NCBI GenBank assembly: GCA_000155695.1
Contig: DS990592.1
Span: forward strand, 5,050,538 to 5,114,537
DNA from: Verrucomicrobiia bacterium DG1235
GTDB lineage: Bacteria; Verrucomicrobiota; Verrucomicrobiia; Opitutales; Opitutaceae
Direction of reading: 5' to 3'
DNA: 64,000 nucleotides
Under the pieces are notes generated by a model. It did no database searches, had not been told where the DNA came from, and saw nothing but the letters and a program-made list of their open reading frames with translations. How positions within the stretch are numbered: the first letter of the stretch is position 1; each line of letters starts with the position of its first letter. A program made the translations under genes and the position numbers. This document shows, piece by piece, positions 1-64,000 of the stretch.

Positions 1-1615
1 GGGGCGACGCGAAGCTTTGGTCGGCAAAACCGTCTTGTTCGAATCGCAGGCCTGTGCGAATGTCCCAATCGCCACGTTCAAAAACCTGATCAACGTAGCC
101 TGCGAGGTTTGTTTCTTTCTGGTTGAGTGAAGCGTTGATACTGGCGGGAGTCAGCGTAATATAACGCTGATCGGAGTTTGGTCTAAAGTCATCGGCATCG
201 TAGACAAAACGGTTCCAATTGCCATCCAAGACCGTGTCGTAGTCCAGTTCAACTTGGGTTGCTTGTATGCCTGCGCTGAATACGCCCCATTGGTTCACCG
301 TCGTGAAGTCGCTTCGCCAGCCGGTCTCTTTCTCACCTTCACCGATGGTTATGATGTTTTCCCGTACTGGAAAACTGGATGCGGGCGATCCCGGAGGTAC
401 GAGATCAGGAAAGGCTTCACCCTCTGAGCTCGTCTTGTCGCTTTTGCGGTAGTATACCTTGTTGGTCCAAACTGCTTCTGCGCCGATCAACGATCGCAAT
501 GTGAATCCGTACAAATCACTGTCTTGTTTGAAATCTAGCAGCGCAGCATCTTCGAAGTTAGGCGACGCAAAGACGTGCGTCACATCGCGGGTATAGTCTT
601 CTTGTGTATCGATCAGTAGGGCCTCGAACGTGTGGTTCTCGTTGATGGGTATGACCGACTTTACGATAATATCGCTTAAGACAGGATTTCCGATATCTAG
701 CTCTTCGATATCTTCGAAAAAGTCGCCGAAATCCAGATCTCGTGCAGAGACGAGCAAAGTAGAGCCTTCTGTTATGCCGGCAGGTCCGTCGTATCCAAAT
801 TCATTGCCCGCAATGTCAAAGCGCAGACTTGCGGAAGGACTTGGGTTGCCACTGGCGACTTCCAATTTTAGAAGCGATGCCGCGCGGCCGCCATAAGCCG
901 GACCCCATCCGCCGGGTGAGAACTCTGCTCCGCTTATAACATTCGGAGCGAAGATCGAGAAACGGCCGCCGCCGCCGACATCTTCTTCTTCACCCAATGT
1001 CGCGTCGAAGTGCACCGCTTTATCAAAGGGAAAGTCATCGACGAACAACAAATTATCTCTCGGTCCGCGTCCGCGCACGTTGAAGTTCGCGAATTCATTG
1101 GTGGATGCCAAGCCCGGTAGTCCGTCCAATGAAAGCAGCGGATCTGCGCCGCCACCAACCGAACTTCGCAACTCTTCCCTATTGCGATAGGAGCTCGAAG
1201 CTGAAGCAAATGTATCGGCCTGTTGGGCTCGAACCACTACTCCCTCAAGTTCCACCATCTCTCCAAGTTGTTCGAGTAGTTCGAATCGAATCAGAATGTT
1301 TTTGCGCGTTATCACGCGTACACTTGGCTCGTACGATGAAGCGAATCCGCCTTTGGCTACATTCACCGAGTAGAGGCCGGGGTCGAGCGGTTCAATGACG
1401 ATGCGACCTCGCGCGTCGGTTTCAACGGATCGCGTGGAATTGTTTTCCCGTTCCGTGATCGTGATCTGCGCGTTTGAGAGTGGCCGCTCAGTAATCTGAT
1501 CTTTAACAACAATAGTCATCCCACCGGGCGCCTCTGCTGCCTGGGCGAAAATTGGAAAGCCAATTAGCACCGCCGATAGAGTGAACCATAATACCTGTCT
1601 TGAAATCTTACTCAT
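1..1615 (-). CDS. TonB-dependent receptor, N-terminal part (cut by window edge)
   Basis: The frame is open on the minus strand from an ATG at 1613-1615 to the window edge, about 538 codons, so the C-terminal barrel is missing. Residues 1-27 form a signal peptide ending near FAQA. Residues about 30-110 look like a CarboxypepD_reg-like beta-sandwich (TERPLSNAQITI, DPGLYSVNVAKGG). A plug domain follows, with SVGGGADPLLSLDGLPG and NFNVRGRGPRDNLLFVDD, and then aromatic-rich strands typical of a 22-strand outer-membrane barrel. Such receptors import ligands using TonB energy; the substrate cannot be read here. It is transcribed divergently from the response regulator at 1809, which may control it (inference). 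Family assignment is confident, substrate unknown. Confidence 0.85.
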   Translation of the reverse strand, partial: MSKISRQVLWFTLSAVLIGFPIFAQAAEAPGGMTIVVKDQITERPLSNAQITITERENNSTRSVETDARGRIVIEPLDPGLYSVNVAKGGFASSYEPSVRVITRKNILIRFELLEQLGEMVELEGVVVRAQQADTFASASSSYRNREELRSSVGGGADPLLSLDGLPGLASTNEFANFNVRGRGPRDNLLFVDDFPFDKAVHFDATLGEEEDVGGGGRFSIFAPNVISGAEFSPGGWGPAYGGRAASLLKLEVASGNPSPSASLRFDIAGNEFGYDGPAGITEGSTLLVSARDLDFGDFFEDIEELDIGNPVLSDIIVKSVIPINENHTFEALLIDTQEDYTRDVTHVFASPNFEDAALLDFKQDSDLYGFTLRSLIGAEAVWTNKVYYRKSDKTSSEGEAFPDLVPPGSPASSFPVRENIITIGEGEKETGWRSDFTTVNQWGVFSAGIQATQVELDYDTVLDGNWNRFVYDADDFRPNSDQRYITLTPASINASLNQKETNLAGYVDQVFERGDWDIRTGLRFEQDGFADQSFASP

Positions 1616-1808
1616 ATAGATTCGAGAGACTACGCGAGCGCGCGTGAACGCGTCGTGAGGCGAACGTTAAGGAAACGCAAAATCGCGCCTCCGTGAGCTC
1701 TTCAGCCTCGCAGCGCGGTACAAACAGGTTGAAATGATGGCTGGTTTCGGCTTCCAAGTTGGAACCCGCTCGGACGATGGCGCTTTTTGGCCACGTGCGC
1801 TTTTCAAG

Positions 1809-2522
1809 ATGAACGACGCTCCCAACACACCCGTTCTCCTCGTGGAGGACAACTTCGACCTAGCCGGCAATATTCAGGACTACCTCGAGCAACGGGGCTG
1901 GAGTGTCGACTACGTGCCCAACGGAGCCCTCGCCCTGCACCGCGTGAACGAGCAGACGCACGCGGCGGTGATTCTCGATCTTCGCCTCCCGGTTATCGAC
2001 GGGCTGGAGGTCTGCCGTCGTTTGCGGAGCAGCATAGCCCCCCGGATTCCGGTGCTTATGTTGACCGCCGCCGACTTGCTCGACGACCGGCTGACGGGAT
2101 TCGCGGCAGGCGCGGACGACTACATGGTGAAGCCATTTGCCTTGCCGGAATTGCTCGCCCGATTGCGCGCCCTCGTGCGTCGCAGTTCAGCGCTGTCTCC
2201 AACCTCGGTGTTCCGTCTGCACGACCTCGAATTGAATCCCTCGACGCGGGAGGTCCGCCGGGGCGCGCGACGACTCGTCCTCACGCCCATGGACTATTCC
2301 ATTCTCGAATACCTGTTGGCGCGATCCCCGGCTGTCGTCCCCCGCCAGGAATTGGAACGTCATCTCTGGGCGGATGACCCGCCCGGGAGCGATGCGCTGC
2401 GCACGCATATCGCGACCCTGCGCGCTGAAGTGGATCGAGCGGAGCGAACCGCGCTGCTACATACGCACCGCGGAGTTGGTTATCAGATCGCCCTGACAGA
2501 GCCCGAGCGAGGACATGAGTGA
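1809..2522 (+). CDS. OmpR-family response regulator
   Basis: A 237-aa two-component response regulator. The receiver domain (residues about 7-122) has the acidic pair E13-D14, phospho-acceptor D57 in VILDLRLP, T86 and the conserved K108 in VKPF. The C-terminal half is an OmpR/PhoB winged helix (LTPMDYSILEYLL, RTHIATLRAEVD, HTHRGVGYQI). I chose the ATG at 1809 because homologous domains begin with a few residues before VLLVEDN; an in-frame ATG at 1734 would add 25 unlikely residues. Its stop overlaps the start of the histidine kinase by 8 nt, so the two are translationally coupled. The DNA target is unknown; the divergent TonB receptor is a plausible one. Confidence 0.93.
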   Translation: MNDAPNTPVLLVEDNFDLAGNIQDYLEQRGWSVDYVPNGALALHRVNEQTHAAVILDLRLPVIDGLEVCRRLRSSIAPRIPVLMLTAADLLDDRLTGFAAGADDYMVKPFALPELLARLRALVRRSSALSPTSVFRLHDLELNPSTREVRRGARRLVLTPMDYSILEYLLARSPAVVPRQELERHLWADDPPGSDALRTHIATLRAEVDRAERTALLHTHRGVGYQIALTEPERGHE

Positions 2523-3861
2523 ATCGAAAAAACAGCAGCCCGGCCGCCTGGCTTCGCGGATTCGCTGGCTGCTCGTTGGCCTCGCTGTATTGCAGGCCGC
2601 CGTGTTCGCGTCAGTTGGGTGGATGTTGTTGCTCGCCGCCGAAGAGCTGATCCGCAACCAATACTATGAGCACCTTCTCGAATACGCGGCTCAGGCCGGA
2701 CCTACGGCGCCGCTGCCTCCCGGTGTCATCCGCTATACTTCCAACGAATCGATCAGCGAAGCGCTAGGGCTTGCGACTCCGCCTACGGAGCGCGGTCTGT
2801 ATTCAGCATTTCGCGACAGCGCGCAGAATCGGACCGAAGTGATGTATGGACTTCTCGACTACGTATACTGGTCGGACTTGGACGAGGAATATGTGATCTG
2901 GGTCGACTCGCCTGGGCCGGGGAAAGCGGTGACCTGGCTCGTCTCTCCGGCAGACGAATACACCGACGCGATTGGTCGCTCCCTTCAGGTCGCGCTCCTG
3001 ATTGCGGCGCTCGTTGTCATTGTGGTGGCGCTTTCCGCAGGTTCGCTGATCGCCCGATGGACCTTGAAGCCGATCATCGCTCTCGCCGAACGTGTACAAA
3101 AGCGGGATCCAGACATAAAGGCCGATGTGCTTTACCCCGGACGGACTGCTCAAGTCGGCCACGACGAAGTGGGAGTTCTCGAAAGCGCCTTGGAAGCCTA
3201 CGAAGCGCGCCTGCGCGAGTCGCTCGCCCGAGAGCGCGACTTCCTGGCGGATTGCAGTCACGAGTTGCGCACGCCTGTTGCCGTCTTGAAAGGGGCGGTC
3301 GCGTTGCTCCAGAACAGTGCGGATGACGCTGCGCGAGAACGTTATTTCGGACGAATCGAACGTTCGGTGCATCGCATGGAGCGCTTGATCGAGATCTTTT
3401 TGATGGTCGCTCGAGAAGGCAGCCACCGGATGCCGACGCAGGCGGTCGACGCGGCCGAGGTCGTCTCTGAGGTGGTGGACGAAATGCGTGCACTTTATCC
3501 CACGCACCCGCTGCGGATTCAATTAAGGGCCGACCAAACCGTGACGATCGACTGCCACCGCGAGGTACTGGCAGTTTTGTGCCATAACCTGATCGGCAAC
3601 GCATTCACCCATCTCCCAGGTGGAGAACTATGCGTGCGAGTGGACTCAATCGATGGCGAAGGGCGATTGCGGGTCGAGGACGACGGTCCGGGATTGCCTG
3701 AATTCAAGAATGCCGCTGTGGCGTCGGCGCCCGGGCACGGGTATGGGTTGACGCTCGTTGAACGGCTTTGCCGCACCCATCGATGGCGCTTGAGCAAGGT
3801 GCCACGAGACCAGGGAGGCACGTGCATCGAAGTGAACTTTACCCGTGCGGACGAGGCGTAA
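2515..3861 (+). CDS. Membrane sensor histidine kinase (QseC-like layout)
   Basis: A 448-aa histidine kinase partnered with the overlapping response regulator. One membrane helix lies at about 17-42 and a second at about 156-182, enclosing a roughly 110-residue periplasmic sensor without a recognisable fold. A HAMP-like linker follows, then the HisKA motif DCSHELRTPVAVLKG with phospho-acceptor H249. The ATPase domain shows an N box (NLIGNAFTHLPGG), G1 box (VEDDGPGLP) and G2 box (GHGYGLTLVERL). All catalytic boxes look intact, so it should autophosphorylate and transfer to D57 of the regulator. The signal is unknown. Confidence 0.93.
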   Translation: MSESKKQQPGRLASRIRWLLVGLAVLQAAVFASVGWMLLLAAEELIRNQYYEHLLEYAAQAGPTAPLPPGVIRYTSNESISEALGLATPPTERGLYSAFRDSAQNRTEVMYGLLDYVYWSDLDEEYVIWVDSPGPGKAVTWLVSPADEYTDAIGRSLQVALLIAALVVIVVALSAGSLIARWTLKPIIALAERVQKRDPDIKADVLYPGRTAQVGHDEVGVLESALEAYEARLRESLARERDFLADCSHELRTPVAVLKGAVALLQNSADDAARERYFGRIERSVHRMERLIEIFLMVAREGSHRMPTQAVDAAEVVSEVVDEMRALYPTHPLRIQLRADQTVTIDCHREVLAVLCHNLIGNAFTHLPGGELCVRVDSIDGEGRLRVEDDGPGLPEFKNAAVASAPGHGYGLTLVERLCRTHRWRLSKVPRDQGGTCIEVNFTRADEA

Positions 3862-4035
3862 AAGTTAACAAATAGGTGTAATGATAAAGTGGATACGTTG
3901 ATATTTTTATGCCATTCTGGACGGGTATAGCTGAATGCCTCGAGTCTACGTCTCCTGGACCGGCGCTTGAGCGGTGGAGGATTAGGGTCCTGGGTGTGGA
4001 TGTTCTTTTAGCACGAGTAGCACAGGAGGTTGTGT

Positions 4036-4092
4036 GATTGGGTTGTGCTGGTTTTGGCCACGAGAAGGCACGAAGAGTCACAAAGAGATCGG
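4036..4092. repeat. Short degenerate decamer repeat
   Basis: Within the 266-bp gap between the kinase gene and the permease remnant, three imperfect 10-mers of the form CACGA(G/A)(A/G)AGG lie end to end at roughly 4059-4088. They resemble the CACGAAG-type intergenic repeats often scattered in large bacterial genomes. Nothing else coding or structured was seen in the gap. Confidence 0.35.
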
Positions 4093-4127
4093 GTTGCGTG
4101 ACCATAGGGTGAGAGAAGGAGATTTGT

Positions 4128-4395
4128 TTAGACTTCTGTGAGGGCGTCGCGGGGGTCGGCTTTGAGGGCGTTTCTCGCGGGGAGGTAGGTGGCGAGGAGG
4201 GCGACTGAGAAGAGGGTGGCGGCCATGAGGAGGTAGGGTAGCGGGTCGGTGGCAGAGATGCCTTGCAGGGCGGACTGTATCCAGCGAGCGGTGACGAAGG
4301 AAAGGATGATGCCGAGTACGAGTCCGGTGCCGATGAGGGTGAGACTGCCGAGGAAGACGAGGGCAGAGTGTTCGTTTCGGAGGCTGCTGAGGATT
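4128..4395 (-). pseudogene. Decayed 3' fragment of a MacB/FtsX-type permease gene
   Basis: Positions 4131-4348 match 10488-10705, the 3' end of the intact permease gene, over 218 nt with about a dozen mismatches by hand count and no gaps, including the terminal residues (ALTEV) and a stop (TAA here, TGA there). At 4347 the match jumps to 10851, an in-frame deletion of 147 nt, and continues about 45 nt before similarity is lost. No start, N-terminal transmembrane segment or periplasmic domain remains. It is a remnant of a paralogue of the gene at 10485-12857, left on the far side of the restriction-modification island. The mismatches are mostly at synonymous positions, suggesting both copies were once functional. 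Confidence 0.85.
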
Positions 4396-4757
4396 GTCAG
4401 GCCGGCTGGGCCGAGTAGGTGGCCTGCGTCCGGGAGGTTTTGTTGGGTTGTTCGGGATTGCCCATGGGGGAACTAAAGTGCACGAAGGATTTATCGGTGT
4501 TTTTTAACAGCACTGCGCTTAATCCGGACTGAGACCGGCGAGGATTTACTCTGAGCGGGGCGAAGAATTGATGGGGCTAGTGATTTTGCCTTACCGCCCG
4601 TTCGACAGGCTCAGGGTATATGACGAATGAACGCTAATGGATGCGACGGAGTGGAACGGAGATGCAAATCAGTTTTTGGGAGGTGCTAGGGAAGCTCTGA
4701 GGAGCTTATGTGGAGGGCAGTCTGATGTCTGCGGCTCGGGAATGGATTGGGTGGGGG
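4396..4757. other. Non-coding stretch downstream of the restriction island
   Basis: No credible gene was found in these roughly 360 bases. The only recognisable item is a short GTTCGACAGGCTCAGGG element at 4600-4616, a kind of sequence that recurs as a dispersed repeat in many bacterial genomes; a related copy lies inside the methyltransferase gene at 7151-7167. The rest looks like decayed permease sequence and spacer. Confidence 0.5.
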
Positions 4758-5849
4758 CTATGGGGTAGGTGTTTTGTTTTCCCAGTTTTTGAATTTACTT
4801 TTTAGGCGTTCGACGGTGTGGCGCCATTTGGGGGTGACGGGTTGACAGACCGTGTTTTGGTTTCCGAACAGGCCGACTCCGTCGAAGGCCGAGCTTTCGT
4901 TTACGGTATCCAGCCATTCGACACGGACAAAGTATTCTGCCATCTCTGGATCGTTTGCGTGGAGTGAAAGCTGATCGGCGGTACTCAGAACTTCGAGACA
5001 AGGTTTTCCATCTATTTGGAATTCACTGACTGGCTGAACGGATTCGATGACTCGAGCGACTCCCACGTACCCACGTTTTGGGATCTTGACCCAAACGAGA
5101 TCGCCAGATGATAGGAGTTTGAGAGTCTGGCTGTACCAGCTTCCTCCACCTCCACTGATGAAACCATGTTTTCGGGCTTCTTCCCAGGAACGATGAGCTC
5201 CTCCAAAAGACACGTAGAACTCGCCGTTCCAAGGCTCCTTTGAGCTAGTTCCTTTGCTGTAGGTCGCTGCGTTGATTTGGGTCTCACCGGGATCAATGTA
5301 CCAGGCTCGGCTGAGCAGTTGCTCGGTTCCTCTTTGGAAGATTTGAAAGAAGAATACGTTGATCGCGACGTCGCGCTCGTTGAGGTAGCGAATGATGCGC
5401 TCGGTGGCGTAGTCCAGCTCTGCGGCGACTAATATGATCTGATGGGATTCGTTTAATGTTTCTTCGTCGAGTTCGGTCCCGAAGCGTGCTTTGAAAGCGT
5501 CGTTGATGCTACCGCCTTTTGAATATCGTTGGTAGATTTGAGCTATTTTGTCGGAAGTCAGTTTCCCGACCCATGCGGCGTAGTCTAAGGCTTGGGCGAC
5601 AATCTCGCGTGGAGTGCGATGGCGTTTTAATTCGATGAGGACGAGATTGCCGCTGGGGTCGATGGCAAGGAGGTCGGTGCGACCACCAAACGGTGTTACT
5701 TCTTGTCGACCTATGAGCATCCAATTGTCCGACAAAATGGTGGGATCTTTCTCGATCATGTCTTCGAGAAGTTGCTCGCTCGAAAGTTGAGATAGCGGAA
5801 GGGGTGCCGGTTTTTCGCCGACGGTCCAGATGGCGTGTTTGATGGGCAT
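4758..5849 (-). CDS. NucS/DUF91-like PD-(D/E)XK endonuclease
   Basis: A 363-aa protein whose first 130 residues resemble the nuclease domain of NucS/EndoMS and DUF91 proteins. GGRTDLLAID gives D59 and LIELKRHRTP gives E73 and K75, the D...ExK catalytic core, preceded by an acidic helix (SEQLLEDMIEKDP). This predicts metal-dependent DNA cleavage. The C-terminal half has a small-barrel-like stretch (GDLVWVKIPKRGYVGVARVIE) that could be a DNA- or base-recognition module; that is a guess from its look only. It starts 6 nt after the upstream nuclease gene ends, so it is probably the last gene of a three-gene restriction operon. Function in mismatch repair instead of defence is possible but the context favours defence. 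Confidence 0.75.
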   Translation of the reverse strand: MPIKHAIWTVGEKPAPLPLSQLSSEQLLEDMIEKDPTILSDNWMLIGRQEVTPFGGRTDLLAIDPSGNLVLIELKRHRTPREIVAQALDYAAWVGKLTSDKIAQIYQRYSKGGSINDAFKARFGTELDEETLNESHQIILVAAELDYATERIIRYLNERDVAINVFFFQIFQRGTEQLLSRAWYIDPGETQINAATYSKGTSSKEPWNGEFYVSFGGAHRSWEEARKHGFISGGGGSWYSQTLKLLSSGDLVWVKIPKRGYVGVARVIESVQPVSEFQIDGKPCLEVLSTADQLSLHANDPEMAEYFVRVEWLDTVNESSAFDGVGLFGNQNTVCQPVTPKWRHTVERLKSKFKNWENKTPTP

Positions 5850-5855
5850 TTGTCG

Positions 5856-6695
5856 TTATTGCTCGGTTGCTTTACCGATTACCTCGATATCGACCTTTTC
5901 GGTGTAGGAATGGTAGCGGGGTGAGTAGGTTGTTTTCCAGCCGCACTTTTCAATGTCCCAGTGCTGTTCGACAATGCATTTGGATTCTTCGAAAATGAAA
6001 ACGCTGTTTAACACCAGCTTGGTTACGAGAATATCGTTTATAGAAATAATATTTTGATTTTCTAGGATACGGATGGTTACAGGGATAGAATGTACTCCTG
6101 GGAGTTTTAGTTTTGGCCCGTGTGTTCGGAGGATTGCCTCTTTTTCAATGTCTAATGCAGCGTTGCAGCTGGATATTAGGTTAATGTGATTTCCTCCTGC
6201 GATACACTCGCTCTGGAAGATATCAAAGGTGCTTGGGGGTGAATTTTCGGAAGGTTTCCAATTCACCTTTAGTTGAGTGTTCTCCCAGCAGGCGGTATTG
6301 GCCCAGACTTCGAAGGTTTGGAGGGACTCTTTTTGTACCTTTAAGATTTCAATGTTGGGGTAGCGTTTGCAGAGATTCTGTAGGCCTTTGCTAAAGCTGT
6401 TTGCGGCAAGAAATCCTTTTTCAGCTTTGAGCAGGGCTACTTTTTCTTTGAGCCAAGCGAGTTCATTGGGGCCAACAGCTTTCTTCCAGTCTTTGCATTC
6501 GTAGATAGTCACCCTTTTGTTTCCCTTGGCATCAGTGACTTCTACTTCGACGTCTACCTCGAATTGGACTCCGTCTACATTGTGGTGTCGGTTCAGGAAG
6601 ACTTGTCTTTTGCAAAAAGTATTTGGAATGGGAGGACGTGCTTTTAATAAATCCTGAAGAGCTGCCTCTAGCTCTGCGCCTTTCTTGTTTCTCAC
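5856..6695 (-). CDS. Predicted restriction endonuclease-like protein (PD-(D/E)XK)
   Basis: A 279-aa protein with an N-terminal Mrr/RecB-like nuclease signature: an early acidic residue in KGAELEAALQ, D48 in QFEVDVEVEV, and E66-x-K68 in IYECKDWKK. The remaining 180 residues are not recognised and could recognise DNA or a partner. The gene looks more A+T-rich (Lys, Asn, Ile codons) than its neighbours, as expected for recently acquired DNA. It lies 40 nt after the methyltransferase gene and 6 nt before the NucS-like gene, all on the same strand. Nuclease fold is likely; specific role is inferred from context. Confidence 0.65.
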   Translation of the reverse strand: MRNKKGAELEAALQDLLKARPPIPNTFCKRQVFLNRHHNVDGVQFEVDVEVEVTDAKGNKRVTIYECKDWKKAVGPNELAWLKEKVALLKAEKGFLAANSFSKGLQNLCKRYPNIEILKVQKESLQTFEVWANTACWENTQLKVNWKPSENSPPSTFDIFQSECIAGGNHINLISSCNAALDIEKEAILRTHGPKLKLPGVHSIPVTIRILENQNIISINDILVTKLVLNSVFIFEESKCIVEQHWDIEKCGWKTTYSPRYHSYTEKVDIEVIGKATEQ

Positions 6696-6735
6696 GGGAT
6701 GTCGGAGTTATTATCGATGGCTTTTATACATGCTT

Positions 6736-9700
6736 CTAAAGTTGGCCGAGGTTGGTGAGGATTTTTAGGAGGTGTTGGATTTCTCCTTCGCGCTTGGCTG
6801 ACTTGCGGCCGAATTGGGCGCTGAGGGCGGTGGCGTCGGGGCCGATGGCGGGCAGCAGTTTCTTGAGCAGGGCGCCTTGCTCGCGGACTTGCTTGGGCCA
6901 CTTGAGCTTGGTTTTGGTGGCAGGCTGGGCGGTTGGGGTTTCGATGGCGAGGTCGTCTTGCTCGGTGTGCTCGGCTTGGTAGTTGGGATTCTGATACTCG
7001 GGGCGAAGGTAGCGGATGAGACCGCGTTTTTCTTCGGCGGCCCGCTCGTGGTTGAGGGCGACGAGACGGGTGAGAATTTGCTGTTCGAGCTCTTCGTCGC
7101 CGCGGGCGAGTCGGTCGGCCAGCGGTGTTGAAGTGGCGAGGTCCTTAGCGTTCGACGAGCTCAGGTCGAGCCAGCCGTAGGCTTGGAGGACGGCGGCGTC
7201 GATGTCGTCGTGGTATTGCTTGAGGAGGGTGACGAGACCGTTGTCGTGGATCTTCTTTTCCTTTTCGGTGAGCGGCTCTTCCTTGCGGAGCTTTTCGAGC
7301 ACGTTGTACATGCCGGTCATCGTGAGGTCAGCGTATTCGGCTTGGCGGGCTTTGCGGTGGGCGTCGAGCTGCTCGCCAAGTTCGCGTATCCGGTTTTTCA
7401 ATTCACCGTCTTCGAGGACAGGGAAGGGGAAGGTTTCGAAGCAACGGGTTTTATTGTAGCGGGGATCATTCCCGTAGCCTAGGCGTCCACCAGCTGCTAG
7501 TGCCCATTTGACGTGGACGATTGAGGAAAGGGTTCCGAGGAAGTAGGCGTCGTCAGTCGCGATGTTGACGAGCATATTGTCTGGAAGGATCGATTGGTCG
7601 AGGAAAGTGAAGAAACGGTGCTTGCTGGTTTCGACAGTTGCGATGTAGCGAGGGAGGCCGTGGAGAGCGGGGCGAAATTTTCCTCTTGGCTCGCCGAAAG
7701 TCCACCACTTGAGGCGATAGGTGTCTCGCTTATTTTGATCCCGCTCAGGTTTAACAGTCGTGAGGACGTGTTGAAAGGCTTCGGGGAATTTTTCTTTAGC
7801 CTCCTGCTCAGAATAGCCGTAGAGATCGATTACCATCACGTTTCGCGGTGAGGAGGTCAGATCCCTTCCGTTTCGGTAGCCTCGAATTACAGATTCCATT
7901 CCATCGATTCGACCGAGTCCAAGTTTTGTTGCGTCATCTTGAGAGACAATGAAGCCGGAGCCGTGAAGCTTTACTCCAGGACAGCTAATCTCTTCGTTTG
8001 CCAGAAGTGATGAAGAACTGGATACGTTTGCCCCAATCTTGAGATTGGGAACGACCAGTCCGGATTTTGATGACAAAGTAACCCCATGCTCTCCATCCGG
8101 CAGTTCGTGTTCGGCGGTGGCGGTTTCGAGTTGGCCTTCGCCTTGGCCAGAGGTGGCGACCGTCATGGCGATGCGCACGGCGGCGCCGGAGGCGGAGTCG
8201 ACCCAGGGATGGTCGGGGATGGCGTAGGCGAGGTGGAGAGGCTTCTTCTCGTTAGCGAGGTGAGGCTCGATGACGCGGCGGTTGAAGGTTTGGTGTATCG
8301 AGTTTGTGGTGATGAAGCCGAAGCGTTTGGCTTTTCCGTCGCGTACGAGCTCGGCGGCTTTTTGCCACCAGAACATGACGAAGTCGGCGGACTCGGGCAC
8401 GTCGCCTTTCCACACTTTTCTTAAGGCTTCGGTGTATCCATCTCCTAGGAGATCTCGCATGCGGGAGGTGCCGATGAAGGGCGGGTTGCCGACGATGTAG
8501 TCGGCGTCGGGCCAGGTGGCGCGGCGGGGATTTATGTAATCGTAGACGGGCTTGGTGGCGGTTTCGTTGGGGACTTCCTTGCCGGTGACGGGGTGGGGCT
8601 TGGTGGTACGGCCGTCCCAGATGCAGACGAAGTTTCCGTCGGCGTCCTTGCGAGGGAGGCAGTCGTCGTAGGCGAGTACGGCGTCTTGCTGGACGATGGT
8701 GCGGGCTTTGGGGATGAGAGGGCGGTCTTTTGTGTCAGCGGAACCGGTGGCGCGTTTGTGCCATTGGAAGTAGCCGATCCAGAGGACCAGCTGGGCGACG
8801 GCAACGGCGCGTTCGTTGATCTCGAGGCCGAGAAATTGCTGGGGGCGGACTTTGTATTGGTCCATCTCCAAAAGGAGAGTGGAGTCGCCGAGTTGTTGGA
8901 GCAGCTCGATGACTTCGCCTTCGAGGCGTTTCATGTGCTCGAGGGTGACGTAGAGGAAGTTGCCGGAGCCGCAGGCGGGATCCAAAATACGGATACGGCA
9001 GAGTTCGTGATGGAACTCGTGTACGGCGGCGATAGCTTTGTCGGGTTTGCCGATTTCCTGGAATTTGGCGGCTTCCAGCATGATGTCGTCCCACTGTTTG
9101 CGGAGCGGGTCGATGATGGTGGGCTTGACGAGGCGTTCGACGTAGGAGCGCGGGGTGTAGTGGGCGCCGAGCTTGTGTCGCTCGTTGGGGGAGAGGGCAC
9201 GTTCGAGCAGGGTGCCGAAGATGGCGGGCTCGACGTTTGACCAGTCGGTCTTGGCGGCGGCGATGAGGAGCTCGATCTGTGGTTTTGTGATGGGCTCGAC
9301 TTTGACGTCTTCGAAGAGGCCGCCGTTGAAGTAGGCTATTTCTTGGAAGAGGAGAAGGGAGGTGGGGGTGCCGGTGGCCATTTCCTTCCACAAGGTGGTG
9401 AGGAACTGCGGGGCGGCGGCGGGGTTGTCCTTTAGTTTTTCGAGGAGGTCGAGGAAGCCGTTAGTGGGGAGCAGTCCGACGTCTTCGGCGAACATGGTGA
9501 AGAGGCAGCGCTGGAGGAAGAGGGCGGTGGACTGGGAGCTGTGTCCGGCGGCTTCCATGCTTTGGGCAAGGGTGGCGAGGTAGTCGGAGATCCCGCGGGT
9601 GACGGCGGCGGCGCGTTTGGAGGGGTCGAGGGAGAGGGGGTCGGTCCAGAGGGTGCGAAGCAGGTCGAGCTTGGCGGGGTCGGCCAGGTCTTCGAGGTAG

Positions 9701-10275
9701 ATGCGGTGCGACTGCGGATCGGGGAAGCGGACGTAGCGGCCGCCGGTGAGCGAGAACTCGGCGTAGAGTTCGAACATGTAGCCGACATCGCAGACGACGA
9801 TGAAGGGCGGGCGGCCTTCGGAGGCGGGGAGGTCGCGCACGTAGCCTTCGGCCTGGCCTTTGGCTTTCAGCATTTCCTTGTCCCAGCGGGGTGTGCCGCG
9901 GACGCCGTGTCCTTGAGGCTTGGTGGTTTTAGGTTTTTGTTGGTCGAGGCGTTCTTTGACTCGTTTGAGGTCTTCGGTCGTTTCGTCGGGGTTGATGCCT
10001 TGTTTGGTTTCGAGGACGAAGTGGCCGCGCTTGTAGCAGTCGATGCGAACGGTGGTTTCCTTGCCGGTAATGGTATCGATGCGCGGGATGCCGCGTTCGA
10101 AGCAGTACTCGCGGGCTTCGATTTCTTGCGGAGCGGGTCGGGGTGTCTCGACTCCGAGAAACTGGCAGAGTTCGAGGATGAATTGTTGGGCGGTGCCGAT
10201 TTCGTGGCCGCCGGAGTCGTGCCAGCGTTCTATGAAGGCTTGGACTTGGGGATCTGTGGGAGTGGGCATCAGCAT
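6736..10275 (-). CDS. MmeI-like type IIG/IIL restriction-modification protein
   Basis: An 1179-aa single-chain restriction-modification enzyme. The N-terminus carries a nuclease core ([16 protein letters not shown]79, E89, K91). The centre has [14 protein letters not shown], the SAM-binding motif [14 protein letters not shown] near residue 432 and the adenine-methylase motif [10 protein letters not shown] near residue 597. A target-recognition region follows, ending in the [21 protein letters not shown] segment common in this family. It should methylate adenine in its site and cut unmodified DNA some distance away. Start at 10275 or the in-frame ATG at 10269; neither has a clear ribosome-binding site. 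It heads the operon with the two small nucleases. The specific site cannot be predicted. MmeI itself is about 920 aa, so this member is long. Confidence 0.88.
7151..7170. repeat. Dispersed GTTCGAC-type repeat inside the methyltransferase gene
   Basis: Positions 7152-7169 read TCGAC, an 8-nt centre GAGCTCAG, then GTCGA, a short palindrome. It resembles the element at 4600-4616 (GTTCGACAGGCTCAGGG). In the protein it encodes part of [12 protein letters not shown] between two segments that are usually nearly adjacent in MmeI-like proteins, so it may be a small in-frame insertion. Confidence 0.4.
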
Positions 10276-10348
10276 GGGAACTTGCTGGGACGGTATTTGG
10301 TGTAAGTAGATGTGCGAGTGTAAATTGTGGGGGCACGTTTAGAGAATC

Positions 10349-10374
10349 GCGTGGCAAGCACGCTCCCACCTTTG
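10349..10374. repeat. REP-like hairpin element, copy 1
   Basis: GCGTG and CACGC arms around a 5-nt loop, followed by TCCCACCTTTG. A related copy with the same arms and a similar tail lies at 10451-10480. Both are in the 209-bp gap between the methyltransferase and permease genes. They look like short repetitive extragenic palindromes. Confidence 0.45.
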
Positions 10375-10450
10375 GTTGCGGGTTCGCGACCTCCAGCCTT
10401 CGCTCGGAGATCTATGGCGAAATTGCGAAGGTGCTCTTGCACGAGCTTAT

Positions 10451-10480
10451 GCGTGGGGCGGCGCTCACGCCCTACCTTTG
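10451..10480. repeat. REP-like hairpin element, copy 2
   Basis: GCGTG and CACGC arms around a 10-nt loop, followed by CCTACCTTTG, nearly the tail of the copy at 10349-10374. It ends 4 nt before the permease stop codon, so it could also act as an RNA hairpin at the permease 3' end. Confidence 0.45.
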
Positions 10481-10484
10481 TTGA

Positions 10485-12857
10485 TCAGACTTCTGTGAGG
10501 GCGTCGCGGGGATCGGCTTTGAGGGCGTTTCTAGCGGGGAGGTAGGTGGCGAGGAGGGCTACGGCGAAGAGGGTGGCGGCCATGAGGAGGTAGGGCAGCG
10601 GGTCGGTGGCGGAGACGCCCTGCAGGGCGGACTGTATCCAGCGAGCGGTGACGAAGGAAAGGATGATGCCGAGTACGAGTCCGGTGCCGATGAGAGCGAG
10701 GCTGCGGCGGAGGGTGAGCTTAAGAAGATTTGAGGGAGCGGCTCCTAGGGCGAGGCGGATAGAGAGCTCCTTTTGGCTTTGGCGGACAAATTGGCGGGTG
10801 GTGTACCAGATGCCGACGGAGGAGAGGAGGAGGGCGGAGACGGCGAGGGTGCCGAGGACGACGAGGGCGGAGCGTTCGTTGCGGAGGCTGCGTTTTTGGG
10901 CGTCTGTAAAGAATAGAACTTCCCGGGCGACGAATTCGTTGCTGGGGTCGCGGGTGATCGTTTCGATGGTGTTGAGAATGGAGCGCGGATCGCTCGTGGA
11001 GCGAAGGTGGTAGGTGACGCGGGACTGGGCTTGGGTGAGGGCGAAGAGGGGGCGAGGCTCGGTCCAGGGTTCGCTGGGGTAGTCTTTGAAGACGCCGATG
11101 ATGCGCACGGGCGGTTGCTCGTCGCCGCCCCATGGCTTGAAGGTTTGATCGACAGCGCTGGAGTCGGGGAAGAAGCGGCGTTCGAAGGCTTGATTGACGA
11201 GGGCGACTTCGAAGGGCCAGACGGCTTCGCCTTCGCGGAAATCGCGTCCTGACAAAATGGGTACGCCGAGGGATTTGAAATAGTCTGCTGACACGTATGT
11301 GTATCCTGAGGCGCAGTGGTCTTCTTCTTCGTTGGACTTAAAACGATCGGTGTTGATGTGACTGGTGCCGTATTCGCGGAAGGGGCGGGAGGTGGCGAAA
11401 CTTGCGGTTTCGACTCCAGGAATGTTGGCTAGCTTGGCACGGAGGTCTTGGGCGACTTGCCGGCGTCGGTTTTGCGGTACGCTTTGGAGGGAGGCTTCGA
11501 AGTAGGCGAGTTGGTCGGCATCGATGCCCGGGTCGAAATCGAGGGATTTCTTGAGCGAGAGGGTGTAGAGGAAGGCGGCGCAGAGCAGCGTGGAGGAGAG
11601 GGCGACTTGGGCGACGACGAGGAGCTTGGCGGAAAGGTTTACGCGGGATGCTTTGCCGCCGCGTTTGAGGGCGTCTGCGGAGTTTCCGCGGGCGAGGTGC
11701 CATGCGGGCAGCAATCCGCTGATCAGGGCGGTGATCAGGATTGCGGCTATGGCGATGGCGAGCGTGGAGGCGTTGAAGCGGACGTCGACGTATTGGGCGA
11801 AGGGGAGATCGTCTGCGAGTTGAACGAGCCAGAGGCTGAGGGCGATGCCGAGGACGCCGCCGAGCAGGGAGACCGCCATGCTTTCGGTGAAGAGTTGGCG
11901 GACGATTTGTAGTGGTGCGGCGCCTACGGAGCGGCGGATAGCGAACTCGCGTTCGCGGCGGTAGGCGTTGGAGAGAAGCATGTTTCCGACGTTGAAGCAG
12001 GTAATGAGGAGCAGGGCTGCGACGAGTCCGATGATGATGAAGCTTTGTTGTGCGGTTTCTGCGGCGTTTTCGCGGGCGGCTGCAGTTTCGGCGAGGGGGG
12101 CGAGGGAGCGGTTGTCGCGCTCGCCGGCGTTGATATCGTCGATGTAGGCGGCGGCTTGGTCGAGCTGGGTTTGGTAGGCGGGCAGGGCTGCGGGCGAGTC
12201 GAGGCGGGCCAACATGGTTTGGCAGTAGTATCCGCGGCGGTCGTAGACCCAGTCTTCGAAGGTGTGGACGAGGGCGGTGTAGGCGTGTGGCTTGATGGTG
12301 CGGTGCAGGCGGTGGAACTGGGGCTTGAGGATGCCGACGACGCGGAAGGGCTTGCCGTTGAGGAGGAGGGATTCGCCGATGACGGAGGGACGGGCGGCCA
12401 GTTCGTTTTGCCAGAAGGAGTGAGAGATGACGGTGACGGGCTCGGAGCCGCGGAGGTAGTCATCGGGCTGAAGGAGACGACCTTTTTCGGGGGTCCATTG
12501 AAGGGTTTCGAAGGTTTGCCCTTGGAGTTCGCAGAGGACGATCAAGCCGGCGTTTTTGTCGAGGGCGTATTCGACTGAGAAGCGGTGGCCGTAGCTGAAT
12601 GCGGGGGCGTCGGTGCGTTCGATGATATCGCGAACGTCAGGTGCGGGAAGGGCGCCTCCGAAGAGGTTGCCGTTTACGCGGTGCAGCGCTTCGATATTTG
12701 CGACGGGGATGGGGCGGAAAATGAGGGCGTCTACCACTGAGGCGACGGTGGTGGCGAGCGCGATTCCGAGGGCTACGATGGAAATGGCGGCTAGGGTGAA
12801 GCCGGGGCGCTTGGCGAGGGCGCGGAGGTTGGCCGGGATGGGGACAGGCATGGGCAA
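10485..12857 (-). CDS. MacB/FtsX-type ABC permease (duplicated ADOP layout)
   Basis: A 790-aa membrane protein with two MacB_PCD-FtsX units. The first helix is at about 17-45 (FTLAAISIVALGIALATTVASVVDALIF), followed by a periplasmic MacB-like domain. FtsX helices lie in the middle (IIIGLVAALLLITCFNVGNMLL and following), then a second periplasmic domain, and a final FtsX helix set near residues 670-785. This is the layout called ADOP in acidobacteria. Such permeases work with a MacB-type ATPase in mechanotransmission or export; no ATPase gene is adjacent here. Its 3' 218 nt are repeated in the remnant at 4128-4395. The substrate is unknown. Confidence 0.87.
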   Translation of the reverse strand: MPMPVPIPANLRALAKRPGFTLAAISIVALGIALATTVASVVDALIFRPIPVANIEALHRVNGNLFGGALPAPDVRDIIERTDAPAFSYGHRFSVEYALDKNAGLIVLCELQGQTFETLQWTPEKGRLLQPDDYLRGSEPVTVISHSFWQNELAARPSVIGESLLLNGKPFRVVGILKPQFHRLHRTIKPHAYTALVHTFEDWVYDRRGYYCQTMLARLDSPAALPAYQTQLDQAAAYIDDINAGERDNRSLAPLAETAAARENAAETAQQSFIIIGLVAALLLITCFNVGNMLLSNAYRREREFAIRRSVGAAPLQIVRQLFTESMAVSLLGGVLGIALSLWLVQLADDLPFAQYVDVRFNASTLAIAIAAILITALISGLLPAWHLARGNSADALKRGGKASRVNLSAKLLVVAQVALSSTLLCAAFLYTLSLKKSLDFDPGIDADQLAYFEASLQSVPQNRRRQVAQDLRAKLANIPGVETASFATSRPFREYGTSHINTDRFKSNEEEDHCASGYTYVSADYFKSLGVPILSGRDFREGEAVWPFEVALVNQAFERRFFPDSSAVDQTFKPWGGDEQPPVRIIGVFKDYPSEPWTEPRPLFALTQAQSRVTYHLRSTSDPRSILNTIETITRDPSNEFVAREVLFFTDAQKRSLRNERSALVVLGTLAVSALLLSSVGIWYTTRQFVRQSQKELSIRLALGAAPSNLLKLTLRRSLALIGTGLVLGIILSFVTARWIQSALQGVSATDPLPYLLMAATLFAVALLATYLPARNALKADPRDALTEV

Positions 12858-12916
12858 GAGAAGGGTTCTCAGTACTCATGCTTAGGCCTGTGTAAAGGAG
12901 CAAGGTTGAATTGTTC

Positions 12917-13903
12917 CTATGGATTCCGGGCTCGGATGAAAATGGCTGGGGATGCGATGGGGAATTGGCGGGTGCTAGAGGAACTTGTTTCCATGGGTAC
13001 GTCTGCCCAATTGGCGAGATCGAAGCTTTGCTGGATGATGGGGTCTGGCGTGGAGTCGGTTTCGGTAGTGAGTGTCCACTGCTGGTTTGCGTGAGAGTAG
13101 GCGATTTGCGCTCCTGAAAGTCGGGGTGGAGTGGGGTCTGCTAATTGGTGGTCGAGTAGCCAGTCGTAGAGCGAGTCGGTATTCCAGACTTGGTTCCAAA
13201 TGGCGTGCCCACCTGTGGCGTATTCCGTATAGCTTATGGTAAGGCTGTCGTCTCGGTAAATGAAGTCGCCGTTTTCTGGATACGCGGGTGCTAGGTGATC
13301 GTTTGCTCTGATAAGGTCGTTCACAATCGCTCGCGTGGTGGAAACTGAAACGATCGAATCATTTCGGGCGTGAAACGTCCGTATTGGGATTTTGGATAGG
13401 TTTTCTGTGATGGATCCTGTGCGTGGGCTTATGCCGCAAATAGGGATGGCAGCTGCGAAACGATTTGGGTATAGATTTAGCAAATCCCATACGCCTCCGC
13501 CGCCCATGGAGAATCCGGTGATGTAGATTCTCTGGGGATCGACGTTTCGCTCGGCGATGGCTTTGTCGATCTGAGCTATGATGTCGGCGGCTCGATTGGC
13601 TGGGTGCCAAAATGAGGTTTTAGCCTGGGGCAGGTAGAGGAAGCAGGAGCGTGCCTTGGCGGTCTGCAGGAGGTTTGAGAAGTCGACGAGGTGGCGTGTG
13701 TTGTCGCTTCCACGTCCGCCTCCTCCGTGGAGACCGAGGATGAGGGGACGTTTTTCTTGGGAGTTTTCGTTGGCGGGAATGTAGAGTCTGCCGGGGACAT
13801 CAGGCGTGCTGTAATTTGCGTAGTCGGATTGTCCGTAGCAGATTAAGGATATATAGAGAATCGACGCTGCGAAGGCAGTGCGTTTCCAGATGCGATGGAG
13901 CAT
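12917..13903 (-). CDS. Secreted alpha/beta-hydrolase (esterase, PHB-depolymerase/feruloyl-esterase-like)
   Basis: A 328-aa protein with a hydrophobic N-terminal segment ending near CYGQS, so probably exported. The oxyanion-loop motif LILGLHGGGGRG precedes the nucleophile elbow GFSMGGGG with S132, after RIYIT. A likely catalytic Asp is in ARNDSIVS near residue 205 and a His in GGHAIWNQVW near 246. This order matches the esterase-PHB/dienelactone-hydrolase group that acts on polymeric or phenolic esters. The last 70 residues (LRARFDLANWADVPM-like pattern) resemble the beta-rich tail common in verrucomicrobial secreted enzymes. The substrate is not known. Confidence 0.8.
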   Translation of the reverse strand: MLHRIWKRTAFAASILYISLICYGQSDYANYSTPDVPGRLYIPANENSQEKRPLILGLHGGGGRGSDNTRHLVDFSNLLQTAKARSCFLYLPQAKTSFWHPANRAADIIAQIDKAIAERNVDPQRIYITGFSMGGGGVWDLLNLYPNRFAAAIPICGISPRTGSITENLSKIPIRTFHARNDSIVSVSTTRAIVNDLIRANDHLAPAYPENGDFIYRDDSLTISYTEYATGGHAIWNQVWNTDSLYDWLLDHQLADPTPPRLSGAQIAYSHANQQWTLTTETDSTPDPIIQQSFDLANWADVPMETSSSSTRQFPIASPAIFIRARNP

Positions 13904-13921
13904 GGACCTGCGGTGCTTGGC

Positions 13922-14779
13922 CTACGGGGCGAGCTTGGCGAGCTCTCCTTTGATCCAGTTGATGCCGTCTTCGTGGTTTTGTTTTTCGGCTGAGGAAAGG
14001 CCTGCTTCTAGCTCGGCCCGCGCTTCGTTGAGGCGTTCGAGGCGAATGAGGAGATTGGCGTGTTCGACGTGCATCCAGAATGCGTTTGGATTGAGCTCAG
14101 TGCATTTGCCGTACCATTCGTCGGCGGCGGCTAGGTCTAGGTCGCGCTTGTCGTAGAAACGTGCGGCTTCGCCGTAGTTTCCCCAAGTCGGCTCGCCGCC
14201 GTCGATGATGTCGGCCTTGATTTCGGAGAGCATGACTTGGTCATTGCTTTCTTCGGTGACGGAGAGGGGGATGGGCACGATGGTGTTCGCCCAGCGTAGT
14301 TGTAATTGTCCTACGTTTTTCCCGAGTTCTGCGAAGGCGATTTCGAAAGTCTCAATGTGGCTTGGAATGGTGAAGGGCTCGACTTCGAAGCGGAGGGCGT
14401 CTTTAGCGGCGTCGTAGGTAAAGGCTCCGAATTCGTCCGGGACGGTGTTTACGATGATGGTCCAGCTCGATTCTCTGGGTATGGTGAAGAGGGAGTAGCG
14501 ACCGGCGGGGAGTTCAGTGTCGCCGATGGTGAGCGGGGTGTCGAACTTGAGGGCGGTTGAGACGTTTGCTCCGGTGCGCCAGACTTCGCCAAATGGAACG
14601 AGTTCGCCGAAGACGACGCGGTCTTTGACGTTGGGGCGTGAGTATTCGACGGTGACGTTCGTCTTGCCGATTTGCTGCTTGAGGGTCGAGCGGAGGCTGG
14701 CGGGAACCGGAGCTACTCGAGCTTCGGAAAGGGTAGCGAGCAGTAAGGCACTCGCGAGCGCGAAGATACGGAGGTGCAT
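13922..14779 (-). CDS. Secreted DUF2911 protein with TPR-like tail (copy 1)
   Basis: A 285-aa protein with a signal peptide (about residues 1-20) and the DUF2911 core: KTNVTVEYSRPNVKDRVVFG, LVPFGEVWRTGANVST and AGRYSLFTIP. The last 90 residues are helical with TPR-like spacing (ARFYDKRDLDLAAADEWYGKC, HVEHANLLIRLERLNEA). The biochemical function of DUF2911 is not established. It ends 18 nt before the start of the esterase gene and probably shares its transcript. A paralogue with the same two-part layout is at 36922-37785. Confidence 0.85.
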   Translation of the reverse strand: MHLRIFALASALLLATLSEARVAPVPASLRSTLKQQIGKTNVTVEYSRPNVKDRVVFGELVPFGEVWRTGANVSTALKFDTPLTIGDTELPAGRYSLFTIPRESSWTIIVNTVPDEFGAFTYDAAKDALRFEVEPFTIPSHIETFEIAFAELGKNVGQLQLRWANTIVPIPLSVTEESNDQVMLSEIKADIIDGGEPTWGNYGEAARFYDKRDLDLAAADEWYGKCTELNPNAFWMHVEHANLLIRLERLNEARAELEAGLSSAEKQNHEDGINWIKGELAKLAP

Positions 14780-14933
14780 AGGGCGTCGAGGTTTGGTTTG
14801 GGGTGTTCGAGTTTGGCGGATTTAAACCGTTGTCGCTTGGAATACTTCTGACTTTAATTCTTTTTCGGAAAACTGAAACCGTTTTGAATATATTGGCTGC
14901 TGGCTGGTTATAGTGTTTGGAAACCTGCGACTG

Positions 14934-15485
14934 ATGAACGAAACGAAAGCTATAAAACTCTGTCTAGACCGGCGAGACGCCGCGGGGTTCGAGTATTTGG
15001 TGAAGCATTATCGTCAGCAGGCTATGCGACATGCTTGGGGATGGATGGGAAATCGGGAGGACGCGGCGGATGCGTGTCAGGACGCGTTTCGCAAGGCGTT
15101 TCAAGCGATGCCAAGGCTGGCGGAGCTGGAGCGGTTTTATCCGTGGTTCTATTCGATTCTGCGGAATCATTGTCTGAACTTGCTGAGTCGAAAGCGGACG
15201 GCGGTTCGTGGAGCGGAACAGTTGAAGGTTGAAGAGGCGTTGCAAGATTCGATAGCTCCGCAGCAATCTCTCGAGCGGGCGGAAGAGGAAGCTGAGGTGC
15301 ATGCGGCGCTGGGTCGCTTGAAAACGGAGTTTAGGGAGATTCTTGTTTTGAAGTATTTTTCTGAATACAGCTACGAGGAAATTTCGCAAGTGGTCGGGAT
15401 TTCGAGAGGGACTGTAATGAGCCGCCTTTATTACGCGAGAAAGGCGTTTAAGCGTGAATTGGAAACTATGGAAGGTGAATCGTGA
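14934..15485 (+). CDS. ECF-family RNA polymerase sigma factor
   Basis: A 183-aa sigma factor with region 2 (EDAADACQDAFRKAFQAMPRL, FYPWFYSILRNHCLNLLSRK) and region 4 (LKTEFREILVLKYFSEYSYEEISQVVGISRGTVMSRLYYARKAF); it lacks regions 1 and 3, as expected for ECF sigmas. The ATG at 14934 was preferred over one 21 nt upstream because the shorter protein begins at the usual distance from region 2. Its stop overlaps the next start (TGATG), so the anti-sigma-like gene is coupled. The regulon is unknown; ECF operons are often autoregulated. Confidence 0.93.
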   Translation: MNETKAIKLCLDRRDAAGFEYLVKHYRQQAMRHAWGWMGNREDAADACQDAFRKAFQAMPRLAELERFYPWFYSILRNHCLNLLSRKRTAVRGAEQLKVEEALQDSIAPQQSLERAEEEAEVHAALGRLKTEFREILVLKYFSEYSYEEISQVVGISRGTVMSRLYYARKAFKRELETMEGES

Positions 15486-15940
15486 TGGCTGATGATGGAA
15501 CAGATTCTAAACTAAGTGAAGAGCAAGCGTTGCTAATGGCCTTTATGGATGGGGAGCTTTCTGCTGCGGAAATGGCGGAGGTGAATGATAGGCTAATGAG
15601 AGATGCGTCATTGAGGGATGAATACGAATCGCTGAGAAGCGCCTGCGGTAAGCTTGAGCGTGTTGGAATGGATATGCCGGATGAGGAGGCTTTGAAGAAG
15701 CTGTGGCGGAGTCCGTTTAACGTGGTGGCTTCGGGGCTGGCGATCTGGCTGATCGGGGTCGGTTTAGCTGTCTTGGCGATCTATGCGGTGGCGGGGCTTC
15801 TGGCGTCGAGCCATGAGGTGACGGTGGCCGGATTGGCGGTCGGGGCGGTGGTAGTTGGATTTTTGATACTTTTAATCGTTAAGGTCAGGGAGCGCGTAAA
15901 GTCGCTGCCTGACGACCCTTATAAGGATATTGAAAAATGA
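15485..15940 (+). CDS. Probable anti-sigma factor (membrane)
   Basis: A 151-aa protein coupled to the ECF sigma gene. The N-terminus (LLMAFMDGELSAAEMAEVNDRLMRD) has the look of the anti-sigma cytoplasmic domain, but the zinc-binding HxxxCxxC motif is absent. Two membrane helices follow, at about 77-104 and 112-132. It most likely holds the sigma factor at the membrane until a signal arrives. An alternative GTG start at 15482 adds one residue. Its stop overlaps the following start (ATGA). Confidence 0.8.
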   Translation: MADDGTDSKLSEEQALLMAFMDGELSAAEMAEVNDRLMRDASLRDEYESLRSACGKLERVGMDMPDEEALKKLWRSPFNVVASGLAIWLIGVGLAVLAIYAVAGLLASSHEVTVAGLAVGAVVVGFLILLIVKVRERVKSLPDDPYKDIEK

Positions 15941-16254
15941 TAGTATGCACGACAGATGATGTGCCGGGGAAGCGGATTACGGCGACCTATGGCTTGGTGA
16001 GAGGAAACGCGATCCGTGCCCGGCATGTGGGCAAGGATATCATGGCGGGGCTGCAGACAATCGTCGGCGGCGAGATTCACGAGTACACGAAGCTCATGGG
16101 CGAAGTTCGCGAGCAGTCTATCGATCGGATGAAGCAGGAGGCGGAGCGTATGGGGGCGAATGCGATTGTGGCGACGCGTTTGTCGACGTCGATGGTGATG
16201 CAAGGGGCGGCCGAGATGGTGGCCTACGGGACTGCGGTGCAGGTTGAGGATTGA
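15937..16254 (+). CDS. YbjQ/DUF74-family protein
   Basis: A 105-aa member of the YbjQ (UPF0145, heavy-metal-binding-domain-like) family. Seen: the typical opening TTDDVPGKRITATYGLVRGNAIRARHVGKD, the centre GLQTIVGGEIHEYTKLM, and the ending MGANAIVATRLSTSMVMQGAAEMVAYGTAV. Members form pentameric rings; their function is poorly known. It overlaps the anti-sigma gene by 4 nt, linking it to the ECF response. Confidence 0.92.
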   Translation: MIVCTTDDVPGKRITATYGLVRGNAIRARHVGKDIMAGLQTIVGGEIHEYTKLMGEVREQSIDRMKQEAERMGANAIVATRLSTSMVMQGAAEMVAYGTAVQVED

Positions 16255-16333
16255 TTTTCTCTCAATGGCGATTGGGTGAAGCCTAGTCTTGATCAAGATG
16301 GGTTAGCGCGCCATCTTATGCATCGCGTTACTG

Positions 16334-17497
16334 ATGCTTAAACTTGATAGATGGGCCTTTGCCAAGGGCTGGAGAGAGGACCGACGTTGTCTTGCGTTGG
16401 TGGGATTGGCGTTTGCGGTTGTATTAACTGGCTGCGATTCCACGGAATCGGCCATTCGCGAGAATGAGGAGGCGATGGCGCGGCAACAGGCTCGAATGGA
16501 AAAGCAGTCGGAGCTGGAGCGCTTGATAGTGGCGGAGGCTCGAGCGTGGGATACTTTGGAGCCGCTAATGCGAGAGGGCGCCAACTATCAGGAGGATGAG
16601 ACGTTTGGCTATATTGGGGCGGCCTTTGTGACGGAGCGTTTCTATCCGGAGCGCCTTATAGGTACGGCGCGTTCGTCAAACCTAGGGCCTTACATTTCTG
16701 TGTCTCAGGTTTTTCCAGGATCGCCGGCGGATTTGGCGGGCTTGATGCCGGGGGATCGATTGCTTTCGATAAATGGGACTCGCATGCCACGTTGGGATAG
16801 GGCGGCACGTTTTGCGTCGGTGAAAGTGAAACGCCTTTTCAAGCCCGACGAGTTGAACGTGATCGAGGTTTCTCGAAAGGGAAAAGTATTCAAGGCGCAA
16901 GTGGAAGCCCGTAAGGCTGCGTACTATGCGGTTGCGGTTTCGAACGAGAGAGTGAGCGATATGAGGGCCGATGGTGAAATGGTCTGGCTGAGCCTTGACT
17001 TGGTGGAGGGTGTGACCGATCCGAATAATTTTGCTTATGCGTGCGCTTACGTTTTGGCGCAGAATATAATGCGTCATCCCGAAAAGAGGCGAAAGAATCA
17101 GTGGATGGGACAGGTGCTCGATATTGCTGCTCAGACTGGCGGGATTACGACGACGGGCGCTCTGGGCAACTTCAGTGGACGGCGTTATCATTGGGCCTTT
17201 TCGGTCGAGGCGGATTTGGTCGCATTATATTTGTTGTCCGCGGTCGGTTATGATGTATCCGCGTATCCAAACTTTTGGCAAAAGCAGCTCGTGCTCAGTT
17301 CGAAGCGGGGCTCGCTTGAGCCGCGCGACAGGGAGCGTCTAGAGATCATGCATCAGGTGATTCGCTCAATTGATGGCAAGAAAGCTCGTGGGGCTTTTAT
17401 CTTCCCTGAGGAGTATCTTGCTGGGGATACGAGCGAAATTCAGTTGAAAAAGTTTGCAGCGTCTTCGGATAAAAATGCCTCGATGTATTCGAATTAA
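16334..17497 (+). CDS. Lipoprotein resembling a PDZ-containing M48 protease with lost active site
   Basis: A 387-aa protein with a lipobox (VVLTGC, C34). A PDZ-like domain lies at about 115-200 (SQVFPGSPADLAGLMPGDRLLSINGTRM). The C-terminal half follows the pattern of M48 peptidases: a DGEMVWLSLDLVE strand, then YVLAQNIMRHPEKRRKN where active relatives have HExxHNxMRH, then SVEADLVALYLLSAVGYD, matching the ExAD region and following helix. The zinc motif HExxH reads Y239-V-L-A-Q243, so both histidines and the glutamate are gone while E292 of EAD remains. It is therefore probably a pseudoprotease, possibly a chaperone or regulator. The fold assignment rests on motif alignment by eye. Confidence 0.6.
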   Translation: MLKLDRWAFAKGWREDRRCLALVGLAFAVVLTGCDSTESAIRENEEAMARQQARMEKQSELERLIVAEARAWDTLEPLMREGANYQEDETFGYIGAAFVTERFYPERLIGTARSSNLGPYISVSQVFPGSPADLAGLMPGDRLLSINGTRMPRWDRAARFASVKVKRLFKPDELNVIEVSRKGKVFKAQVEARKAAYYAVAVSNERVSDMRADGEMVWLSLDLVEGVTDPNNFAYACAYVLAQNIMRHPEKRRKNQWMGQVLDIAAQTGGITTTGALGNFSGRRYHWAFSVEADLVALYLLSAVGYDVSAYPNFWQKQLVLSSKRGSLEPRDRERLEIMHQVIRSIDGKKARGAFIFPEEYLAGDTSEIQLKKFAASSDKNASMYSN

Positions 17498-17615
17498 CGT
17501 GACGGTTTTTACCTGATTGGGAGGTTTTAAAATCTGTGTGAAACCCCAGTATTAGGGAACGTAACACATCCAATTAAGTCTATTCTTCGTATCAATATGA
17601 TGAAGGAGGGAATAG

Positions 17616-17822
17616 ATGAAATTAAATCGCAACTACGAGGTTCACAAGTGTGACGAATCAGTTCGACTTCGATATCCCCTTGAAGATTGGATCGAGCAAC
17701 TGCTTAGGAAGTATCCGGAAGAACTCGCCTCGATTCGACCTGAAAGGGCTCGGAAGCGTTCGCGTCAACTGCGTAAAATGGAACGCAGTTTGAAGGAACG
17801 TGTTCGCCGGCAACTGTTTTAG
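17616..17822 (+). CDS. Small basic protein of unknown function
   Basis: A 68-aa open frame preceded by a strong ribosome-binding site (AAGGAGGGAAT, 3-7 nt before the ATG). The protein is helical and very basic in its second half (RPERARKRSRQLRKMERSLKERVRRQ), like small nucleic-acid-binding proteins. I do not recognise the family. A hairpin followed by T residues lies downstream. The good ribosome-binding site is the main support that it is real. Confidence 0.6.
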   Translation: MKLNRNYEVHKCDESVRLRYPLEDWIEQLLRKYPEELASIRPERARKRSRQLRKMERSLKERVRRQLF

Positions 17823-17889
17823 TTGCTGTCGGCGTTTCTGGAAATGAAGGAGAACGGGTGGACCACTTCGAAGTGTTCTTATGGATACA

Positions 17890-17935
17890 AATCGGGCTTT
17901 CGAGAGGCGTTTGGATCGCCTCCGATTGGCTCGAT
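17890..17935 (+). terminator. Possible intrinsic terminator after the 68-aa gene
   Basis: A two-part hairpin: AATCGG (17890-17895) with CCGATT, and inside it AGGCG with CGCCT, followed after 7 nt by a run of eight T residues ending near 17942. The gap between stem and T tract makes it less certain. Confidence 0.45.
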
Positions 17936-17949
17936 TTTTTTTGTTAGAG

Positions 17950-18840
17950 CTAGTCTGTCGGAGGGATGTCGGAGAGTTTCAGCTCGAAGAGCCCGCCTTG
18001 TTCGTTGGTGATGATGAGGGTGTTTTCGTCGTCCCAGCAGATTGCTTCGCATTGTTTGGCGCGGAAGGGCTTGTAGAAGGTTTGGCCAGCGAAGTAGTCG
18101 TCGCTGTCTTCGGGGGCGATGAAGACCCAGCAACCTGAGTAGGTGAGGATGGCGAGTTGACGTCCGTCTGGCGTGGCGTCGGCGGCGGTCGCCTGGCCTT
18201 TTAGGTCGAAGTTGCCGAGCAGGGTGAGGGGATTGCTGACGAAGGGCTCAGTCTCGTCGAGGCGGTAGAGTTTCGCTAAGGTGTTGCTGCGGTTTTTGGA
18301 TACGAGATAGATTTTGTCGTTTGCGTAGAAGAGGGACTCGCAGTCGAAGTTGAGGTTTGTCGGATCGAAGTAGGGAGACTGGTCGGGAAAGTGGAAGTCG
18401 ATGCGGCGGCGTATCCGTGTTTTCCATACTTCGTTGGGATTCGGCTCTGGGATGATGTAGACGGCGAGGTCTTGACGGAGGTTGGCGTTGTTTCCGCAGG
18501 CGGCGATGATGAGGTTGCCTTGGTCGTCGGCAGCGATGTCTTCCCAATCTATGTTGACGGCTTCGCCAATGGTGATGCCTTCGTAAGTCTTGTCGTTCTC
18601 TTTGGCCCAGTCGGTTTGGATGCCTTGGCCGTCGCGTGTGATTGGGAAGATGCGGGCTGTGTCGCCCGAGTCGTTGTGGGTCCAGTAGACGTTTTTGAAT
18701 TGTCGGCTTTTGACGATGCCGGAAGATTCGTCGATGGCCTGGGGCTGGATATTGGCGTAGGGCTCGAGCTTAGGAGACTTGGCGAAGAGGCTGGGAAGCA
18801 GGGCAAGGGCAAGGGTGGCGATGGTAAGAGTTGGCTTCAT
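17950..18840 (-). CDS. Secreted beta-propeller-like protein (phytase/SdiA-regulated-like)
   Basis: A 296-aa protein with a signal peptide (cleavage near LFAKS). The pattern QAIDESSGIVKSRQFKNVYWTHNDSGD, then IDWEDIAADDQGNLIIAACGNN, followed by repeated blade-like segments, matches proteins annotated as SdiA-regulated or esterase-like phytase propellers. The reaction is not known. It starts 51 nt after the ABC exporter gene ends and may be co-transcribed. Confidence 0.6.
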   Translation of the reverse strand: MKPTLTIATLALALLPSLFAKSPKLEPYANIQPQAIDESSGIVKSRQFKNVYWTHNDSGDTARIFPITRDGQGIQTDWAKENDKTYEGITIGEAVNIDWEDIAADDQGNLIIAACGNNANLRQDLAVYIIPEPNPNEVWKTRIRRRIDFHFPDQSPYFDPTNLNFDCESLFYANDKIYLVSKNRSNTLAKLYRLDETEPFVSNPLTLLGNFDLKGQATAADATPDGRQLAILTYSGCWVFIAPEDSDDYFAGQTFYKPFRAKQCEAICWDDENTLIITNEQGGLFELKLSDIPPTD

Positions 18841-18891
18841 TGCAGGGAGAATTGGACTTTTGGGAATCGCGTGAACGAGCCCGCGCCAAAA

Positions 18892-20637
18892 CTAAGTGGC
18901 TTGCTGCTGGTCGTAGAGGGACTTGTATAGGGGGCAGCGGGTGTAGAGCTGCTCGTGGGGTCCGGTGTCGATGATTTGGCCTTCGCTGAAGACGATGATC
19001 TTGGTGGCGTTTTTGATGGTGGAAAATCGGTGGGCGATGATGAGTACTGTCTTTCCGGATACGAGCTTGTCGAGGGCGATTTGGACTTGGGCTTCGGACT
19101 CGGAGTCGAGGGCGGAGGTGGCTTCGTCGAGGATGAGAATGGGGGCGGAGCGGAGGAAGGCGCGGGCGATGGCGATGCGTTGCTTTTGGCCGCCGGAGAG
19201 GCGAGCTCCGCGTTCGCCGACGAAGGTGTCGTAGCCTTGGGGGCAGTTGGTTTTGTCGGTGATGAAGTCGTGAGCGAAGGCTTGGCGGGCGGCTTCCCGG
19301 ACTTCTTCGTCGGTGGCGTCTTGGCGACCGAGGCGGATGTTCTCGAGGATGGTATCGTCGAAGAGGACGGGGTCTTGGGAGACGATGGCGATTTGGTCGC
19401 GCAGGTGGGTTAGGCGGAAGCGGCGAAGGTCGTGTCCGTCGAGGTAAATGCCGCCGGTGGTGACGTCGTAGAAGCGGGGGACGAGGTTGGCGAAGGTGGA
19501 CTTGCCGGCTCCGGATGGGCCGACGAGGGCGCAGATATCACCTTTTTGGATACGGGCGTTGGCGGACTTGAGAGCAGGGGTTTCGCCGTAGGCGAAGGAG
19601 ACGTCCTTGAATTCTATTTCGCCGTTGACGTGGCCGATTTCGAGAGGCTCGGCCGGGTCGTCGATGTCTACGGGTGAATCGAGGATCTCGGCGATGCGCT
19701 GGTAGGAGGCGACGCCTTTTGAGAGTTCGGAGGCGAAGGTGCCCAGCTTTTTGACGGCGGTGTAAGTGAGGTAGAGGGCGAGGAAGATGGAGGTGAAGAC
19801 GCCGGCGGGGACGCCGTTGTAGTAGCCGATGATGAAGGCGATGGAGAGTCCGATGGAGGAGCAGACCTCGACGATGGGTCCGAGGCCGAACTGGTATTTG
19901 ACGACTTTCATCTGGGAGATGAAGAGGTCGGCGAGGCGGGTGGTGAAGCGGGTGTTTTCGCGCTCCTGGAGATTGAAGGCGCGGATTTCGCGGGCGGCGG
20001 TGAGGTTTTGGGCGAGGTTGTTGGTGAGGGCTCCGAGCTCTTCCTGTTGTTGGCGGGCCTTGTATTCGATCTTGTGGGTGAATTTTCGAATCGGGAAAAT
20101 GACGATGGGGAGTGCGATGAGGCAGAGGTAGATTTGGTAGACGCCTTCGTTTTTGGAGGCGACGATGTAGAGGTATGCGACGGCTCCGATGATGGTGGCC
20201 GGCTGCGTGATGACGTTGCGGGCGATGAAGGTAAGGGTCTGTTGGAGGACGGCGGTGTCGGCGGTGATGCGCGAGATGAGGTCGCCGGTTTTGGAAGTTT
20301 GGAAGTAGGCAAGCGGCAGGCGTTGAACGCGGGCGAAGACTTGGGCGCGGAGGTCGCGGATGGCGGCGAGTCCGGCGTGGTTGAGCAGGTAGGCGCTGGC
20401 GAAGACGCAAAAGCCGAGAATGAGGAAAAGGATGGGGAAGCTGGAGGCGACTCCGATGACCTGGGAGGTGGACAGACTGCGGTCGTCCGAGAAGATCATA
20501 GTGAAGAGCCGTTCGACTCCGGTGGTCAGGCCGCCGCCTGTGACGAGGCCGCCAATGGAGCCGAGGGCCATGGCGAGGACGACGGACTTCTTATGTTCGG
20601 AGAGAAGGCCGAGGAAGGTTTTTAGGTCTTTGAGCAC
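18892..20637 (-). CDS. ABC exporter, MsbA/multidrug type (fused membrane and ATPase domains)
   Basis: A 581-aa half-transporter. Six helices occupy residues about 15-310. The ATPase has Walker A GPSGAGKST near 374, signature LSGGQKQR near 482, Walker B ILILDEATSALD near 505 and the H-loop IIAHRFSTI. It should work as a homodimer, flipping lipids or exporting hydrophobic compounds; MsbA-like lipid A flipping is plausible but not shown. Translation starts at a GTG (20635-20637). A heptamer repeat array sits 13 nt upstream of the start, with no Shine-Dalgarno sequence between. Confidence 0.92.
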   Translation of the reverse strand: MLKDLKTFLGLLSEHKKSVVLAMALGSIGGLVTGGGLTTGVERLFTMIFSDDRSLSTSQVIGVASSFPILFLILGFCVFASAYLLNHAGLAAIRDLRAQVFARVQRLPLAYFQTSKTGDLISRITADTAVLQQTLTFIARNVITQPATIIGAVAYLYIVASKNEGVYQIYLCLIALPIVIFPIRKFTHKIEYKARQQQEELGALTNNLAQNLTAAREIRAFNLQERENTRFTTRLADLFISQMKVVKYQFGLGPIVEVCSSIGLSIAFIIGYYNGVPAGVFTSIFLALYLTYTAVKKLGTFASELSKGVASYQRIAEILDSPVDIDDPAEPLEIGHVNGEIEFKDVSFAYGETPALKSANARIQKGDICALVGPSGAGKSTFANLVPRFYDVTTGGIYLDGHDLRRFRLTHLRDQIAIVSQDPVLFDDTILENIRLGRQDATDEEVREAARQAFAHDFITDKTNCPQGYDTFVGERGARLSGGQKQRIAIARAFLRSAPILILDEATSALDSESEAQVQIALDKLVSGKTVLIIAHRFSTIKNATKIIVFSEGQIIDTGPHEQLYTRCPLYKSLYDQQQAT

Positions 20638-20650
20638 GCCGGTGTGTTGA

Positions 20651-20677
20651 AATTAGGAATTAAGAAATTAGGAATGG
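20651..20677 (-). repeat. Heptamer array a (upstream of the ABC exporter start)
   Basis: About three and a half imperfect copies of a 7-nt unit (TTAGGAA, with one TTAAGAA and one extra base), immediately upstream of the exporter's GTG start. On the coding strand it is CCTAATT-like and pyrimidine-rich. The same unit forms the array at 26785-26807. Confidence 0.75.
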
Positions 20678-20821
20678 GAGACGGGGAGGGCTAATCACAA
20701 AAGGCGATGGGCGTGCAAGGAGAATGAGGATCCGAAGAGCAGGGAGTAGGAAGGCGAAGGGAGCTGGGGCGCGAAACGTGTAAGGTTGCGCTTTTCGCGC
20801 TCCGGGGTGGCGTGGCGGGGA

Positions 20822-21889
20822 TTAGTCTTTGGCGGATTTGACGTCGAGGGCGTCGCGGAGGCCGTCGCCGAGGAAGTTCATGGCGAAGAGGGTGGCGGAG
20901 AAGAAGATGGAGGGGGCGATGAGTTCCCATGGCGCGGAGCGCATGGATTCTTGTCCGTCTTTGATCATGGTGCCCCAGCTTGCCATGTTTGCGCCCATGC
21001 CGAGGCCGAGGAAGCTGAGTGTCGATTCGAGGAGCATGACGGCGGGGATGAGCAAGGTGGAGTAGACCACGACAGGGCCGAGGAGGTTGGGGGCTAGGTG
21101 TTTGGAGAGTATCGAGAAGGTTTTCACTCCGGTGGCGCGGGCGGCGGATATGAATTCTTGCTCTTTGAGGTGGAGAACTTGGCCGCGGACGATTCGGGCC
21201 ATGGTGAGCCACTCGACGGCGCCGATCGCAATGAAGACCAGGAGGATTTTGTAGCGGAAGCCGTCGAAAAGGATCATGAGCAGGATCACGAAAATGAGGA
21301 ATGGGATGGCGTAGAGTATGTCGACAAAGCGCATCATTAGCACATCGAGGCGTCCGCCAAAGTAGCCGGAAACGAGTCCGTAATTTACTCCGATAAGGAG
21401 GGCAGTGAGGGTGGCGAGGAAGGCTACGCCGAGGGAGATGCGGCCACCGCGCATGATGCGGGCGAGGATGTCGCGTCCTTTTGAGTCGGTGCCGAGGAGG
21501 TGGAAGCGCTCGACTGCATCGAACTTGATGCCTTTTAGCGTAAGGGTTCCGTCGCGGGAGAGCGCGGCGGTATCCGCTTCCGGATCGAGGGCGTAGACTT
21601 CGCCGAAATCGACGAGGGTTGTGACCTCGTCAGGGGTCGCTTTCTCGGAGTCGTAGCGAACTTCGACGAGTTGCGCTTTGGTGAAGGGCAGGGTGCTTTC
21701 GAGGGCGAGGACTTGGCTGTCTGGGGAAAGTCGATACGCGAATGGCCCGAGGTAGCACATGATCGAGATGAAGGCGAAGAATCCGAGACCGAAGAGCGCG
21801 AGGCGGTTGTCGAGCAGGCGTCGGAATGAGTCTGTCCAGAGGCTGCGGGGAGCTTCGGGTTCGGTTTTGATTTTTGGAGAAAGATGCAT
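20822..21889 (-). CDS. oppC: Peptide ABC transporter permease, OppC-like
   Basis: A 355-aa inner-membrane permease of the OppC/DppC family. One helix at about 32-52 precedes a roughly 80-residue periplasmic segment. The transport domain begins near residue 145 and contains the EAA-type loop RATGVKTFSILSKHLAPNLLGPV that docks to an ATPase. The periplasmic insert between the first two helices is typical of some OppC proteins but longer than average here. It pairs with the OppB-like permease 40 nt upstream. No OppD/OppF ATPase genes are present in the window. Confidence 0.9.
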   Translation of the reverse strand: MHLSPKIKTEPEAPRSLWTDSFRRLLDNRLALFGLGFFAFISIMCYLGPFAYRLSPDSQVLALESTLPFTKAQLVEVRYDSEKATPDEVTTLVDFGEVYALDPEADTAALSRDGTLTLKGIKFDAVERFHLLGTDSKGRDILARIMRGGRISLGVAFLATLTALLIGVNYGLVSGYFGGRLDVLMMRFVDILYAIPFLIFVILLMILFDGFRYKILLVFIAIGAVEWLTMARIVRGQVLHLKEQEFISAARATGVKTFSILSKHLAPNLLGPVVVYSTLLIPAVMLLESTLSFLGLGMGANMASWGTMIKDGQESMRSAPWELIAPSIFFSATLFAMNFLGDGLRDALDVKSAKD

Positions 21890-21929
21890 GTTGCTTTCCT
21901 TCGATTGAGTTTCGTGACCCGTGTCGCTC

Positions 21930-22847
21930 CTACTTGTAGCGGAGTTTCGGGTTGAGGAGCACCTGGAGGACGTCGACCATGAGGTTTGCCAGCATGATGA
22001 GGGAGGCGTAGAAAAGGACGGTGGAGAGGATGAGCGAGTGGTCTCGATTGACTGCAGCGAGCACGAAGTGGCGACCTAGCCCGGGAACTTGGAAAATGGT
22101 TTCGACGACGAAGGATCCTGTGACGAGGCCTGCAAGGGCGGGGCCGAGGAAGGATATTACCGGTAGAATCCCACCGCGCAGGGCGTGGATGACGACGGCT
22201 CGGAATTCGGTGGCGCCTTTGGCCCGGGCGGTGCGTACGAAGTCGGAGCTGAGGATTTCCAGCATTCCGCCGCGGGTGAGTCGGGCGATGTAGGCGGCGT
22301 AGTAGAGACCGAGCGTGAGGGAGGGCAGAATGCGGTCAACTGGACTGGCCCAGCCAGCGACGGAGGTCCAGCGTAGCCAGATGCCGAATATAAGGGCGAG
22401 GATCGGGCCGACAACAAAGGTGGGCAGGCAGATCCCTGTCATGGCGAGAGACATGGGCGTATAGTCCAGCCAGGTGTTTTGGCGCGAGGCGGCGATGACG
22501 CCGGCGGGCACTCCAAGGAAGAGGGCGATAGCCATGGCCCAGAGGCCTAGCTCGAGGGAAACGGGGAAAGACTCTGAAATAATGTCCGCTGCGGTGAGAC
22601 CGATGTGCGAGGTGAGCGGTGGGAGGTCGAGTTTGACATGTTGGAGGAGGGTTCGGCCGTACTGGACGATGAGCGGATCATTATAGCCGTAGTACTCCAT
22701 CTGCCGTTCGAGGATGTGTTCCGCCACTTTTCGTTCGTCGGAAAAGGGACCGCCCGGCGCGAGGCGGATCATGAAGAATGTGATCGTGTAGATGGCGAGC
22801 AGAACGGGAACTGCTTGGCCGAGGCGTTTGAGTATGAAAGTGAGCAC
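21930..22847 (-). CDS. oppB: Peptide ABC transporter permease, OppB-like
   Basis: A 305-aa permease with the OppB opening MLTFILKRLGQAVPVLLAIYTITFFMIRL and PGGPF, six membrane helices, and the loop RTARAKGATEFRAVVIHALRGGILPV that contacts the ATPase. Length and motifs are normal for the family. It lies between the OppA and OppC genes on the same strand (105 nt after oppA, 40 nt before oppC). Confidence 0.93.
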   Translation of the reverse strand: MLTFILKRLGQAVPVLLAIYTITFFMIRLAPGGPFSDERKVAEHILERQMEYYGYNDPLIVQYGRTLLQHVKLDLPPLTSHIGLTAADIISESFPVSLELGLWAMAIALFLGVPAGVIAASRQNTWLDYTPMSLAMTGICLPTFVVGPILALIFGIWLRWTSVAGWASPVDRILPSLTLGLYYAAYIARLTRGGMLEILSSDFVRTARAKGATEFRAVVIHALRGGILPVISFLGPALAGLVTGSFVVETIFQVPGLGRHFVLAAVNRDHSLILSTVLFYASLIMLANLMVDVLQVLLNPKLRYK

Positions 22848-22952
22848 GGATCGAAGTGAATATTACCCTGAATAATCGCGGTGTGGGCAGCGTTATTGAG
22901 AGCTGGGTTCAGAGGATTGTCGATGAGAATTCGTGGCGTGGGCGGCAGTTCG

Positions 22953-24599
22953 CTAGGGGGTCGCCGCCTCCAGTTTTAGGTATTTGTAGTTTCGGTTGTC
23001 GTTGAGTTTTGGATACCATCCTTTTACTTCGGGGGCGATCCGGTAGACGCGGCTGTAGTGGTAGATCGGGATGACGGGCGACTCTTCAAGCAAGACCTGC
23101 TCGGCTTCGTGCATGAAGGCGAGGCGTTTTTCGGGATCTGGCTCGTTGTTCGCCTTCTCTAAAAAGCTGTCGTAATTTGGATTTGCCCATCCGGTATCGT
23201 TATTGCCGCCGCCGGAGATGAAGAGGCTGAGGAAGATGTCGGGGTAGGCCCAGGTGCCGATCCAGCCGGAGCGGGCTATGTGAAAGTTGCGGTTGCTGCG
23301 TGACTCGAGAAAGGTTTTCCACTCTTGGTTTTGCAGGTCGACTTCGATGTTTAGCACTGACGACCACATTTGGAGGACGGATTCCGCGATTTGTTTGTGC
23401 GTTTCCGAAGAGTTAAAAAGAAGGCTCAAGCGGGGGAAGCCTTCGCCATCCGGATAACCCGCATCAGCGAAAAGCTGGCGAGCCAGGTTGGGGTCGAAGC
23501 CTTCCAGTTCTGGAGGTTCGTAGCCTTCGATGCCGAGCGGCGTGAAGCTGAGAGCAGGATGCTGCTCGCCCTGAAGAATGCGTTTGACGAGGGCCTTGCG
23601 GTTGATGGAGAGGGAGAGGGCCTTGCGGACACGTTTATCTGCGAGCGCTGGAACCTCGGTATTTAACATGTAGAAATAGGTCCCGAGCCACGGTTCGGCT
23701 CGGATGTAGGGATCGCCATTGTCCAAGTAGATGGGAATCATCGGAGGCGGAACGGAATTTTGGTAGTGGAGGCGTCCCGAGTTGAAAACCTGATCCTCGG
23801 TATTGGTGTTGTCGATGGGGAGGAAGTGTATCTCATTTATCGATACGGTTTCGGCATCCCAATAGTATGGGTTTCGTTCGACGCTAATGGTCTTGTTGAC
23901 GACCCATTCCTTGAGTTTGAAGGGACCGTTTCCGACGTAGTTTTTGCGTGTCCAGTTGGAGTCCGGCTTGGTCATGCCCCCGGCCGCTTCGATGGTCGGC
24001 GAATGGACCGGGTGCCAGGCCGGGTGTTTGATGATGTTTGGAAAGTGCGGGAAGGGGCCGGTAAGGGTGAATTCGATTCGATAGTCGCCGAGGGCCTTGA
24101 CGCCAACTTGTGAGAAGTCGGTGATCTTGCCTTCGTTGTACGCTTGGGCGTTGTCGATGATGTAGAGGAAGTATGCGTTGTTTGATCCGAGGTCCGGCTC
24201 GAGTACGCGGCGAATGGAGTAGAGGAAGTCGCGGGCGGTGAGGGGGTCTCCATTTGACCAGCGCGCGTTTTCGCGGAGCTCGAAGGTCCAGACTGTGGCG
24301 TCTTGATGTGTCCAGTTTTTGGCGACGCCCGGCTCTGGCAGGTTGTGGTCGGTGGGGTGGTTGGCGATGAGGCCTTCGACCAATGCTTCGGTGACGCGCA
24401 TGCCGTTGATCGCGGTATTGAGGTGTGGGTCGATGGAGGGCGGTTCGCCCGTGTTTCCGTAGAGAAAAATGCCGTCGCGCGTTGCCTGTTCGCGGACGGA
24501 AGATTTTTCCTTGTTCGGATTGCAGGAGGAGAGGAAAGGGAGGAGAGCGATCACCGCTAGAGCGGCTCTTGATCGTTCTTTCGATAAAAATCGATACAT
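22953..24599 (-). CDS. oppA: Oligopeptide-binding lipoprotein, OppA-like (copy 1)
   Basis: A 548-aa solute-binding protein of the SBP_bac_5 family. The lipobox is LLPFLSSC (C26). Family motifs include EPPSIDPHLNTAINGMRV, EPGVAKNWTHQDATVWTFELRENARWSNGDPLTARDF, and ADKRVRKALSLSINRKALVKRIL. It should capture oligopeptides for the OppBC permease. It starts 21 nt after a second OppA-like gene ends; the two are clear tandem duplicates. Confidence 0.93.
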   Translation of the reverse strand: MYRFLSKERSRAALAVIALLPFLSSCNPNKEKSSVREQATRDGIFLYGNTGEPPSIDPHLNTAINGMRVTEALVEGLIANHPTDHNLPEPGVAKNWTHQDATVWTFELRENARWSNGDPLTARDFLYSIRRVLEPDLGSNNAYFLYIIDNAQAYNEGKITDFSQVGVKALGDYRIEFTLTGPFPHFPNIIKHPAWHPVHSPTIEAAGGMTKPDSNWTRKNYVGNGPFKLKEWVVNKTISVERNPYYWDAETVSINEIHFLPIDNTNTEDQVFNSGRLHYQNSVPPPMIPIYLDNGDPYIRAEPWLGTYFYMLNTEVPALADKRVRKALSLSINRKALVKRILQGEQHPALSFTPLGIEGYEPPELEGFDPNLARQLFADAGYPDGEGFPRLSLLFNSSETHKQIAESVLQMWSSVLNIEVDLQNQEWKTFLESRSNRNFHIARSGWIGTWAYPDIFLSLFISGGGNNDTGWANPNYDSFLEKANNEPDPEKRLAFMHEAEQVLLEESPVIPIYHYSRVYRIAPEVKGWYPKLNDNRNYKYLKLEAATP

Positions 24600-24620
24600 C
24601 CTTTCGCTCGGTTTTTTGGA

Positions 24621-26276
24621 CTACTCGCTTGTGGAATTTCTTTTGTCCGGCTCGAGGGAGATGAACTTGAAATTTCGGTTGTCGGTGAGTTTTGGATACC
24701 AACCTTTCACAGCAGGATCGATGCGGTAGTTGCGAGCGTAGTGATAGATGGGGATAATGGGCATTTCATCCATTAAGATTTCCTCGGCCTCGTGCAGCAT
24801 GGCGAGGCGTTTTGTGGAATCGGAGACCTTCATCGAGTCAGTGATCAGCTTATCGTAGCGAGCGTTTGACCAGCCTGTCATGTTGTTCCCATCTCCGGTT
24901 CGGAACATGGTTAGGAAAGTGTCCGGGTAAACGTAGTCGCCGATCCAAGCGGCGCGGGATATGGCGTAGTCGAGGTTTTGTTGGCTTTCGAGGTAGGTCT
25001 TCCACTCTTGGTTGCGAAGCTCGAACTCGACGCCGAGAATGTTGAGCCACATCTGTTGAATGGCTTCGGCGATTTGCTTGTGCTGTTCGGAGGAGTTGAA
25101 AAGTAGGATGCTTGTGGGGAATCCTTCTCCGTTTGGGTAACCTGCTTCAGCGAGAAGTTGACGCGCTTTCTTAGGGTTGAAGTCTTGGCACTGGGGAGGT
25201 TGGTAGCCTTCGATCCCGTTTGGCGTTATGCTTTGCGAGGCGAAGTGGGCGCCTTTGAGTATTCGCTTCGTAATAGCGCGTCGGTTGATGGCGAGGGAAA
25301 GCGCTTGGCGTACGCGTTTGTCGGCGAGGTGGGGCTCTGTGACGTTTACGCGGTAAAAGTAGGAACCGATCCATGGCTCGACGCGAAGGTAAGGGTCTTC
25401 GTTCTTCTCGTAGATCGGGAACATGTGGGTGGGGATCGTGTTTTGATAATGTAGTCCACCCGAGTTGAAGACTTGGTCTTCAGTGTTGATATCATCGATA
25501 GGAAGAAAGTGTATCTCGTTAATCGATACGTTTTCTTTGTCCCAATAGAGCGGGTTTTTCTCCACCTTAATGATCTTGCTGATAACCCATTCTTTCAGTC
25601 GGTACGGTCCATTCCCGACATAATTGTCGCGCGTCCAGGCCGAATCTGGCTTGGTCATTCCGCCGGCTGCTTCGATAGTAGGAGGATGGACGGGATGCCA
25701 TGAATGGTGCTTGATAAGGCCTAGAAAATAGGGGGTGGGGCCTTCGAGCGTTATTTCTAGGGTATGGTCGTCGATGGCCTTTGCTCCAACTTCGGAGAAG
25801 TCGGTAAGGGCGCCTTCGTTGAATTGTTGAGCGTTTTTTAGGAGGTAGAGGAGTTGCGCGTATTTCGCTCCCAGGTCGGGGTGGAGCATGCGCTCGTATC
25901 CGTATATGAAATCATGGGCGGTGACTGGATCGCCGTTTGACCAGCGGGCGTCTTCTCTCAGCTGAAAAGTCCAAATGGTGGAGTCGACGTGTGTCCAAGA
26001 TTTGGCGACGCCCGGTTCTGGAAGATTGTCGTTGCTTGGATGGTACGTTACGAGCCCTTCGATAAGGGCTGTGATGATCTTGTTGCCGTTGCTCGCTGTG
26101 TTGAGGTGGGGGTCGAGGCTAGGAGGCTCACTTGAATTGCCAAAGAGGAGGATGTTGTCTGCAGTGGCTTGGTCCCTTGTTGCTTTTCCGTCGTCGTGTT
26201 TGGCGCAAGACACGAGCAGGAGGGCTGCGAGAACAGTAGTGAGTAGAGAGTAGAGAGTGGTGAGTGAACGTAGCAT
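24621..26276 (-). CDS. oppA: Oligopeptide-binding lipoprotein, OppA-like (copy 2)
   Basis: A 551-aa paralogue of the adjacent OppA-like protein, with the same motifs (EPPSLDPHLNTASNGNKI, EPGVAKSWTHVDSTIWTFQLREDARWSNGDPVTAHDF). The lipobox is LLLVSC (C24). Residues 3-14 of its signal peptide (RSLTTLYSLLTT) are encoded by a five-unit heptamer array at 26235-26269, which the paralogue lacks. The gene begins 1 nt after the ispF stop codon, without a visible Shine-Dalgarno sequence. Ligand specificity may differ between the two copies. Confidence 0.93.
   Translation of the reverse strand: MLRSLTTLYSLLTTVLAALLLVSCAKHDDGKATRDQATADNILLFGNSSEPPSLDPHLNTASNGNKIITALIEGLVTYHPSNDNLPEPGVAKSWTHVDSTIWTFQLREDARWSNGDPVTAHDFIYGYERMLHPDLGAKYAQLLYLLKNAQQFNEGALTDFSEVGAKAIDDHTLEITLEGPTPYFLGLIKHHSWHPVHPPTIEAAGGMTKPDSAWTRDNYVGNGPYRLKEWVISKIIKVEKNPLYWDKENVSINEIHFLPIDDINTEDQVFNSGGLHYQNTIPTHMFPIYEKNEDPYLRVEPWIGSYFYRVNVTEPHLADKRVRQALSLAINRRAITKRILKGAHFASQSITPNGIEGYQPPQCQDFNPKKARQLLAEAGYPNGEGFPTSILLFNSSEQHKQIAEAIQQMWLNILGVEFELRNQEWKTYLESQQNLDYAISRAAWIGDYVYPDTFLTMFRTGDGNNMTGWSNARYDKLITDSMKVSDSTKRLAMLHEAEEILMDEMPIIPIYHYARNYRIDPAVKGWYPKLTDNRNFKFISLEPDKRNSTSE
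26235..26269 (-). repeat. Heptamer array c (inside the OppA copy 2 signal-peptide coding region)
   Basis: Five tandem 7-nt units on the plus strand: AGTAGTG, AGTAGAG, AGTAGAG, AGTGGTG, AGTGAAC. It encodes residues 3-14 of the lipoprotein signal peptide on the minus strand. A repeat of 7 nt gives a peptide period of 7 residues per 21 nt, here Ser/Thr/Leu-rich and compatible with a signal peptide. Confidence 0.85.
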
Positions 26277-26277
26277 A

Positions 26278-26784
26278 TTAGTTGTTTGGCTCGTTCGTTT
26301 TGTAGATGAGAGCGGAGGCGTGGGCTGCGATGCCTTCGGCGCGACCGAGGGAGCCGATTTTTTCGTTGGTGGTGGCTTTGATTCCGATTTGGCTGGTTTC
26401 TATGCCTGCGGATGCGGCGAGACGAGCTTTCATGTCTTCGACCCGTGGATAGATCTTTGGTTTCTCGGCGATGAGGGCGGTATCGATGTTGACGATCTCC
26501 CAGCAGGATTCGTGCAGGGTGATGGCGACTTGCTTGAGGAGCTCTTGGGAGTCGATGCCTTTGTAGGCGGGGTCGGTGTTGGGAAAATAGTGTCCGATAT
26601 CGGGTAGGCCGGCGGCTCCGAGAAGGGCGTCGCAGATGGCGTGGGTGAGGACGTCCGCGTCGGAGTGTCCGTCGAGGCCGTAGGGGGTGTCGAAGGTGAC
26701 GCCGCCGAGCACCATGGGGCGCCCGTCCTTGAAGGGGTGGATGTCGTAGCCTTGGCCGATGCGAATGGGAGGGAGTGTTTTCAA
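26278..26784 (-). CDS. ispF: 2-C-methyl-D-erythritol 2,4-cyclodiphosphate synthase
   Basis: A 168-aa IspF of the non-mevalonate isoprenoid pathway, converting CDP-ME 2-phosphate to MEcPP. Seen: GYDIHPF with metal-binding Asp and His, GHSDADVLTHAICDALLGA, and the C-terminal GIKATTNEKIGSLGRAEGIAAHA motif. The only in-frame start before the conserved region is a TTG at 26782-26784, directly next to a heptamer array, with an in-frame TAA six codons upstream. It follows ispD by 35 nt. Confidence 0.97.
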   Translation of the reverse strand: MKTLPPIRIGQGYDIHPFKDGRPMVLGGVTFDTPYGLDGHSDADVLTHAICDALLGAAGLPDIGHYFPNTDPAYKGIDSQELLKQVAITLHESCWEIVNIDTALIAEKPKIYPRVEDMKARLAASAGIETSQIGIKATTNEKIGSLGRAEGIAAHASALIYKTNEPNN

Positions 26785-26807
26785 ATTAGGAATTAGGAAT
26801 TAGGAAT
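26785..26807 (-). repeat. Heptamer array b (between ispD and ispF)
   Basis: Three exact units of ATTAGGA plus a partial one fill most of the 35-nt gap between ispD and ispF. On the coding strand the units read CCTAATT and end against the TTG start codon of ispF. No ribosome-binding site is visible in the gap. Confidence 0.85.
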
Positions 26808-26819
26808 TGGGCGGAGGCG

Positions 26820-27518
26820 CTATGAATGGAAGAGGAGGAAGGTGACGTAGGAGAGGTCGGTTGGGGTGGTGATTTTGGGGTTGGGGCGGCGGTTGTCGAT
26901 GAAGGCGACGGGTTGGTCGATGTCTTCGATGGCGGAGAGGTCGTCGGTGATGGGGGTCTTGGACTCGATGATTTTTTGGTAGGCGGGTTGGATGATTTCG
27001 TAGCGGAAGGTTTGGGGCGTTTCCATGGCCCAGAGTTTGGAGCGATCGACGGTGGTGGGAAGGTAGGCGCCGTCGTAGGTGTCGGCGGACTTTAGGGTGT
27101 CGGTGACGGGATGGGCGAGGCAGGCGGCTCCGATTTTGGCGGCTTGACCGATCGACTCGCGGATGGCTTCGGGGGAGACGCAAGGGCGGGCGCAGTCGTG
27201 GATGAGGATGATTTCGGTATCGGCAGGAGCGGCTTGCAGGCCGGCCCAGACGGAGTCTTGGCGCTGGGCTCCGCCGCGGATGTAGATAGGGGCGACTTCC
27301 TTTGGAAGGCAGGCTTCGATGGCGGCCTGTTGCTCGGCGTCTCGGGTGACGATGACGAAGGTTTGTATGGATTCGCTCGCTAGGAATGCGTTTAGGGAGT
27401 GGAGAATTACGGGCTGTCCGGCGAGGGGGGTGAGGATTTTATCATCTACTTCGCCTTGCATGCGATTGCCGGAGCCTCCTGCGAGGAGGATGGCAGTTGC
27501 CTTGTGCTTTGCTGGCAT
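26820..27518 (-). CDS. ispD: 2-C-methyl-D-erythritol 4-phosphate cytidylyltransferase
   Basis: A 232-aa IspD, which joins CTP and MEP to form CDP-ME. Seen: the nucleotide-binding opening AILLAGGSGNRMQGEVDDKILTPLAGQPV (glycine-rich loop and Lys), IHDCARPCVSPEAI, and the ETPQTFRYEII and TDDLSAIE motifs. It is 35 nt upstream of ispF and 40 nt downstream of pyrF on the same strand, so pyrF-ispD-ispF appear to be one transcript. Confidence 0.96.
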   Translation of the reverse strand: MPAKHKATAILLAGGSGNRMQGEVDDKILTPLAGQPVILHSLNAFLASESIQTFVIVTRDAEQQAAIEACLPKEVAPIYIRGGAQRQDSVWAGLQAAPADTEIILIHDCARPCVSPEAIRESIGQAAKIGAACLAHPVTDTLKSADTYDGAYLPTTVDRSKLWAMETPQTFRYEIIQPAYQKIIESKTPITDDLSAIEDIDQPVAFIDNRRPNPKITTPTDLSYVTFLLFHS

Positions 27519-27558
27519 GGTGCTGGTTTTGGACGTTCGCTCGGAACGGCTCGTGCTC

Positions 27559-28272
27559 TTATGCGAGTTCGGCGTTGATGGCGGCGACGGCGGCGGCCGG
27601 ATCCTCGGCTCCGTAGATGGGGCGGCCGACTACGATGTAGTTTGAGCCGACCTGCTTGGCCTGAGCGGGCGTCATGATGCGTTTTTGGTCGCCGGCGGCG
27701 GAGCCGGTCGGTCGCACCCCGGGGGTGACGAGCTTAAAGTGGTCTCCGTGTGCGGCGCGGATGGTTTGGACTTCGTGCGTGGAGCAGACGAGTCCGGACA
27801 TGCCGGCTTCGCGGGCGAGACCGGCGAGGTGGGTGACGCGTTCGGCGGGCGTTTGCTGGATTCCGAGGAGATCGAGGGAGGTCTGGTCCATGGAGGTGAG
27901 GACGGTGACGCCGAGGAGCTGGAGATTGGGGTTGATGTTTTCCTGGGCTTGGACGGCCCACTGCATCATTTCTTTTCCGCCGCAGGTGTGGATGGTGAGC
28001 ATCTGGATGGGGAGCTTGCCGACGGACTCGATGGCTTTGGCGACGGTGTTTGGGATGTCGTGAAGTTTGAGGTCGAGGAAGACGTTTTTGCCGAGATCGG
28101 CGATTTGGCGGACGTAGTCGGGCCCGTATTTGGTGAACATCTGCAGGCCGATCTTGGCCCATTTGAGCTCTGGCCCCGCGTTGGCGAGGAGGGTGAGGGC
28201 GTCCTTTCGGTCTTCGATATCGAGGGCGAGGATGAGCTCGCAGGTATTTTTGCTTTGAAGCGTGTCCGACAT
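27559..28272 (-). CDS. pyrF: Orotidine 5'-phosphate decarboxylase
   Basis: A 237-aa PyrF for the last step of UMP synthesis. Seen: LILALDIEDRKDA, the catalytic LDLKLHDIPNTVAKA (DxKxxD), and the phosphate-binding VTPGVRPTG and NYIVVGRPI segments. The ATG at 28270-28272 (MSDTLQ) is chosen over an upstream start at 28344, because the latter would overlap the divergent ispE gene. Only 34 nt separate the two start codons. Confidence 0.96.
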   Translation of the reverse strand: MSDTLQSKNTCELILALDIEDRKDALTLLANAGPELKWAKIGLQMFTKYGPDYVRQIADLGKNVFLDLKLHDIPNTVAKAIESVGKLPIQMLTIHTCGGKEMMQWAVQAQENINPNLQLLGVTVLTSMDQTSLDLLGIQQTPAERVTHLAGLAREAGMSGLVCSTHEVQTIRAAHGDHFKLVTPGVRPTGSAAGDQKRIMTPAQAKQVGSNYIVVGRPIYGAEDPAAAVAAINAELA

Positions 28273-28306
28273 GTAGCGATTAGGTTGTATTTTGATTTTG
28301 GCGACT

Positions 28307-29206
28307 ATGGGACAAATCGAGGTTTTCAGTCCAGCAAAGATCAACCTGTTTCTTTCGGTTCTCGGGCGGATGGAAAACGGGTTTCACGAGCTTGTCAGTT
28401 TGGTGGCTCCGGTGGATTTCGGCGACACCTTGCGGATCGAGGTGGAGGAGGCGAGCGAAGCGGGGGTCGAGTTGACTTGTTCTGACGCGAGTCTGCCGAC
28501 GGATGGGCGGAATCTGGCCTATGCGGCGGCGGAGGGTTTTCTGCTGCGCAGCGGTTTGGGCTGGCGGGTTCGGATTCACTTGGAGAAGCGAATTCCGCAT
28601 GGGGCGGGCCTTGGCGGCGGGAGCAGCAATGCGTCAGCGGTGCTCAAGGGGCTTTCGAAATTGGCGGCGGAGGTGGGACAGCTTGGGCTTTCGCGCGGGG
28701 AGCAAATGGAGCTGGCGGCGGAGCTGGGCTCGGATTGTCCGTTGTTTTTGGAGGCGAAGCCGGTGGTGATGCGGGGTCGCGGGGAGCGGCTTTCGAAGGT
28801 GTCGGACGGGGCCTTAAGTGGGCTGGCCGGGCGCGAGGTGATTTTATTCAAGCCCAGCTTTTCGATTGGCACTGCTTGGGCCTACGGGGCTTTGGCTGCG
28901 ACTGCGGGAGCTTATGATTCGCGGGAGTGGGCGGAAGGTCGACTGCGTGAGTGGGAGGAGGGTGATCTGTCGCTCGAATCGCTGTTGCATAACAGTTTTG
29001 AGGGGCCTGTTTTCGGCAAATTCGAGGCGTTGCCGCTTTTATTCAGGGAGTTGGGCGACAACGACTTATCCTGTCTGATGTCGGGAAGCGGGAGTTGTTG
29101 TTTCGCGTTGGTATCGTCGGAAAAATCTGGAGTTGAGCTGGAGTCTATTGTGAAGGAAGCTTGGGGAAAGCGGGCTTTTGTACAGCGAGCGAGGATAATA
29201 GGCTAA
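28307..29206 (+). CDS. ispE: 4-diphosphocytidyl-2-C-methyl-D-erythritol kinase
   Basis: A 299-aa IspE of the GHMP kinase family, phosphorylating CDP-ME between the IspD and IspF steps. Seen: FSPAKINLFLSVLGRMENGFHEL, the ATP loop PHGAGLGGGSSNASAVL, SDCPLFLEA, and MSGSGSCCFALV. The ATG at 28307 gives the standard short N-terminus; a non-ATG codon 15 nt upstream is less likely. Three pathway genes, ispD, ispE and ispF, are thus within 2.4 kb on opposite strands. Confidence 0.95.
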   Translation: MGQIEVFSPAKINLFLSVLGRMENGFHELVSLVAPVDFGDTLRIEVEEASEAGVELTCSDASLPTDGRNLAYAAAEGFLLRSGLGWRVRIHLEKRIPHGAGLGGGSSNASAVLKGLSKLAAEVGQLGLSRGEQMELAAELGSDCPLFLEAKPVVMRGRGERLSKVSDGALSGLAGREVILFKPSFSIGTAWAYGALAATAGAYDSREWAEGRLREWEEGDLSLESLLHNSFEGPVFGKFEALPLLFRELGDNDLSCLMSGSGSCCFALVSSEKSGVELESIVKEAWGKRAFVQRARIIG

Positions 29207-29309
29207 AGTTTAGTACGCATTATATTATTTCCTCTTGAGGCGCGGGGCTTTCCCGTTTGCTATGGCACGTTCGTTCGTGCAAGCCCTTCACGCGAACAGC
29301 CTGAGATTC

Positions 29310-31076
29310 ATGGACGCTAAGGATAGGTCGGAACAAATTTTTACGGGAATCGCCGCTTCGCCGGGGATCGCCCACGGGCAGGTTTATCTTCTTAGCGAGC
29401 GCGAGATAAAGGTACCGAAATATGCGATCTTAGAGACTCAATTCGAGAAGGAGGAGGAGCGCCTGGACAATGCGATTGTCGAGACTCGCCAGCAGATCCA
29501 AACGATTCAGGAGGAGATTCGCAGTTCCATCGGTGAGGACGAGGCTCGCATCTTCGACGCGCACTTGCTGGTGCTGGAAGATACGGCGCTGATTGACGAG
29601 TCGATCCGCGACATGAGGCGTGATTTCTGCAATGTGGAAAACGCTATTTGGCGGGTGGGGCAGCGCTACGTTGAGGCCTTTGAGCAGATCGACGACGAGT
29701 ATTTGCGCGAGCGATCCAGTGATATTCGCGACGTGATGCGTCGCTTGCTTAGCAATTTGACTGGGCAGCAGTTGCGCCATTTGGGCGAGATCGTGAAGAG
29801 TCGAGTGTTGGTGGCGAACGACGTGACTCCTTCGGATTCCGCTTCCATGGGGCAGTCCAATTTGCTGGGGATCGTGACGGATGCCGGAAGTAAGACAAGT
29901 CACGCGGTCATTGTGGCGCGTTCGATGGGGATCCCTGCGGTGGTTGGATTGGGGGATTTTTGTTCGAAGATTCACTCCGATTCGGTGGTGTTGGTGGATG
30001 GATACGACGGCAAGGTCGTGGTGAATCCCAGCGAGGCGACGCTTTTCAAGTACGGCAAGCTCAAGGACAAGAAGCTCTCGCTCGAGAAGCGCATGATCGA
30101 GTTTACGAAGGAGGCTTCGTGTACGCGCGACGGCTCTCGGATCGACTTGATGGCCAATATCGAGCGCGCGGAGGAGGCGGAGCGGGCGGTCAGTCTAGGA
30201 GCGGACGGTATTGGTCTTTTTCGTTCTGAATATCTTTTCATGAACGGGAATCGGCTTCCCTCGGAAGAGGAGCAATTTGAGGCGTATCGCCTAGCCGTCA
30301 CCGGGATGAACGGTCTGCCTGTGACGATCCGGACCTTGGATCTGGGCGGCGACAAGATTCTAGATTCTTCTGATGTGCCCATGTATCGGGAATCGAATCC
30401 ATTTCTTGGATACAGGGCGATTCGGTTCTGTCTGGATCACGAAAAACTTTTTCTCGACCAGCTGCGGGCGATCTTGCGCGCGAGCGCGTTTGGCAAAGTC
30501 CGGATCATGTATCCAATGATTAGTGGCGCTCTGGAGCTCAGCCGCGCTAATGAGATGTTTGAGCTGGCGAAAGAGCAACTTCGGGAGAAGGGGATCGCGT
30601 TTGACGAGGATTTGCGTGCGGGGACGATGATAGAGATTCCGAGCGCTGCGGTAGCTGCTGATACACTGGTGGAAGGGTCTTCGTTTTTCAGTGTCGGGAC
30701 TAACGACCTGATACAGTATCTTTTGGCGGTCGACCGTCTCAATGACAGGGTTGCGCACCTCTATGAGCCGACCCATCCGGCGGTTGTGAGGACTTTGAAG
30801 ATGATTATCGACGCGGGTCGAAATGGCGGTATCGGCGTGAGCGTTTGCGGCGAGGTAGCTGGGGATCCAGTTATGGTGCCGCTTCTAGTTGGCCTTGGCG
30901 TCGAGAGTTTGAGTATGTCGCCATCGCTTCTGCCCAATGTTAAGTACGTTGTGCAGAATATGGATATGGCGGAGGCTCGCGCTATCGCGAAGATGGCTCT
31001 TGAGACGACTGACGGATCGCTCATTCTCGAGCGACTTCTGGACTTTTACACGTCTCGAATGGATCAGCTGTATTAG
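29310..31076 (+). CDS. ptsI: Phosphoenolpyruvate-protein phosphotransferase (enzyme I)
   Basis: A 588-aa enzyme I. The N-terminal HPr-binding domain contains the mobile His region GSKTSHAVIVARSMGIPAVVG with H198. The PEP-binding barrel has GLFRSEYLFMN, TIRTLDLGGDK, and the active-site Cys in SVCGEVAGDP. It passes phosphate from PEP to HPr. The ATG at 29310 matches normal family length; an upstream start at 29235 would add 25 residues. No HPr or enzyme II gene is nearby, so the partners lie elsewhere or it serves nitrogen- or regulatory-type signalling. Confidence 0.95.
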   Translation: MDAKDRSEQIFTGIAASPGIAHGQVYLLSEREIKVPKYAILETQFEKEEERLDNAIVETRQQIQTIQEEIRSSIGEDEARIFDAHLLVLEDTALIDESIRDMRRDFCNVENAIWRVGQRYVEAFEQIDDEYLRERSSDIRDVMRRLLSNLTGQQLRHLGEIVKSRVLVANDVTPSDSASMGQSNLLGIVTDAGSKTSHAVIVARSMGIPAVVGLGDFCSKIHSDSVVLVDGYDGKVVVNPSEATLFKYGKLKDKKLSLEKRMIEFTKEASCTRDGSRIDLMANIERAEEAERAVSLGADGIGLFRSEYLFMNGNRLPSEEEQFEAYRLAVTGMNGLPVTIRTLDLGGDKILDSSDVPMYRESNPFLGYRAIRFCLDHEKLFLDQLRAILRASAFGKVRIMYPMISGALELSRANEMFELAKEQLREKGIAFDEDLRAGTMIEIPSAAVAADTLVEGSSFFSVGTNDLIQYLLAVDRLNDRVAHLYEPTHPAVVRTLKMIIDAGRNGGIGVSVCGEVAGDPVMVPLLVGLGVESLSMSPSLLPNVKYVVQNMDMAEARAIAKMALETTDGSLILERLLDFYTSRMDQLY

Positions 31077-31111
31077 GATTTTGGAGCCGCGGTTGACGCG
31101 GCCTTTATCCT
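31075..31111. terminator. Probable bidirectional terminator between ptsI and the ArsR-methyltransferase gene
   Basis: GCCGCG (31086-31091) pairs with CGCGGC (31097-31102) around GTTGA, and outer AGGAT and ATCCT arms extend the stem. It separates two convergent genes 33 nt apart. The T run is short, so strength is uncertain. Confidence 0.5.
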
Positions 31112-32045
31112 AGCTGGGTTTTATTCCGCTGGCGAGGAGTGTTTCGAATTGCGGCTCCTTGGATTCTTTGGCGACGGCGGTGACTTCGACGCTTTCGAAT
31201 CCGGCGTCTTTCATCCATGAGTGGAGTTTGTTTTCGGCGAAGCCGAGCCAATGGTCGGCGTAGAGCTCGCGGGCCTTTTCGAAGGTGTGTTCCTTGAGGT
31301 CGATGATGACGAGCCGTCCGCCTGGTTTGAGGAGGCGAAATGCTTCCGCTATAGCTCGCTCGGGATGTAGGGCGTGGTGAAGGGCTTGGCTGAGCAGCGC
31401 GAGGTGGACGGATTCGTTTTGGAGCGGAGTCTTTTCGATGTCGCCAAGGATGTACTCGAGATTGTCGAGCTTGTTGGTCTTGGCCAGTTCTGTACCCACT
31501 TCTACCATACGGGTGGAGCTATCGACGCAGTAGACGTGCTCGGCGCGACGGGCGAGGAGTTGGGAGATGAGGCCTTCGCCTGCTCCGAGATCGACGATGC
31601 GGATATGCGGGACAAGGTAGAGTAGGAAATGGCCGATGCCTTCCCATGAACGGCCGGGACAGTAGTTTTTGCCGAGGCGACCGGCTATGAGATTGAAATA
31701 TTCTTCTGCTCGCTGGCGTCTTTTGGCGATGACCAGATCGAGGTTCTCCTTATCCTCCATGATTTCTGGAGTGCTTGCTGCGGCGGAGAGGGCGGCTTCG
31801 AGGAGGTTGAACTCGTGGGGAGGGATGTCGGGAGCGATTGAGTAGAATGATTTTTTTCCTTCTCGTCTATCGGCAACGAGTTCCGATTGGCGGAGCACGG
31901 CTAGCTGAGAGGATATACGGGACTGGGCCATGCCGAGGGCGTCCTGGAGCTCGGCGACTGAAAGCTCGTCCCTCGAGAGGAGGTTTAGGATACGCAGGCG
32001 GGTCGGGTCGGCGAGGGTTTTGAGAATGTCCCAGGCGTGTTTCAT
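31110..32045 (-). CDS. ArsR-family regulator fused to a SAM-dependent methyltransferase
   Basis: A 311-aa fusion. Residues about 1-85 form an ArsR/SmtB winged helix (LADPTRLRILNLLSRDELSVAELQDALGMAQSRISSQLAVLRQSELV) without the usual cysteine metal site. Residues about 140-260 form a class I methyltransferase with motif I VDLGAGEGLISQLLA, LGDIEKTPLQNESVHLALLSQALHH and LKPGGRLVIIDL. Such fusions may sense or modify a metabolite; the substrate is unknown. A heptamer array lies 8 nt upstream of the ATG. Confidence 0.9.
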   Translation of the reverse strand: MKHAWDILKTLADPTRLRILNLLSRDELSVAELQDALGMAQSRISSQLAVLRQSELVADRREGKKSFYSIAPDIPPHEFNLLEAALSAAASTPEIMEDKENLDLVIAKRRQRAEEYFNLIAGRLGKNYCPGRSWEGIGHFLLYLVPHIRIVDLGAGEGLISQLLARRAEHVYCVDSSTRMVEVGTELAKTNKLDNLEYILGDIEKTPLQNESVHLALLSQALHHALHPERAIAEAFRLLKPGGRLVIIDLKEHTFEKARELYADHWLGFAENKLHSWMKDAGFESVEVTAVAKESKEPQFETLLASGIKPS

Positions 32046-32053
32046 GGGGGAAG

Positions 32054-32088
32054 AGTGGGGAGTGAGGAGTGAAAAGTGAAAACGAAAA
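32054..32088 (-). repeat. Heptamer array d (upstream of the ArsR-methyltransferase start)
   Basis: Five tandem 7-nt units on the plus strand: AGTGGGG, AGTGAGG, AGTGAAA, AGTGAAA, ACGAAAA. On the coding strand this is a pyrimidine-rich leader ending 8 nt before the ATG, with no Shine-Dalgarno sequence. Confidence 0.8.
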
Positions 32089-32115
32089 TGCTCGATTGGC
32101 GCTATCTCCGGGGCG

Positions 32116-32146
32116 AAAAAACGCCGCTCGTTTCGGAGCGGCGTTT
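32116..32146 (-). terminator. Intrinsic terminator of the GreA-domain gene
   Basis: Perfect 11-bp stem: AAACGCCGCTC (32119-32129) and GAGCGGCGTTT (32136-32146) around a 6-nt loop. On the minus strand it is followed by a run of six T residues. It lies 26 nt after the stop codon. Confidence 0.88.
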
Positions 32147-32171
32147 GAAAGTGTGAGTATTCGCGTTTCGA

Positions 32172-34025
32172 CTACTTGGCGTCGATGTAGCGAGTGATGT
32201 CCGTGATGGTGAGCTTGTTTTCCGTAGATCCGACGGTGACGGACACTTCGTCCCCGATTCGCTTGCCGAGCATGCTTTTGCCCAGTGGAGTGAGGTAGGA
32301 GATGATGAAGTTGTCAGGATCGCCGTCCCATGCTCCGAGGAGCGTGTAGGTAACTTCGGACCCATCCTTCTCGTCTTTGAGCGTGACGATGTTTCCGATA
32401 CCGATGGTTTCGGTGGTGGCGGAAGTGAAGTCGGTGATCTGGGCGCGCTTGATGTCGGCTTCGAGAAGGTTGCGGCGCGACATGAGGATCTGCTGATCCT
32501 GCTTGGCCATCTTGTACTCGGAATTTTCCTTGAGGTCTCCCAGTTCGCGAGCTTCGGCGATGGCTTGGGAGTTCTCTGGGATTTTCTTGGTAACGATGTC
32601 GTCGAATTCGGCGACTGCCTTTTCGTAGCTTCCCTTGGAAACCATGAGGCCTTGGCTCTCTTGGGTTTCGTCGGATTCGAGAAGGGTTTGCACGCCGGGG
32701 AAGAGCTTGATGAAGCGGGCGAGGAGAGACTTTTTGGTGAGTTCCTCGAATCCCTGGTTGAGCAGGAGGTTGTTCGCGAGGTCGCGAGCGGTTTCCGCGT
32801 CGGCGGTGGCGAGGAGGTCGGGGATGAGCTCCTTGTCTTCGCTGAGAATATCTGCGAGCGGGATGCGTCGCGAGCTTGCGGACTGGAGGGCTTCGTAGTC
32901 GATGGCGAAGAAGATGGATCCGAGGAGTCGTGGCTGGATCATGTCGTGCACGAGATCGGAGTACTTTTTCGAAGAGCGATTCTTAACGATCCAGAGTAGA
33001 ACGGGCTCCTTGAGGTTTTGCTCGGTCTGCCAGCGGTTGAAGGTTTCCTTGATTTCGTCGGCGAAGCCGTTTTCGACGAGGAAGTTGACGCTGTCGGTGG
33101 TGAATTTGCCGGAGCTGTTCTTAAGGAGGCTGAAACAGATTTCCTTCCAGTCGGCGGGATGGGAGGCCTTGATGGCCTTGAGGGCGCGGCCTTGGGAATT
33201 GGTTGGGAGCTCGTCGATGAGTTGGTCGAGACCGTCGATGTCCGAGAGAATCTGAACCACGGATGGCTCGAAGTCTTCGACGTCGATTTCGAGAAGTCGG
33301 GCCAAGTCGTTGCGGATCCAGGCACCCTTGAGCTTTTCGGCGGAGGTGAGCTGGTTGGATTCGCGAACGGCGGTTGCGAGGGTGTGGAGAATGAGTCCGA
33401 GTTGGTCGCGGAGTTCGTCGAGCTTTTCGCCGGCCGAGTCGAGCAGTTGCTCTGCGATGATGACGCGTCGCTTGGCTGACTGGGTGGAGTTGTAGTCTTC
33501 GATGAGCTCTTCTTCCAGAGTGATTGGCTCGTCGCGGAGAATGTACATGCCGGTTTTGCGGGCTGGAACGGAGACGCGCGGGTCCTTTGCCAGAAGCTTC
33601 TTGGTAGCCGTCCACCACTTCTTGTACTTGATGGGGCCGATGACGCGGGCGAGCACGCTTTCGATTTCGGCGGTGCTGGCCGCGAAGTTCGGGTATTGCT
33701 TGAGGAGCTCGACGATGAGCTCCGCAGGTTGATTAGCGATAAGCTCTTCCACGGCTGCTGGCTCAAGCTCCTTGCGAACGAGAAGGTGCTCGGGGAGAAG
33801 CACTTGCATGGTATTCACGCAAAAGCCTGGATCCATGCGATGACCTTCTTTGCCCTCGAAATCGATGATCAATTTGTTTTCGGGAGCGTCGTAGTCCTTG
33901 ATCTGACCGAAGCCCCAGCTTTGGTGGATGCAGTAGTTGCCTGGCTGCATAGCCTCCAGTTTGGCCTTTGCTGCCTTCAGCTCCGGCTTTCTAGTGATGA
34001 TTTCCAATACGGCTTCTTCGTTCAT
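32172..34025 (-). CDS. GreA/GreB-domain transcription factor with long N-terminal region
   Basis: A 617-aa protein. Residues about 455-617 are a full GreA: a coiled-coil with acidic tip (EARELGDLKENSEYKMAKQDQQILMSRRNLLEADIKRAQI) and an FKBP-like C-terminal domain (SYLTPLGKSMLGKRIGDEVSV). GreA rescues stalled RNA polymerase by transcript cleavage. The 450-residue N-terminal part begins with a GNYCIHQSWGFGQIKDYD small-barrel-like segment and continues as helical repeats. Similar long GreA proteins occur in chlamydiae and verrucomicrobia. Function of the extension is not known. Confidence 0.9.
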   Translation of the reverse strand: MNEEAVLEIITRKPELKAAKAKLEAMQPGNYCIHQSWGFGQIKDYDAPENKLIIDFEGKEGHRMDPGFCVNTMQVLLPEHLLVRKELEPAAVEELIANQPAELIVELLKQYPNFAASTAEIESVLARVIGPIKYKKWWTATKKLLAKDPRVSVPARKTGMYILRDEPITLEEELIEDYNSTQSAKRRVIIAEQLLDSAGEKLDELRDQLGLILHTLATAVRESNQLTSAEKLKGAWIRNDLARLLEIDVEDFEPSVVQILSDIDGLDQLIDELPTNSQGRALKAIKASHPADWKEICFSLLKNSSGKFTTDSVNFLVENGFADEIKETFNRWQTEQNLKEPVLLWIVKNRSSKKYSDLVHDMIQPRLLGSIFFAIDYEALQSASSRRIPLADILSEDKELIPDLLATADAETARDLANNLLLNQGFEELTKKSLLARFIKLFPGVQTLLESDETQESQGLMVSKGSYEKAVAEFDDIVTKKIPENSQAIAEARELGDLKENSEYKMAKQDQQILMSRRNLLEADIKRAQITDFTSATTETIGIGNIVTLKDEKDGSEVTYTLLGAWDGDPDNFIISYLTPLGKSMLGKRIGDEVSVTVGSTENKLTITDITRYIDAK

Positions 34026-34117
34026 CGTCGTGTAAAGAGACTAAAAGGAATAAGACAGGGGGCTTTTTATGGAGTTGTCAATGAGACAGGCAGATCATCA
34101 ATAGTGCTCCTTAATTT

Positions 34118-35374
34118 ATGAGTGATGATTCCTGGAGTGTAGCGGCAGATTTAGTGTCGAGTTTCTTGAAAAAACCGGCGCGCATGTCGCACCTGCAGGA
34201 GCGGATTCCGTCGAGGTGGGAGCCGGGGCGGCGGCGGGCTTGCCAGTCCTTGTTGTTCGGCACGGTACGGCACCTTCGTCTTCTTGAAAAGGCATTGGAC
34301 GAATTTTTGCGAAAACGGCCAAAACCGGGCTTGTGGTCCTGCCTCTTGGTGGCCAGCCGCGAGCTGATGGAGCAGCCGGAGCGCAGCGCGAAGATCGTGC
34401 ACAATGCGGTTTCGCAAATCGGAGGTCGCTACAGCAAGGCGGAAAAGGGTTTGGCGAATGCGGTGCTGCGAAAGGTGGCGAAGCGATTGCCGGAGCTTTT
34501 GGCGATGGAGGTGAGCTCGCCGGAGGACTTGGCCTGGCGCTACAGTCATCCGCAGTGGTTGGTGTCTCGTTGGCTCGAGCAAATGGGATTGGAGGCGACG
34601 CGAGCGTTTTTGCGGTGGAATCAATCGGAAGCGGGCGTGTTTGCTCGCTGGCAGGGAGAGCCGGACGTGTTGCCGGAATTGACGCCGCTTGAGGAGCGCC
34701 CAGGTTTTTTCAGTTTGGAGTCGGGCGCTTGGGAAAAAATCTCTTCTTATATAGAAGCAGGGCGTCTTTATGTGCAGAATCCGGCCGCGAGCATCGCTCC
34801 TCGGCTACTGGTTGAATCGGTTCGGGTTGGGCGCTTTCTTGATTTGTGCGCGGCTCCCGGCGGGAAGAGCCTTCTGATGGAAAAGTTGGCGGGGGCGGGC
34901 GTGGATGAAATCGTCTCTGTCGATCTGGCTGGGCCGCGTTATCAGAAGATGGTCGGGAACTTCGAGCGGTACGAGGCGAAGCGGATTAAGCCGCTTGCGG
35001 CGGACGTGTTCGAGCTGAGCGCAGAGTCGCGGGGTTTGTTTGACGGAGTTCTTCTTGATGCGCCGTGCAGCAATTCGGGAGTGTTGCAGCACAAGATCGA
35101 CGCTCGCTGGAGACAGACTCCCGAAAGCCTGAGATCGATTGTCTCTTTGCAGGGCAAGCTTCTGGCGGCGGCGTCCAAGCTAGTGAAGCCAGGTGGGTCT
35201 TTGGTCTACAGTACTTGCAGCATAGATGATGAGGAGAACGCGGGAGTGGTGGACGCTTTTCTGCAGAGCGAGGCGGGGACTTGTTTCATGCTCGAGAGAA
35301 GCGAACGCAGTCTTCCCTGGAGGGACCGCATGGATGGAGCTGGCGTTTTCTTGTTGAGAAAGCGACTCGCCTAG
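34118..35374 (+). CDS. rsmB: 16S rRNA m5C methyltransferase RsmB-like
   Basis: A 418-aa RNA methyltransferase. The N-terminal NusB-like helical domain (residues about 1-130) precedes the RsmB fold: FLDLCAAPGGKSLLMEKLAG (SAM loop), LLDAPCSNSGVL with C317 and YSTCSIDDEEN with the second catalytic cysteine C367. It should methylate a cytosine in 16S rRNA; RsmB position 967 is the usual target. Its stop and that of the convergent MFS gene share the palindrome CTAG at 35371-35374. Confidence 0.92.
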   Translation: MSDDSWSVAADLVSSFLKKPARMSHLQERIPSRWEPGRRRACQSLLFGTVRHLRLLEKALDEFLRKRPKPGLWSCLLVASRELMEQPERSAKIVHNAVSQIGGRYSKAEKGLANAVLRKVAKRLPELLAMEVSSPEDLAWRYSHPQWLVSRWLEQMGLEATRAFLRWNQSEAGVFARWQGEPDVLPELTPLEERPGFFSLESGAWEKISSYIEAGRLYVQNPAASIAPRLLVESVRVGRFLDLCAAPGGKSLLMEKLAGAGVDEIVSVDLAGPRYQKMVGNFERYEAKRIKPLAADVFELSAESRGLFDGVLLDAPCSNSGVLQHKIDARWRQTPESLRSIVSLQGKLLAAASKLVKPGGSLVYSTCSIDDEENAGVVDAFLQSEAGTCFMLERSERSLPWRDRMDGAGVFLLRKRLA

Positions 35375-36693
35375 TGCTTGTCTGGCTTAGGCAGGCGAAG
35401 GCAGAGGAGAGCGGCGATCGCGACGATGAGGGCTCCGATTAAGTAGAGATTGTCCGAGCCGAACCACCAGAATATGAAGCTCGCGCCGATCGGTCCGACG
35501 GCGCGACCGAGGGAGCCGATCGAGCGAAAGACGCCGAGAGCGCGGCCTTGCTCCTGCGGGTCCGCGTAGAGTGAAACCAAGGAGGTTAGGGTTGGGCTGC
35601 AGAGCCCGGCTCCGAGAGCCATGAAACCGAGTCCCGTGTATAGAATTGCCTGATTGCTTGCTTGAGAGAGAAAACCGAGGCCGATGGATACGAGGACGAG
35701 TCCGCTGAGGGCGGTCGCTTTTTCGCCGATCTTGGGGGCGAGGCGGCGGACGATACCGCCTTGGACTACGATGAGGATGAATCCGATGAAGATCATCATT
35801 TTGGTTATGTCCACGGGCGTGTATCCAAAACGTTCTACTCCCAAGAACGACAGGGTGAACTCCATGCCGCTAAAGGCTAGGATGTAGACGAGGTAGGCGA
35901 AGTTGGTGCGACGCACGGGAGGGGTTTGCGTCTGCAGGAGTCGCTTGACGGGGTTGGTGACGAAATTGGCGTCGCCCCGCGCCTCTGGAGGAAGCGACTC
36001 GGCGAAACGAGCGCGTATCCAGATAATGTTTACTAGTGAGAGTAGGCAGGCAACTGCCGCGACGGTCGAGAATGGATTGATGCCGAAATCCGCTAGAGCT
36101 GGATTCCAGTCGAGTGGGTTGAGCATCACGCAGGCTCCGCCGATTGCGGGTCCGACCACGAAGCCGAGTCCGAAGGCGGCTCCGATCATGCCCATGCCTT
36201 TGGAGCGATTCTCCTTGGTTGTCACGTCCGCTACGGCGGCGGTGGCCACGGAGAGATTGCCGCTCATGGCGCCTCCGACAATTCGAGCGATAATGAGCAA
36301 GGCGAAGTTTCCTGCGAAGAGCCAGAGAACGTAGCTTAGAAAGGTGCCGCTTACGGTGATGAGCAGGATTGGGCGGCGTCCTTTGCGATCCGACAGGGAT
36401 CCCCAAAGCGGAGCGAAGAAGAACTGAAGCGCGGCGTAGAGAGAGCCGAGCACGCCGCCGAAGAGGACAGGCGTGAATCGCTCGCTGCCGTCGGCCAGTT
36501 GAGACACGTGATCCAATTGGCTTAGGAGCCAAGCAAGTACCCCGTGTTGCCCGTCGAGCTCGAGGTAGTAGTCGAGCATCGAGGGGAATAACGGAAAGAT
36601 CACGCTGAAGCCCACGAGATCGATGAAAATCGTGAGGAATATGACGCCTAGCGAAAGGCTTTTGACAGGTGGTTTTTCCGTGGCGAGGCTCAA
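35371..36693 (-). CDS. MFS transporter, DHA1/TetA-like
   Basis: A 440-aa major facilitator with 12 predicted helices. The loop between helices 2 and 3 reads LWGSLSDRKGRRPILL, the family signature, and RSKGMGMIGAAFGLGFVVGPAIGG is the motif C-like helix 5. It resembles tetracycline or multidrug exporters. Helices 1 and 2 are separated by an enlarged 60-residue segment. The substrate is unknown. It ends in a 4-nt convergent overlap with rsmB. Confidence 0.9.
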   Translation of the reverse strand: MSLATEKPPVKSLSLGVIFLTIFIDLVGFSVIFPLFPSMLDYYLELDGQHGVLAWLLSQLDHVSQLADGSERFTPVLFGGVLGSLYAALQFFFAPLWGSLSDRKGRRPILLITVSGTFLSYVLWLFAGNFALLIIARIVGGAMSGNLSVATAAVADVTTKENRSKGMGMIGAAFGLGFVVGPAIGGACVMLNPLDWNPALADFGINPFSTVAAVACLLSLVNIIWIRARFAESLPPEARGDANFVTNPVKRLLQTQTPPVRRTNFAYLVYILAFSGMEFTLSFLGVERFGYTPVDITKMMIFIGFILIVVQGGIVRRLAPKIGEKATALSGLVLVSIGLGFLSQASNQAILYTGLGFMALGAGLCSPTLTSLVSLYADPQEQGRALGVFRSIGSLGRAVGPIGASFIFWWFGSDNLYLIGALIVAIAALLCLRLPKPDKH

Positions 36694-36921
36694 GGGCGTC
36701 GTTTATTAGGGGAGGTGATAGGGCAGGCAAGCGCAAAGGCGGGAGTATAGGTGGGCTGTACGCGTGTTCGTTCCCGGCTTGGAGCAAGTCTCTCATCTGG
36801 ATGAACATGGATAGTAAAAAACATGCAGCCAAACGAGGTCCTGTGGAGTATATCTTGCACGGTTTGGAGTAATCCGACCGTCTTTGCGAAAACTAACTCA
36901 ACCCTATCGAACACCTTTAGT

Positions 36922-37785
36922 ATGAATGCCTCCATTTCCCACGCTTTGAAATTAGCCGCCACTGCCGCTGCCTTTGCCCTAGCCGTTTCGGCCTCCGCTC
37001 AATTGAACACGCCTGCTGCGAGCCCGTATTCAGAGCTCAAGCAAACAGTAGGACTTACGGAAATACAGCTAGTGTACTCGCGCCCGAGTATGAAGGGGCG
37101 GGAGATATTTGGCGGTCTGGTGCCATACGGATCCGTCTGGCGCACTGGCGCGAATCAGCCGACCAAAATCAGCTTCAGCGACGATGTGGTACTCGGCGGC
37201 AAAGAGGTGGACGCGGGAACCTACGCTCTCTACACTATACCAGGTAAAAGCGAGTGGACGGTGATCATCTACTCGAATACGGAGCTGTGGGGTTCTTTTG
37301 GATACGACCAGGCGAACGATGTGGTTCGGTTCAAAGTGAAGCCCAGCAAACTGGGGCATGCTGTAGAGTCCTTAACCATTGGCCTCGATTCATTGAGCAA
37401 CTCATCTGCCAGCATTTATCTTGACTGGGATCACACTCGCGTAGCGTTTTCGGTTGAGGTGCCAACGGATGCGAAAGTGATGTCCCAGATCGACGAGCTC
37501 AAGGGAACTCCCGCTTTTGAGAATCCAAACGTGCTCTTTGGCGCCGGCACTTATTACCATGAGTCTGGCAAGGATTTAGAACAGGCTCTTGCTTGGGTAG
37601 GCGAGGCCTGCGAAAAGAGGGAGCAGCCCGCGTTTTGGATGTATGCTCGCAAGGCCCGTCTCGAAGTGGATCTAGGCAAGAAAGCCGCTGCAAAAGCGTC
37701 CGCTGAAAAGACGCTCGAGCTCGCGACCGCTGCGAACAATGCAGACTACCAGAAAATCGCGAAGGATATACTAGCAGCCCTTTAG
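36922..37785 (+). CDS. Secreted DUF2911 protein with TPR-like tail (copy 2)
   Basis: A 287-aa paralogue of the protein at 13922-14779. The ATG at 36922 gives a clean signal peptide (ALKLAATAAAFALAVSASAQ). The core motifs are EIQLVYSRPSMKGREIFGGLVPYGSVWRTGANQPT and AGTYALYTIPGKSEW. The tail has TPR-like helices (EQALAWVGEACEKREQPAFWMYARKARLEVDLGKKAAAKASAEK). Function is not established. A terminator follows at 37797-37832. Confidence 0.85.
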   Translation: MNASISHALKLAATAAAFALAVSASAQLNTPAASPYSELKQTVGLTEIQLVYSRPSMKGREIFGGLVPYGSVWRTGANQPTKISFSDDVVLGGKEVDAGTYALYTIPGKSEWTVIIYSNTELWGSFGYDQANDVVRFKVKPSKLGHAVESLTIGLDSLSNSSASIYLDWDHTRVAFSVEVPTDAKVMSQIDELKGTPAFENPNVLFGAGTYYHESGKDLEQALAWVGEACEKREQPAFWMYARKARLEVDLGKKAAAKASAEKTLELATAANNADYQKIAKDILAAL

Positions 37786-37796
37786 CCGCAAATTCG

Positions 37797-37832
37797 GATC
37801 CTTTCTCACTTAGAGAGAGGATCTTCTTTTTT
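37797..37832 (+). terminator. Intrinsic terminator after DUF2911 copy 2
   Basis: GATCCTTTCTC (37797-37807) pairs with GAGAGAGGATC (37813-37823), one wobble, with a 5-nt loop, then TTCTTTTTT. Confidence 0.88.
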
Positions 37833-37864
37833 CGAATTCAATTTAGTTCCAGCGCCTCCCGAGC

Positions 37865-40393
37865 ATGCCTTTCCTATCTTTGAAAATTGCGACCTGCCAT
37901 CTTGCCGGTATCTTCGTAGCTGTTGCGTTATTGCGCGCCGATTCCGTTCCGGCTCCGGGACCAACGACTGGCTCCGAGATTCTGTGGTCTCTCCAAAAAC
38001 TGGATACGCTGGGTCGCTCTCTATATGTCGCCGCGCATCCGGATGACGAAAATACGAGCCTTATCTCTTATCTTTCGCTAGGTCGAAAGTATGACACCGC
38101 TTACCTGTCGCTAACGCGTGGCGATGGAGGGCAAAATCTGATAGGTCCAGAACTACGCGATCAGCTAGGGGTGATCCGTACGCAGGAATTGATCGAAGCT
38201 CGCCGGGTCGATGGCGGACGACAGTTCTTCAGCAGAGCGAAGGATTTTGGCTTTTCCAAGCACCCGGATGAGACTTTTGGCATTTGGGATCGTGAAGAGG
38301 TCTTGGCCGATACAGTTTGGGTGATACGGAATTTTCAGCCTGATGTGATTGTGACACGATTCAATCCAGAACCTGGATACACGCATGGTCACCATACCGC
38401 TTCCGCCATTTTGGCGATCGAAGCTTTTGAGGCGGCAGCCGATCCGGATCGATTTTCCGAGCAGCTTGAATTTGCGGATACGTGGCAGGCGAAGCGTGTG
38501 GTTTGGAATACGAGCTCTTGGTTTTTTCGAAATAGCGGAGCCGAGTTCGACGAAAGCGAGTATACTAAGGTCGATGTTGGCGGGTATGACCCTTTGCTTG
38601 GGAAATCGTACAATGAAATTGCCTCCGCGAGTCGAAGCAAGCACTTGAGTCAAGGGTTTGGCACGCGGATTGATCGCGGTTCTCGCATCGAGTACTTCAA
38701 GTATCTTGCAGGGGCGGAGTTGACCGATGATATTTTCGATGGAGTCGATGTGGGCTGGTCTCGTGTTGGAAATTCGAATACGATCCAGCAACAGGTAACT
38801 TCCATTATTGACGCTTTTGACGTCGCTAAACCTGAGTTGGCTGTACCAGCTCTTTTGGACCTTCGGGCGGACCTGACTCGGGCAGGTGATTCGGAATGGA
38901 TTCTGCGTAAGCGAAACGAGGTGGACCGAATTATTCTTTCCTGTATGGGCGTGGACATCCGCGCACTGAATGACTCTCCTTACGTTCGGAATGGAGAAGC
39001 TATGGATCTCAAGCTTGAGATGATTAATCGCTCTGAGGTTGCGGCTCGTCTGGTGGGTGTGTCGCTGCCGTTTGCGGAGAGAGAGGAGGCAGTTGACGTC
39101 GACTTAGCTTACAATTCGCGTATCGAACAGTCCATGACCGCAAGGGTTCCGCAGTCTGCGTCTTTGCCACAACCCTATTGGCTAGCAACTGATGGAAGCT
39201 TGGGAATGTTTGACGTGGAAGATCAACTCTTGATTGGGAAGGCTGAGAACGATCCCGCATTCTATGCGCTGGCGGAGCTAGATGTGATGGGAACTTCTAT
39301 CACGGTGGAGTTGCCCTTGGTTTACCGCGATGTCGATCCAGCCAAGGGGGAGACGATACGGCCGGTGCTGAACTTGCCGCAAGCGGCGGTTTCTTTTGCG
39401 ACTCCAGTAAGTCTTTTTCCGAATTTTGAGAGTCGAACTTTAGAGGTGAAGGTTTCCGCCATGCTATCGGATTTATCCGGTCGGCTCGAGATTGACCTGC
39501 CGGAGGGGTGGAGTTCAGAGCCGAGAATTCACACGGTGGATACTATTCGGGAAGGGGGTGATCGAAGCTATGCCTTTGAAATTACGCCGGCTTCGGTTTC
39601 GGAGGAGGTCGCCATTTCTGCTCGCTTTGTTACGGATCAGGGGACATTTGGAAAGTCAGTCGCTCGGATAGAATACGACCACATTCGCGAGCAGACTGTA
39701 TTCGCAGTGGCATCCACCCGAGCGGTAAGTCTGGAAGTCGCTAGAGCCGGTCAGAGGATCGGTTACTTGCCGGGAGCGGGGGATTCGGTTCCGGATAGCA
39801 TTCGGGAGATTGGCTTCGAAGTTGTGGAGTTGTCGCCGGAAGGATTTGGCGTTGATGATTTGGCTGGAATTGACACGGTCGTTCTTGGTATCCGGGCTTA
39901 CAATACAATCGATGGGATCGGAGCGATTATGGAGGAGCTTTTCGCTTTCGCGGAAGCTGGGGGAACGGTCATCGCTCAATACAACACGAGCCACCGTTTG
40001 AAGACCGAGAAGATAGCTCCGTATCCGCTTTCGCTATCTCGAGATCGTGTGACGGATGAGACCGCGGAGATCCGCGTGCTCGCTCCAAAGCATCCAGTGA
40101 TGACGACTCCGAATGTGATCACTGCTCGAGACTTTTCGAATTGGACGCAGGAGCGCGGGCTTTATTTTCCAAATTCTTGGGATGAAGCCTTTGTGCCAAT
40201 CCTCTCGCTTAATGATCCAGGGGAGCCATCTCGCGAAGGAAGCCTGCTCGTGGCGGAGTATGGAGAAGGGTATTTCGTTTACACGGGGATTTCGTGGTTC
40301 AGGCAACTTCCGGCTGGTGTTCCCGGGGCGTATCGCATTTTCGCCAACCTTCTGTCGCTTGGGCACTCGAGCTATTCGACGGACCAACTCTAG
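37865..40393 (+). CDS. Large secreted PIG-L-family deacetylase
   Basis: An 842-aa exported protein; the signal sequence is about residues 1-25. The PIG-L/LmbE domain is N-terminal: VAAHPDDE (H58, D60, D61) and the zinc-ligand motif THGHH (H174, H177). The remaining 600 residues are beta-rich, with a final segment (FAEAGGTVIAQYNTSHRL) that looks like a ThuA/GATase-like fold. PIG-L enzymes remove N-acetyl groups from amino sugars. It is followed after 6 nt by a tiny membrane-protein gene, a symporter and the bacillithiol genes, all coupled, so its product may be taken up or linked to bacillithiol metabolism (inference). Confidence 0.88.
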   Translation: MPFLSLKIATCHLAGIFVAVALLRADSVPAPGPTTGSEILWSLQKLDTLGRSLYVAAHPDDENTSLISYLSLGRKYDTAYLSLTRGDGGQNLIGPELRDQLGVIRTQELIEARRVDGGRQFFSRAKDFGFSKHPDETFGIWDREEVLADTVWVIRNFQPDVIVTRFNPEPGYTHGHHTASAILAIEAFEAAADPDRFSEQLEFADTWQAKRVVWNTSSWFFRNSGAEFDESEYTKVDVGGYDPLLGKSYNEIASASRSKHLSQGFGTRIDRGSRIEYFKYLAGAELTDDIFDGVDVGWSRVGNSNTIQQQVTSIIDAFDVAKPELAVPALLDLRADLTRAGDSEWILRKRNEVDRIILSCMGVDIRALNDSPYVRNGEAMDLKLEMINRSEVAARLVGVSLPFAEREEAVDVDLAYNSRIEQSMTARVPQSASLPQPYWLATDGSLGMFDVEDQLLIGKAENDPAFYALAELDVMGTSITVELPLVYRDVDPAKGETIRPVLNLPQAAVSFATPVSLFPNFESRTLEVKVSAMLSDLSGRLEIDLPEGWSSEPRIHTVDTIREGGDRSYAFEITPASVSEEVAISARFVTDQGTFGKSVARIEYDHIREQTVFAVASTRAVSLEVARAGQRIGYLPGAGDSVPDSIREIGFEVVELSPEGFGVDDLAGIDTVVLGIRAYNTIDGIGAIMEELFAFAEAGGTVIAQYNTSHRLKTEKIAPYPLSLSRDRVTDETAEIRVLAPKHPVMTTPNVITARDFSNWTQERGLYFPNSWDEAFVPILSLNDPGEPSREGSLLVAEYGEGYFVYTGISWFRQLPAGVPGAYRIFANLLSLGHSSYSTDQL

Positions 40394-40399
40394 CTAAAC

Positions 40400-40540
40400 A
40401 TGGCCGTAAAAAGTAAATCTCAGCTTAACGATAATCAGCCACCTGTATTGGGAAGCTGGAGACGTGTGTACTGGTTCGTGGCTCTCTTCTTCGTTGTCGA
40501 GGTGGGCCTCTTCTATCTGTTTACCCGTTTTTACTCGTGA
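40400..40540 (+). CDS. 46-aa single-pass membrane protein coupled to the symporter
   Basis: An ATG at 40400 opens a 46-codon frame that ends TGA at 40538-40540. The protein has a hydrophilic head (about 20 residues), then a membrane helix from about Y24 to Y45 (YWFVALFFVVEVGLFYLFTRFY). Its stop overlaps the GTG start of the symporter (GTGA), and it begins 6 nt after the PIG-L gene. Small companion subunits are known for some sodium/solute symporters, which makes an accessory subunit a reasonable guess. No specific family is recognised. Confidence 0.75.
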   Translation: MAVKSKSQLNDNQPPVLGSWRRVYWFVALFFVVEVGLFYLFTRFYS

Positions 40541-42243
40541 GTACGCTCGACTACATTGTACTGCTGGGAACCTTAGTTGGCATCGCCGCTTATGGAATGT
40601 GGCGCACTCGAGAGAGTGGGGGTCTGCAAGGTTACTTGAAGGGAGACGATTCGATAAAATGGGGAACTATAGGCCTTTCGGTTATGGCGACTCAGGCCAG
40701 CGCGATTACTTTTCTGTCTACTCCGGGAAAGGCTTACGACGATGGAATGGGGTTTGTGCAAAACTACTTCGGGATGCCATTCGCGATCATCTTTATCTGC
40801 GTGTTTTTCATTCCTATCTACCGTAAGTTAAATGTGTATACGTCTTACGAATACCTTGGGCAGCGCTTCGATTCGAAGACTCGGTATTTGGGAGCGATCC
40901 TCTTTCTCGTGCAAAGAGGATTAGCGGCAGGCATCACGATCTATGCTCCGGCAATTGTCATCTCTTCGCTTCTCGGTTGGAATCTCGATCTGACGATCGT
41001 GTTGGTCGGCGCGCTCGTGATCATCTATACGGTGTCTGGCGGAACGAAGGCGGTTAGCATCACTCAGCGTTATCAGATGGCGGTGATCATGATTGGGATG
41101 TTCATCGCTTTTGGTATGATAGTCGGGAATCTGCCCAGCGATATTTCTTTTGGTTCGGCACTCTCGGTAGCAGGCGCGATGGACAAGCTCGAAGTGGTTA
41201 ACTTCTCGTTTGATATCGAAGAGCGCTATACTTTCTGGTCCGGGCTCTTTGGCGGCGTATTCCTATCGCTTTCGTATTTTGGGACGGACCAATCGCAGGT
41301 GCAGCGTTATCTGGCTGGGAGCTCTTCAAGCGCCAGTAAGTTTGGGCTTCTTTTCAATGCGGTGGTTAAGATCCCGATGCAGTTTTTTATCCTATTTGTG
41401 GGTGTGATGGTCTTCGTGTTTTATCTTTTTGAGAAGCCGCCCGTTTTCTTTAATCAATCGACGCTCGATGCTGTGGCGCAAACGGAGCATGCGGGTCAGT
41501 TATTGTCGCTAGAAGGTGAATACGGAGAAATCGTTGATCAAAGATCGGTAGCTGTTCGTCAGCTTGCGGTTGCGCTTGATAAAGGAGATGAAGCTGAGAT
41601 AGGCCTCGCGAAGGCGAAAGCCGTGGAGTTGGAAGAGCGGGCGTTGCTAGTTCGAAACGAGGTGAAGGAGTTGATCAGCAAGGCGGGTGAGGATTTCGAG
41701 GCAAAAGACTCTGACTATGTTTTCATTACGTTTATTCTGGATTATCTGCCGGAAGGATTGGTCGGTCTTTTGGTGGCGGTTATTTTCGCTGCGGCGATGT
41801 CGTCCACGGCTTCAGAGTTGAATGCTCTCGGATCCACGACGATGGTTGATATCTATCGTCGTTTGATCCGACATGAGAAGTCGGACGCGCATTATGTACG
41901 TGTCTCGCGGATACTGACTGCGGCTTGGGGAGTGTTGGCCATATTTTTCGCTTTGTATGCGAACTTGGTGGAGAATTTGATCGAGGCGGTGAATATTCTC
42001 GGATCCCTCTTTTACGGAGGAATTCTGGGGATCTTCTTCGTGGCGTTCTTTTTGAAGTCGGTGCACGGGAGTGCCGTTTTTCTGGCTGCTTTGATTACGC
42101 AGGCGTCGGTATTGCTTATGTTCAAGTTTACGGATATCGGCTATCTCTGGTACAATTTGATTGGGTGCGTGTTGGTGATGCTGCTTTCATTGCTTTTGCA
42201 GATGACTGTTTTTCGTTCGGAGGGGAAGGTGTCTGAGTCATGA
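40537..42243 (+). CDS. Sodium/solute symporter (SSS family)
   Basis: A 568-aa transporter with about 13 helices and the SSS core. Seen: helix 1 LDYIVLLGTLVGIAAYGMW, the loop GGLQGYLKGDDSIKWGTIGLSVMATQASAITFLSTPG, YTVSGGTKAVSITQRYQM, and LAAAMSSTASELNALGSTTMVDIYRR-like segments. A helical insert of about 100 residues occurs around 310-400 (SLEGEYGEIVDQRSVAVRQLA). It starts with GTG inside the stop of the 46-aa gene and overlaps the next start by ATGA. Substrate unknown; an amino sugar or bacillithiol-related compound would fit the operon. Confidence 0.92.
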   Translation: MSTLDYIVLLGTLVGIAAYGMWRTRESGGLQGYLKGDDSIKWGTIGLSVMATQASAITFLSTPGKAYDDGMGFVQNYFGMPFAIIFICVFFIPIYRKLNVYTSYEYLGQRFDSKTRYLGAILFLVQRGLAAGITIYAPAIVISSLLGWNLDLTIVLVGALVIIYTVSGGTKAVSITQRYQMAVIMIGMFIAFGMIVGNLPSDISFGSALSVAGAMDKLEVVNFSFDIEERYTFWSGLFGGVFLSLSYFGTDQSQVQRYLAGSSSSASKFGLLFNAVVKIPMQFFILFVGVMVFVFYLFEKPPVFFNQSTLDAVAQTEHAGQLLSLEGEYGEIVDQRSVAVRQLAVALDKGDEAEIGLAKAKAVELEERALLVRNEVKELISKAGEDFEAKDSDYVFITFILDYLPEGLVGLLVAVIFAAAMSSTASELNALGSTTMVDIYRRLIRHEKSDAHYVRVSRILTAAWGVLAIFFALYANLVENLIEAVNILGSLFYGGILGIFFVAFFLKSVHGSAVFLAALITQASVLLMFKFTDIGYLWYNLIGCVLVMLLSLLLQMTVFRSEGKVSES

Positions 42244-43010
42244 GTGAGCAGCCGGTAATTTGTTTTGGTCAGCAGCCGTGTGGGTTTTTCCCGAAGCGAT
42301 TTTTGGTCTCCAAAATTTGGACTGCGCTTCGGCTGCAGAAGGAGATTGGTGGGGAAATCATGTTTTTCTATCATGATTGCGATCATGACCCGCGGGAGAC
42401 GCAGACGAGATTGCGGCATTCGAAAACGGGGGAGGTGCAGAGTTTGAACTTCACTTTCGAGAACAAGATTCAGAAGAAGTATTCTCCTTTATTCGCAAAG
42501 CGAGTGGATCGTAATTGGCAGGCGAATACAGCGCGCCAGTTGCCGAATTTCGTTAACGAGGCGTTGGTCGAGCTCTTCGCTGGAATCAAGGCTGAGAACG
42601 TGGCAGACTTTTGTCTCGAAATGTATCGAGGTATGGGTCTGCTCGAGGGCATCCGCGTCGAACGTTCAGGGGCAGCCGATTTTCGCTGCAAGGCTATCGA
42701 TGTGGATGATTATTTTGTGGATACGCGGCACGGAGGCGAACTGGTGCGAGCTCGTAAGCACGAGGACGGTTTCGCTCTGCATCAGGGAGGTAGCTCCTTT
42801 CTCAAGGTGGAGGCGGATTGTTTAGATAAGAGTCGAATTACTCCGACGCGCGATACGCGTCTGTGTTGGATGCAGTCGGTTCTTCATTGTACTCACTATA
42901 TAGCGGGAGCGGGAGAGATTAAGTACTTGAATACGGCAGAAGCTCCTGAGATCGAATTTGTGGAGCGCGACGTAATTGAACGTAGTGACGAAGCCTATGT
43001 CGGAGAATAA
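42240..43010 (+). CDS. bshC: Compact BshC homologue (bacillithiol cysteine-adding enzyme)
   Basis: A 256-aa protein. BshC normally has about 540 residues and adds cysteine to GlcN-malate in the last step of bacillithiol synthesis. This protein keeps the BshC Rossmann start (ICFGQQPCGFFPKRFLVSKIWTALRLQKEI, GQQ at 10-12) and the DHD motif (FYHDCDHDPRE, 48-50). It also keeps the distal signature TRDTRLCWMQSVLHCTHYIAGAGEIKYLN (GAGEI at 223-227), corresponding to TRPL...AGPGEIAYW in typical BshC. Missing are the large middle and the C-terminal coiled coil. It overlaps the symporter by ATGA and the BshB gene by 14 nt, next to bshA. Homology is judged by eye from motif order. Confidence 0.7.
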   Translation: MSEQPVICFGQQPCGFFPKRFLVSKIWTALRLQKEIGGEIMFFYHDCDHDPRETQTRLRHSKTGEVQSLNFTFENKIQKKYSPLFAKRVDRNWQANTARQLPNFVNEALVELFAGIKAENVADFCLEMYRGMGLLEGIRVERSGAADFRCKAIDVDDYFVDTRHGGELVRARKHEDGFALHQGGSSFLKVEADCLDKSRITPTRDTRLCWMQSVLHCTHYIAGAGEIKYLNTAEAPEIEFVERDVIERSDEAYVGE

Positions 43011-43713
43011 GCCAGCAACAATTCTAGCGGTCGGAGCGCATCCGGATGATATCGAGTTCGGGTGCGGAGCGATATTGCTCAAAGAGGCGGCAGCCGGAGC
43101 TCGTATTCATTTTCTCCTTTGTTCTAAGGGGGAAGCTGGGAGTAATGGTTCCCCAGAAGGACGAGAAGAAGAGTGCTCGACGGCTGCGAGGCAGCTTGGG
43201 GCAAGCTTGAGCTTTATCGACTGTGGCGGAGATGGAAAGCTTGAGGGATCGCGGGGAAACGCGATCACTATCGCTCGCGTGATTCGGGAGACGCAGGCCA
43301 GTGTGGTATTGGCTCCGTCTCTGGTGGAGAACCAGCATCCAGATCATTGCGCTATCGGCAGAGCGACCCGTGAAGCGGCGCGCCTTGCACGCTATGCGGG
43401 CTTGGATGCCCTGAAGGGAGCTTCGGTTCACGCCATTGACTCACTGTATTTTTATGCGATTACGCCGGGCGCGGAACCAGTGGAGGGGACGCCGTTTCTG
43501 TTCGACGTTTCGGAAAACGTTGAGGGCTGGAAGGATTTGATGGCTTGCCATGCTTCGCAAATGAAGACGCGACGTTATTTGGAGCTACAGGTATCGCGAG
43601 CGCGTACGCTGGGGCTGCAAACAGGGTGTGAGTATGCGCAAGTTCTCTGGCCGAATGATCCAGTATTAGTGGATAGCTTGAATTCGGCGCCCCGCGGAGC
43701 TCGTTTGTTCTAG
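42997..43713 (+). CDS. bshB: Bacillithiol-type PIG-L deacetylase, BshB1-like
   Basis: A 238-aa LmbE/PIG-L deacetylase: ILAVGAHPDDIEFGCGAIL with H15, D17 and D18, and ENQHPDHCAIGR near 117 for the zinc site. BshB1 deacetylates GlcNAc-malate to GlcN-malate. The ATG at 42997 is preferred; a start at 42976 would overlap the previous gene more. Its stop is immediately followed by the GTG of bshA. Cytosolic, unlike the large PIG-L protein upstream. Confidence 0.9.
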   Translation: MSENKPATILAVGAHPDDIEFGCGAILLKEAAAGARIHFLLCSKGEAGSNGSPEGREEECSTAARQLGASLSFIDCGGDGKLEGSRGNAITIARVIRETQASVVLAPSLVENQHPDHCAIGRATREAARLARYAGLDALKGASVHAIDSLYFYAITPGAEPVEGTPFLFDVSENVEGWKDLMACHASQMKTRRYLELQVSRARTLGLQTGCEYAQVLWPNDPVLVDSLNSAPRGARLF

Positions 43714-44847
43714 GTGAGTTCTCAACGAAAGCTGAAAATCGGCATTGCCTGCTATCCATTGGTCGGAGGGAGCGGGATTCTCGCCTCGGCGCTCGGCATT
43801 GAGTTGGCGGAACGTGGGCATGAAGTGCATTTCTTCAGCTATGCCAAGCCGGTGCGGCTCGATACCAGCTTGCCTCGGATACATTTCCATCCGGTCTCCG
43901 TGAGCAAGTATAAGCTGTTTGAATATGCGGACTACACGCTGCCGCTAGCAGTGAAAATGGCAGAAGTGGCGGATCACGAGCATCTTGACATAATCCACGC
44001 TCACTACGCGGTGCCGCACGCGACGGCTGCCTACATCGCCAAGCGAATGGCGAAGCAGGACAAGCTGCGCATCGTGACGACGCTACATGGGACGGATACG
44101 ACTTTGTTGGGTCGCGATCCGAATTACCGGCGGGCGATAGAGTATTCGCTGCAGCATTCGGATATGGTGACAACTGTATCCAATAGTTTGAGACGCGATA
44201 CGGAGGAGATTTTCGACGTCGGGAAAGCGGTGAAGGTGATTCACAATTTCTATACGCCTGGAGTGCCTACTCGGTCTCGTCAGGAGATGAGAGAGGAGCT
44301 GGGGCTTGGGAATTCGTTTACGCTTTTCCACGCGTCGAATTTGCGGTCGGTTAAGCGGATCGATTTGCTGCTCGAGTCGGTAAGCCGGTGTCGGAATCTT
44401 TCGCGGTTGAAGCTTATCATTCTGGCGGGTTCTTCCTTTGAGGAATTTCGGTCGAAAGTTCGCGAGCTGGGCTTGGAAAACGTGGTAATTGTTCGGGAAA
44501 ATGGGTATCCGATCGAAAACTACATCGAAGCCAGCGATCTCGGAATCTATACGTCTCAGACGGAGAGCTTTTGCCTGAGTATTTTGGAAGGCATGTTTTT
44601 GGGTAAGGCATCCATCGCGTTTCGAGTCGGAGGGATACCGGAAGTGATGGTCGAGGGAGAGTCGGGGGTCTTGTGCGATTTCGAGGACTGCGAGGCCATG
44701 GCGGGGGAAATTGATCGATTGGTGGAGAATCGCGATCGGGGGAGGCGATTCGGGGAGGCGGCCAAATCTCGAGCGTTTTCAGAGTTCACAGCGGAGCGAA
44801 TCGTGCCGCAGTATCTCGATTGCTACGAGCAGGCTCTCGGGCAGTAG
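43714..44847 (+). CDS. bshA: N-acetyl-alpha-D-glucosaminyl L-malate synthase
   Basis: A 377-aa GT4 glycosyltransferase matching BshA closely: IGIACYPLVGGSGILASALGIELAERGHEVHFFSY, HAHYAVPHATAAYIAKRM, TLHGTDTTLLGRDP, and the C-terminal ESFCLSILEGMFLGKASIAFRVGGIPEVMVEGESGVL. It makes GlcNAc-malate, the first bacillithiol intermediate. It uses a GTG start directly abutting the bshB stop. Together with bshB and the compact bshC this gives the complete three-step pathway in one operon. Confidence 0.97.
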   Translation: MSSQRKLKIGIACYPLVGGSGILASALGIELAERGHEVHFFSYAKPVRLDTSLPRIHFHPVSVSKYKLFEYADYTLPLAVKMAEVADHEHLDIIHAHYAVPHATAAYIAKRMAKQDKLRIVTTLHGTDTTLLGRDPNYRRAIEYSLQHSDMVTTVSNSLRRDTEEIFDVGKAVKVIHNFYTPGVPTRSRQEMREELGLGNSFTLFHASNLRSVKRIDLLLESVSRCRNLSRLKLIILAGSSFEEFRSKVRELGLENVVIVRENGYPIENYIEASDLGIYTSQTESFCLSILEGMFLGKASIAFRVGGIPEVMVEGESGVLCDFEDCEAMAGEIDRLVENRDRGRRFGEAAKSRAFSEFTAERIVPQYLDCYEQALGQ

Positions 44848-45021
44848 ATGCGTGTGGCTCGGTGCCGCAGCTGAACTGGGAATGCGATACAAGGCCTCCA
44901 AGCGCCTAGTGGATTTGTCCAAAGGCGGTTCGAAGAGGCGCGATAGTAGGGGATTGCCTGTTGATTCGCTGATCGCGTGTTCTTCGGGTTGACTTGCGGA
45001 AGGCGAGGCACTTTTTTCTCG

Positions 45022-45100
45022 AATGCGACTGGCGAAGCAAAGGCGGGATTGACCGCCGGGAAGCGGCACAGTTCTATCGTGCGCCTGGGTAGAACTTTTC
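45022..45100 (+). promoter_or_regulatory. ZTP (pfl) riboswitch upstream of glyA
   Basis: The conserved core is present in order: GACTGGCG (45027-45034), a P2 stem GGCGG/CCGCC (45042-45046 and 45053-45057) with a 6-nt loop, GGGAAGCG (45058-45065), then CGCCTGGG (45082-45089). GGCG (45031-45034) and CGCC (45082-45085) can form the family pseudoknot. GTTCTA (45071-45076) pairs with TAGAAC (45090-45095) and is followed by TTTTC, so the P3 stem may double as a terminator. P1 is weak here. ZTP riboswitches activate one-carbon and purine genes when ZTP accumulates; glyA is a common target. The start codon is at 45135. Confidence 0.85.
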
Positions 45101-45134
45101 AGAGAAAAACCGCTAACAGTTTCCAAAAAAGATC

Positions 45135-46664
45135 ATGAGTGATACCACTGCTGCCACGCCACTGCAGGACTACTTGTCCTCCCGTTCCGCCGACTCCGTG
45201 TCGCCAGCTATGATTGGTTATTTGGCCAGTCTCCAGCAGGTTGCCGAAGTCAATCCGTCGATCGCCAAGTCGATCGTTAAGGAGCTTGAGGATCAGCGAA
45301 GCAATCTGAAGCTAATCGCTTCCGAGAACTACACTTCTACGAATACGCAGGCTGCCATGGGCAACTTGCTCACGGACAAGTACGCTGAAGGCTTCGCCGG
45401 AGCTCGCTACTACGCTGGCTGCGACAACATTGACGATATCGAGTCCGAAGCCTGTCGCCTCGCCTGCGAGCTTTTCAAAGCCGAGCACGCCTATGTGCAG
45501 CCGCACTCTGGCGCGGATGCGAACATGATCGCCTTTTGGGCGATTTTGCAGGCGAAGGTGGGCGTGCCGACGCTTGAAGGTTTGGGCGAGCCGAATCCTG
45601 CTAAGCTCTCCCGCGAGGATTGGAACAAGGTCCGCGCGGCGATGGGCAACCAGCGCATGCTAGGCCTCGACTACTACTCGGGTGGACACCTGACGCATGG
45701 CTATCGTTTCAACGTTTCCGCCCAGTTCTTCGACGCGTATAGCTACTCGGTCGACGAGGCGACAGGCTTGCTCGACTACGATGCGCTTGAGAAACAAGCC
45801 GAAGAGGTGAAGCCGCTCATTTTACTGGCTGGCTACAGCGCTTATCCGCGGAAGGTGGATTTTCGCCGCATGAAGGAGATCGCCGACAAGGTGGGCGCAG
45901 TCTTGATGGTGGACATGGCGCACTTCGCGGGTCTGGTGGCTGGCGACGTTTTTGAGGGTGACTACAATCCTATGCCGTTTGCCGATGTGGTGACTTCCAC
46001 CACTCACAAGACGCTTCGCGGTCCTCGCGGCGGTATCGTCCTTTGCAAGAAGGAGTTCGCGGAGTTCATCGACAAGGGTTGCCCGCTGGTCATTGGCGGA
46101 CCTCTTCCGCACGTGATGGCGGCCAAAGCCATCGCTTTCGAGGAGGCGCTCAAGCCAGAGTTTAAGGCCTACGCGGCACGGGTTGTGGAAAACTCACGAG
46201 CTCTCGCTCAGGCGATGATCGACGAAGGCCTGAGCATCGCGACTGGCGGTTCGGACAACCACTTGCTTTTGATCAACGTTACCAGCTTCGGGCTTAACGG
46301 CCGTCAGGCGGAAGCGGCGGTGCGCGAGGCGGGCGTGACCTTGAATCGCAATTCTTTGCCCTTCGATCCCAATGGACCGCACTACACTAGCGGTCTGCGT
46401 GTCGGCACTCCGGCGGTGACTTCGCTTGGAATGGGCGTTGATCAGATGAAGGAGATTGCGGCGATCTTTAAGCTCATCCTCTCCAACACGAAGCCAGCCA
46501 CTATCGCCACCGGCAAGAACGCCGGCAAGCAAAGCAAGGTAAAGTACGAGCTCCCTGCGGAGGTCATCGCGGAAGCGCGTGGACGGGTGAAGGCGCTGCT
46601 CGACGAGTTCGTCCTCTACGGCGAGCTGGATCTCGATTTTCTCAAAAGTCGTTTCGGCGCCTAG
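45135..46664 (+). CDS. glyA: Serine hydroxymethyltransferase
   Basis: A 509-aa PLP enzyme interconverting serine and glycine with tetrahydrofolate, the main source of one-carbon units. Seen: LKLIASENYTST, YAGCDNIDDIE, AHVQPHSGADAN-like core, PLP lysine motif STTHKTLRGPRGG, and GLRVGTPAVTSLGMG. It is about 80 residues longer than E. coli GlyA, with a 50-residue N-terminal extension and an insert near 140-170, as seen in chlamydial and verrucomicrobial SHMTs. A ZTP riboswitch lies upstream and a terminator downstream. Confidence 0.97.
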   Translation: MSDTTAATPLQDYLSSRSADSVSPAMIGYLASLQQVAEVNPSIAKSIVKELEDQRSNLKLIASENYTSTNTQAAMGNLLTDKYAEGFAGARYYAGCDNIDDIESEACRLACELFKAEHAYVQPHSGADANMIAFWAILQAKVGVPTLEGLGEPNPAKLSREDWNKVRAAMGNQRMLGLDYYSGGHLTHGYRFNVSAQFFDAYSYSVDEATGLLDYDALEKQAEEVKPLILLAGYSAYPRKVDFRRMKEIADKVGAVLMVDMAHFAGLVAGDVFEGDYNPMPFADVVTSTTHKTLRGPRGGIVLCKKEFAEFIDKGCPLVIGGPLPHVMAAKAIAFEEALKPEFKAYAARVVENSRALAQAMIDEGLSIATGGSDNHLLLINVTSFGLNGRQAEAAVREAGVTLNRNSLPFDPNGPHYTSGLRVGTPAVTSLGMGVDQMKEIAAIFKLILSNTKPATIATGKNAGKQSKVKYELPAEVIAEARGRVKALLDEFVLYGELDLDFLKSRFGA

Positions 46665-46697
46665 CTAGCGAGAGATCGATTCATTTCTCTCTATTGT

Positions 46698-46732
46698 AAA
46701 GGCGCGTTCCCGAAATTCGGGGGCGCGCCTTT
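46698..46732. terminator. Bidirectional intrinsic terminator between glyA and the thioredoxin-like gene
   Basis: AAAGGCGCG (46698-46706) pairs with CGCGCCTTT (46724-46732); inside, CCCGA and TCGGG pair again around AAT. The outer A and T residues serve both directions. Confidence 0.8.
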
Positions 46733-46761
46733 CGCTTGTCGAGATTGAATCGGGAAGGGGG

Positions 46762-47175
46762 CTAGGCTTCAGTCAAAGCCTTGATTTTGCTGGCAATAGC
46801 TGCCGCGTCGTCTTCCTTGGTGATGCGTTCGATTTCCTCGCCCGTAGCGGTGTCGACTAGAATGATAAAGCCTGTCTTGAGACCGGTTTTTTTATAGACT
46901 TCGTCGTACCCCATGGTTGCGGCCATCATTCCCGCTTGGTGTTGGGTGACCTTGTTGGACACGTCCATCTTGACGAGGAGGAACGGCGATTTTTTAAGTG
47001 ATTTCTTTGCGACTTCCAAATGGGGGTCGAGCACTTTGCAGGAGCTGCACCAGCTCGCGTAGAAGTAGAGCCCCACTATGTCTGGCTCGACGACATCTAC
47101 GGATTTAGAAAAGGCCGACCCTGCAAACAGGATAGTGGCGAGGAGAGTGAATAGTGGTTTCGCGAAGGTTCTCAT
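46762..47175 (-). CDS. Exported thioredoxin-like protein
   Basis: A 137-aa protein with a signal peptide (residues about 1-24, LLATILFAGSAFS) and a thioredoxin fold with active site YASWCSSCKVLD (C43, C46). The second Cys-x-x-Cys residue pair is CSSC rather than CGPC. It is likely a periplasmic thiol oxidoreductase. The ATG at 47173-47175 is chosen over one 15 codons upstream because it starts the signal peptide. A bidirectional terminator separates it from glyA. Confidence 0.88.
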   Translation of the reverse strand: MRTFAKPLFTLLATILFAGSAFSKSVDVVEPDIVGLYFYASWCSSCKVLDPHLEVAKKSLKKSPFLLVKMDVSNKVTQHQAGMMAATMGYDEVYKKTGLKTGFIILVDTATGEEIERITKEDDAAAIASKIKALTEA

Positions 47176-47428
47176 AGTAGTCTTTCTTGGTTTTAGAGGG
47201 TGTATCGAGCCTACGCGCAATTCTCGTGGGTTATTGCAGAGATTCGTTTTGAAGCCCTTTCGGGGCGAAGTCCTAGTGACTGTCTAGTGTTAATAGTGAG
47301 TCCGTCTGGATAATAACCCCTATTTGGAAGGCTAATTGTAAAACGTGTTCAAGCTCCTATGCGAAAAACCGATCTAGGAAAGTGCTGAGCGCATAACTCA
47401 GTTTTTATATCCCAAAACTCCACGTAAA

Positions 47429-47989
47429 ATGAAAACTCGACTCACTCGACTCTTAGCTCTCCTTGCGGCCGGACTTGCCCCAGTCTTCGCTGTGTATGGA
47501 GATGCTTTCACCAAGAACGACGGCACTTCCTTCGAAGGGAGAATATACAAGGTTCTTGACGGTTCCGTATACCTTAGGGTTGGAGAGGAACGGATCAACG
47601 CTCCGATTGGAGACTTTGATGCAGCCAGCCAAGGTGCGATTGAATCATGGGTTGCGGAAAACCCGCAAGCGGTGGACGTCTACACGAAGTGGGATGTTCA
47701 GCCTCGCATCAAGTCGAGCTCCATGCCGAATCTGCCTGATCAGTTTCTAAGCGAAGATTTCAAGGGCATGGTCTCTGTCGATCTCGTTCTAAATGAAAGC
47801 GGGCAGGTCATCCATGCTTCCGTTAAGAAGTCCACGCATTCCGAGTTGGAGCCTCCTTCGCTCGAAGCGGCGAAGACCTGGATTTTTGAGCCAGCCCAAG
47901 TAGGAGGCAAGAGCGTGAAGTCCAAGCTCCGCGTACCGTTCAAATTTGTATACACCCCCCCGGCTCCGGACGAAGCCCCTGCGAGTTAA
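47429..47989 (+). CDS. Secreted protein with TonB C-terminal-like domain
   Basis: A 186-aa protein with a signal peptide (residues about 1-24). Residues 28-70 look like a small SLA1/SHD1-like domain ([34 protein letters not shown]). The C-terminal part matches the TonB_C fold ([51 protein letters not shown]). There is no transmembrane anchor or proline-rich linker as in true TonB, so it may be a periplasmic adaptor. 79 nt separate it from the chemoreceptor gene. Confidence 0.75.
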
Positions 47990-48068
47990 TCTTCAGTCGT
48001 CTGTATCAAAAGAGTCACTACATTTCAATTTTCACTGTCAACCACTCACATCACATCCCACCAATAAA

Positions 48069-49991
48069 ATGAGTTCACTATCACTTGCCAAAAAAATTGG
48101 CTTCACACTCGCGATAGCTCTCACCTTTTTCGTCGTACTAGCCACAGTTTCATACGTGGCGGTTTCGAATCTCAACGACTCGTTTGGAGAATTCTCCTCA
48201 AGTGTCGAAGAAGGTAATGCGGCTTCAGATAAAGTAAACGTCGCATTGTCGATGCGTTCGAACATAGCGGAATATTTGACGTCTACAAATGCGGCCAATG
48301 TTTCGTCCCACAAGAAAATGTATAGCGAGCTCGCCAAAGAGCTCGATGTCGCATCTAGGAAGGCTGACAACGACAAGGCTCGATCCGCTCTGGACGAAGC
48401 TCAGGCATTGATGAATGGATACAACTCTGCTTTCGAGTCGATTGTAGACTTGAAGGGTAAGCAGACTCGAATACTAGAGGAGGTCGTTCAGCCAGGCGGT
48501 CAGGAGATCAAGGATCTTCTTAAGGAATTGCTCGCAGCTGATCAAAGCAAGGGGGACATCGCGGGAGCGTTTGCCACATCTTCGGCTTTGCAAAGCATGT
48601 TCGAAGCGGATTCGGCTATCAACCGAGTCATCGTCAAGTACAATGAGAAGGACATTGCCCAGGCAAACGCGATGGTAGCGGAGTTTGGCGAAAAGCTTGC
48701 TACAGTGAAGGAGGACTACGATATGAACGTAGACTTTGACGATAGCTTGAAGGACGAGCTAAAGGAACGCGTCCTCGCTCGTAGTCTCGAAGTTTCAGCT
48801 GAGTACGCGAAGGGAGTCTCCGATCTTGCGGCCGCTCTTAAGGACATCAAGGATATCTATGACAATAAGCTGGAGCCGGTTGGTCCTAAGTTTGTGGATA
48901 CAATGAAAGTATTTCAGGGCACGATTGCTGAGCATCAGAGTGAGCTCAAGTCCTCTGCGGAAAGCCTGCAGGCCACTGTTAATTTCTCGGTTCTCGTTAT
49001 CAGCCTTGTAGGCCTCTCGATCGGTTCTGTCGGTGGCTGGATAGTGGTTCGCGGTATCACGAAAAGTATCGACGAAATCGTTGGACGTCTTCAAGGAGCT
49101 GCTGCTGAAACCCTCGTAGCATCTGAGCAAGTTTCCTCTAGCAGTGAATCCCTTGCCCGCGACTCTTCGGAGCAGGCAGCTTCGATCGAGGAGACAAGTT
49201 CCTCTCTGGAAGAAGTGAACGCCATGACTGAGAAGAACGCTCAGAATGCGGAGAACGCGAAGAAACTAGCCAGCGAAGCCCGTGTAGCGGCTGAGTCTGG
49301 AGCCGAGTCGATGAAGGACATGATCACGGCGATGGAGGATATCAAAGAGTCTTCCGATAATATCGCTAATATTATCAAGACTATCGATGAGATCGCATTC
49401 CAAACCAATATTCTCGCACTCAACGCAGCGGTTGAAGCTGCGCGTGCCGGCGAGTCTGGCGCTGGATTCGCGGTGGTAGCGGATGAGGTTCGCAGCCTTG
49501 CGCATCGTAGCGCGGAAGCGGCGTCGATCACTGCTCAGAAGATTGAGAATTCGGTTCAGAAGTCTGAGCGCGGTGTTGAGATCAATCAGCGCGTCGCGGA
49601 GAATCTGCAGACCATCGTGAGCCATACCCAGAAGATGGACGACATTGTTGGACAGATTTCAGATGCTTCTGCTGAGCAGAATCGTGGCGTCAGTCTAATT
49701 CAGACTTCCATCAACTCTATGGATACCGTGACGCAGCGAAATGCAGCAGGGGCGGAAGAAACTGCTTCCTCGAGTCGCGTATTGCTTGAGCAGTCAAGCA
49801 GCATGCAACGGACGATTCAGGATCTGGTTGCGGTTGTTAATGGAGGCGGTAGTTCACCATCTGGAGTTAAGGGCTCGCATGTATCTTCGCCGAAGCCTGC
49901 GAATCGCTCGTTTGATGCTGCGCCTGCTTCGAAGCCACGCCAGAATCAAGAGGTCAGCGATGATGCCTTCGCGGACATGTGGAATAACTGA
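48069..49991 (+). CDS. Methyl-accepting chemotaxis protein
   Basis: A 640-aa chemoreceptor. Helix 1 at about 10-32 ([26 protein letters not shown]), a periplasmic helical bundle of about 270 residues, helix 2 near 305-325 ([22 protein letters not shown]), and a cytoplasmic signalling coil with the hairpin tip [45 protein letters not shown]. The HAMP part is very short. The tail ends in a flexible Ser/Pro-rich linker and DMWNN, not a recognised CheR pentapeptide. ATG at 48069 chosen; no che genes are adjacent. Confidence 0.93.
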
Positions 49992-50016
49992 TAGCCTCCA
50001 AATCTTATGAATTTCG

Positions 50017-50051
50017 AGACGCGTTCCTCCAAGGGACGCGTCTTTCTTTTT
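50017..50051 (+). terminator. Intrinsic terminator after the chemoreceptor gene
   Basis: AGACGCGT (50017-50024) pairs with ACGCGTCT (50036-50043), followed by TTCTTTTT. It lies between the chemoreceptor stop and the papain-like protease start, and it argues against an upstream start for that protease. Confidence 0.87.
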
Positions 50052-50114
50052 ACCCGGCTGAAGATCGACTTGGAAAATCCGAAGAGAGATGAAGGACTCT
50101 TCAATTCTTTGCGG

Positions 50115-51197
50115 ATGAAACGAATAATAATAGCGCTTTGTTTTCTTGTATCCGTTTCGCTTCAGGCAGCAGATTTTTTTGAATCTTTGGATGCCGGCGG
50201 AGCACGATACTATCGTGTGTACGTACTTTCTGCCAACGAATCGTCACTCTCGATTCGGCATAGCAAGGGTTTATCACAAGTCGCTTTGGCGGATTTAGAC
50301 TCGGAGCTGCAAGCGAAATATGGATACAAGGCATCCGCTGATGTCGAACGCGGTAAACGTCTGCAAACGATTCGAGAGGCTCAGGTTGCTCAAGCGAACG
50401 ATCGGATTCGCAAGGCGGTGAGCCTTGGATCTGAATCAGGCACAGGAGAGCCGCAGTGGCTAAAGAGGGCGTTTGCTCGATTTGGAAATGCTCCGCGAAT
50501 CAGTTCGGAGCTCGATCTTCGCCCGCAGTTTCGCGGACATGGGATTGGGATCCGAAAGCAGCGGGGTCCAAGTTGCTCGGTGCATGCGATTGTAGCGGCC
50601 TTGGAATTTCAGTACGCGGAAAAGCAGGGTAAGCGTATTAATGTGTCTGAACGCTACCTCGTTGATGCGACTTCAAAGACTCTTGGGAGAAAGCCCTTGA
50701 ATGATCTGAGCGGTACGCAGGAGAGGGAGTCGATAGTAGATGAGGGATTTGCTCTCGAACACGTGTTTCAGGCAATTCGCGGACATGGCTTGGTGCTCGA
50801 GGCCAAGCAAGGCGAGGTAGATCCAGAATTGTTTGCCGAAGAATTTAGGGATGTGAATTTTAGTCCGTTTCAGATTCCGGGCGGAAGTACACCGGTTGGT
50901 ATTGGAAATCTGGTACACGTGCTCAATGCCAAGATGCCTGTAGTAGTTGGAGTCGGATGGCCAAATGATCAGCGCGTGCGCAGTACGAGTCTTTTGTCGA
51001 AGCAGCCTCCTCAGCAGGGAGCAGGGCATGCGGTGACGATCGTTGGATATCGCTGTTCTACGGGAAAAATCGAAGATACTAAGTTCATCTTTCGTAATTC
51101 TTGGGGAGCGAAGTGGGGAGCAGGCGGGTATGGTTTTTTCACCTACGAGTACTTGGCGAACAATTTGTTCAGCGCCTACGTTGTGGAGCTGCGCTAG
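50115..51197 (+). CDS. Secreted papain-like cysteine protease (C1 family)
   Basis: A 360-aa protein with a signal peptide (ATG 50115, IIIALCFLVSVSLQAA). An SHD1-like segment follows at about 20-75 (ARYYRVYVLSANESSLSIRHSKGLSQVALADLDSELQAKYGYKA). The protease domain has the Gln-x-x-x-x-x-Cys region KQRGPSCSVHAIVAALEF (C154), AGHAVTIVGY (H305) and FRNSWGAKWGAGGYG (N328). All three catalytic residues are present, so it should be active, probably outside the cytoplasm. Its stop shares CTAG with the convergent mannosyltransferase gene. Confidence 0.88.
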   Translation: MKRIIIALCFLVSVSLQAADFFESLDAGGARYYRVYVLSANESSLSIRHSKGLSQVALADLDSELQAKYGYKASADVERGKRLQTIREAQVAQANDRIRKAVSLGSESGTGEPQWLKRAFARFGNAPRISSELDLRPQFRGHGIGIRKQRGPSCSVHAIVAALEFQYAEKQGKRINVSERYLVDATSKTLGRKPLNDLSGTQERESIVDEGFALEHVFQAIRGHGLVLEAKQGEVDPELFAEEFRDVNFSPFQIPGGSTPVGIGNLVHVLNAKMPVVVGVGWPNDQRVRSTSLLSKQPPQQGAGHAVTIVGYRCSTGKIEDTKFIFRNSWGAKWGAGGYGFFTYEYLANNLFSAYVVELR

Positions 51198-52309
51198 GCA
51201 AGGGAAAGCGTATTGTCGTAGCGTTCGATGCAGTTCGACCAGTCGTAGCGGGCCATGTCGGAGGCGAGGGAGCAGGGGCTTTCCCAGTTTTCGGAAGTGA
51301 CGAGTTTTTCGATTTTGTCTGCAGCTTGCTCGAGGTTTTCGAAGTAGAGTTCGGGGTGTCTTTTTGCGTCTACGTGGTCTGGATAGGCGAGGCGATTGGG
51401 CAGAATAGGGTGGCAGCCGCAGTAGATGGCTTCGACGACGCTGCCGCCGAAGAAATCTTGTCGTGAGGTTACAGGGATGATGTCCGCCTTCCAAAGCCAC
51501 TTTGCGTAGTCTTCGAATGTATCCGCTCTTCCATACGCGACAATGCGGTGGTCTAGCTTTTCTCTGGCCTCGCGGAAGTATTCTGGCTCTTCCTCGAAGC
51601 GGTCGCCGAGAAGAGCGACATCGAAATCGATTCCTCGATCAAGAAGTTTGTATAGGAGTTTGCAGAAGCCTTTGGGGTTTTTGTCGTATTCCCAGCGGTG
51701 GTTCCAGAGCAGGAGGGGGACGGCGTTGGGTTTTCGTTGGGCCGGCTTGTAGGGGTCGAAGGCTTTTAGGTCGAGACCGAGGGGAAGGGCTTGGCTTTTG
51801 GTGGAGATGGATTCGAGAGTGGACTTGTTTTGGTGGTCCGGGTAGCGGTCGAGGAAATCGGGCAGGGCGCTGAGAAAGGCTTCGCGGTGGTAGTTGGAAT
51901 TATAGTACACGCGATCAGCTGCGAGAGCGGTGGTGTAGTTTATGAAGGCGTAGTGGAGATCGCGGCTTTTCTTGACGTCGGCATCGCGGGGAGACCATGG
52001 GTAGCAGAGCTGGTTTTCGTGAAAGTAGACGGCTGTTGGCGTGTGGGCGTAGCGGGAGCGGACCAGAGCGAGGAAGACCGCGAAGTCCAGCATGTCGGTA
52101 GCTAGGATTAGATCGTATTCGGTTTCTCGCGACAGGAGTTGGTTTGCGAGGGTGACGGCTGCTCCATGCATGCGCCATTTCCAGTGGCGGCCGGGCAGGG
52201 TGATGAGGTCGATCTGGTGGCGGGAGTGCCGCTGCAGTTCCTCGGCCCAGCGCCGGTGCGAGCCGGAGAAGAAGGGCTCGATGAGGGCGATGCGGAGTGG
52301 AGGATGCAT
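51194..52309 (-). CDS. tRNA-queuosine alpha-mannosyltransferase homologue (QTMAN/GTDC1 type)
   Basis: A 371-aa GT4-like glycosyltransferase. The N-terminal domain is the DUF3524 type shared with human GTDC1: IALIEPFFSGSHRRWAEELQRHSRHQIDLITLPGRHWKWRMHG. The donor-binding C-terminal half contains LLWNHRWEYDKNPKGF and SRQDFFGGSVVEAIYCGCHPILPNRLAYPD. GTDC1 mannosylates queuosine in tRNA-Asp; bacterial homologues are thought to modify queuosine or related tRNA bases. Functional assignment is by homology to that family. A heterogeneous 82-bp gap separates it from the FmdB-like gene. Confidence 0.88.
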   Translation of the reverse strand: MHPPLRIALIEPFFSGSHRRWAEELQRHSRHQIDLITLPGRHWKWRMHGAAVTLANQLLSRETEYDLILATDMLDFAVFLALVRSRYAHTPTAVYFHENQLCYPWSPRDADVKKSRDLHYAFINYTTALAADRVYYNSNYHREAFLSALPDFLDRYPDHQNKSTLESISTKSQALPLGLDLKAFDPYKPAQRKPNAVPLLLWNHRWEYDKNPKGFCKLLYKLLDRGIDFDVALLGDRFEEEPEYFREAREKLDHRIVAYGRADTFEDYAKWLWKADIIPVTSRQDFFGGSVVEAIYCGCHPILPNRLAYPDHVDAKRHPELYFENLEQAADKIEKLVTSENWESPCSLASDMARYDWSNCIERYDNTLSLA

Positions 52310-52395
52310 GAGATGATGTAGCGCGGAGCTTCAGCACGCGTACAGGGAGAATGGATCTTCCGCCGTGGCCGCGGATTGAAGCACCGCGCTATGGG

Positions 52396-52620
52396 CTAAT
52401 TGTGGCAGCCGCAGGAGCCTCCGCCACATGAGTGGCTAGGGGCGGGAGGTGGGGAACCGGCGACGGAGAAGCCGTAGCCGCCGGAGATGAGCCGCTTGAC
52501 CGGCTTGCCGGTTTCCGGGTGGGCGGTGAGGGCGTCGTCTTTCATGCTTTGCTGGACTTCGAAGCGCTCTGGCTTCTCGTCGGGGGACTGGGGGATGGTC
52601 TCGTAAACGTAGGTTGCCAT
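52396..52620 (-). CDS. FmdB-like small protein lacking zinc-ribbon cysteines
   Basis: A 74-aa protein with the frame of FmdB-family zinc ribbons: MATYVYETI, ERFEVQQSMKDDALTAHPETGKPVKRLISGG. Where typical members have CxxCG and CPxCG, this one has none in the N-terminal arm and HPETG in place of CPECG, so that zinc site is lost. A glycine-rich tail (CGGGSCGC) adds cysteines at the end. The ATG at 52618-52620 is chosen. A heptamer array lies 9 nt upstream. Function unknown. Confidence 0.75.
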   Translation of the reverse strand: MATYVYETIPQSPDEKPERFEVQQSMKDDALTAHPETGKPVKRLISGGYGFSVAGSPPPAPSHSCGGGSCGCHN

Positions 52621-52629
52621 GAAAACCAA

Positions 52630-52664
52630 GGATGAAGTATGAAGGATGAATTTTGAAGCTGAAA
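52630..52664 (-). repeat. Heptamer array e (upstream of the FmdB-like start)
   Basis: Five 7-nt units on the plus strand: GGATGAA, GTATGAA, GGATGAA, TTTTGAA, GCTGAAA, in the 60-nt gap between tyrS and the FmdB-like gene. On the coding strand it reads TTCATCC-like and lies 9 nt before the ATG. Confidence 0.8.
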
Positions 52665-52680
52665 CTTCGTGGGAAGCGAG

Positions 52681-53967
52681 CTATTCCACGATGAGGGCGG
52701 CGTAGTTTTTCTTGCCGCGGCGGAGGAGGATGTACTTGCCGTAGTGCACGTCGGAGTCGCTGAGCTTGTAGCCCATTTCTTGGATACGCTGGTTGTTGAC
52801 GTAGGCTCCTCCTTCTTTGACGGCTTTTTTGGCTTCGCCGCGGGAGTTGGAGAGTCCGGTGTCGACGAGGGCGTCGAGGAGGAGCAGGCCGTCTTCGCTG
52901 GCGAGCTTGTCCGCCGAAATCTTGGCGGTGGGGATTTCGCCGGCGACATTGGCGAGGGCGTTTTCGGAGATGCCGTCGAGTCCGCCGCCGAAGAGGATTT
53001 TCGATGCGGTGATGGCGTCCTGGGTGGCGTGCTCGCCGTGGATGAGGTTGGTCATCTCGGTGGCGAGGGCGTGGTGGGCGACGCGGGCGCCGGGGTTTTC
53101 GGCGTGCTGCTTTTCGAGTTCGGCGATCTGCTCTTGGGAGAGAAAGGTGAAGAACTTGAGGTAGCGGACGACGTCGCGGTCGTCGACGTTTACGAAGTAC
53201 TGGTAGAAGCGGTAGACGCTGGTCTTGGCGGGATCGAGCCAGATGGCGCCTTTTTCAGATTTGCCGAACTTGGAGCCGTCGGAGTTGGTGATGAGGGGGA
53301 GGGTGAGGCCGTAGACGGTGTTGCCCGCTTTTTTGCGTGTGAGCTCGGTGCCTACGGTGATGTTGCCCCATTGGTCGGAGCCGCCGATCTGGAGCTCGCA
53401 GCTTTCCGCCTGGTTGAGGTGGTAGAAGTCGTAGCCCTGCAGGAGCATGTAGGAGAACTCGGTGAAGGAGATGCCGGACTTCTCGTCGCCCATGCGGGAC
53501 TTGACGGAGTCCTTGCTGACCATGGAGTTGACCGTGATGTACTTGCCGGTGTCGCGGAGGAAGTCGAGGAAGCTGATCTGGCTCATCCAGGAGGCGTTGT
53601 CGACGAGCTTAGCGGTGTTTTCGATGTCTTCGGAGAAGTCGAGCAGGCGGGTGAGCTGGACACGGACTTGGGCGATGTTGTGGTCGAGGACTTCCTTGGT
53701 GAGCAGCTGGCGTTCGGACTTCTTGCCGGAGGGATCGCCGATGGATCCGGTGGCACCGCCGGCGAGGGCGATGGGCTTGTGGCCGTAGTTTTGGAAGCGT
53801 CGCAGTCCGATGAGCGGAACGAGGTTGCCCACGTGCAGGCTGTCGGCGGTGGGGTCGAAGCCGGCATACAGGGAGATGGGTCCTTCTTCTAGACGCTTGG
53901 CCAGCTCTTCGGCGGCGGTGCAGTCGTTCACGAGTCCTCTCCAATGCAGATCTTCCAAGATAGTCAT
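52681..53967 (-). CDS. tyrS: Tyrosyl-tRNA synthetase
   Basis: A 428-aa class I synthetase of the bacterial TyrS type. Seen: the HIGH-like motif SLHVGN (45-50), GGSDQWGNITVG, the KMSKS-like KFGKSEKGAIW, and a C-terminal S4 RNA-binding domain. It charges tRNA-Tyr. No T-box or other leader structure was recognised upstream. The FmdB-like gene follows 60 nt downstream on the same strand. Confidence 0.97.
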   Translation of the reverse strand: MTILEDLHWRGLVNDCTAAEELAKRLEEGPISLYAGFDPTADSLHVGNLVPLIGLRRFQNYGHKPIALAGGATGSIGDPSGKKSERQLLTKEVLDHNIAQVRVQLTRLLDFSEDIENTAKLVDNASWMSQISFLDFLRDTGKYITVNSMVSKDSVKSRMGDEKSGISFTEFSYMLLQGYDFYHLNQAESCELQIGGSDQWGNITVGTELTRKKAGNTVYGLTLPLITNSDGSKFGKSEKGAIWLDPAKTSVYRFYQYFVNVDDRDVVRYLKFFTFLSQEQIAELEKQHAENPGARVAHHALATEMTNLIHGEHATQDAITASKILFGGGLDGISENALANVAGEIPTAKISADKLASEDGLLLLDALVDTGLSNSRGEAKKAVKEGGAYVNNQRIQEMGYKLSDSDVHYGKYILLRRGKKNYAALIVE

Positions 53968-54124
53968 AAGGCGAACGGTTTTGGGGAGAAAGCGGGGACG
54001 TGTCCAACGAGAATTTGCAACTTAGTCTTGATCTGGGGCGTTGACTTGAGTGTCTCTACGCTTTTCTGGGCTAGGGACGCGTTGAGAGCTGTTATCTCGT
54101 AACCCCATTCCCTCTTGATTCGCT

Positions 54125-54994
54125 ATGAATAGCCGTTCGCTTTCGTTGCTGTTTCGCTCCGCTTGTTTGTCGGCGCTTTTTTCGCTTGTTTCGAGCTCTC
54201 TTTCTATACCGATTCAGCTAGATCTGTCGCAAGAAGGGATTTCAGGCCTCGAACCTCTGGCGGAGACTGGAGAGGTGGCTCTGCGGGATGGTTTGGCTCT
54301 AGCAAGTGTTGAAGACGATCGGGTCGAAATCGAAAAACAGGGGGAGCTGGTGGTGCTAGGCGAGGGTGGTAGGGTAGATGTCGTTAGTTTTAGGCGTAGT
54401 TTTTCCGGCGCGGTTTGGCGGACGATCGACGGAAAGCGAGATGTGCAGGTGGTGGACTATGAGCCGGTGCGGATCGGGAAGGAGTCCAAGCTCGTCTTGG
54501 CGGTTACGGATGGTGAGCGTCGCGGGCGGTTTCGGGTTGAGTTGACCTTTTATCCGAATGTCCAGGATCAGGCGGAAGCGGGTAGCCTGATCAATGTGGA
54601 TGGCGTGTTTTTCGGCTTTCGGAAGACGGGTGCGGATTCGTATGAGTTTGTAGTTCTTTCCGAAGGAAATGGGAGCGAGGAGGAGCAGCTGGAATGGGAA
54701 GCTCTGATTTCGACTAGCATTTGGCGGCCGGATACACCGGAGCTGGAGGGAATCGCGTCTGAAGGCAGGGAACTGCTGGGTCTTCGGGGACTGGACTGGG
54801 GCACGTTTCAGGCTAGCTTTCTGGTTGACTACGAAGCGGGGACATTGCGGGTAGAGGATAGCGGAGGCTTTGTGGCGAAGGAGAATATTCCAATCATGGC
54901 GGAGTCCACGAGGCCTTTTATGGTATTGAGTTCTGGTTTTGGTAGCGAAATCGCGGTGTTGGATTTGGTCGTCCAGGAGGCGGAAAAGGAATAG
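54125..54994 (+). CDS. Exported protein of unknown function
   Basis: A 289-aa protein with a signal sequence (residues about 1-27). The rest is acidic and beta-rich, with no recognised motif or transmembrane helix; segments such as RRGRFRVELTFYPNVQDQ and GVFFGFRKTGADSYEFVVL suggest a secreted beta-sandwich. It begins 157 nt after the tyrS start on the opposite strand, and engB starts 68 nt downstream. Function cannot be inferred. Confidence 0.7.
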   Translation: MNSRSLSLLFRSACLSALFSLVSSSLSIPIQLDLSQEGISGLEPLAETGEVALRDGLALASVEDDRVEIEKQGELVVLGEGGRVDVVSFRRSFSGAVWRTIDGKRDVQVVDYEPVRIGKESKLVLAVTDGERRGRFRVELTFYPNVQDQAEAGSLINVDGVFFGFRKTGADSYEFVVLSEGNGSEEEQLEWEALISTSIWRPDTPELEGIASEGRELLGLRGLDWGTFQASFLVDYEAGTLRVEDSGGFVAKENIPIMAESTRPFMVLSSGFGSEIAVLDLVVQEAEKE

Positions 54995-55062
54995 GCAGCT
55001 TCGGTAATAGAAATGGTGTTCGTCTTTGACCTGCGAGTGGAGAAAGGATTGTCTTCGCGCTT

Positions 55063-55713
55063 ATGAAGATCGAATCAGCCGAGTTTCTAACCAGCGCCAA
55101 AGACCTTGAGGATTGTCCTCGTTCCTCCCTTCCTGAGGTCGCATTTATCGGTCGCTCGAATGTCGGTAAGTCGTCGCTGGTCAACATGCTGACCAAGCAG
55201 AAGAGTTTGGCCAAGGTCTCCAAGAAGCCTGGGGCTACGAAGTTGCTTAACTTTTTTACGATGAACAAGTGGTGGAATCTGGTTGATTTGCCGGGGTACG
55301 GCTTTGCGCAGGTGTCCAAGGGAAAGCAGGTGGACTTCAATGAAGCGGTGAGCGGATACCTTATGGGGCGTACGCAGTTGAAGCTGATCTGCGCCTTAGT
55401 CGATGCGCGAAACGAGCCGATGGAACTTGATCTCGGTTTTCTAAATTGGCTGGAGGATTGTCCGGTGCCGCATGTGATTGTATTCACGAAGACAGACGAG
55501 GAGCAGGAGGATATTTGGCGGCGCAACATGGATATCTATCAGGAAACGCTGGAGGCTCTTGAGCTACGTGTGCCGGAGATGATTCCTTGTTCCTCGGTTG
55601 ATCGGGCGGGTCGTGGCGTATTGCTTCAGTACATACAAGGCGTGCTGCCCAAGAAACCCAAGAAGGGAACCGGGACGGGAGTGCAGCTGAATTGGTTGAA
55701 GAAGGGTTCTTAG
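55063..55713 (+). CDS. engB: Ribosome-biogenesis GTPase EngB (YihA/YsxC)
   Basis: A 216-aa GTPase. Seen: G1 GRSNVGKSSLVN, G2 region GATKLLNFF, G3 DLPGYGFAQVSK, G4 TKTDEE and G5-like PCSSVDRAG. EngB assists assembly of the large ribosomal subunit. Length is normal. It is 1 nt from the exonuclease gene, so the two are co-transcribed. Confidence 0.96.
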   Translation: MKIESAEFLTSAKDLEDCPRSSLPEVAFIGRSNVGKSSLVNMLTKQKSLAKVSKKPGATKLLNFFTMNKWWNLVDLPGYGFAQVSKGKQVDFNEAVSGYLMGRTQLKLICALVDARNEPMELDLGFLNWLEDCPVPHVIVFTKTDEEQEDIWRRNMDIYQETLEALELRVPEMIPCSSVDRAGRGVLLQYIQGVLPKKPKKGTGTGVQLNWLKKGS

Positions 55714-55714
55714 T

Positions 55715-56332
55715 ATGGATAAGGCGGATACGGTTGTCGTGCTGGATTTCGAGACGACGGGCTTGTCTCCAAGTTTAGGCGACAGGGCGATCGAGATCGG
55801 CGCGGTGCGGATCGAGGGCGGCGAGGTGACGGGGCGGTTTCAGGAACTGATGAACCCGGGGTGCCGGATTAGCGGGTTTATCGAGGACTACACGGGGATC
55901 ACTAATGGTATGCTGCGGGATGCGGAACCCTGCGAGGTTGTGATGGAACGCTTTGCGGAGTTTATCGGAGGGCACAATTTAGTGGCTCATAACGCGTCCT
56001 TCGACCAGCGGTTTCTCGATGCGGAATTGGCTCGGATCTCGCAGCGTCGAGTCGGTGACTTCGTTTGCTCTATGTTGGCAGCGCGGAGACTTTTTCAGGA
56101 TGCTCCGAATCATCAGCTCGGAACGCTCGTCCGCTATGCGAATTTTTCAGTGGATGGCGTTTTTCACCGGGCGCTTTACGATTCGGAGATGACGACCAAG
56201 CTCTGGATCCGGATGTTGGATACGATAGGAGATCGCTACGGATTGTTCGACGCTCCGTTTTCGGTGATGCGAAAGCTTTGCAGGACTCCGAAGCGCTCGG
56301 TCGACGGGTTTCTGGCGAAGTGCGTTTGCTAG
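55715..56332 (+). CDS. DnaQ/DEDDh-type 3'-5' exonuclease
   Basis: A 205-aa exonuclease of the polymerase III epsilon type. ExoI is DFETTGLSPSLGDRAIEIGAV (D11, E13), ExoII is HNLVAHNASFDQRFLDAEL, and ExoIII is HRALYDSEMTTKLW. It should degrade DNA or RNA 3' to 5'. It is shorter than DnaQ and lacks the polymerase-binding tail, so it is probably an independent nuclease. It begins right after engB. Confidence 0.9.
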   Translation: MDKADTVVVLDFETTGLSPSLGDRAIEIGAVRIEGGEVTGRFQELMNPGCRISGFIEDYTGITNGMLRDAEPCEVVMERFAEFIGGHNLVAHNASFDQRFLDAELARISQRRVGDFVCSMLAARRLFQDAPNHQLGTLVRYANFSVDGVFHRALYDSEMTTKLWIRMLDTIGDRYGLFDAPFSVMRKLCRTPKRSVDGFLAKCVC

Positions 56333-56478
56333 CATCGAGGCGGACCCGGAGGAGGACTTGGGGATCGTCGCGAGCGGTTGAAGGCAGCCCGGTCGGTTCG
56401 AAACGTGTGGCGTGGTTTGCATATGCATTGGCGTGTCCTGCTAATGCGTTTCCGGCTCGGATCGGTTAAGGTGTCTCA

Positions 56479-57270
56479 ATGAGCACTGAAGATCTAGCGA
56501 ACCCGAGTTCATTTTTTAATTCTCTCGCCGGCCGCGTTGCGGTCGTGACCGGAGCTTCCAGCGGTATCGGAGCCGCCACCGCCAAGCTGCTTGCTGCCCA
56601 CGGGGCGAAGGTCGCTTTGCTGGCTCGCCGCAAGAGTAGGCTCGCCCAGCTTGCTGTGGAAATCGAAGCCGCCGGGGGCGTTGCTCTCGTGGTGGAGGTG
56701 GATGTTACCTCTCAAAATTCGGTCGATGCGGCGGCCCGGACCGTGGAGAGCGAAATGGGCATGGCGAGCATCGTGATCAACAACGCAGGCGTCATGCTGC
56801 CAGCCCCCATCGAGCAGGGTAAGATCGACGATTGGCAGGCGATGATCGATTTGAATATCACAGGGGTGATGCGAATCATCAAAGGCTTTACTGCTGCCCT
56901 TACGCGGAGTGCGGCTTCAGCAGGCGTTGCGGATCTGGTAACGATTTCCTCGATCGGGGCTCGAAACGTTTTTCCCAGCTTCTCGGTCTACTGCGCGTCG
57001 AAGGCCGCAGTCACGCATTTGTCCCTCAACCTTCGCGCCGAACTAGGTCCCAAGGACGTGCGCGTTTCCGTGATCGAGCCCGGTTTCGTAGAAACGGAAC
57101 TTGCGAGCCACGTGCAGGATGAAGCTGCCAAAGACTGGATCGCGGGCGCCTTTGCGTCGATGGAAGTGCTCAAGGCGGAGGATATCGCCACGTCGATCGC
57201 TTTCACGGTCGGCTTGCCGAAGCGCGTCAACCTGCCGCAACTGATGATCATGCCAACGCATCAGGTTTAG
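56479..57270 (+). CDS. Short-chain dehydrogenase/reductase (first of cluster)
   Basis: A 263-aa SDR. Seen: the nucleotide-binding VAVVTGASSGIGAATAKLL, NNAGVMLPAP, the catalytic Ser-Tyr-Lys pattern TISSIGARNVFPSFSVYCASKAAV, and a normal C-terminus. It reduces or oxidises a carbonyl or alcohol with NAD(P); the substrate is unknown. The AraC regulator follows 83 nt downstream and a second SDR follows that, suggesting a local regulated pathway. Confidence 0.92.
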   Translation: MSTEDLANPSSFFNSLAGRVAVVTGASSGIGAATAKLLAAHGAKVALLARRKSRLAQLAVEIEAAGGVALVVEVDVTSQNSVDAAARTVESEMGMASIVINNAGVMLPAPIEQGKIDDWQAMIDLNITGVMRIIKGFTAALTRSAASAGVADLVTISSIGARNVFPSFSVYCASKAAVTHLSLNLRAELGPKDVRVSVIEPGFVETELASHVQDEAAKDWIAGAFASMEVLKAEDIATSIAFTVGLPKRVNLPQLMIMPTHQV

Positions 57271-57353
57271 CGCGAATGACTCTCTTAGGTTGCGAATTTC
57301 GGGCGGGTCCCTTTCGCTACGACATTCGTCGATCAAGCGAACGAGACAGAGAA

Positions 57354-58370
57354 ATGATGAGTAAGCGTTTTCGTGTATCCGGCCAATTGTGGCAAAAACT
57401 GGAGGAGCTTTCTCTTTCGCCGGAGGCGGTGCTCAGACAGGCGGAGCTGTCGTGCTCTCTTTGCGAACAGGAGAAATGCTACCTCAGTACGGAGGAGCTG
57501 TTTAGATTATGGCGGTCGATCGAGACGCTGGCGGGCGAGCCAGGAATCGCCTTGAAGATCGGGAGCGAAGACCGCATCGAACGCTACGACCCGGTTGCAA
57601 TCACCTCGCTTTATACGCGCAGCTTTCGGGAAGCGATGCATAGAGCTGCCCGCTATAAGCAGTTGACCTGCCCGGAAAAGATCGAGATGCGTTCGCGTAG
57701 CGAAGAGTGCTGTATCCGGTTTTTGTGGACAAAGGCGAACGAACTCGAGCCGCCAATGCTTACCGACCTTTGTTTTGCTTGGTTGCTGTCCATCGGTCGT
57801 CGGGGTACCGGCTTGCCGCTTTCACCGCTGCGCGTGGAATATGCCCGGCGGGAGTCGAGCCGAGACGTTTTCGAGCGGCATTTCGGTTGTTCGGTTCTTT
57901 TTGGAGCAAGCGCCAATGCCATCGTATTTCGGCAGAGCGATCTCGATGTTCCTTTTATCACGCACAATCCCGATTTGTTGGCCGCCATTTCCCCGCAGCT
58001 CGAAAACGAACTAGCGATGCAGCGCTCCCAAGTCAGCGTGCAGGAGCAGGTGAAGACGACCCTTAAGCGGGTGTTGGCCGGTAGGCGGCCCGATATAAAA
58101 GACGTGGCCAAAGAGGTTGGGCAGAGCACGCGGACCTTACAGCGCCGGCTGAAGGAAGGCGGGGTCACCTACCAGCAAGTGCTGGAAGATGCTCGACGGG
58201 AATTGGCCCACCATTACCTGATACACTCCAACTTAGAGCTTAACGAAACCGCGTATTTGCTCGGCTATGAAGACGCCAGTTCCTTCTTTCGAGCTTTTCA
58301 AAACTGGGAAGGCTTGCCGCCGGGTCGTTGGCGGGAGCAACGGCTTTCCACTGCGCCTGTCGCGTCCTAA
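57354..58370 (+). CDS. AraC-family transcriptional regulator (Arabinose_bd-type)
   Basis: A 338-aa regulator. The N-terminal half resembles the Arabinose_bd (OruR/ArgR-like) domain with LFRLWRSIETLAGEPGIALKIG. The C-terminal AraC DNA-binding domain holds two helix-turn-helix units (VAKEVGQSTRTLQRRLKEGG and ETAYLLGYEDASSFFRAFQNWEGLPPGRWR). The ATG at 57354 is chosen; an ATG 3 nt later is equally possible. It lies between two SDR genes that it may control. Confidence 0.9.
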   Translation: MMSKRFRVSGQLWQKLEELSLSPEAVLRQAELSCSLCEQEKCYLSTEELFRLWRSIETLAGEPGIALKIGSEDRIERYDPVAITSLYTRSFREAMHRAARYKQLTCPEKIEMRSRSEECCIRFLWTKANELEPPMLTDLCFAWLLSIGRRGTGLPLSPLRVEYARRESSRDVFERHFGCSVLFGASANAIVFRQSDLDVPFITHNPDLLAAISPQLENELAMQRSQVSVQEQVKTTLKRVLAGRRPDIKDVAKEVGQSTRTLQRRLKEGGVTYQQVLEDARRELAHHYLIHSNLELNETAYLLGYEDASSFFRAFQNWEGLPPGRWREQRLSTAPVAS

Positions 58371-58391
58371 AATTTCATAGGTGTCAAAATT

Positions 58392-59135
58392 ATGAATACG
58401 GAATCTAAGAATAAAGTAGCCATCGTCACAGGGGCTTCGCGGGGGATCGGGCGAGCCATCGCCTTGCGTCTGGCTCGGGACGGAATGGCGGTCGCGGTCA
58501 ACTATGCCCGTTCTGCGGAAGAGGCGGAGTCAGTCGTGGATGAAATAAAAGCGGCCGGCGGACGGGCCTTTGCGATTCAAGCCGATGTGGCTCGCGTATC
58601 GGAAGTGACGCGTCTTTTCGACGAGACGATTGCACGCTATGGCAAGGTCGACGTGCTGGTAAACAACGCTGGAATTCTCTTCAACAAACCCGTCGCGGCG
58701 GTGACGGAAGAGGAGTTTGACCGTATCTTCGCGGTCAATGTGAAAGGCACGTTTTTCGCCTGTCAGCAAGCGGCGCTTCGGCTAAGCGATGGTGGGCGTA
58801 TCATAAATCTGTCGAGCACCACGACCGCTGTCATGTTGCCGACTTATGGCGCTTACGTGGCGACCAAAGGCGCGGTCGAGCAGCTCACGCGTACGCTCTC
58901 CAAGGAGCTCGGCTCACGGGGTATCACGGTGAATGCCGTCTCTCCGGGTCCCACCGATACGGAGCTTTTTAAGCTCGGGAAGAGTCCGGAGATGATCCAG
59001 CGCTTAGCCAACGGAGCTGCGTTTAACCGACTCGGAACTCCAGAGGAGATTGCCGAGGCGATCGCCTTTCTGGCGGGTGATGCGAGCGGCTGGATCACGG
59101 GGCAGAATATCCGCGCCAATGGCGGATTCGCTTAG
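58392..59135 (+). CDS. Short-chain dehydrogenase/reductase (second of cluster)
   Basis: A 247-aa SDR of the FabG/glucose-1-dehydrogenase type. Seen: VAIVTGASRGIGRAIALRL, NNAGILFNKPV, the catalytic triad pattern NLSSTTTAVMLPTYGAYVATKGAV, and ASGWITGQNIRANGGF at the end. It starts 21 nt after the AraC gene. Not clearly FabG, since no acyl-carrier genes are nearby. Confidence 0.92.
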   Translation: MNTESKNKVAIVTGASRGIGRAIALRLARDGMAVAVNYARSAEEAESVVDEIKAAGGRAFAIQADVARVSEVTRLFDETIARYGKVDVLVNNAGILFNKPVAAVTEEEFDRIFAVNVKGTFFACQQAALRLSDGGRIINLSSTTTAVMLPTYGAYVATKGAVEQLTRTLSKELGSRGITVNAVSPGPTDTELFKLGKSPEMIQRLANGAAFNRLGTPEEIAEAIAFLAGDASGWITGQNIRANGGFA

Positions 59136-59322
59136 ACCTTGGTTTTTTGAGCAATGGCCAAGGGACTGGGTATTAGTGTAGCTTTCTCGGGTGATTAGTG
59201 CCTCTTGAGATTGATGAAAGAATAAAGGGATGGCGGATTTGGTAGTGTTCACCTAGGCTGCGATTTGTCAGCCTTCGGAAGGAGCTCAGATTGCTTTAAC
59301 CCCTGTTAGACTATACCGAATT

Positions 59323-60486
59323 ATGAAAATAAAATCTGTTAAGAAAGCCCTCGGGCTGAAGCGAATTTTGACGCTTTGCGTGGCGCTATGCGTCGGAAGC
59401 GTAGGCTTTGCTGCAAAAGCGCCTACCAATCCGTCGGGCTTCGTCATCAAGCGCGGCGTGAATTTGAGCCATTGGCTCTCACAAGACTTCGGATGGACGC
59501 CCCGTGAAGAGCTGATCACTGAGAATGACATTCGCTACATCGCCGGGATTGGCTTCGATCATGTGCGCTTGCCGCTCGACGAGAAGGAAATGTGGCTGGA
59601 AGACGGTTCGCCGAACGAGGAGGCGTTTGTCTTGGTCGAGAGCGCGCTCGAGTGGTGTCGTAAGAATGATCTTCGGGTGGTCATCGATTTGCACACCATC
59701 AACGCTCATCACTTCAATGCGGTGAACGAAGGCTTGGAAAACACGCTTTGGACCGATCCGGCGGCGCAGCAGCATTTTCTCGATCTTTGGGCGGAGCTTT
59801 CCGAGCGCTTTGCGAAGCATCCGGTGGACCAGGTTGCCTACGAAATCATGAACGAGCCGGTTGCGGACGACCACGAGGATTGGAACAAGCTTGTGGCGGC
59901 GTCCTTGGCTCAGATTCGGGCCAGCGAACCGAATCGCGTTATCGTGATTGGCTCGAACTTGTGGCAAATCCCGGAGACCTTGGGCTACCTGAAAGTACCG
60001 GAAGGCGACAAGAACATCATCCTCAGCACCCACGTTTATTCGCCCTTTGTCTTCACCCATTACACGGCGAATTGGACGCCGCTGAAGGACTACAGAGGCC
60101 CCGTCAACTATCCTGGGAAAGTGCTCGAGGATGCGGAGTACGAGCGGCTGATGGCGGTGAATGGCGGTAGCTTGAAAGATCTGGTCGGCGACTCGAATCT
60201 GAATTGGAACAAGGCTCAGATGAAGAAGAAGTTCGAGCCAGCCCTAAAGCGAGCCCGCGAGCTCGGACTGCAGCTCTATTGCGGCGAGTTTGGCTGCTTG
60301 CCGACGGTCCCGCGCGAGGGACGTCTCCAGTACTACGCGGATATTACGGATGCGATGGAGGAGAGCGGAATGGCCTGGGCAAACTGGGAGTACAAAGGCG
60401 ATTTCGGCATTTTCGAGTGGCATGGTGATAGCTTTAGCTCGGGAGCTCCGGACCTGGAAATGATCGAGCGACTTGTGGGAGACTAG
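59323..60486 (+). CDS. Secreted glycoside hydrolase family 5
   Basis: A 387-aa endoglucanase-like enzyme. After a signal peptide (residues about 1-29) comes GFVIKRGVNLSHWLSQDF. The acid/base glutamate is in AYEIMNEPVADD (E178) and the nucleophile in LYCGEFGCLP (E322), both intact. GH5 enzymes cut beta-1,4-linked polysaccharides such as cellulose or mannan; the exact substrate is unknown. A terminator follows. Confidence 0.93.
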   Translation: MKIKSVKKALGLKRILTLCVALCVGSVGFAAKAPTNPSGFVIKRGVNLSHWLSQDFGWTPREELITENDIRYIAGIGFDHVRLPLDEKEMWLEDGSPNEEAFVLVESALEWCRKNDLRVVIDLHTINAHHFNAVNEGLENTLWTDPAAQQHFLDLWAELSERFAKHPVDQVAYEIMNEPVADDHEDWNKLVAASLAQIRASEPNRVIVIGSNLWQIPETLGYLKVPEGDKNIILSTHVYSPFVFTHYTANWTPLKDYRGPVNYPGKVLEDAEYERLMAVNGGSLKDLVGDSNLNWNKAQMKKKFEPALKRARELGLQLYCGEFGCLPTVPREGRLQYYADITDAMEESGMAWANWEYKGDFGIFEWHGDSFSSGAPDLEMIERLVGD

Positions 60487-60511
60487 AGCTCTCGACGTGT
60501 ATCTAAAATTT

Positions 60512-60541
60512 AGGGACGTCCAGTAGGGCGTCCTTTTTTTT
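60512..60541 (+). terminator. Intrinsic terminator after the GH5 gene
   Basis: AGGGACG (60512-60518) pairs with CGTCCTT (60529-60535), with one wobble, followed by a T run to about 60541. Confidence 0.8.
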
Positions 60542-60547
60542 GAGCTA

Positions 60548-61240
60548 TTAGTCTGCCGAAGCGAACTGCTTGAAAAAGCGTTCGCGCTGAAGCTGTGGGC
60601 TGGCGAGGTTGCAGTGGTTGCTGAGGATGCCGGCGGGGGCAAGGTCGAGGACGCGTTGGATGCTAGCGGGAAAGTGCTCGGGGCAGGCGTTGAGGTGAGG
60701 CGGTGGTAAAAAGGTGCGCTTGTGGCCGGTGGCGAAGAGGTCGCCGGAGAAGAGCAGGTCGTGCTTTTTCCAGTAGAAGGAACAGTGTCCGGCGGTGTGT
60801 CCTGGTGTATGGATGACTTGGATACTGCCTGCTATGTCTAGATTCTGGTTGTGCGTCAGGGTTTGATCGAGGGTGGGAAGTTGGAAGCCAAAAAGGATTC
60901 GCCCGCAGGTTTCGATGAGGCCGCAAGCGCGTGCGACGCCGCGGTATTTGTGCGTGCCGGTGAGGTGATCTTGTTCGAGGGGGTGGACGTAGAGTTTGGC
61001 GGAGGAACGGTGCTGGATTTCAGCGATGTTAAAAGTGTGGTCGAGGTGTCCGTGGGTAAGGAGGATGGAGGTGATATTCGACCAGTGGAGACCGTTTTCG
61101 GAAAGGCATTGTTTGATGAGCTTCATTCCGCCAAGGAAGCCGCCATCAATGAGGCAGACCTCCCTGCCATCGATTATCAAATAAGACGATGCGAGAAAGC
61201 TGCGTAGCTGGTAGAGGTCGGGCTGTAGTTGAATAAGCAT
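60548..61240 (-). CDS. MBL-fold metallo-hydrolase (glyoxalase II-like)
   Basis: A 230-aa hydrolase with the metal-binding THGHLDHTF motif, HTPGHTAGHCSFYW, SGDLF and a C-terminal SNHCN. This layout resembles glyoxalase II and related thioester hydrolases. The substrate is unknown. It lies just downstream of the DeoR gene on the same strand (26 nt) and may be co-regulated with the microcompartment. Confidence 0.88.
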   Translation of the reverse strand: MLIQLQPDLYQLRSFLASSYLIIDGREVCLIDGGFLGGMKLIKQCLSENGLHWSNITSILLTHGHLDHTFNIAEIQHRSSAKLYVHPLEQDHLTGTHKYRGVARACGLIETCGRILFGFQLPTLDQTLTHNQNLDIAGSIQVIHTPGHTAGHCSFYWKKHDLLFSGDLFATGHKRTFLPPPHLNACPEHFPASIQRVLDLAPAGILSNHCNLASPQLQRERFFKQFASAD

Positions 61241-61266
61241 GACCTTTGGGATTGCTGTTTGATGTT

Positions 61267-62037
61267 CTAGGCTGGCGGGGGAGCGATGGTGATCTTGCGG
61301 CCGAGGGCTCGGTTCTCCGCAACGATCTGCGGATCAACGTCGGAGTCGGTGATGATCTCGGTGATGTTGGCCGGATCAGCGAAAAAGTATTCTGAGCGTT
61401 TGTTGAATTTGCTGGAGTCGACCAGAAGGACGACGTTTTCAGCGTGTTCGACGAGGCGGGTCTTGAAGGTGGCCTGTTGCTCGAAGCCTTCGCTGGCTCC
61501 TCGTTCGGTATCGAAGCCGATGCAGGAAATGAAGGCGGTGTGGATATTGTGGCGTTTGAGGGCGTCAATAGTGTCGCCTCCCACGAAGGTGTGGGTCTTC
61601 GGGTGGTAGCGTCCGCCTACCGAAATCAGCTCGACTTCCTGCATGTGGGAAAAGTGCTCGAGCACGGCGAAGGAATTGGTGACGACGCGGAAGGGAAGAT
61701 CCGCTAGGGCGCTCACCAAAGCGAAGGCAGTGGTGCTGCTGTCGAAGGCGTAGGTGCGGCCCGGCTGCACGAGCTCTAGAGCGGCTTGGGCGATGGCCGC
61801 CTTCTTTTCGACGTGAAGACTGCGACGCTCGATGAATGACTGGAGTCGGGGGCGGCCCGTCACGCTACTGGCTCCGCCGTGGATGCGCTTCAATTGGCCG
61901 CTCGCCTCGAGGGCTTGGAGGTCGCGCCGGATGGTTTCATCGGTGACTTGGAATTCTTCCGCCAGGTCGATGGTGCGTACCATGCCGCGATCTTCGATGA
62001 GGGACAGGATGATTTGCTGGCGTTCTGGAGCTAACAT
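61267..62037 (-). CDS. DeoR-family transcriptional regulator
   Basis: A 256-aa DeoR/GlpR regulator. The helix-turn-helix is at about 18-42 (VRTIDLAEEFQVTDETIRRDLQALEASGQLKRIHGGA). The sugar-phosphate-binding domain has the typical AFDSSTTAFALVSAL and VLLVDSSKFNKRSEYFFA. It is divergent from pduL across 111 nt with candidate operators. DeoR regulators accompany the planctomycete/verrucomicrobial microcompartment operons for fucose and rhamnose, so that role is likely (inference). Confidence 0.9.
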   Translation of the reverse strand: MLAPERQQIILSLIEDRGMVRTIDLAEEFQVTDETIRRDLQALEASGQLKRIHGGASSVTGRPRLQSFIERRSLHVEKKAAIAQAALELVQPGRTYAFDSSTTAFALVSALADLPFRVVTNSFAVLEHFSHMQEVELISVGGRYHPKTHTFVGGDTIDALKRHNIHTAFISCIGFDTERGASEGFEQQATFKTRLVEHAENVVLLVDSSKFNKRSEYFFADPANITEIITDSDVDPQIVAENRALGRKITIAPPPA

Positions 62038-62054
62038 TGGGCGTGTTACAGGTT

Positions 62055-62072
62055 TGTGTATATCTGTGTATA
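62055..62072. promoter_or_regulatory. Direct repeat TGTGTATA upstream of the DeoR gene
   Basis: TGTGTATA at 62055-62062 and again at 62065-62072, exactly 10 nt apart, one helical turn. It sits in the shared deoR/pduL promoter region and could be a regulator binding site or part of promoter elements. Confidence 0.4.
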
Positions 62073-62102
62073 GGCAAGAAATATGTTGACTTTATTTGGG
62101 AA

Positions 62103-62142
62103 AATGTGGGTTTTGTCGATTAAACCAACAAAAGCCAACATT
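62103..62142. promoter_or_regulatory. Inverted repeat, candidate DeoR operator upstream of pduL
   Basis: AATGTGGGTTTTGT (62103-62116) is nearly the reverse complement of ACAAAAGCCAACATT (62128-62142), with an 11-nt centre. The inner TTTTGT/ACAAAA arms are the kind of sequence bound by DeoR-family regulators. It lies 7 nt upstream of the pduL start. Confidence 0.55.
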
Positions 62143-62148
62143 GATTAA

Positions 62149-62808
62149 ATGAATAGTACCCTCAGTAGAGCTCAAGTAGAACAGTTGGTTCGCGCTAGTC
62201 TCAGTCGTCAGTTAGGTGTTGCGGCGACTGCTGCGCCGAGTCCGTTGGTGGTGAATTCCAGCGCTCGCCATTGCCACTTGTCGCCGGAAGCGGTGGAGAC
62301 CCTTTTTGGAAAGGGGCATACGCTTACGCCGATGAAATCGCTCTATATGGATGGGCAATTCGCCGCCAAGGAATCGGTGACCTTGATCGGCCCCCGCAGT
62401 CGCGTGATCTCGAATCTCCGCATTCTCGGGCCGTGTCGAAATCTTAACCAAGTGGAGCTCGCCTTTACGGATTCGATTTCCTTGGGCTTTAAGATTCCGG
62501 TTCGCAACTCCGGCGATATCGCTGGGACGCCCGGCTGCATGTTGATGGGGCCGGCGGGATTTCTTGAAATGGATGAAGGCGTGATTCGGGCTGCTCCGCA
62601 CGTGCACATGCATCCGAAGGACGCGGAGCACTACGGCGTCGAAAACAAGAGCTACATGAAGCTGCGAGTAGGCGGTCCGTTAGGGGTGACCTTTGATCGG
62701 ATATTTGTCCGCGTAGACCCGGCCTTTAAGCTCGAGGTTCACATCGATACTGACGAAGCCAACGCGTGCGGGCTCGGGCCTGACGTGGAGTGCGAGTTGA
62801 TCAAGTAA
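62149..62808 (+). CDS. pduL: Phosphate propanoyltransferase, PduL-like, microcompartment enzyme
   Basis: A 219-aa PduL-type phosphotransacylase that converts acyl-CoA and phosphate to acyl-phosphate and CoA. It has an N-terminal amphipathic helix (SRAQVEQLVRASLSRQLG) of the type that targets enzymes into microcompartments. The catalytic core has the metal-binding NSSARHCHLSPEAVETLFG and HVHMHPKDAEHYG. It is followed after 70 nt by shell-protein genes and acetate kinase, the usual order of the planctomycete/verrucomicrobial locus. Confidence 0.96.
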   Translation: MNSTLSRAQVEQLVRASLSRQLGVAATAAPSPLVVNSSARHCHLSPEAVETLFGKGHTLTPMKSLYMDGQFAAKESVTLIGPRSRVISNLRILGPCRNLNQVELAFTDSISLGFKIPVRNSGDIAGTPGCMLMGPAGFLEMDEGVIRAAPHVHMHPKDAEHYGVENKSYMKLRVGGPLGVTFDRIFVRVDPAFKLEVHIDTDEANACGLGPDVECELIK

Positions 62809-62878
62809 CAATTTTTCGGATACGAAAATTTAGAATTCTGAAACGTTTAAAAAGAGAAACCCAAAAACCAAATAAGCA

Positions 62879-63148
62879 ATGAGTGAATCCATCGGATTGA
62901 TCGAAACCAAGGGCCTGACTGGCTCAATCGAGGCGAGTGACGCCATGGCCAAGGCCGCGGCGGTGACCCTCGTAAAGCAAATCTCTATCGGCGGCGGCTT
63001 TTTGACCGTTCTCGTCAAGGGAGACGTCGGCAGCGTGAAGGCGGCTGTCGAAGCAGGCGCGGAAGCGGCAAACCGTGTAGGCGAACTCGTTGGCTCCAAC
63101 GTAATCGCTCGTCCGCACGAAGAGCTTCTCAAGTATTTCGGCGCGTAA
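62879..63148 (+). CDS. BMC-H microcompartment shell protein (first)
   Basis: An 89-aa BMC-domain protein: SIGLIETKGLTGSIEASDAMAKAAAVTL, then [37 protein letters not shown]. Single-domain BMC-H proteins form hexamers that tile the shell facets. The paralogue that follows 24 nt later differs at the pore region, so the two tiles may have different pores. Confidence 0.97.
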   Translation: MSESIGLIETKGLTGSIEASDAMAKAAAVTLVKQISIGGGFLTVLVKGDVGSVKAAVEAGAEAANRVGELVGSNVIARPHEELLKYFGA

Positions 63149-63172
63149 CCAATATCTGGAGACATAAATAAA

Positions 63173-63451
63173 ATGGCTAAACAAGCAATTGGAATGATCG
63201 AATGTAAGGGGCTGATTAGCCTCATGGAAGCCGCAGACGCAGCTCTCAAATCAGCGGACGTCACGATGACAGGCTGGGAGAAGATCGGCTCTGGGCTCGT
63301 AACCGGATTTTTCACCGGCGACGTAGCGGCTGTGAAGGCAGCTGTAGAAGCAGGCTCGGAAGCCGCTTCGCAAGTGGGCGAAGTCGTAGCCGTGCAGGTA
63401 ATTCCACGTCCGCACGACGACCTCAGTAAGCTCGGAAGCTGGATCGGATAA
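63173..63451 (+). CDS. BMC-H microcompartment shell protein (second)
   Basis: A 92-aa BMC-H protein: [28 protein letters not shown], then [36 protein letters not shown]. It is about half identical to its neighbour by eye. Both lack extra domains. They are followed after 48 nt by acetate kinase. Confidence 0.97.
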
Positions 63452-63499
63452 TCGGCTTTTCTAGAACCCTGACATCCAGCCAAGGACCCAGCCAATATC

Positions 63500-64000
63500 G
63501 TGAAAATCCTCATCGCCAACCTCGGATCGACCTCCTTCAAGTATCGTCTCTACGATATGGATGGAGCGGCTTCTTCGATGCTCGCCCAAGGCGGTTTCGA
63601 GCGGGTCTCCGAATACACGCCGTGCATCGAGAAGATGTTGGAGGATTTGATTTCGGAAGGTCATTTGGCATCGGGCTCTGAGCTCGACGCGGTCGGTTTC
63701 AAGACTGTGCTGGGCAAGGATCTCAGCGGCTGCGTGGACGCGGATGATCGCGTCCTCGCCGCCCTGGAAGGCTTCAAGGAAGTCGCTCCCGCTCATAACC
63801 CCGCCTATGCGGAAGGCATTCGCTGCTTCGAACGGCTCCTGCCGGACGTGCGTCGGGTCGCGCTTTTCGAGACGGCGTTTTACCAATGGATGGAGCCCGC
63901 AGCTTATAGCTACGCCATCCCGCAGGCTTGGCGAGACCTTGGCATCCGTCGCTACGGATTTCATGGAGCCAGCCACAAATTTATCGCCGAACGCACGGCA
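63500..64000 (+). CDS. ackA: Acetate/propionate kinase, N-terminal part (cut by window edge)
   Basis: A GTG at 63500 opens a frame that runs past the window (167 codons seen). It begins KILIANLGSTSFKYRLYDM, the ASKHA phosphate-binding start with Ser rather than Asn-Ser-Gly order, and contains ALFETAFYQWM and RRYGFHGASHKFIAERT, the acetate kinase signatures. It makes ATP from the acyl-phosphate produced by PduL. It is the last gene seen of the microcompartment operon. Confidence 0.92.
   Translation, partial: MKILIANLGSTSFKYRLYDMDGAASSMLAQGGFERVSEYTPCIEKMLEDLISEGHLASGSELDAVGFKTVLGKDLSGCVDADDRVLAALEGFKEVAPAHNPAYAEGIRCFERLLPDVRRVALFETAFYQWMEPAAYSYAIPQAWRDLGIRRYGFHGASHKFIAERTA

Follow-up and report, generated by a model that had tools for sequence, protein, structure and literature searches.

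The window analysed in this study is a stretch of 64,000 nucleotides in which an open reading frame at 42240-43010, on the forward strand, encodes a protein of 256 residues. The initial annotation had described a 256-aa frame overlapping bshB, and the frame was confirmed at exactly these coordinates. The ATG of this short gene shares four bases (ATGA) with the stop of the upstream sodium:solute symporter gene, its last 14 bases lie within bshB (ATG at 42997), and bshA lies directly 3' of bshB, at 43714. The genes of the cluster and the motifs of the short protein are as follows.

36823-37785, + strand: DUF2911 protein marking the upstream limit of the conserved cluster; it may really start further inside the frame (PF11138, 190 bits)
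37865-40393, + strand: PIG-L protein of 842 aa, Mca-like; the best NCBIfam model is mycothiol conjugate amidase Mca, at 59.8 bits, far below the cut-off of 277.15
40537-42243, + strand: sodium:solute symporter (SSS), a conserved neighbour (TIGR00813, 235.6 bits, cut-off 184)
42240-43010, + strand: short BshC-like protein of 256 aa, putative minimal cysteine-adding enzyme (open reading frame, 47-sequence family, AlphaFold, Foldseek and hhalign)
42267-42275, + strand: GQQ motif, residues 10-12, aligned with G89-Q90-Q91 of BshC; invariant in 47 short forms and six full BshC, and paired in hhalign
42381-42398, + strand: DHDxxE motif, residues 48-53, aligned with D133-H134-D135-x-x-E138 of BshC
42906-42926, + strand: GxxExxY motif (GAGEIKY), residues 223-229, aligned with G350-x-x-E353-x-x-Y356 of BshC, a pairing that hhalign gives only when relaxed to full length
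42997-43713, + strand: bshB-like PIG-L deacetylase, 238 aa from the ATG at 42997 (PF02585, 83.5 bits; TIGR04001 BshB1, 120.4 bits, below the cut-off of 182.5)
43714-44847, + strand: bshA, N-acetylglucosaminyl malate synthase (TIGR03999, 379.9 bits, equivalog cut-off 273.7)

Both bshA and bshB had been called clear. This holds for bshA, which scores over the TIGR03999 cut-off, but the bshB product stays below that of BshB1, though BshB1 is its best NCBIfam model.

Similar arrangements are found around other copies of the short gene. Among 19 fetched neighbourhoods, the SSS symporter gene adjoins it in 18 (the 19th ends at a contig edge), bshB adjoins it in 17, and bshA is present in 18. Further upstream, the large PIG-L protein is near full-length in 16 of the 19 and a fragment in one more, and the DUF2911 gene is found in 14. 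Two loci are without bshB between the short bshC gene and bshA (L081, 5380-7268, and L085, 5960-7835); in these 12-kb stretches, no open frame contains a PIG-L motif except that of the large upstream protein.

A conserved family of short proteins

The short form constitutes a family of 47 distinct sequences of 251-267 aa with 55 invariant alignment columns, from which the partial sequences L030 and L036 were excluded and in which ORF starts were picked by script. Residues G10, Q11, Q12, D48, H49, D50, E53, G223, E226 and Y229 are invariant in all 47, the window's protein included, and GQQ, DHD and GAGEIKY follow each other in the order that had been reported for them. Purifying selection is strong, with dN of 0.095-0.262 and dS of at least 1.33, often saturated, in the 15 pairs formed by six same-length copies of the same genus. 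A pseudogene or a sequencing error is ruled out by the 47 distinct sequences of 251-267 aa, by the stop-free matches and by the low dN relative to dS, and the short gene is a functional one of near-fixed length rather than a local truncation.

The nearest named relatives found, in a contig scan from which the window's own record was possibly excluded, are Pelagicoccus strains (82% identity), and the genome is therefore Pelagicoccus-like (Verrucomicrobiota, Opitutales). Scanning the contigs with the window sequence alone, which reaches close relatives, returned seven loci, titled Pelagicoccus, Opitutales or Spartobacteria. A short form 59% identical is carried by a Spartobacteria MAG (L034), where lateral transfer or a binning error may be involved. 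As regards viral relatives, none of 47 pattern matches in IMG/VR contigs was confirmed.

Predicted structure

The AlphaFold model of the window protein (pLDDT 95.1, pTM 0.91) was compared with the PDB using Foldseek. Bacillus subtilis BshC (4WBD) is the sole match at E <= 0.001, with an E value of 4.5e-10, a probability of 1.00, a TM-score of 0.68 over the query and 16% identity over the structural alignment. The next match, a class I lysyl-tRNA synthetase, has an E value of 1.1e-3 and is more than six orders of magnitude weaker. A second model was made for G333, the divergent sister that scores highest against PF10079 (pLDDT 90.6), and again 4WBD alone is matched (E 1.7e-9, TM-score 0.63), a result that serves as a robustness check and not as independent proof, since the two models share family members. 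Superposition on B. subtilis BshC had been suggested in the initial annotation, with a different fold as the contrary outcome; the fold of both predicted models matches 4WBD. Among the matches listed, most of the lower rows are class I tRNA synthetases for both models. These second-tier fold matches of the short form include LysRS-I, GluRS, GlnRS and TyrRS; the synthetases listed for the model of the window protein have TM-scores of 0.27-0.43 over the query, as compared to 0.68 for BshC. When the PDB was searched by sequence, BshC was found neither with the short protein nor with the family profile, and the profile matched no relevant chain.

Homology with full-length BshC

The BshC profile search that had been proposed gave a divided answer. 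The window protein matches neither PF10079, the Pfam model of the BshC Rossmann region (curated cut-off 27 bits), nor any other Pfam or NCBIfam model, whereas several of its sisters do match PF10079, under that cut-off. At E <= 10 the model matches 5 of 31 family members (best 7.7e-5), and at E <= 1 it matches 5 of 10 hand-picked sisters (best 8.5e-6, 25.8 bits) and none of the other 5. No tested member of the short family reaches the curated cut-off.

The 47 short forms were then aligned by hhalign with six full BshC sequences, of which three belong to family f46, also of this phylum, and three are plasmid-borne (Bacillus velezensis, Paenibacillus and Deinococcus). The score of 36.4 (E 4.8e-4, probability 32%, and 32-36% across hhalign runs) exceeds those of all 200 column-permuted controls, whose maximum is 25.0, and that of the reversed alignment (15.0). 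Default settings align just 52-53 columns, which are the GQQ-to-DHD stretch. Under relaxed settings (mact 0.01), with the score unchanged, 248 collinear columns place positions 1-261 of the short form on 80-406 of BshC, and 13 conserved residues are identical across both families. With B. velezensis BshC as reference, G10, Q11, Q12, K25, D48, H49, D50, E53, R207, Q212, G223, E226 and Y229 pair respectively with G89, Q90, Q91, K104, D133, H134, D135, E138, R334, Q338, G350, E353 and Y356. The lysine has identical spacing from GQQ in both proteins, and the arginine and glutamine upstream of GxxExxY are aligned in the relaxed alignment only. Of 34 BshC-invariant positions, 19 land on near-invariant positions of the short form, against 10.4 expected, a pairing that the alignment itself favours. 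Comparisons of an HMM with single sequences gave weaker signals: the HMM of the six BshC matches short forms with a best E value of 0.023 (1.3 for shuffled sequences), and the HMM of the short forms scarcely separates BshC (best E 0.72) from shuffled BshC (1.2). By computation, from fold and from profiles, the short protein is a homologue of BshC.

In B. velezensis BshC, which has 539 aa, GQQ is at position 89. Arithmetic on the motif positions of this protein gives three approximate losses in the short form: 79 residues ahead of GQQ, 48 from GQQ to GxxE, and 156 beyond the tyrosine of GxxExxY, the last with the whole coiled-coil domain; the short protein stops 27 residues past this tyrosine. 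GQQ had been taken for the normal start of BshC, which is wrong, as N-terminal residues are missing too. The middle, said to be dropped, is shortened instead, and the C-terminal coiled coil is absent as had been claimed. The coiled-coil domain of BshC (PF24850) was found in 0 of 57 genomes, comprising the window's genome and its relatives. The gene is therefore not split, with a C-terminal half encoded elsewhere.

Occurrence in the phylum

The initial annotation had called for a search for the same short form in other verrucomicrobial genomes, and it is found there. A family-profile search detected it in 25 of 387 genomes of the phylum, 22 from the window's family, two from another family of the order and one from another family of the class. 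BshA scores over its cut-off in 28 of the 387 and full BshC in three; a fourth PF10079 row is the short form of G333, below the cut-off. The set with BshA consists precisely of the 25 genomes with the short form, all of which have BshA, and the three with full BshC, with no overlap between the two groups. In the remaining 359 genomes, neither the short form nor full BshC was found.

Among the 57 relatives, the window's genome included, the short form was detected in 30 (in G052 as a fragment of 36 residues where a contig ends), BshA over cut-off in 28, and full BshC in none. All 28 BshA genomes have the short form. The two genomes with the short form only are incomplete (84% and 50%), and their fetched stretches end at the match or about 0.6 kb past it. 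The sets of 57 and 387 genomes overlap, in 9 of the 44 genomes that have both the short gene and bshA, and Fisher tests of co-occurrence ignore shared ancestry, the genomes not being independent trials. In 43 of these 44 genomes, bshA is downstream of the short gene, on the same strand and within 2 kb; in the exception (G008) the two genes are on different contigs.

The gene order around full bshC in family f46 is comparable. One genome of this family (G100) has a methyltransferase gene, full bshC (521 aa), bshB and bshA in one cluster. Full bshC is just upstream of bshB-bshA in this genome, and the short gene thus occupies the bshC slot. In the other two f46 genomes, bshA likewise lies 3' of full bshC and in the same orientation.

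A separate full-length bshC with conserved synteny had been named as one finding that would refute the half-length BshC. No full-length BshC was found elsewhere in the window's genome or in any of the 57 genomes, which rules out a second copy there. In every BshA genome searched that has no full BshC, the short form is found in its stead, and this is a lineage-wide replacement of BshC, not a one-off truncation. This distribution is the strongest argument for the short form as BshC.

Discussion

Of the enzymes that make bacillithiol, BshC is the least understood. A 2015 review (PMC4360819) describes a coiled-coil dimerisation domain for BshC, and states that no in vitro activity had been demonstrated for the canonical enzyme and that its mechanism was unknown. 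What is new here is a lineage-wide minimal variant of this known enzyme. We found no paper on a short or verrucomicrobial BshC in the open-licence literature, judged by titles and abstract openings.

Very probably, this divergent and reduced BshC homologue of 256 aa does the job of BshC. This reading, already that of the initial annotation, is supported by the fold, by the absence of full-length BshC and by the lineage-wide replacement, with catalysis by the short form being inferred. In the pathway order given in PMC6282198 and PMC4360819, BshA would make GlcNAc-malate, BshB would then deacetylate it, and the short BshC would perform the last step, joining L-cysteine to the free amine of glucosaminyl-malate. 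The product would be bacillithiol or a close analogue, bacillithiol itself being presumed. The short enzyme retains the Rossmann core with GQQ / K, DHDxxE and R..Q..GxxExxY, but has lost the N-terminal extension, some of the middle, the last stretch of the Rossmann region and all of the coiled-coil domain. The second ADP pocket of BshC probably involves the coiled coil; if so, the short form would be without a second pocket. Class I synthetases make up most of the next-best fold matches, and ATP activation of cysteine in a class I synthetase-like core may be suggested.

BshC (YllA; PF10079 and PF24850; PDB 4WBD) and the short form have in common the Rossmann core fold, the GQQ, K, DHDxxE, R..Q and GxxExxY residues in the same order, the slot beside bshB-bshA and the tie to the presence of BshA. 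They differ in size (521-554 aa in the six full BshC), in the N-terminal, middle and coiled-coil losses described above, and in the divergence that leaves the short form under the Pfam cut-off. MshC (TIGR03447), the mycothiol cysteine ligase, would share with the short form the proposed chemistry, the addition of cysteine onto a glucosamine amine. MshC is a relative of CysRS with a class I synthetase-like fold; the window protein has no NCBIfam match, and neither CysRS nor MshC is among the 50 Foldseek matches listed for each of the two models. No MshC over the TIGR03447 cut-off was found in the 57 genomes, and an MshC-type replacement is thereby ruled out.

A homologous ligase with a different product, using another amino acid or a modified glucosaminyl-malate and so giving a bacillithiol analogue, is unlikely, but it is the likeliest of the rival readings. 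It would fit the deep divergence from BshC, with 16% identity over the structural alignment, and a BshB under its equivalog cut-off. Markers of bacillithiol use point the same way: PF06491, which we take to be the BrxA/B bacilliredoxin family, was found in 0 of 57 genomes, and YpdA over cut-off also in 0 of 57, with four sub-cut-off matches at E <= 1e-30. In 14 control genomes, PF06491 matches B. subtilis only and PF10079 matches three, so that BshC does not always come with PF06491 and the absence of the latter is not decisive. YpdA matches the same three control genomes as BshC, and its absence therefore weighs more. Against an altered product stand BshA, over its equivalog cut-off, the core residues common to the short form and BshC, and the loose tie of PF06491 to BshC. 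The window's genome also has a GSH-S_ATP match of 61.7 bits (Pfam cut-off 23), 11 other genomes of the 57 have matches as well, and another thiol or another ATP-grasp enzyme is thus possible.

A role of the short protein as a mere non-catalytic remnant or partner, with cysteine added by another ligase such as CysRS, is very improbable. The loss of the coiled-coil dimerisation domain, and perhaps of the second ADP pocket, would agree with such a remnant, but core residues are invariant in 47 sequences, selection is strong, no BshA genome without full BshC is without the short gene (387 and 57 genomes searched), and the window's genome has one CysRS/MshC-like match only. That the protein is unrelated to BshC, a class I synthetase-like (HUP) protein resembling it in general fold alone, is hardly credible: most next-best fold matches are indeed class I tRNA synthetases and the HMM-to-sequence comparisons are weak, but the Foldseek E value is 4.5e-10 for BshC against 1.1e-3 for the next match, sisters match PF10079 up to 8.5e-6, hhalign scores above 200 of 200 permuted controls, and the operon slot is that of full BshC in G100.

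A minimal BshC has consequences for the known distribution of thiols. A 2018 survey (PMC6282198) lists Verrucomicrobia among lineages without a documented or predicted low-molecular-weight thiol, and its search used one BshC (CT1558) and required 30% identity or more, an E value under a set limit and similar length. A short divergent BshC would presumably escape such a search, and in part of the phylum the thiol gap could therefore be an artefact of detection. Our results, from a marine bacterium and its relatives, suggest that a little-studied bacterial group makes a protective thiol with a stripped-down enzyme. A natural BshC of half size, reduced to the core, would show which parts are indispensable and give a simpler protein for assays.

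The upstream trio at 36823-42243 of the window (DUF2911 protein, Mca-like PIG-L protein and SSS symporter) hints at conjugate hydrolysis and re-uptake, and the Mca-like protein and symporter may have a salvage role in which conjugates are hydrolysed and the sugar part is imported. A wider proposal, which we hold as possible but rather doubtful, is that the six genes together form a complete island for thiol synthesis and recycling in Verrucomicrobiota. In such an island, a single-domain and possibly monomeric BshC would be the minimal catalytic unit, hydrolysis of thiol conjugates would fall to the large Mca-like PIG-L protein, the sodium symporter would retrieve the sugar part, and the thiol would feed redox partners unlike PF06491 bacilliredoxins and YpdA. 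If the island exists as proposed, the coiled-coil dimer and the second ADP pocket would be proved dispensable.

Finally, in the full-length cluster of G100 (f46; L088, 3799-4557), a methyltransferase-like ORF overlaps the start of full bshC and, named by eye, could encode an NmbA-like N-methyl-bacillithiol enzyme.
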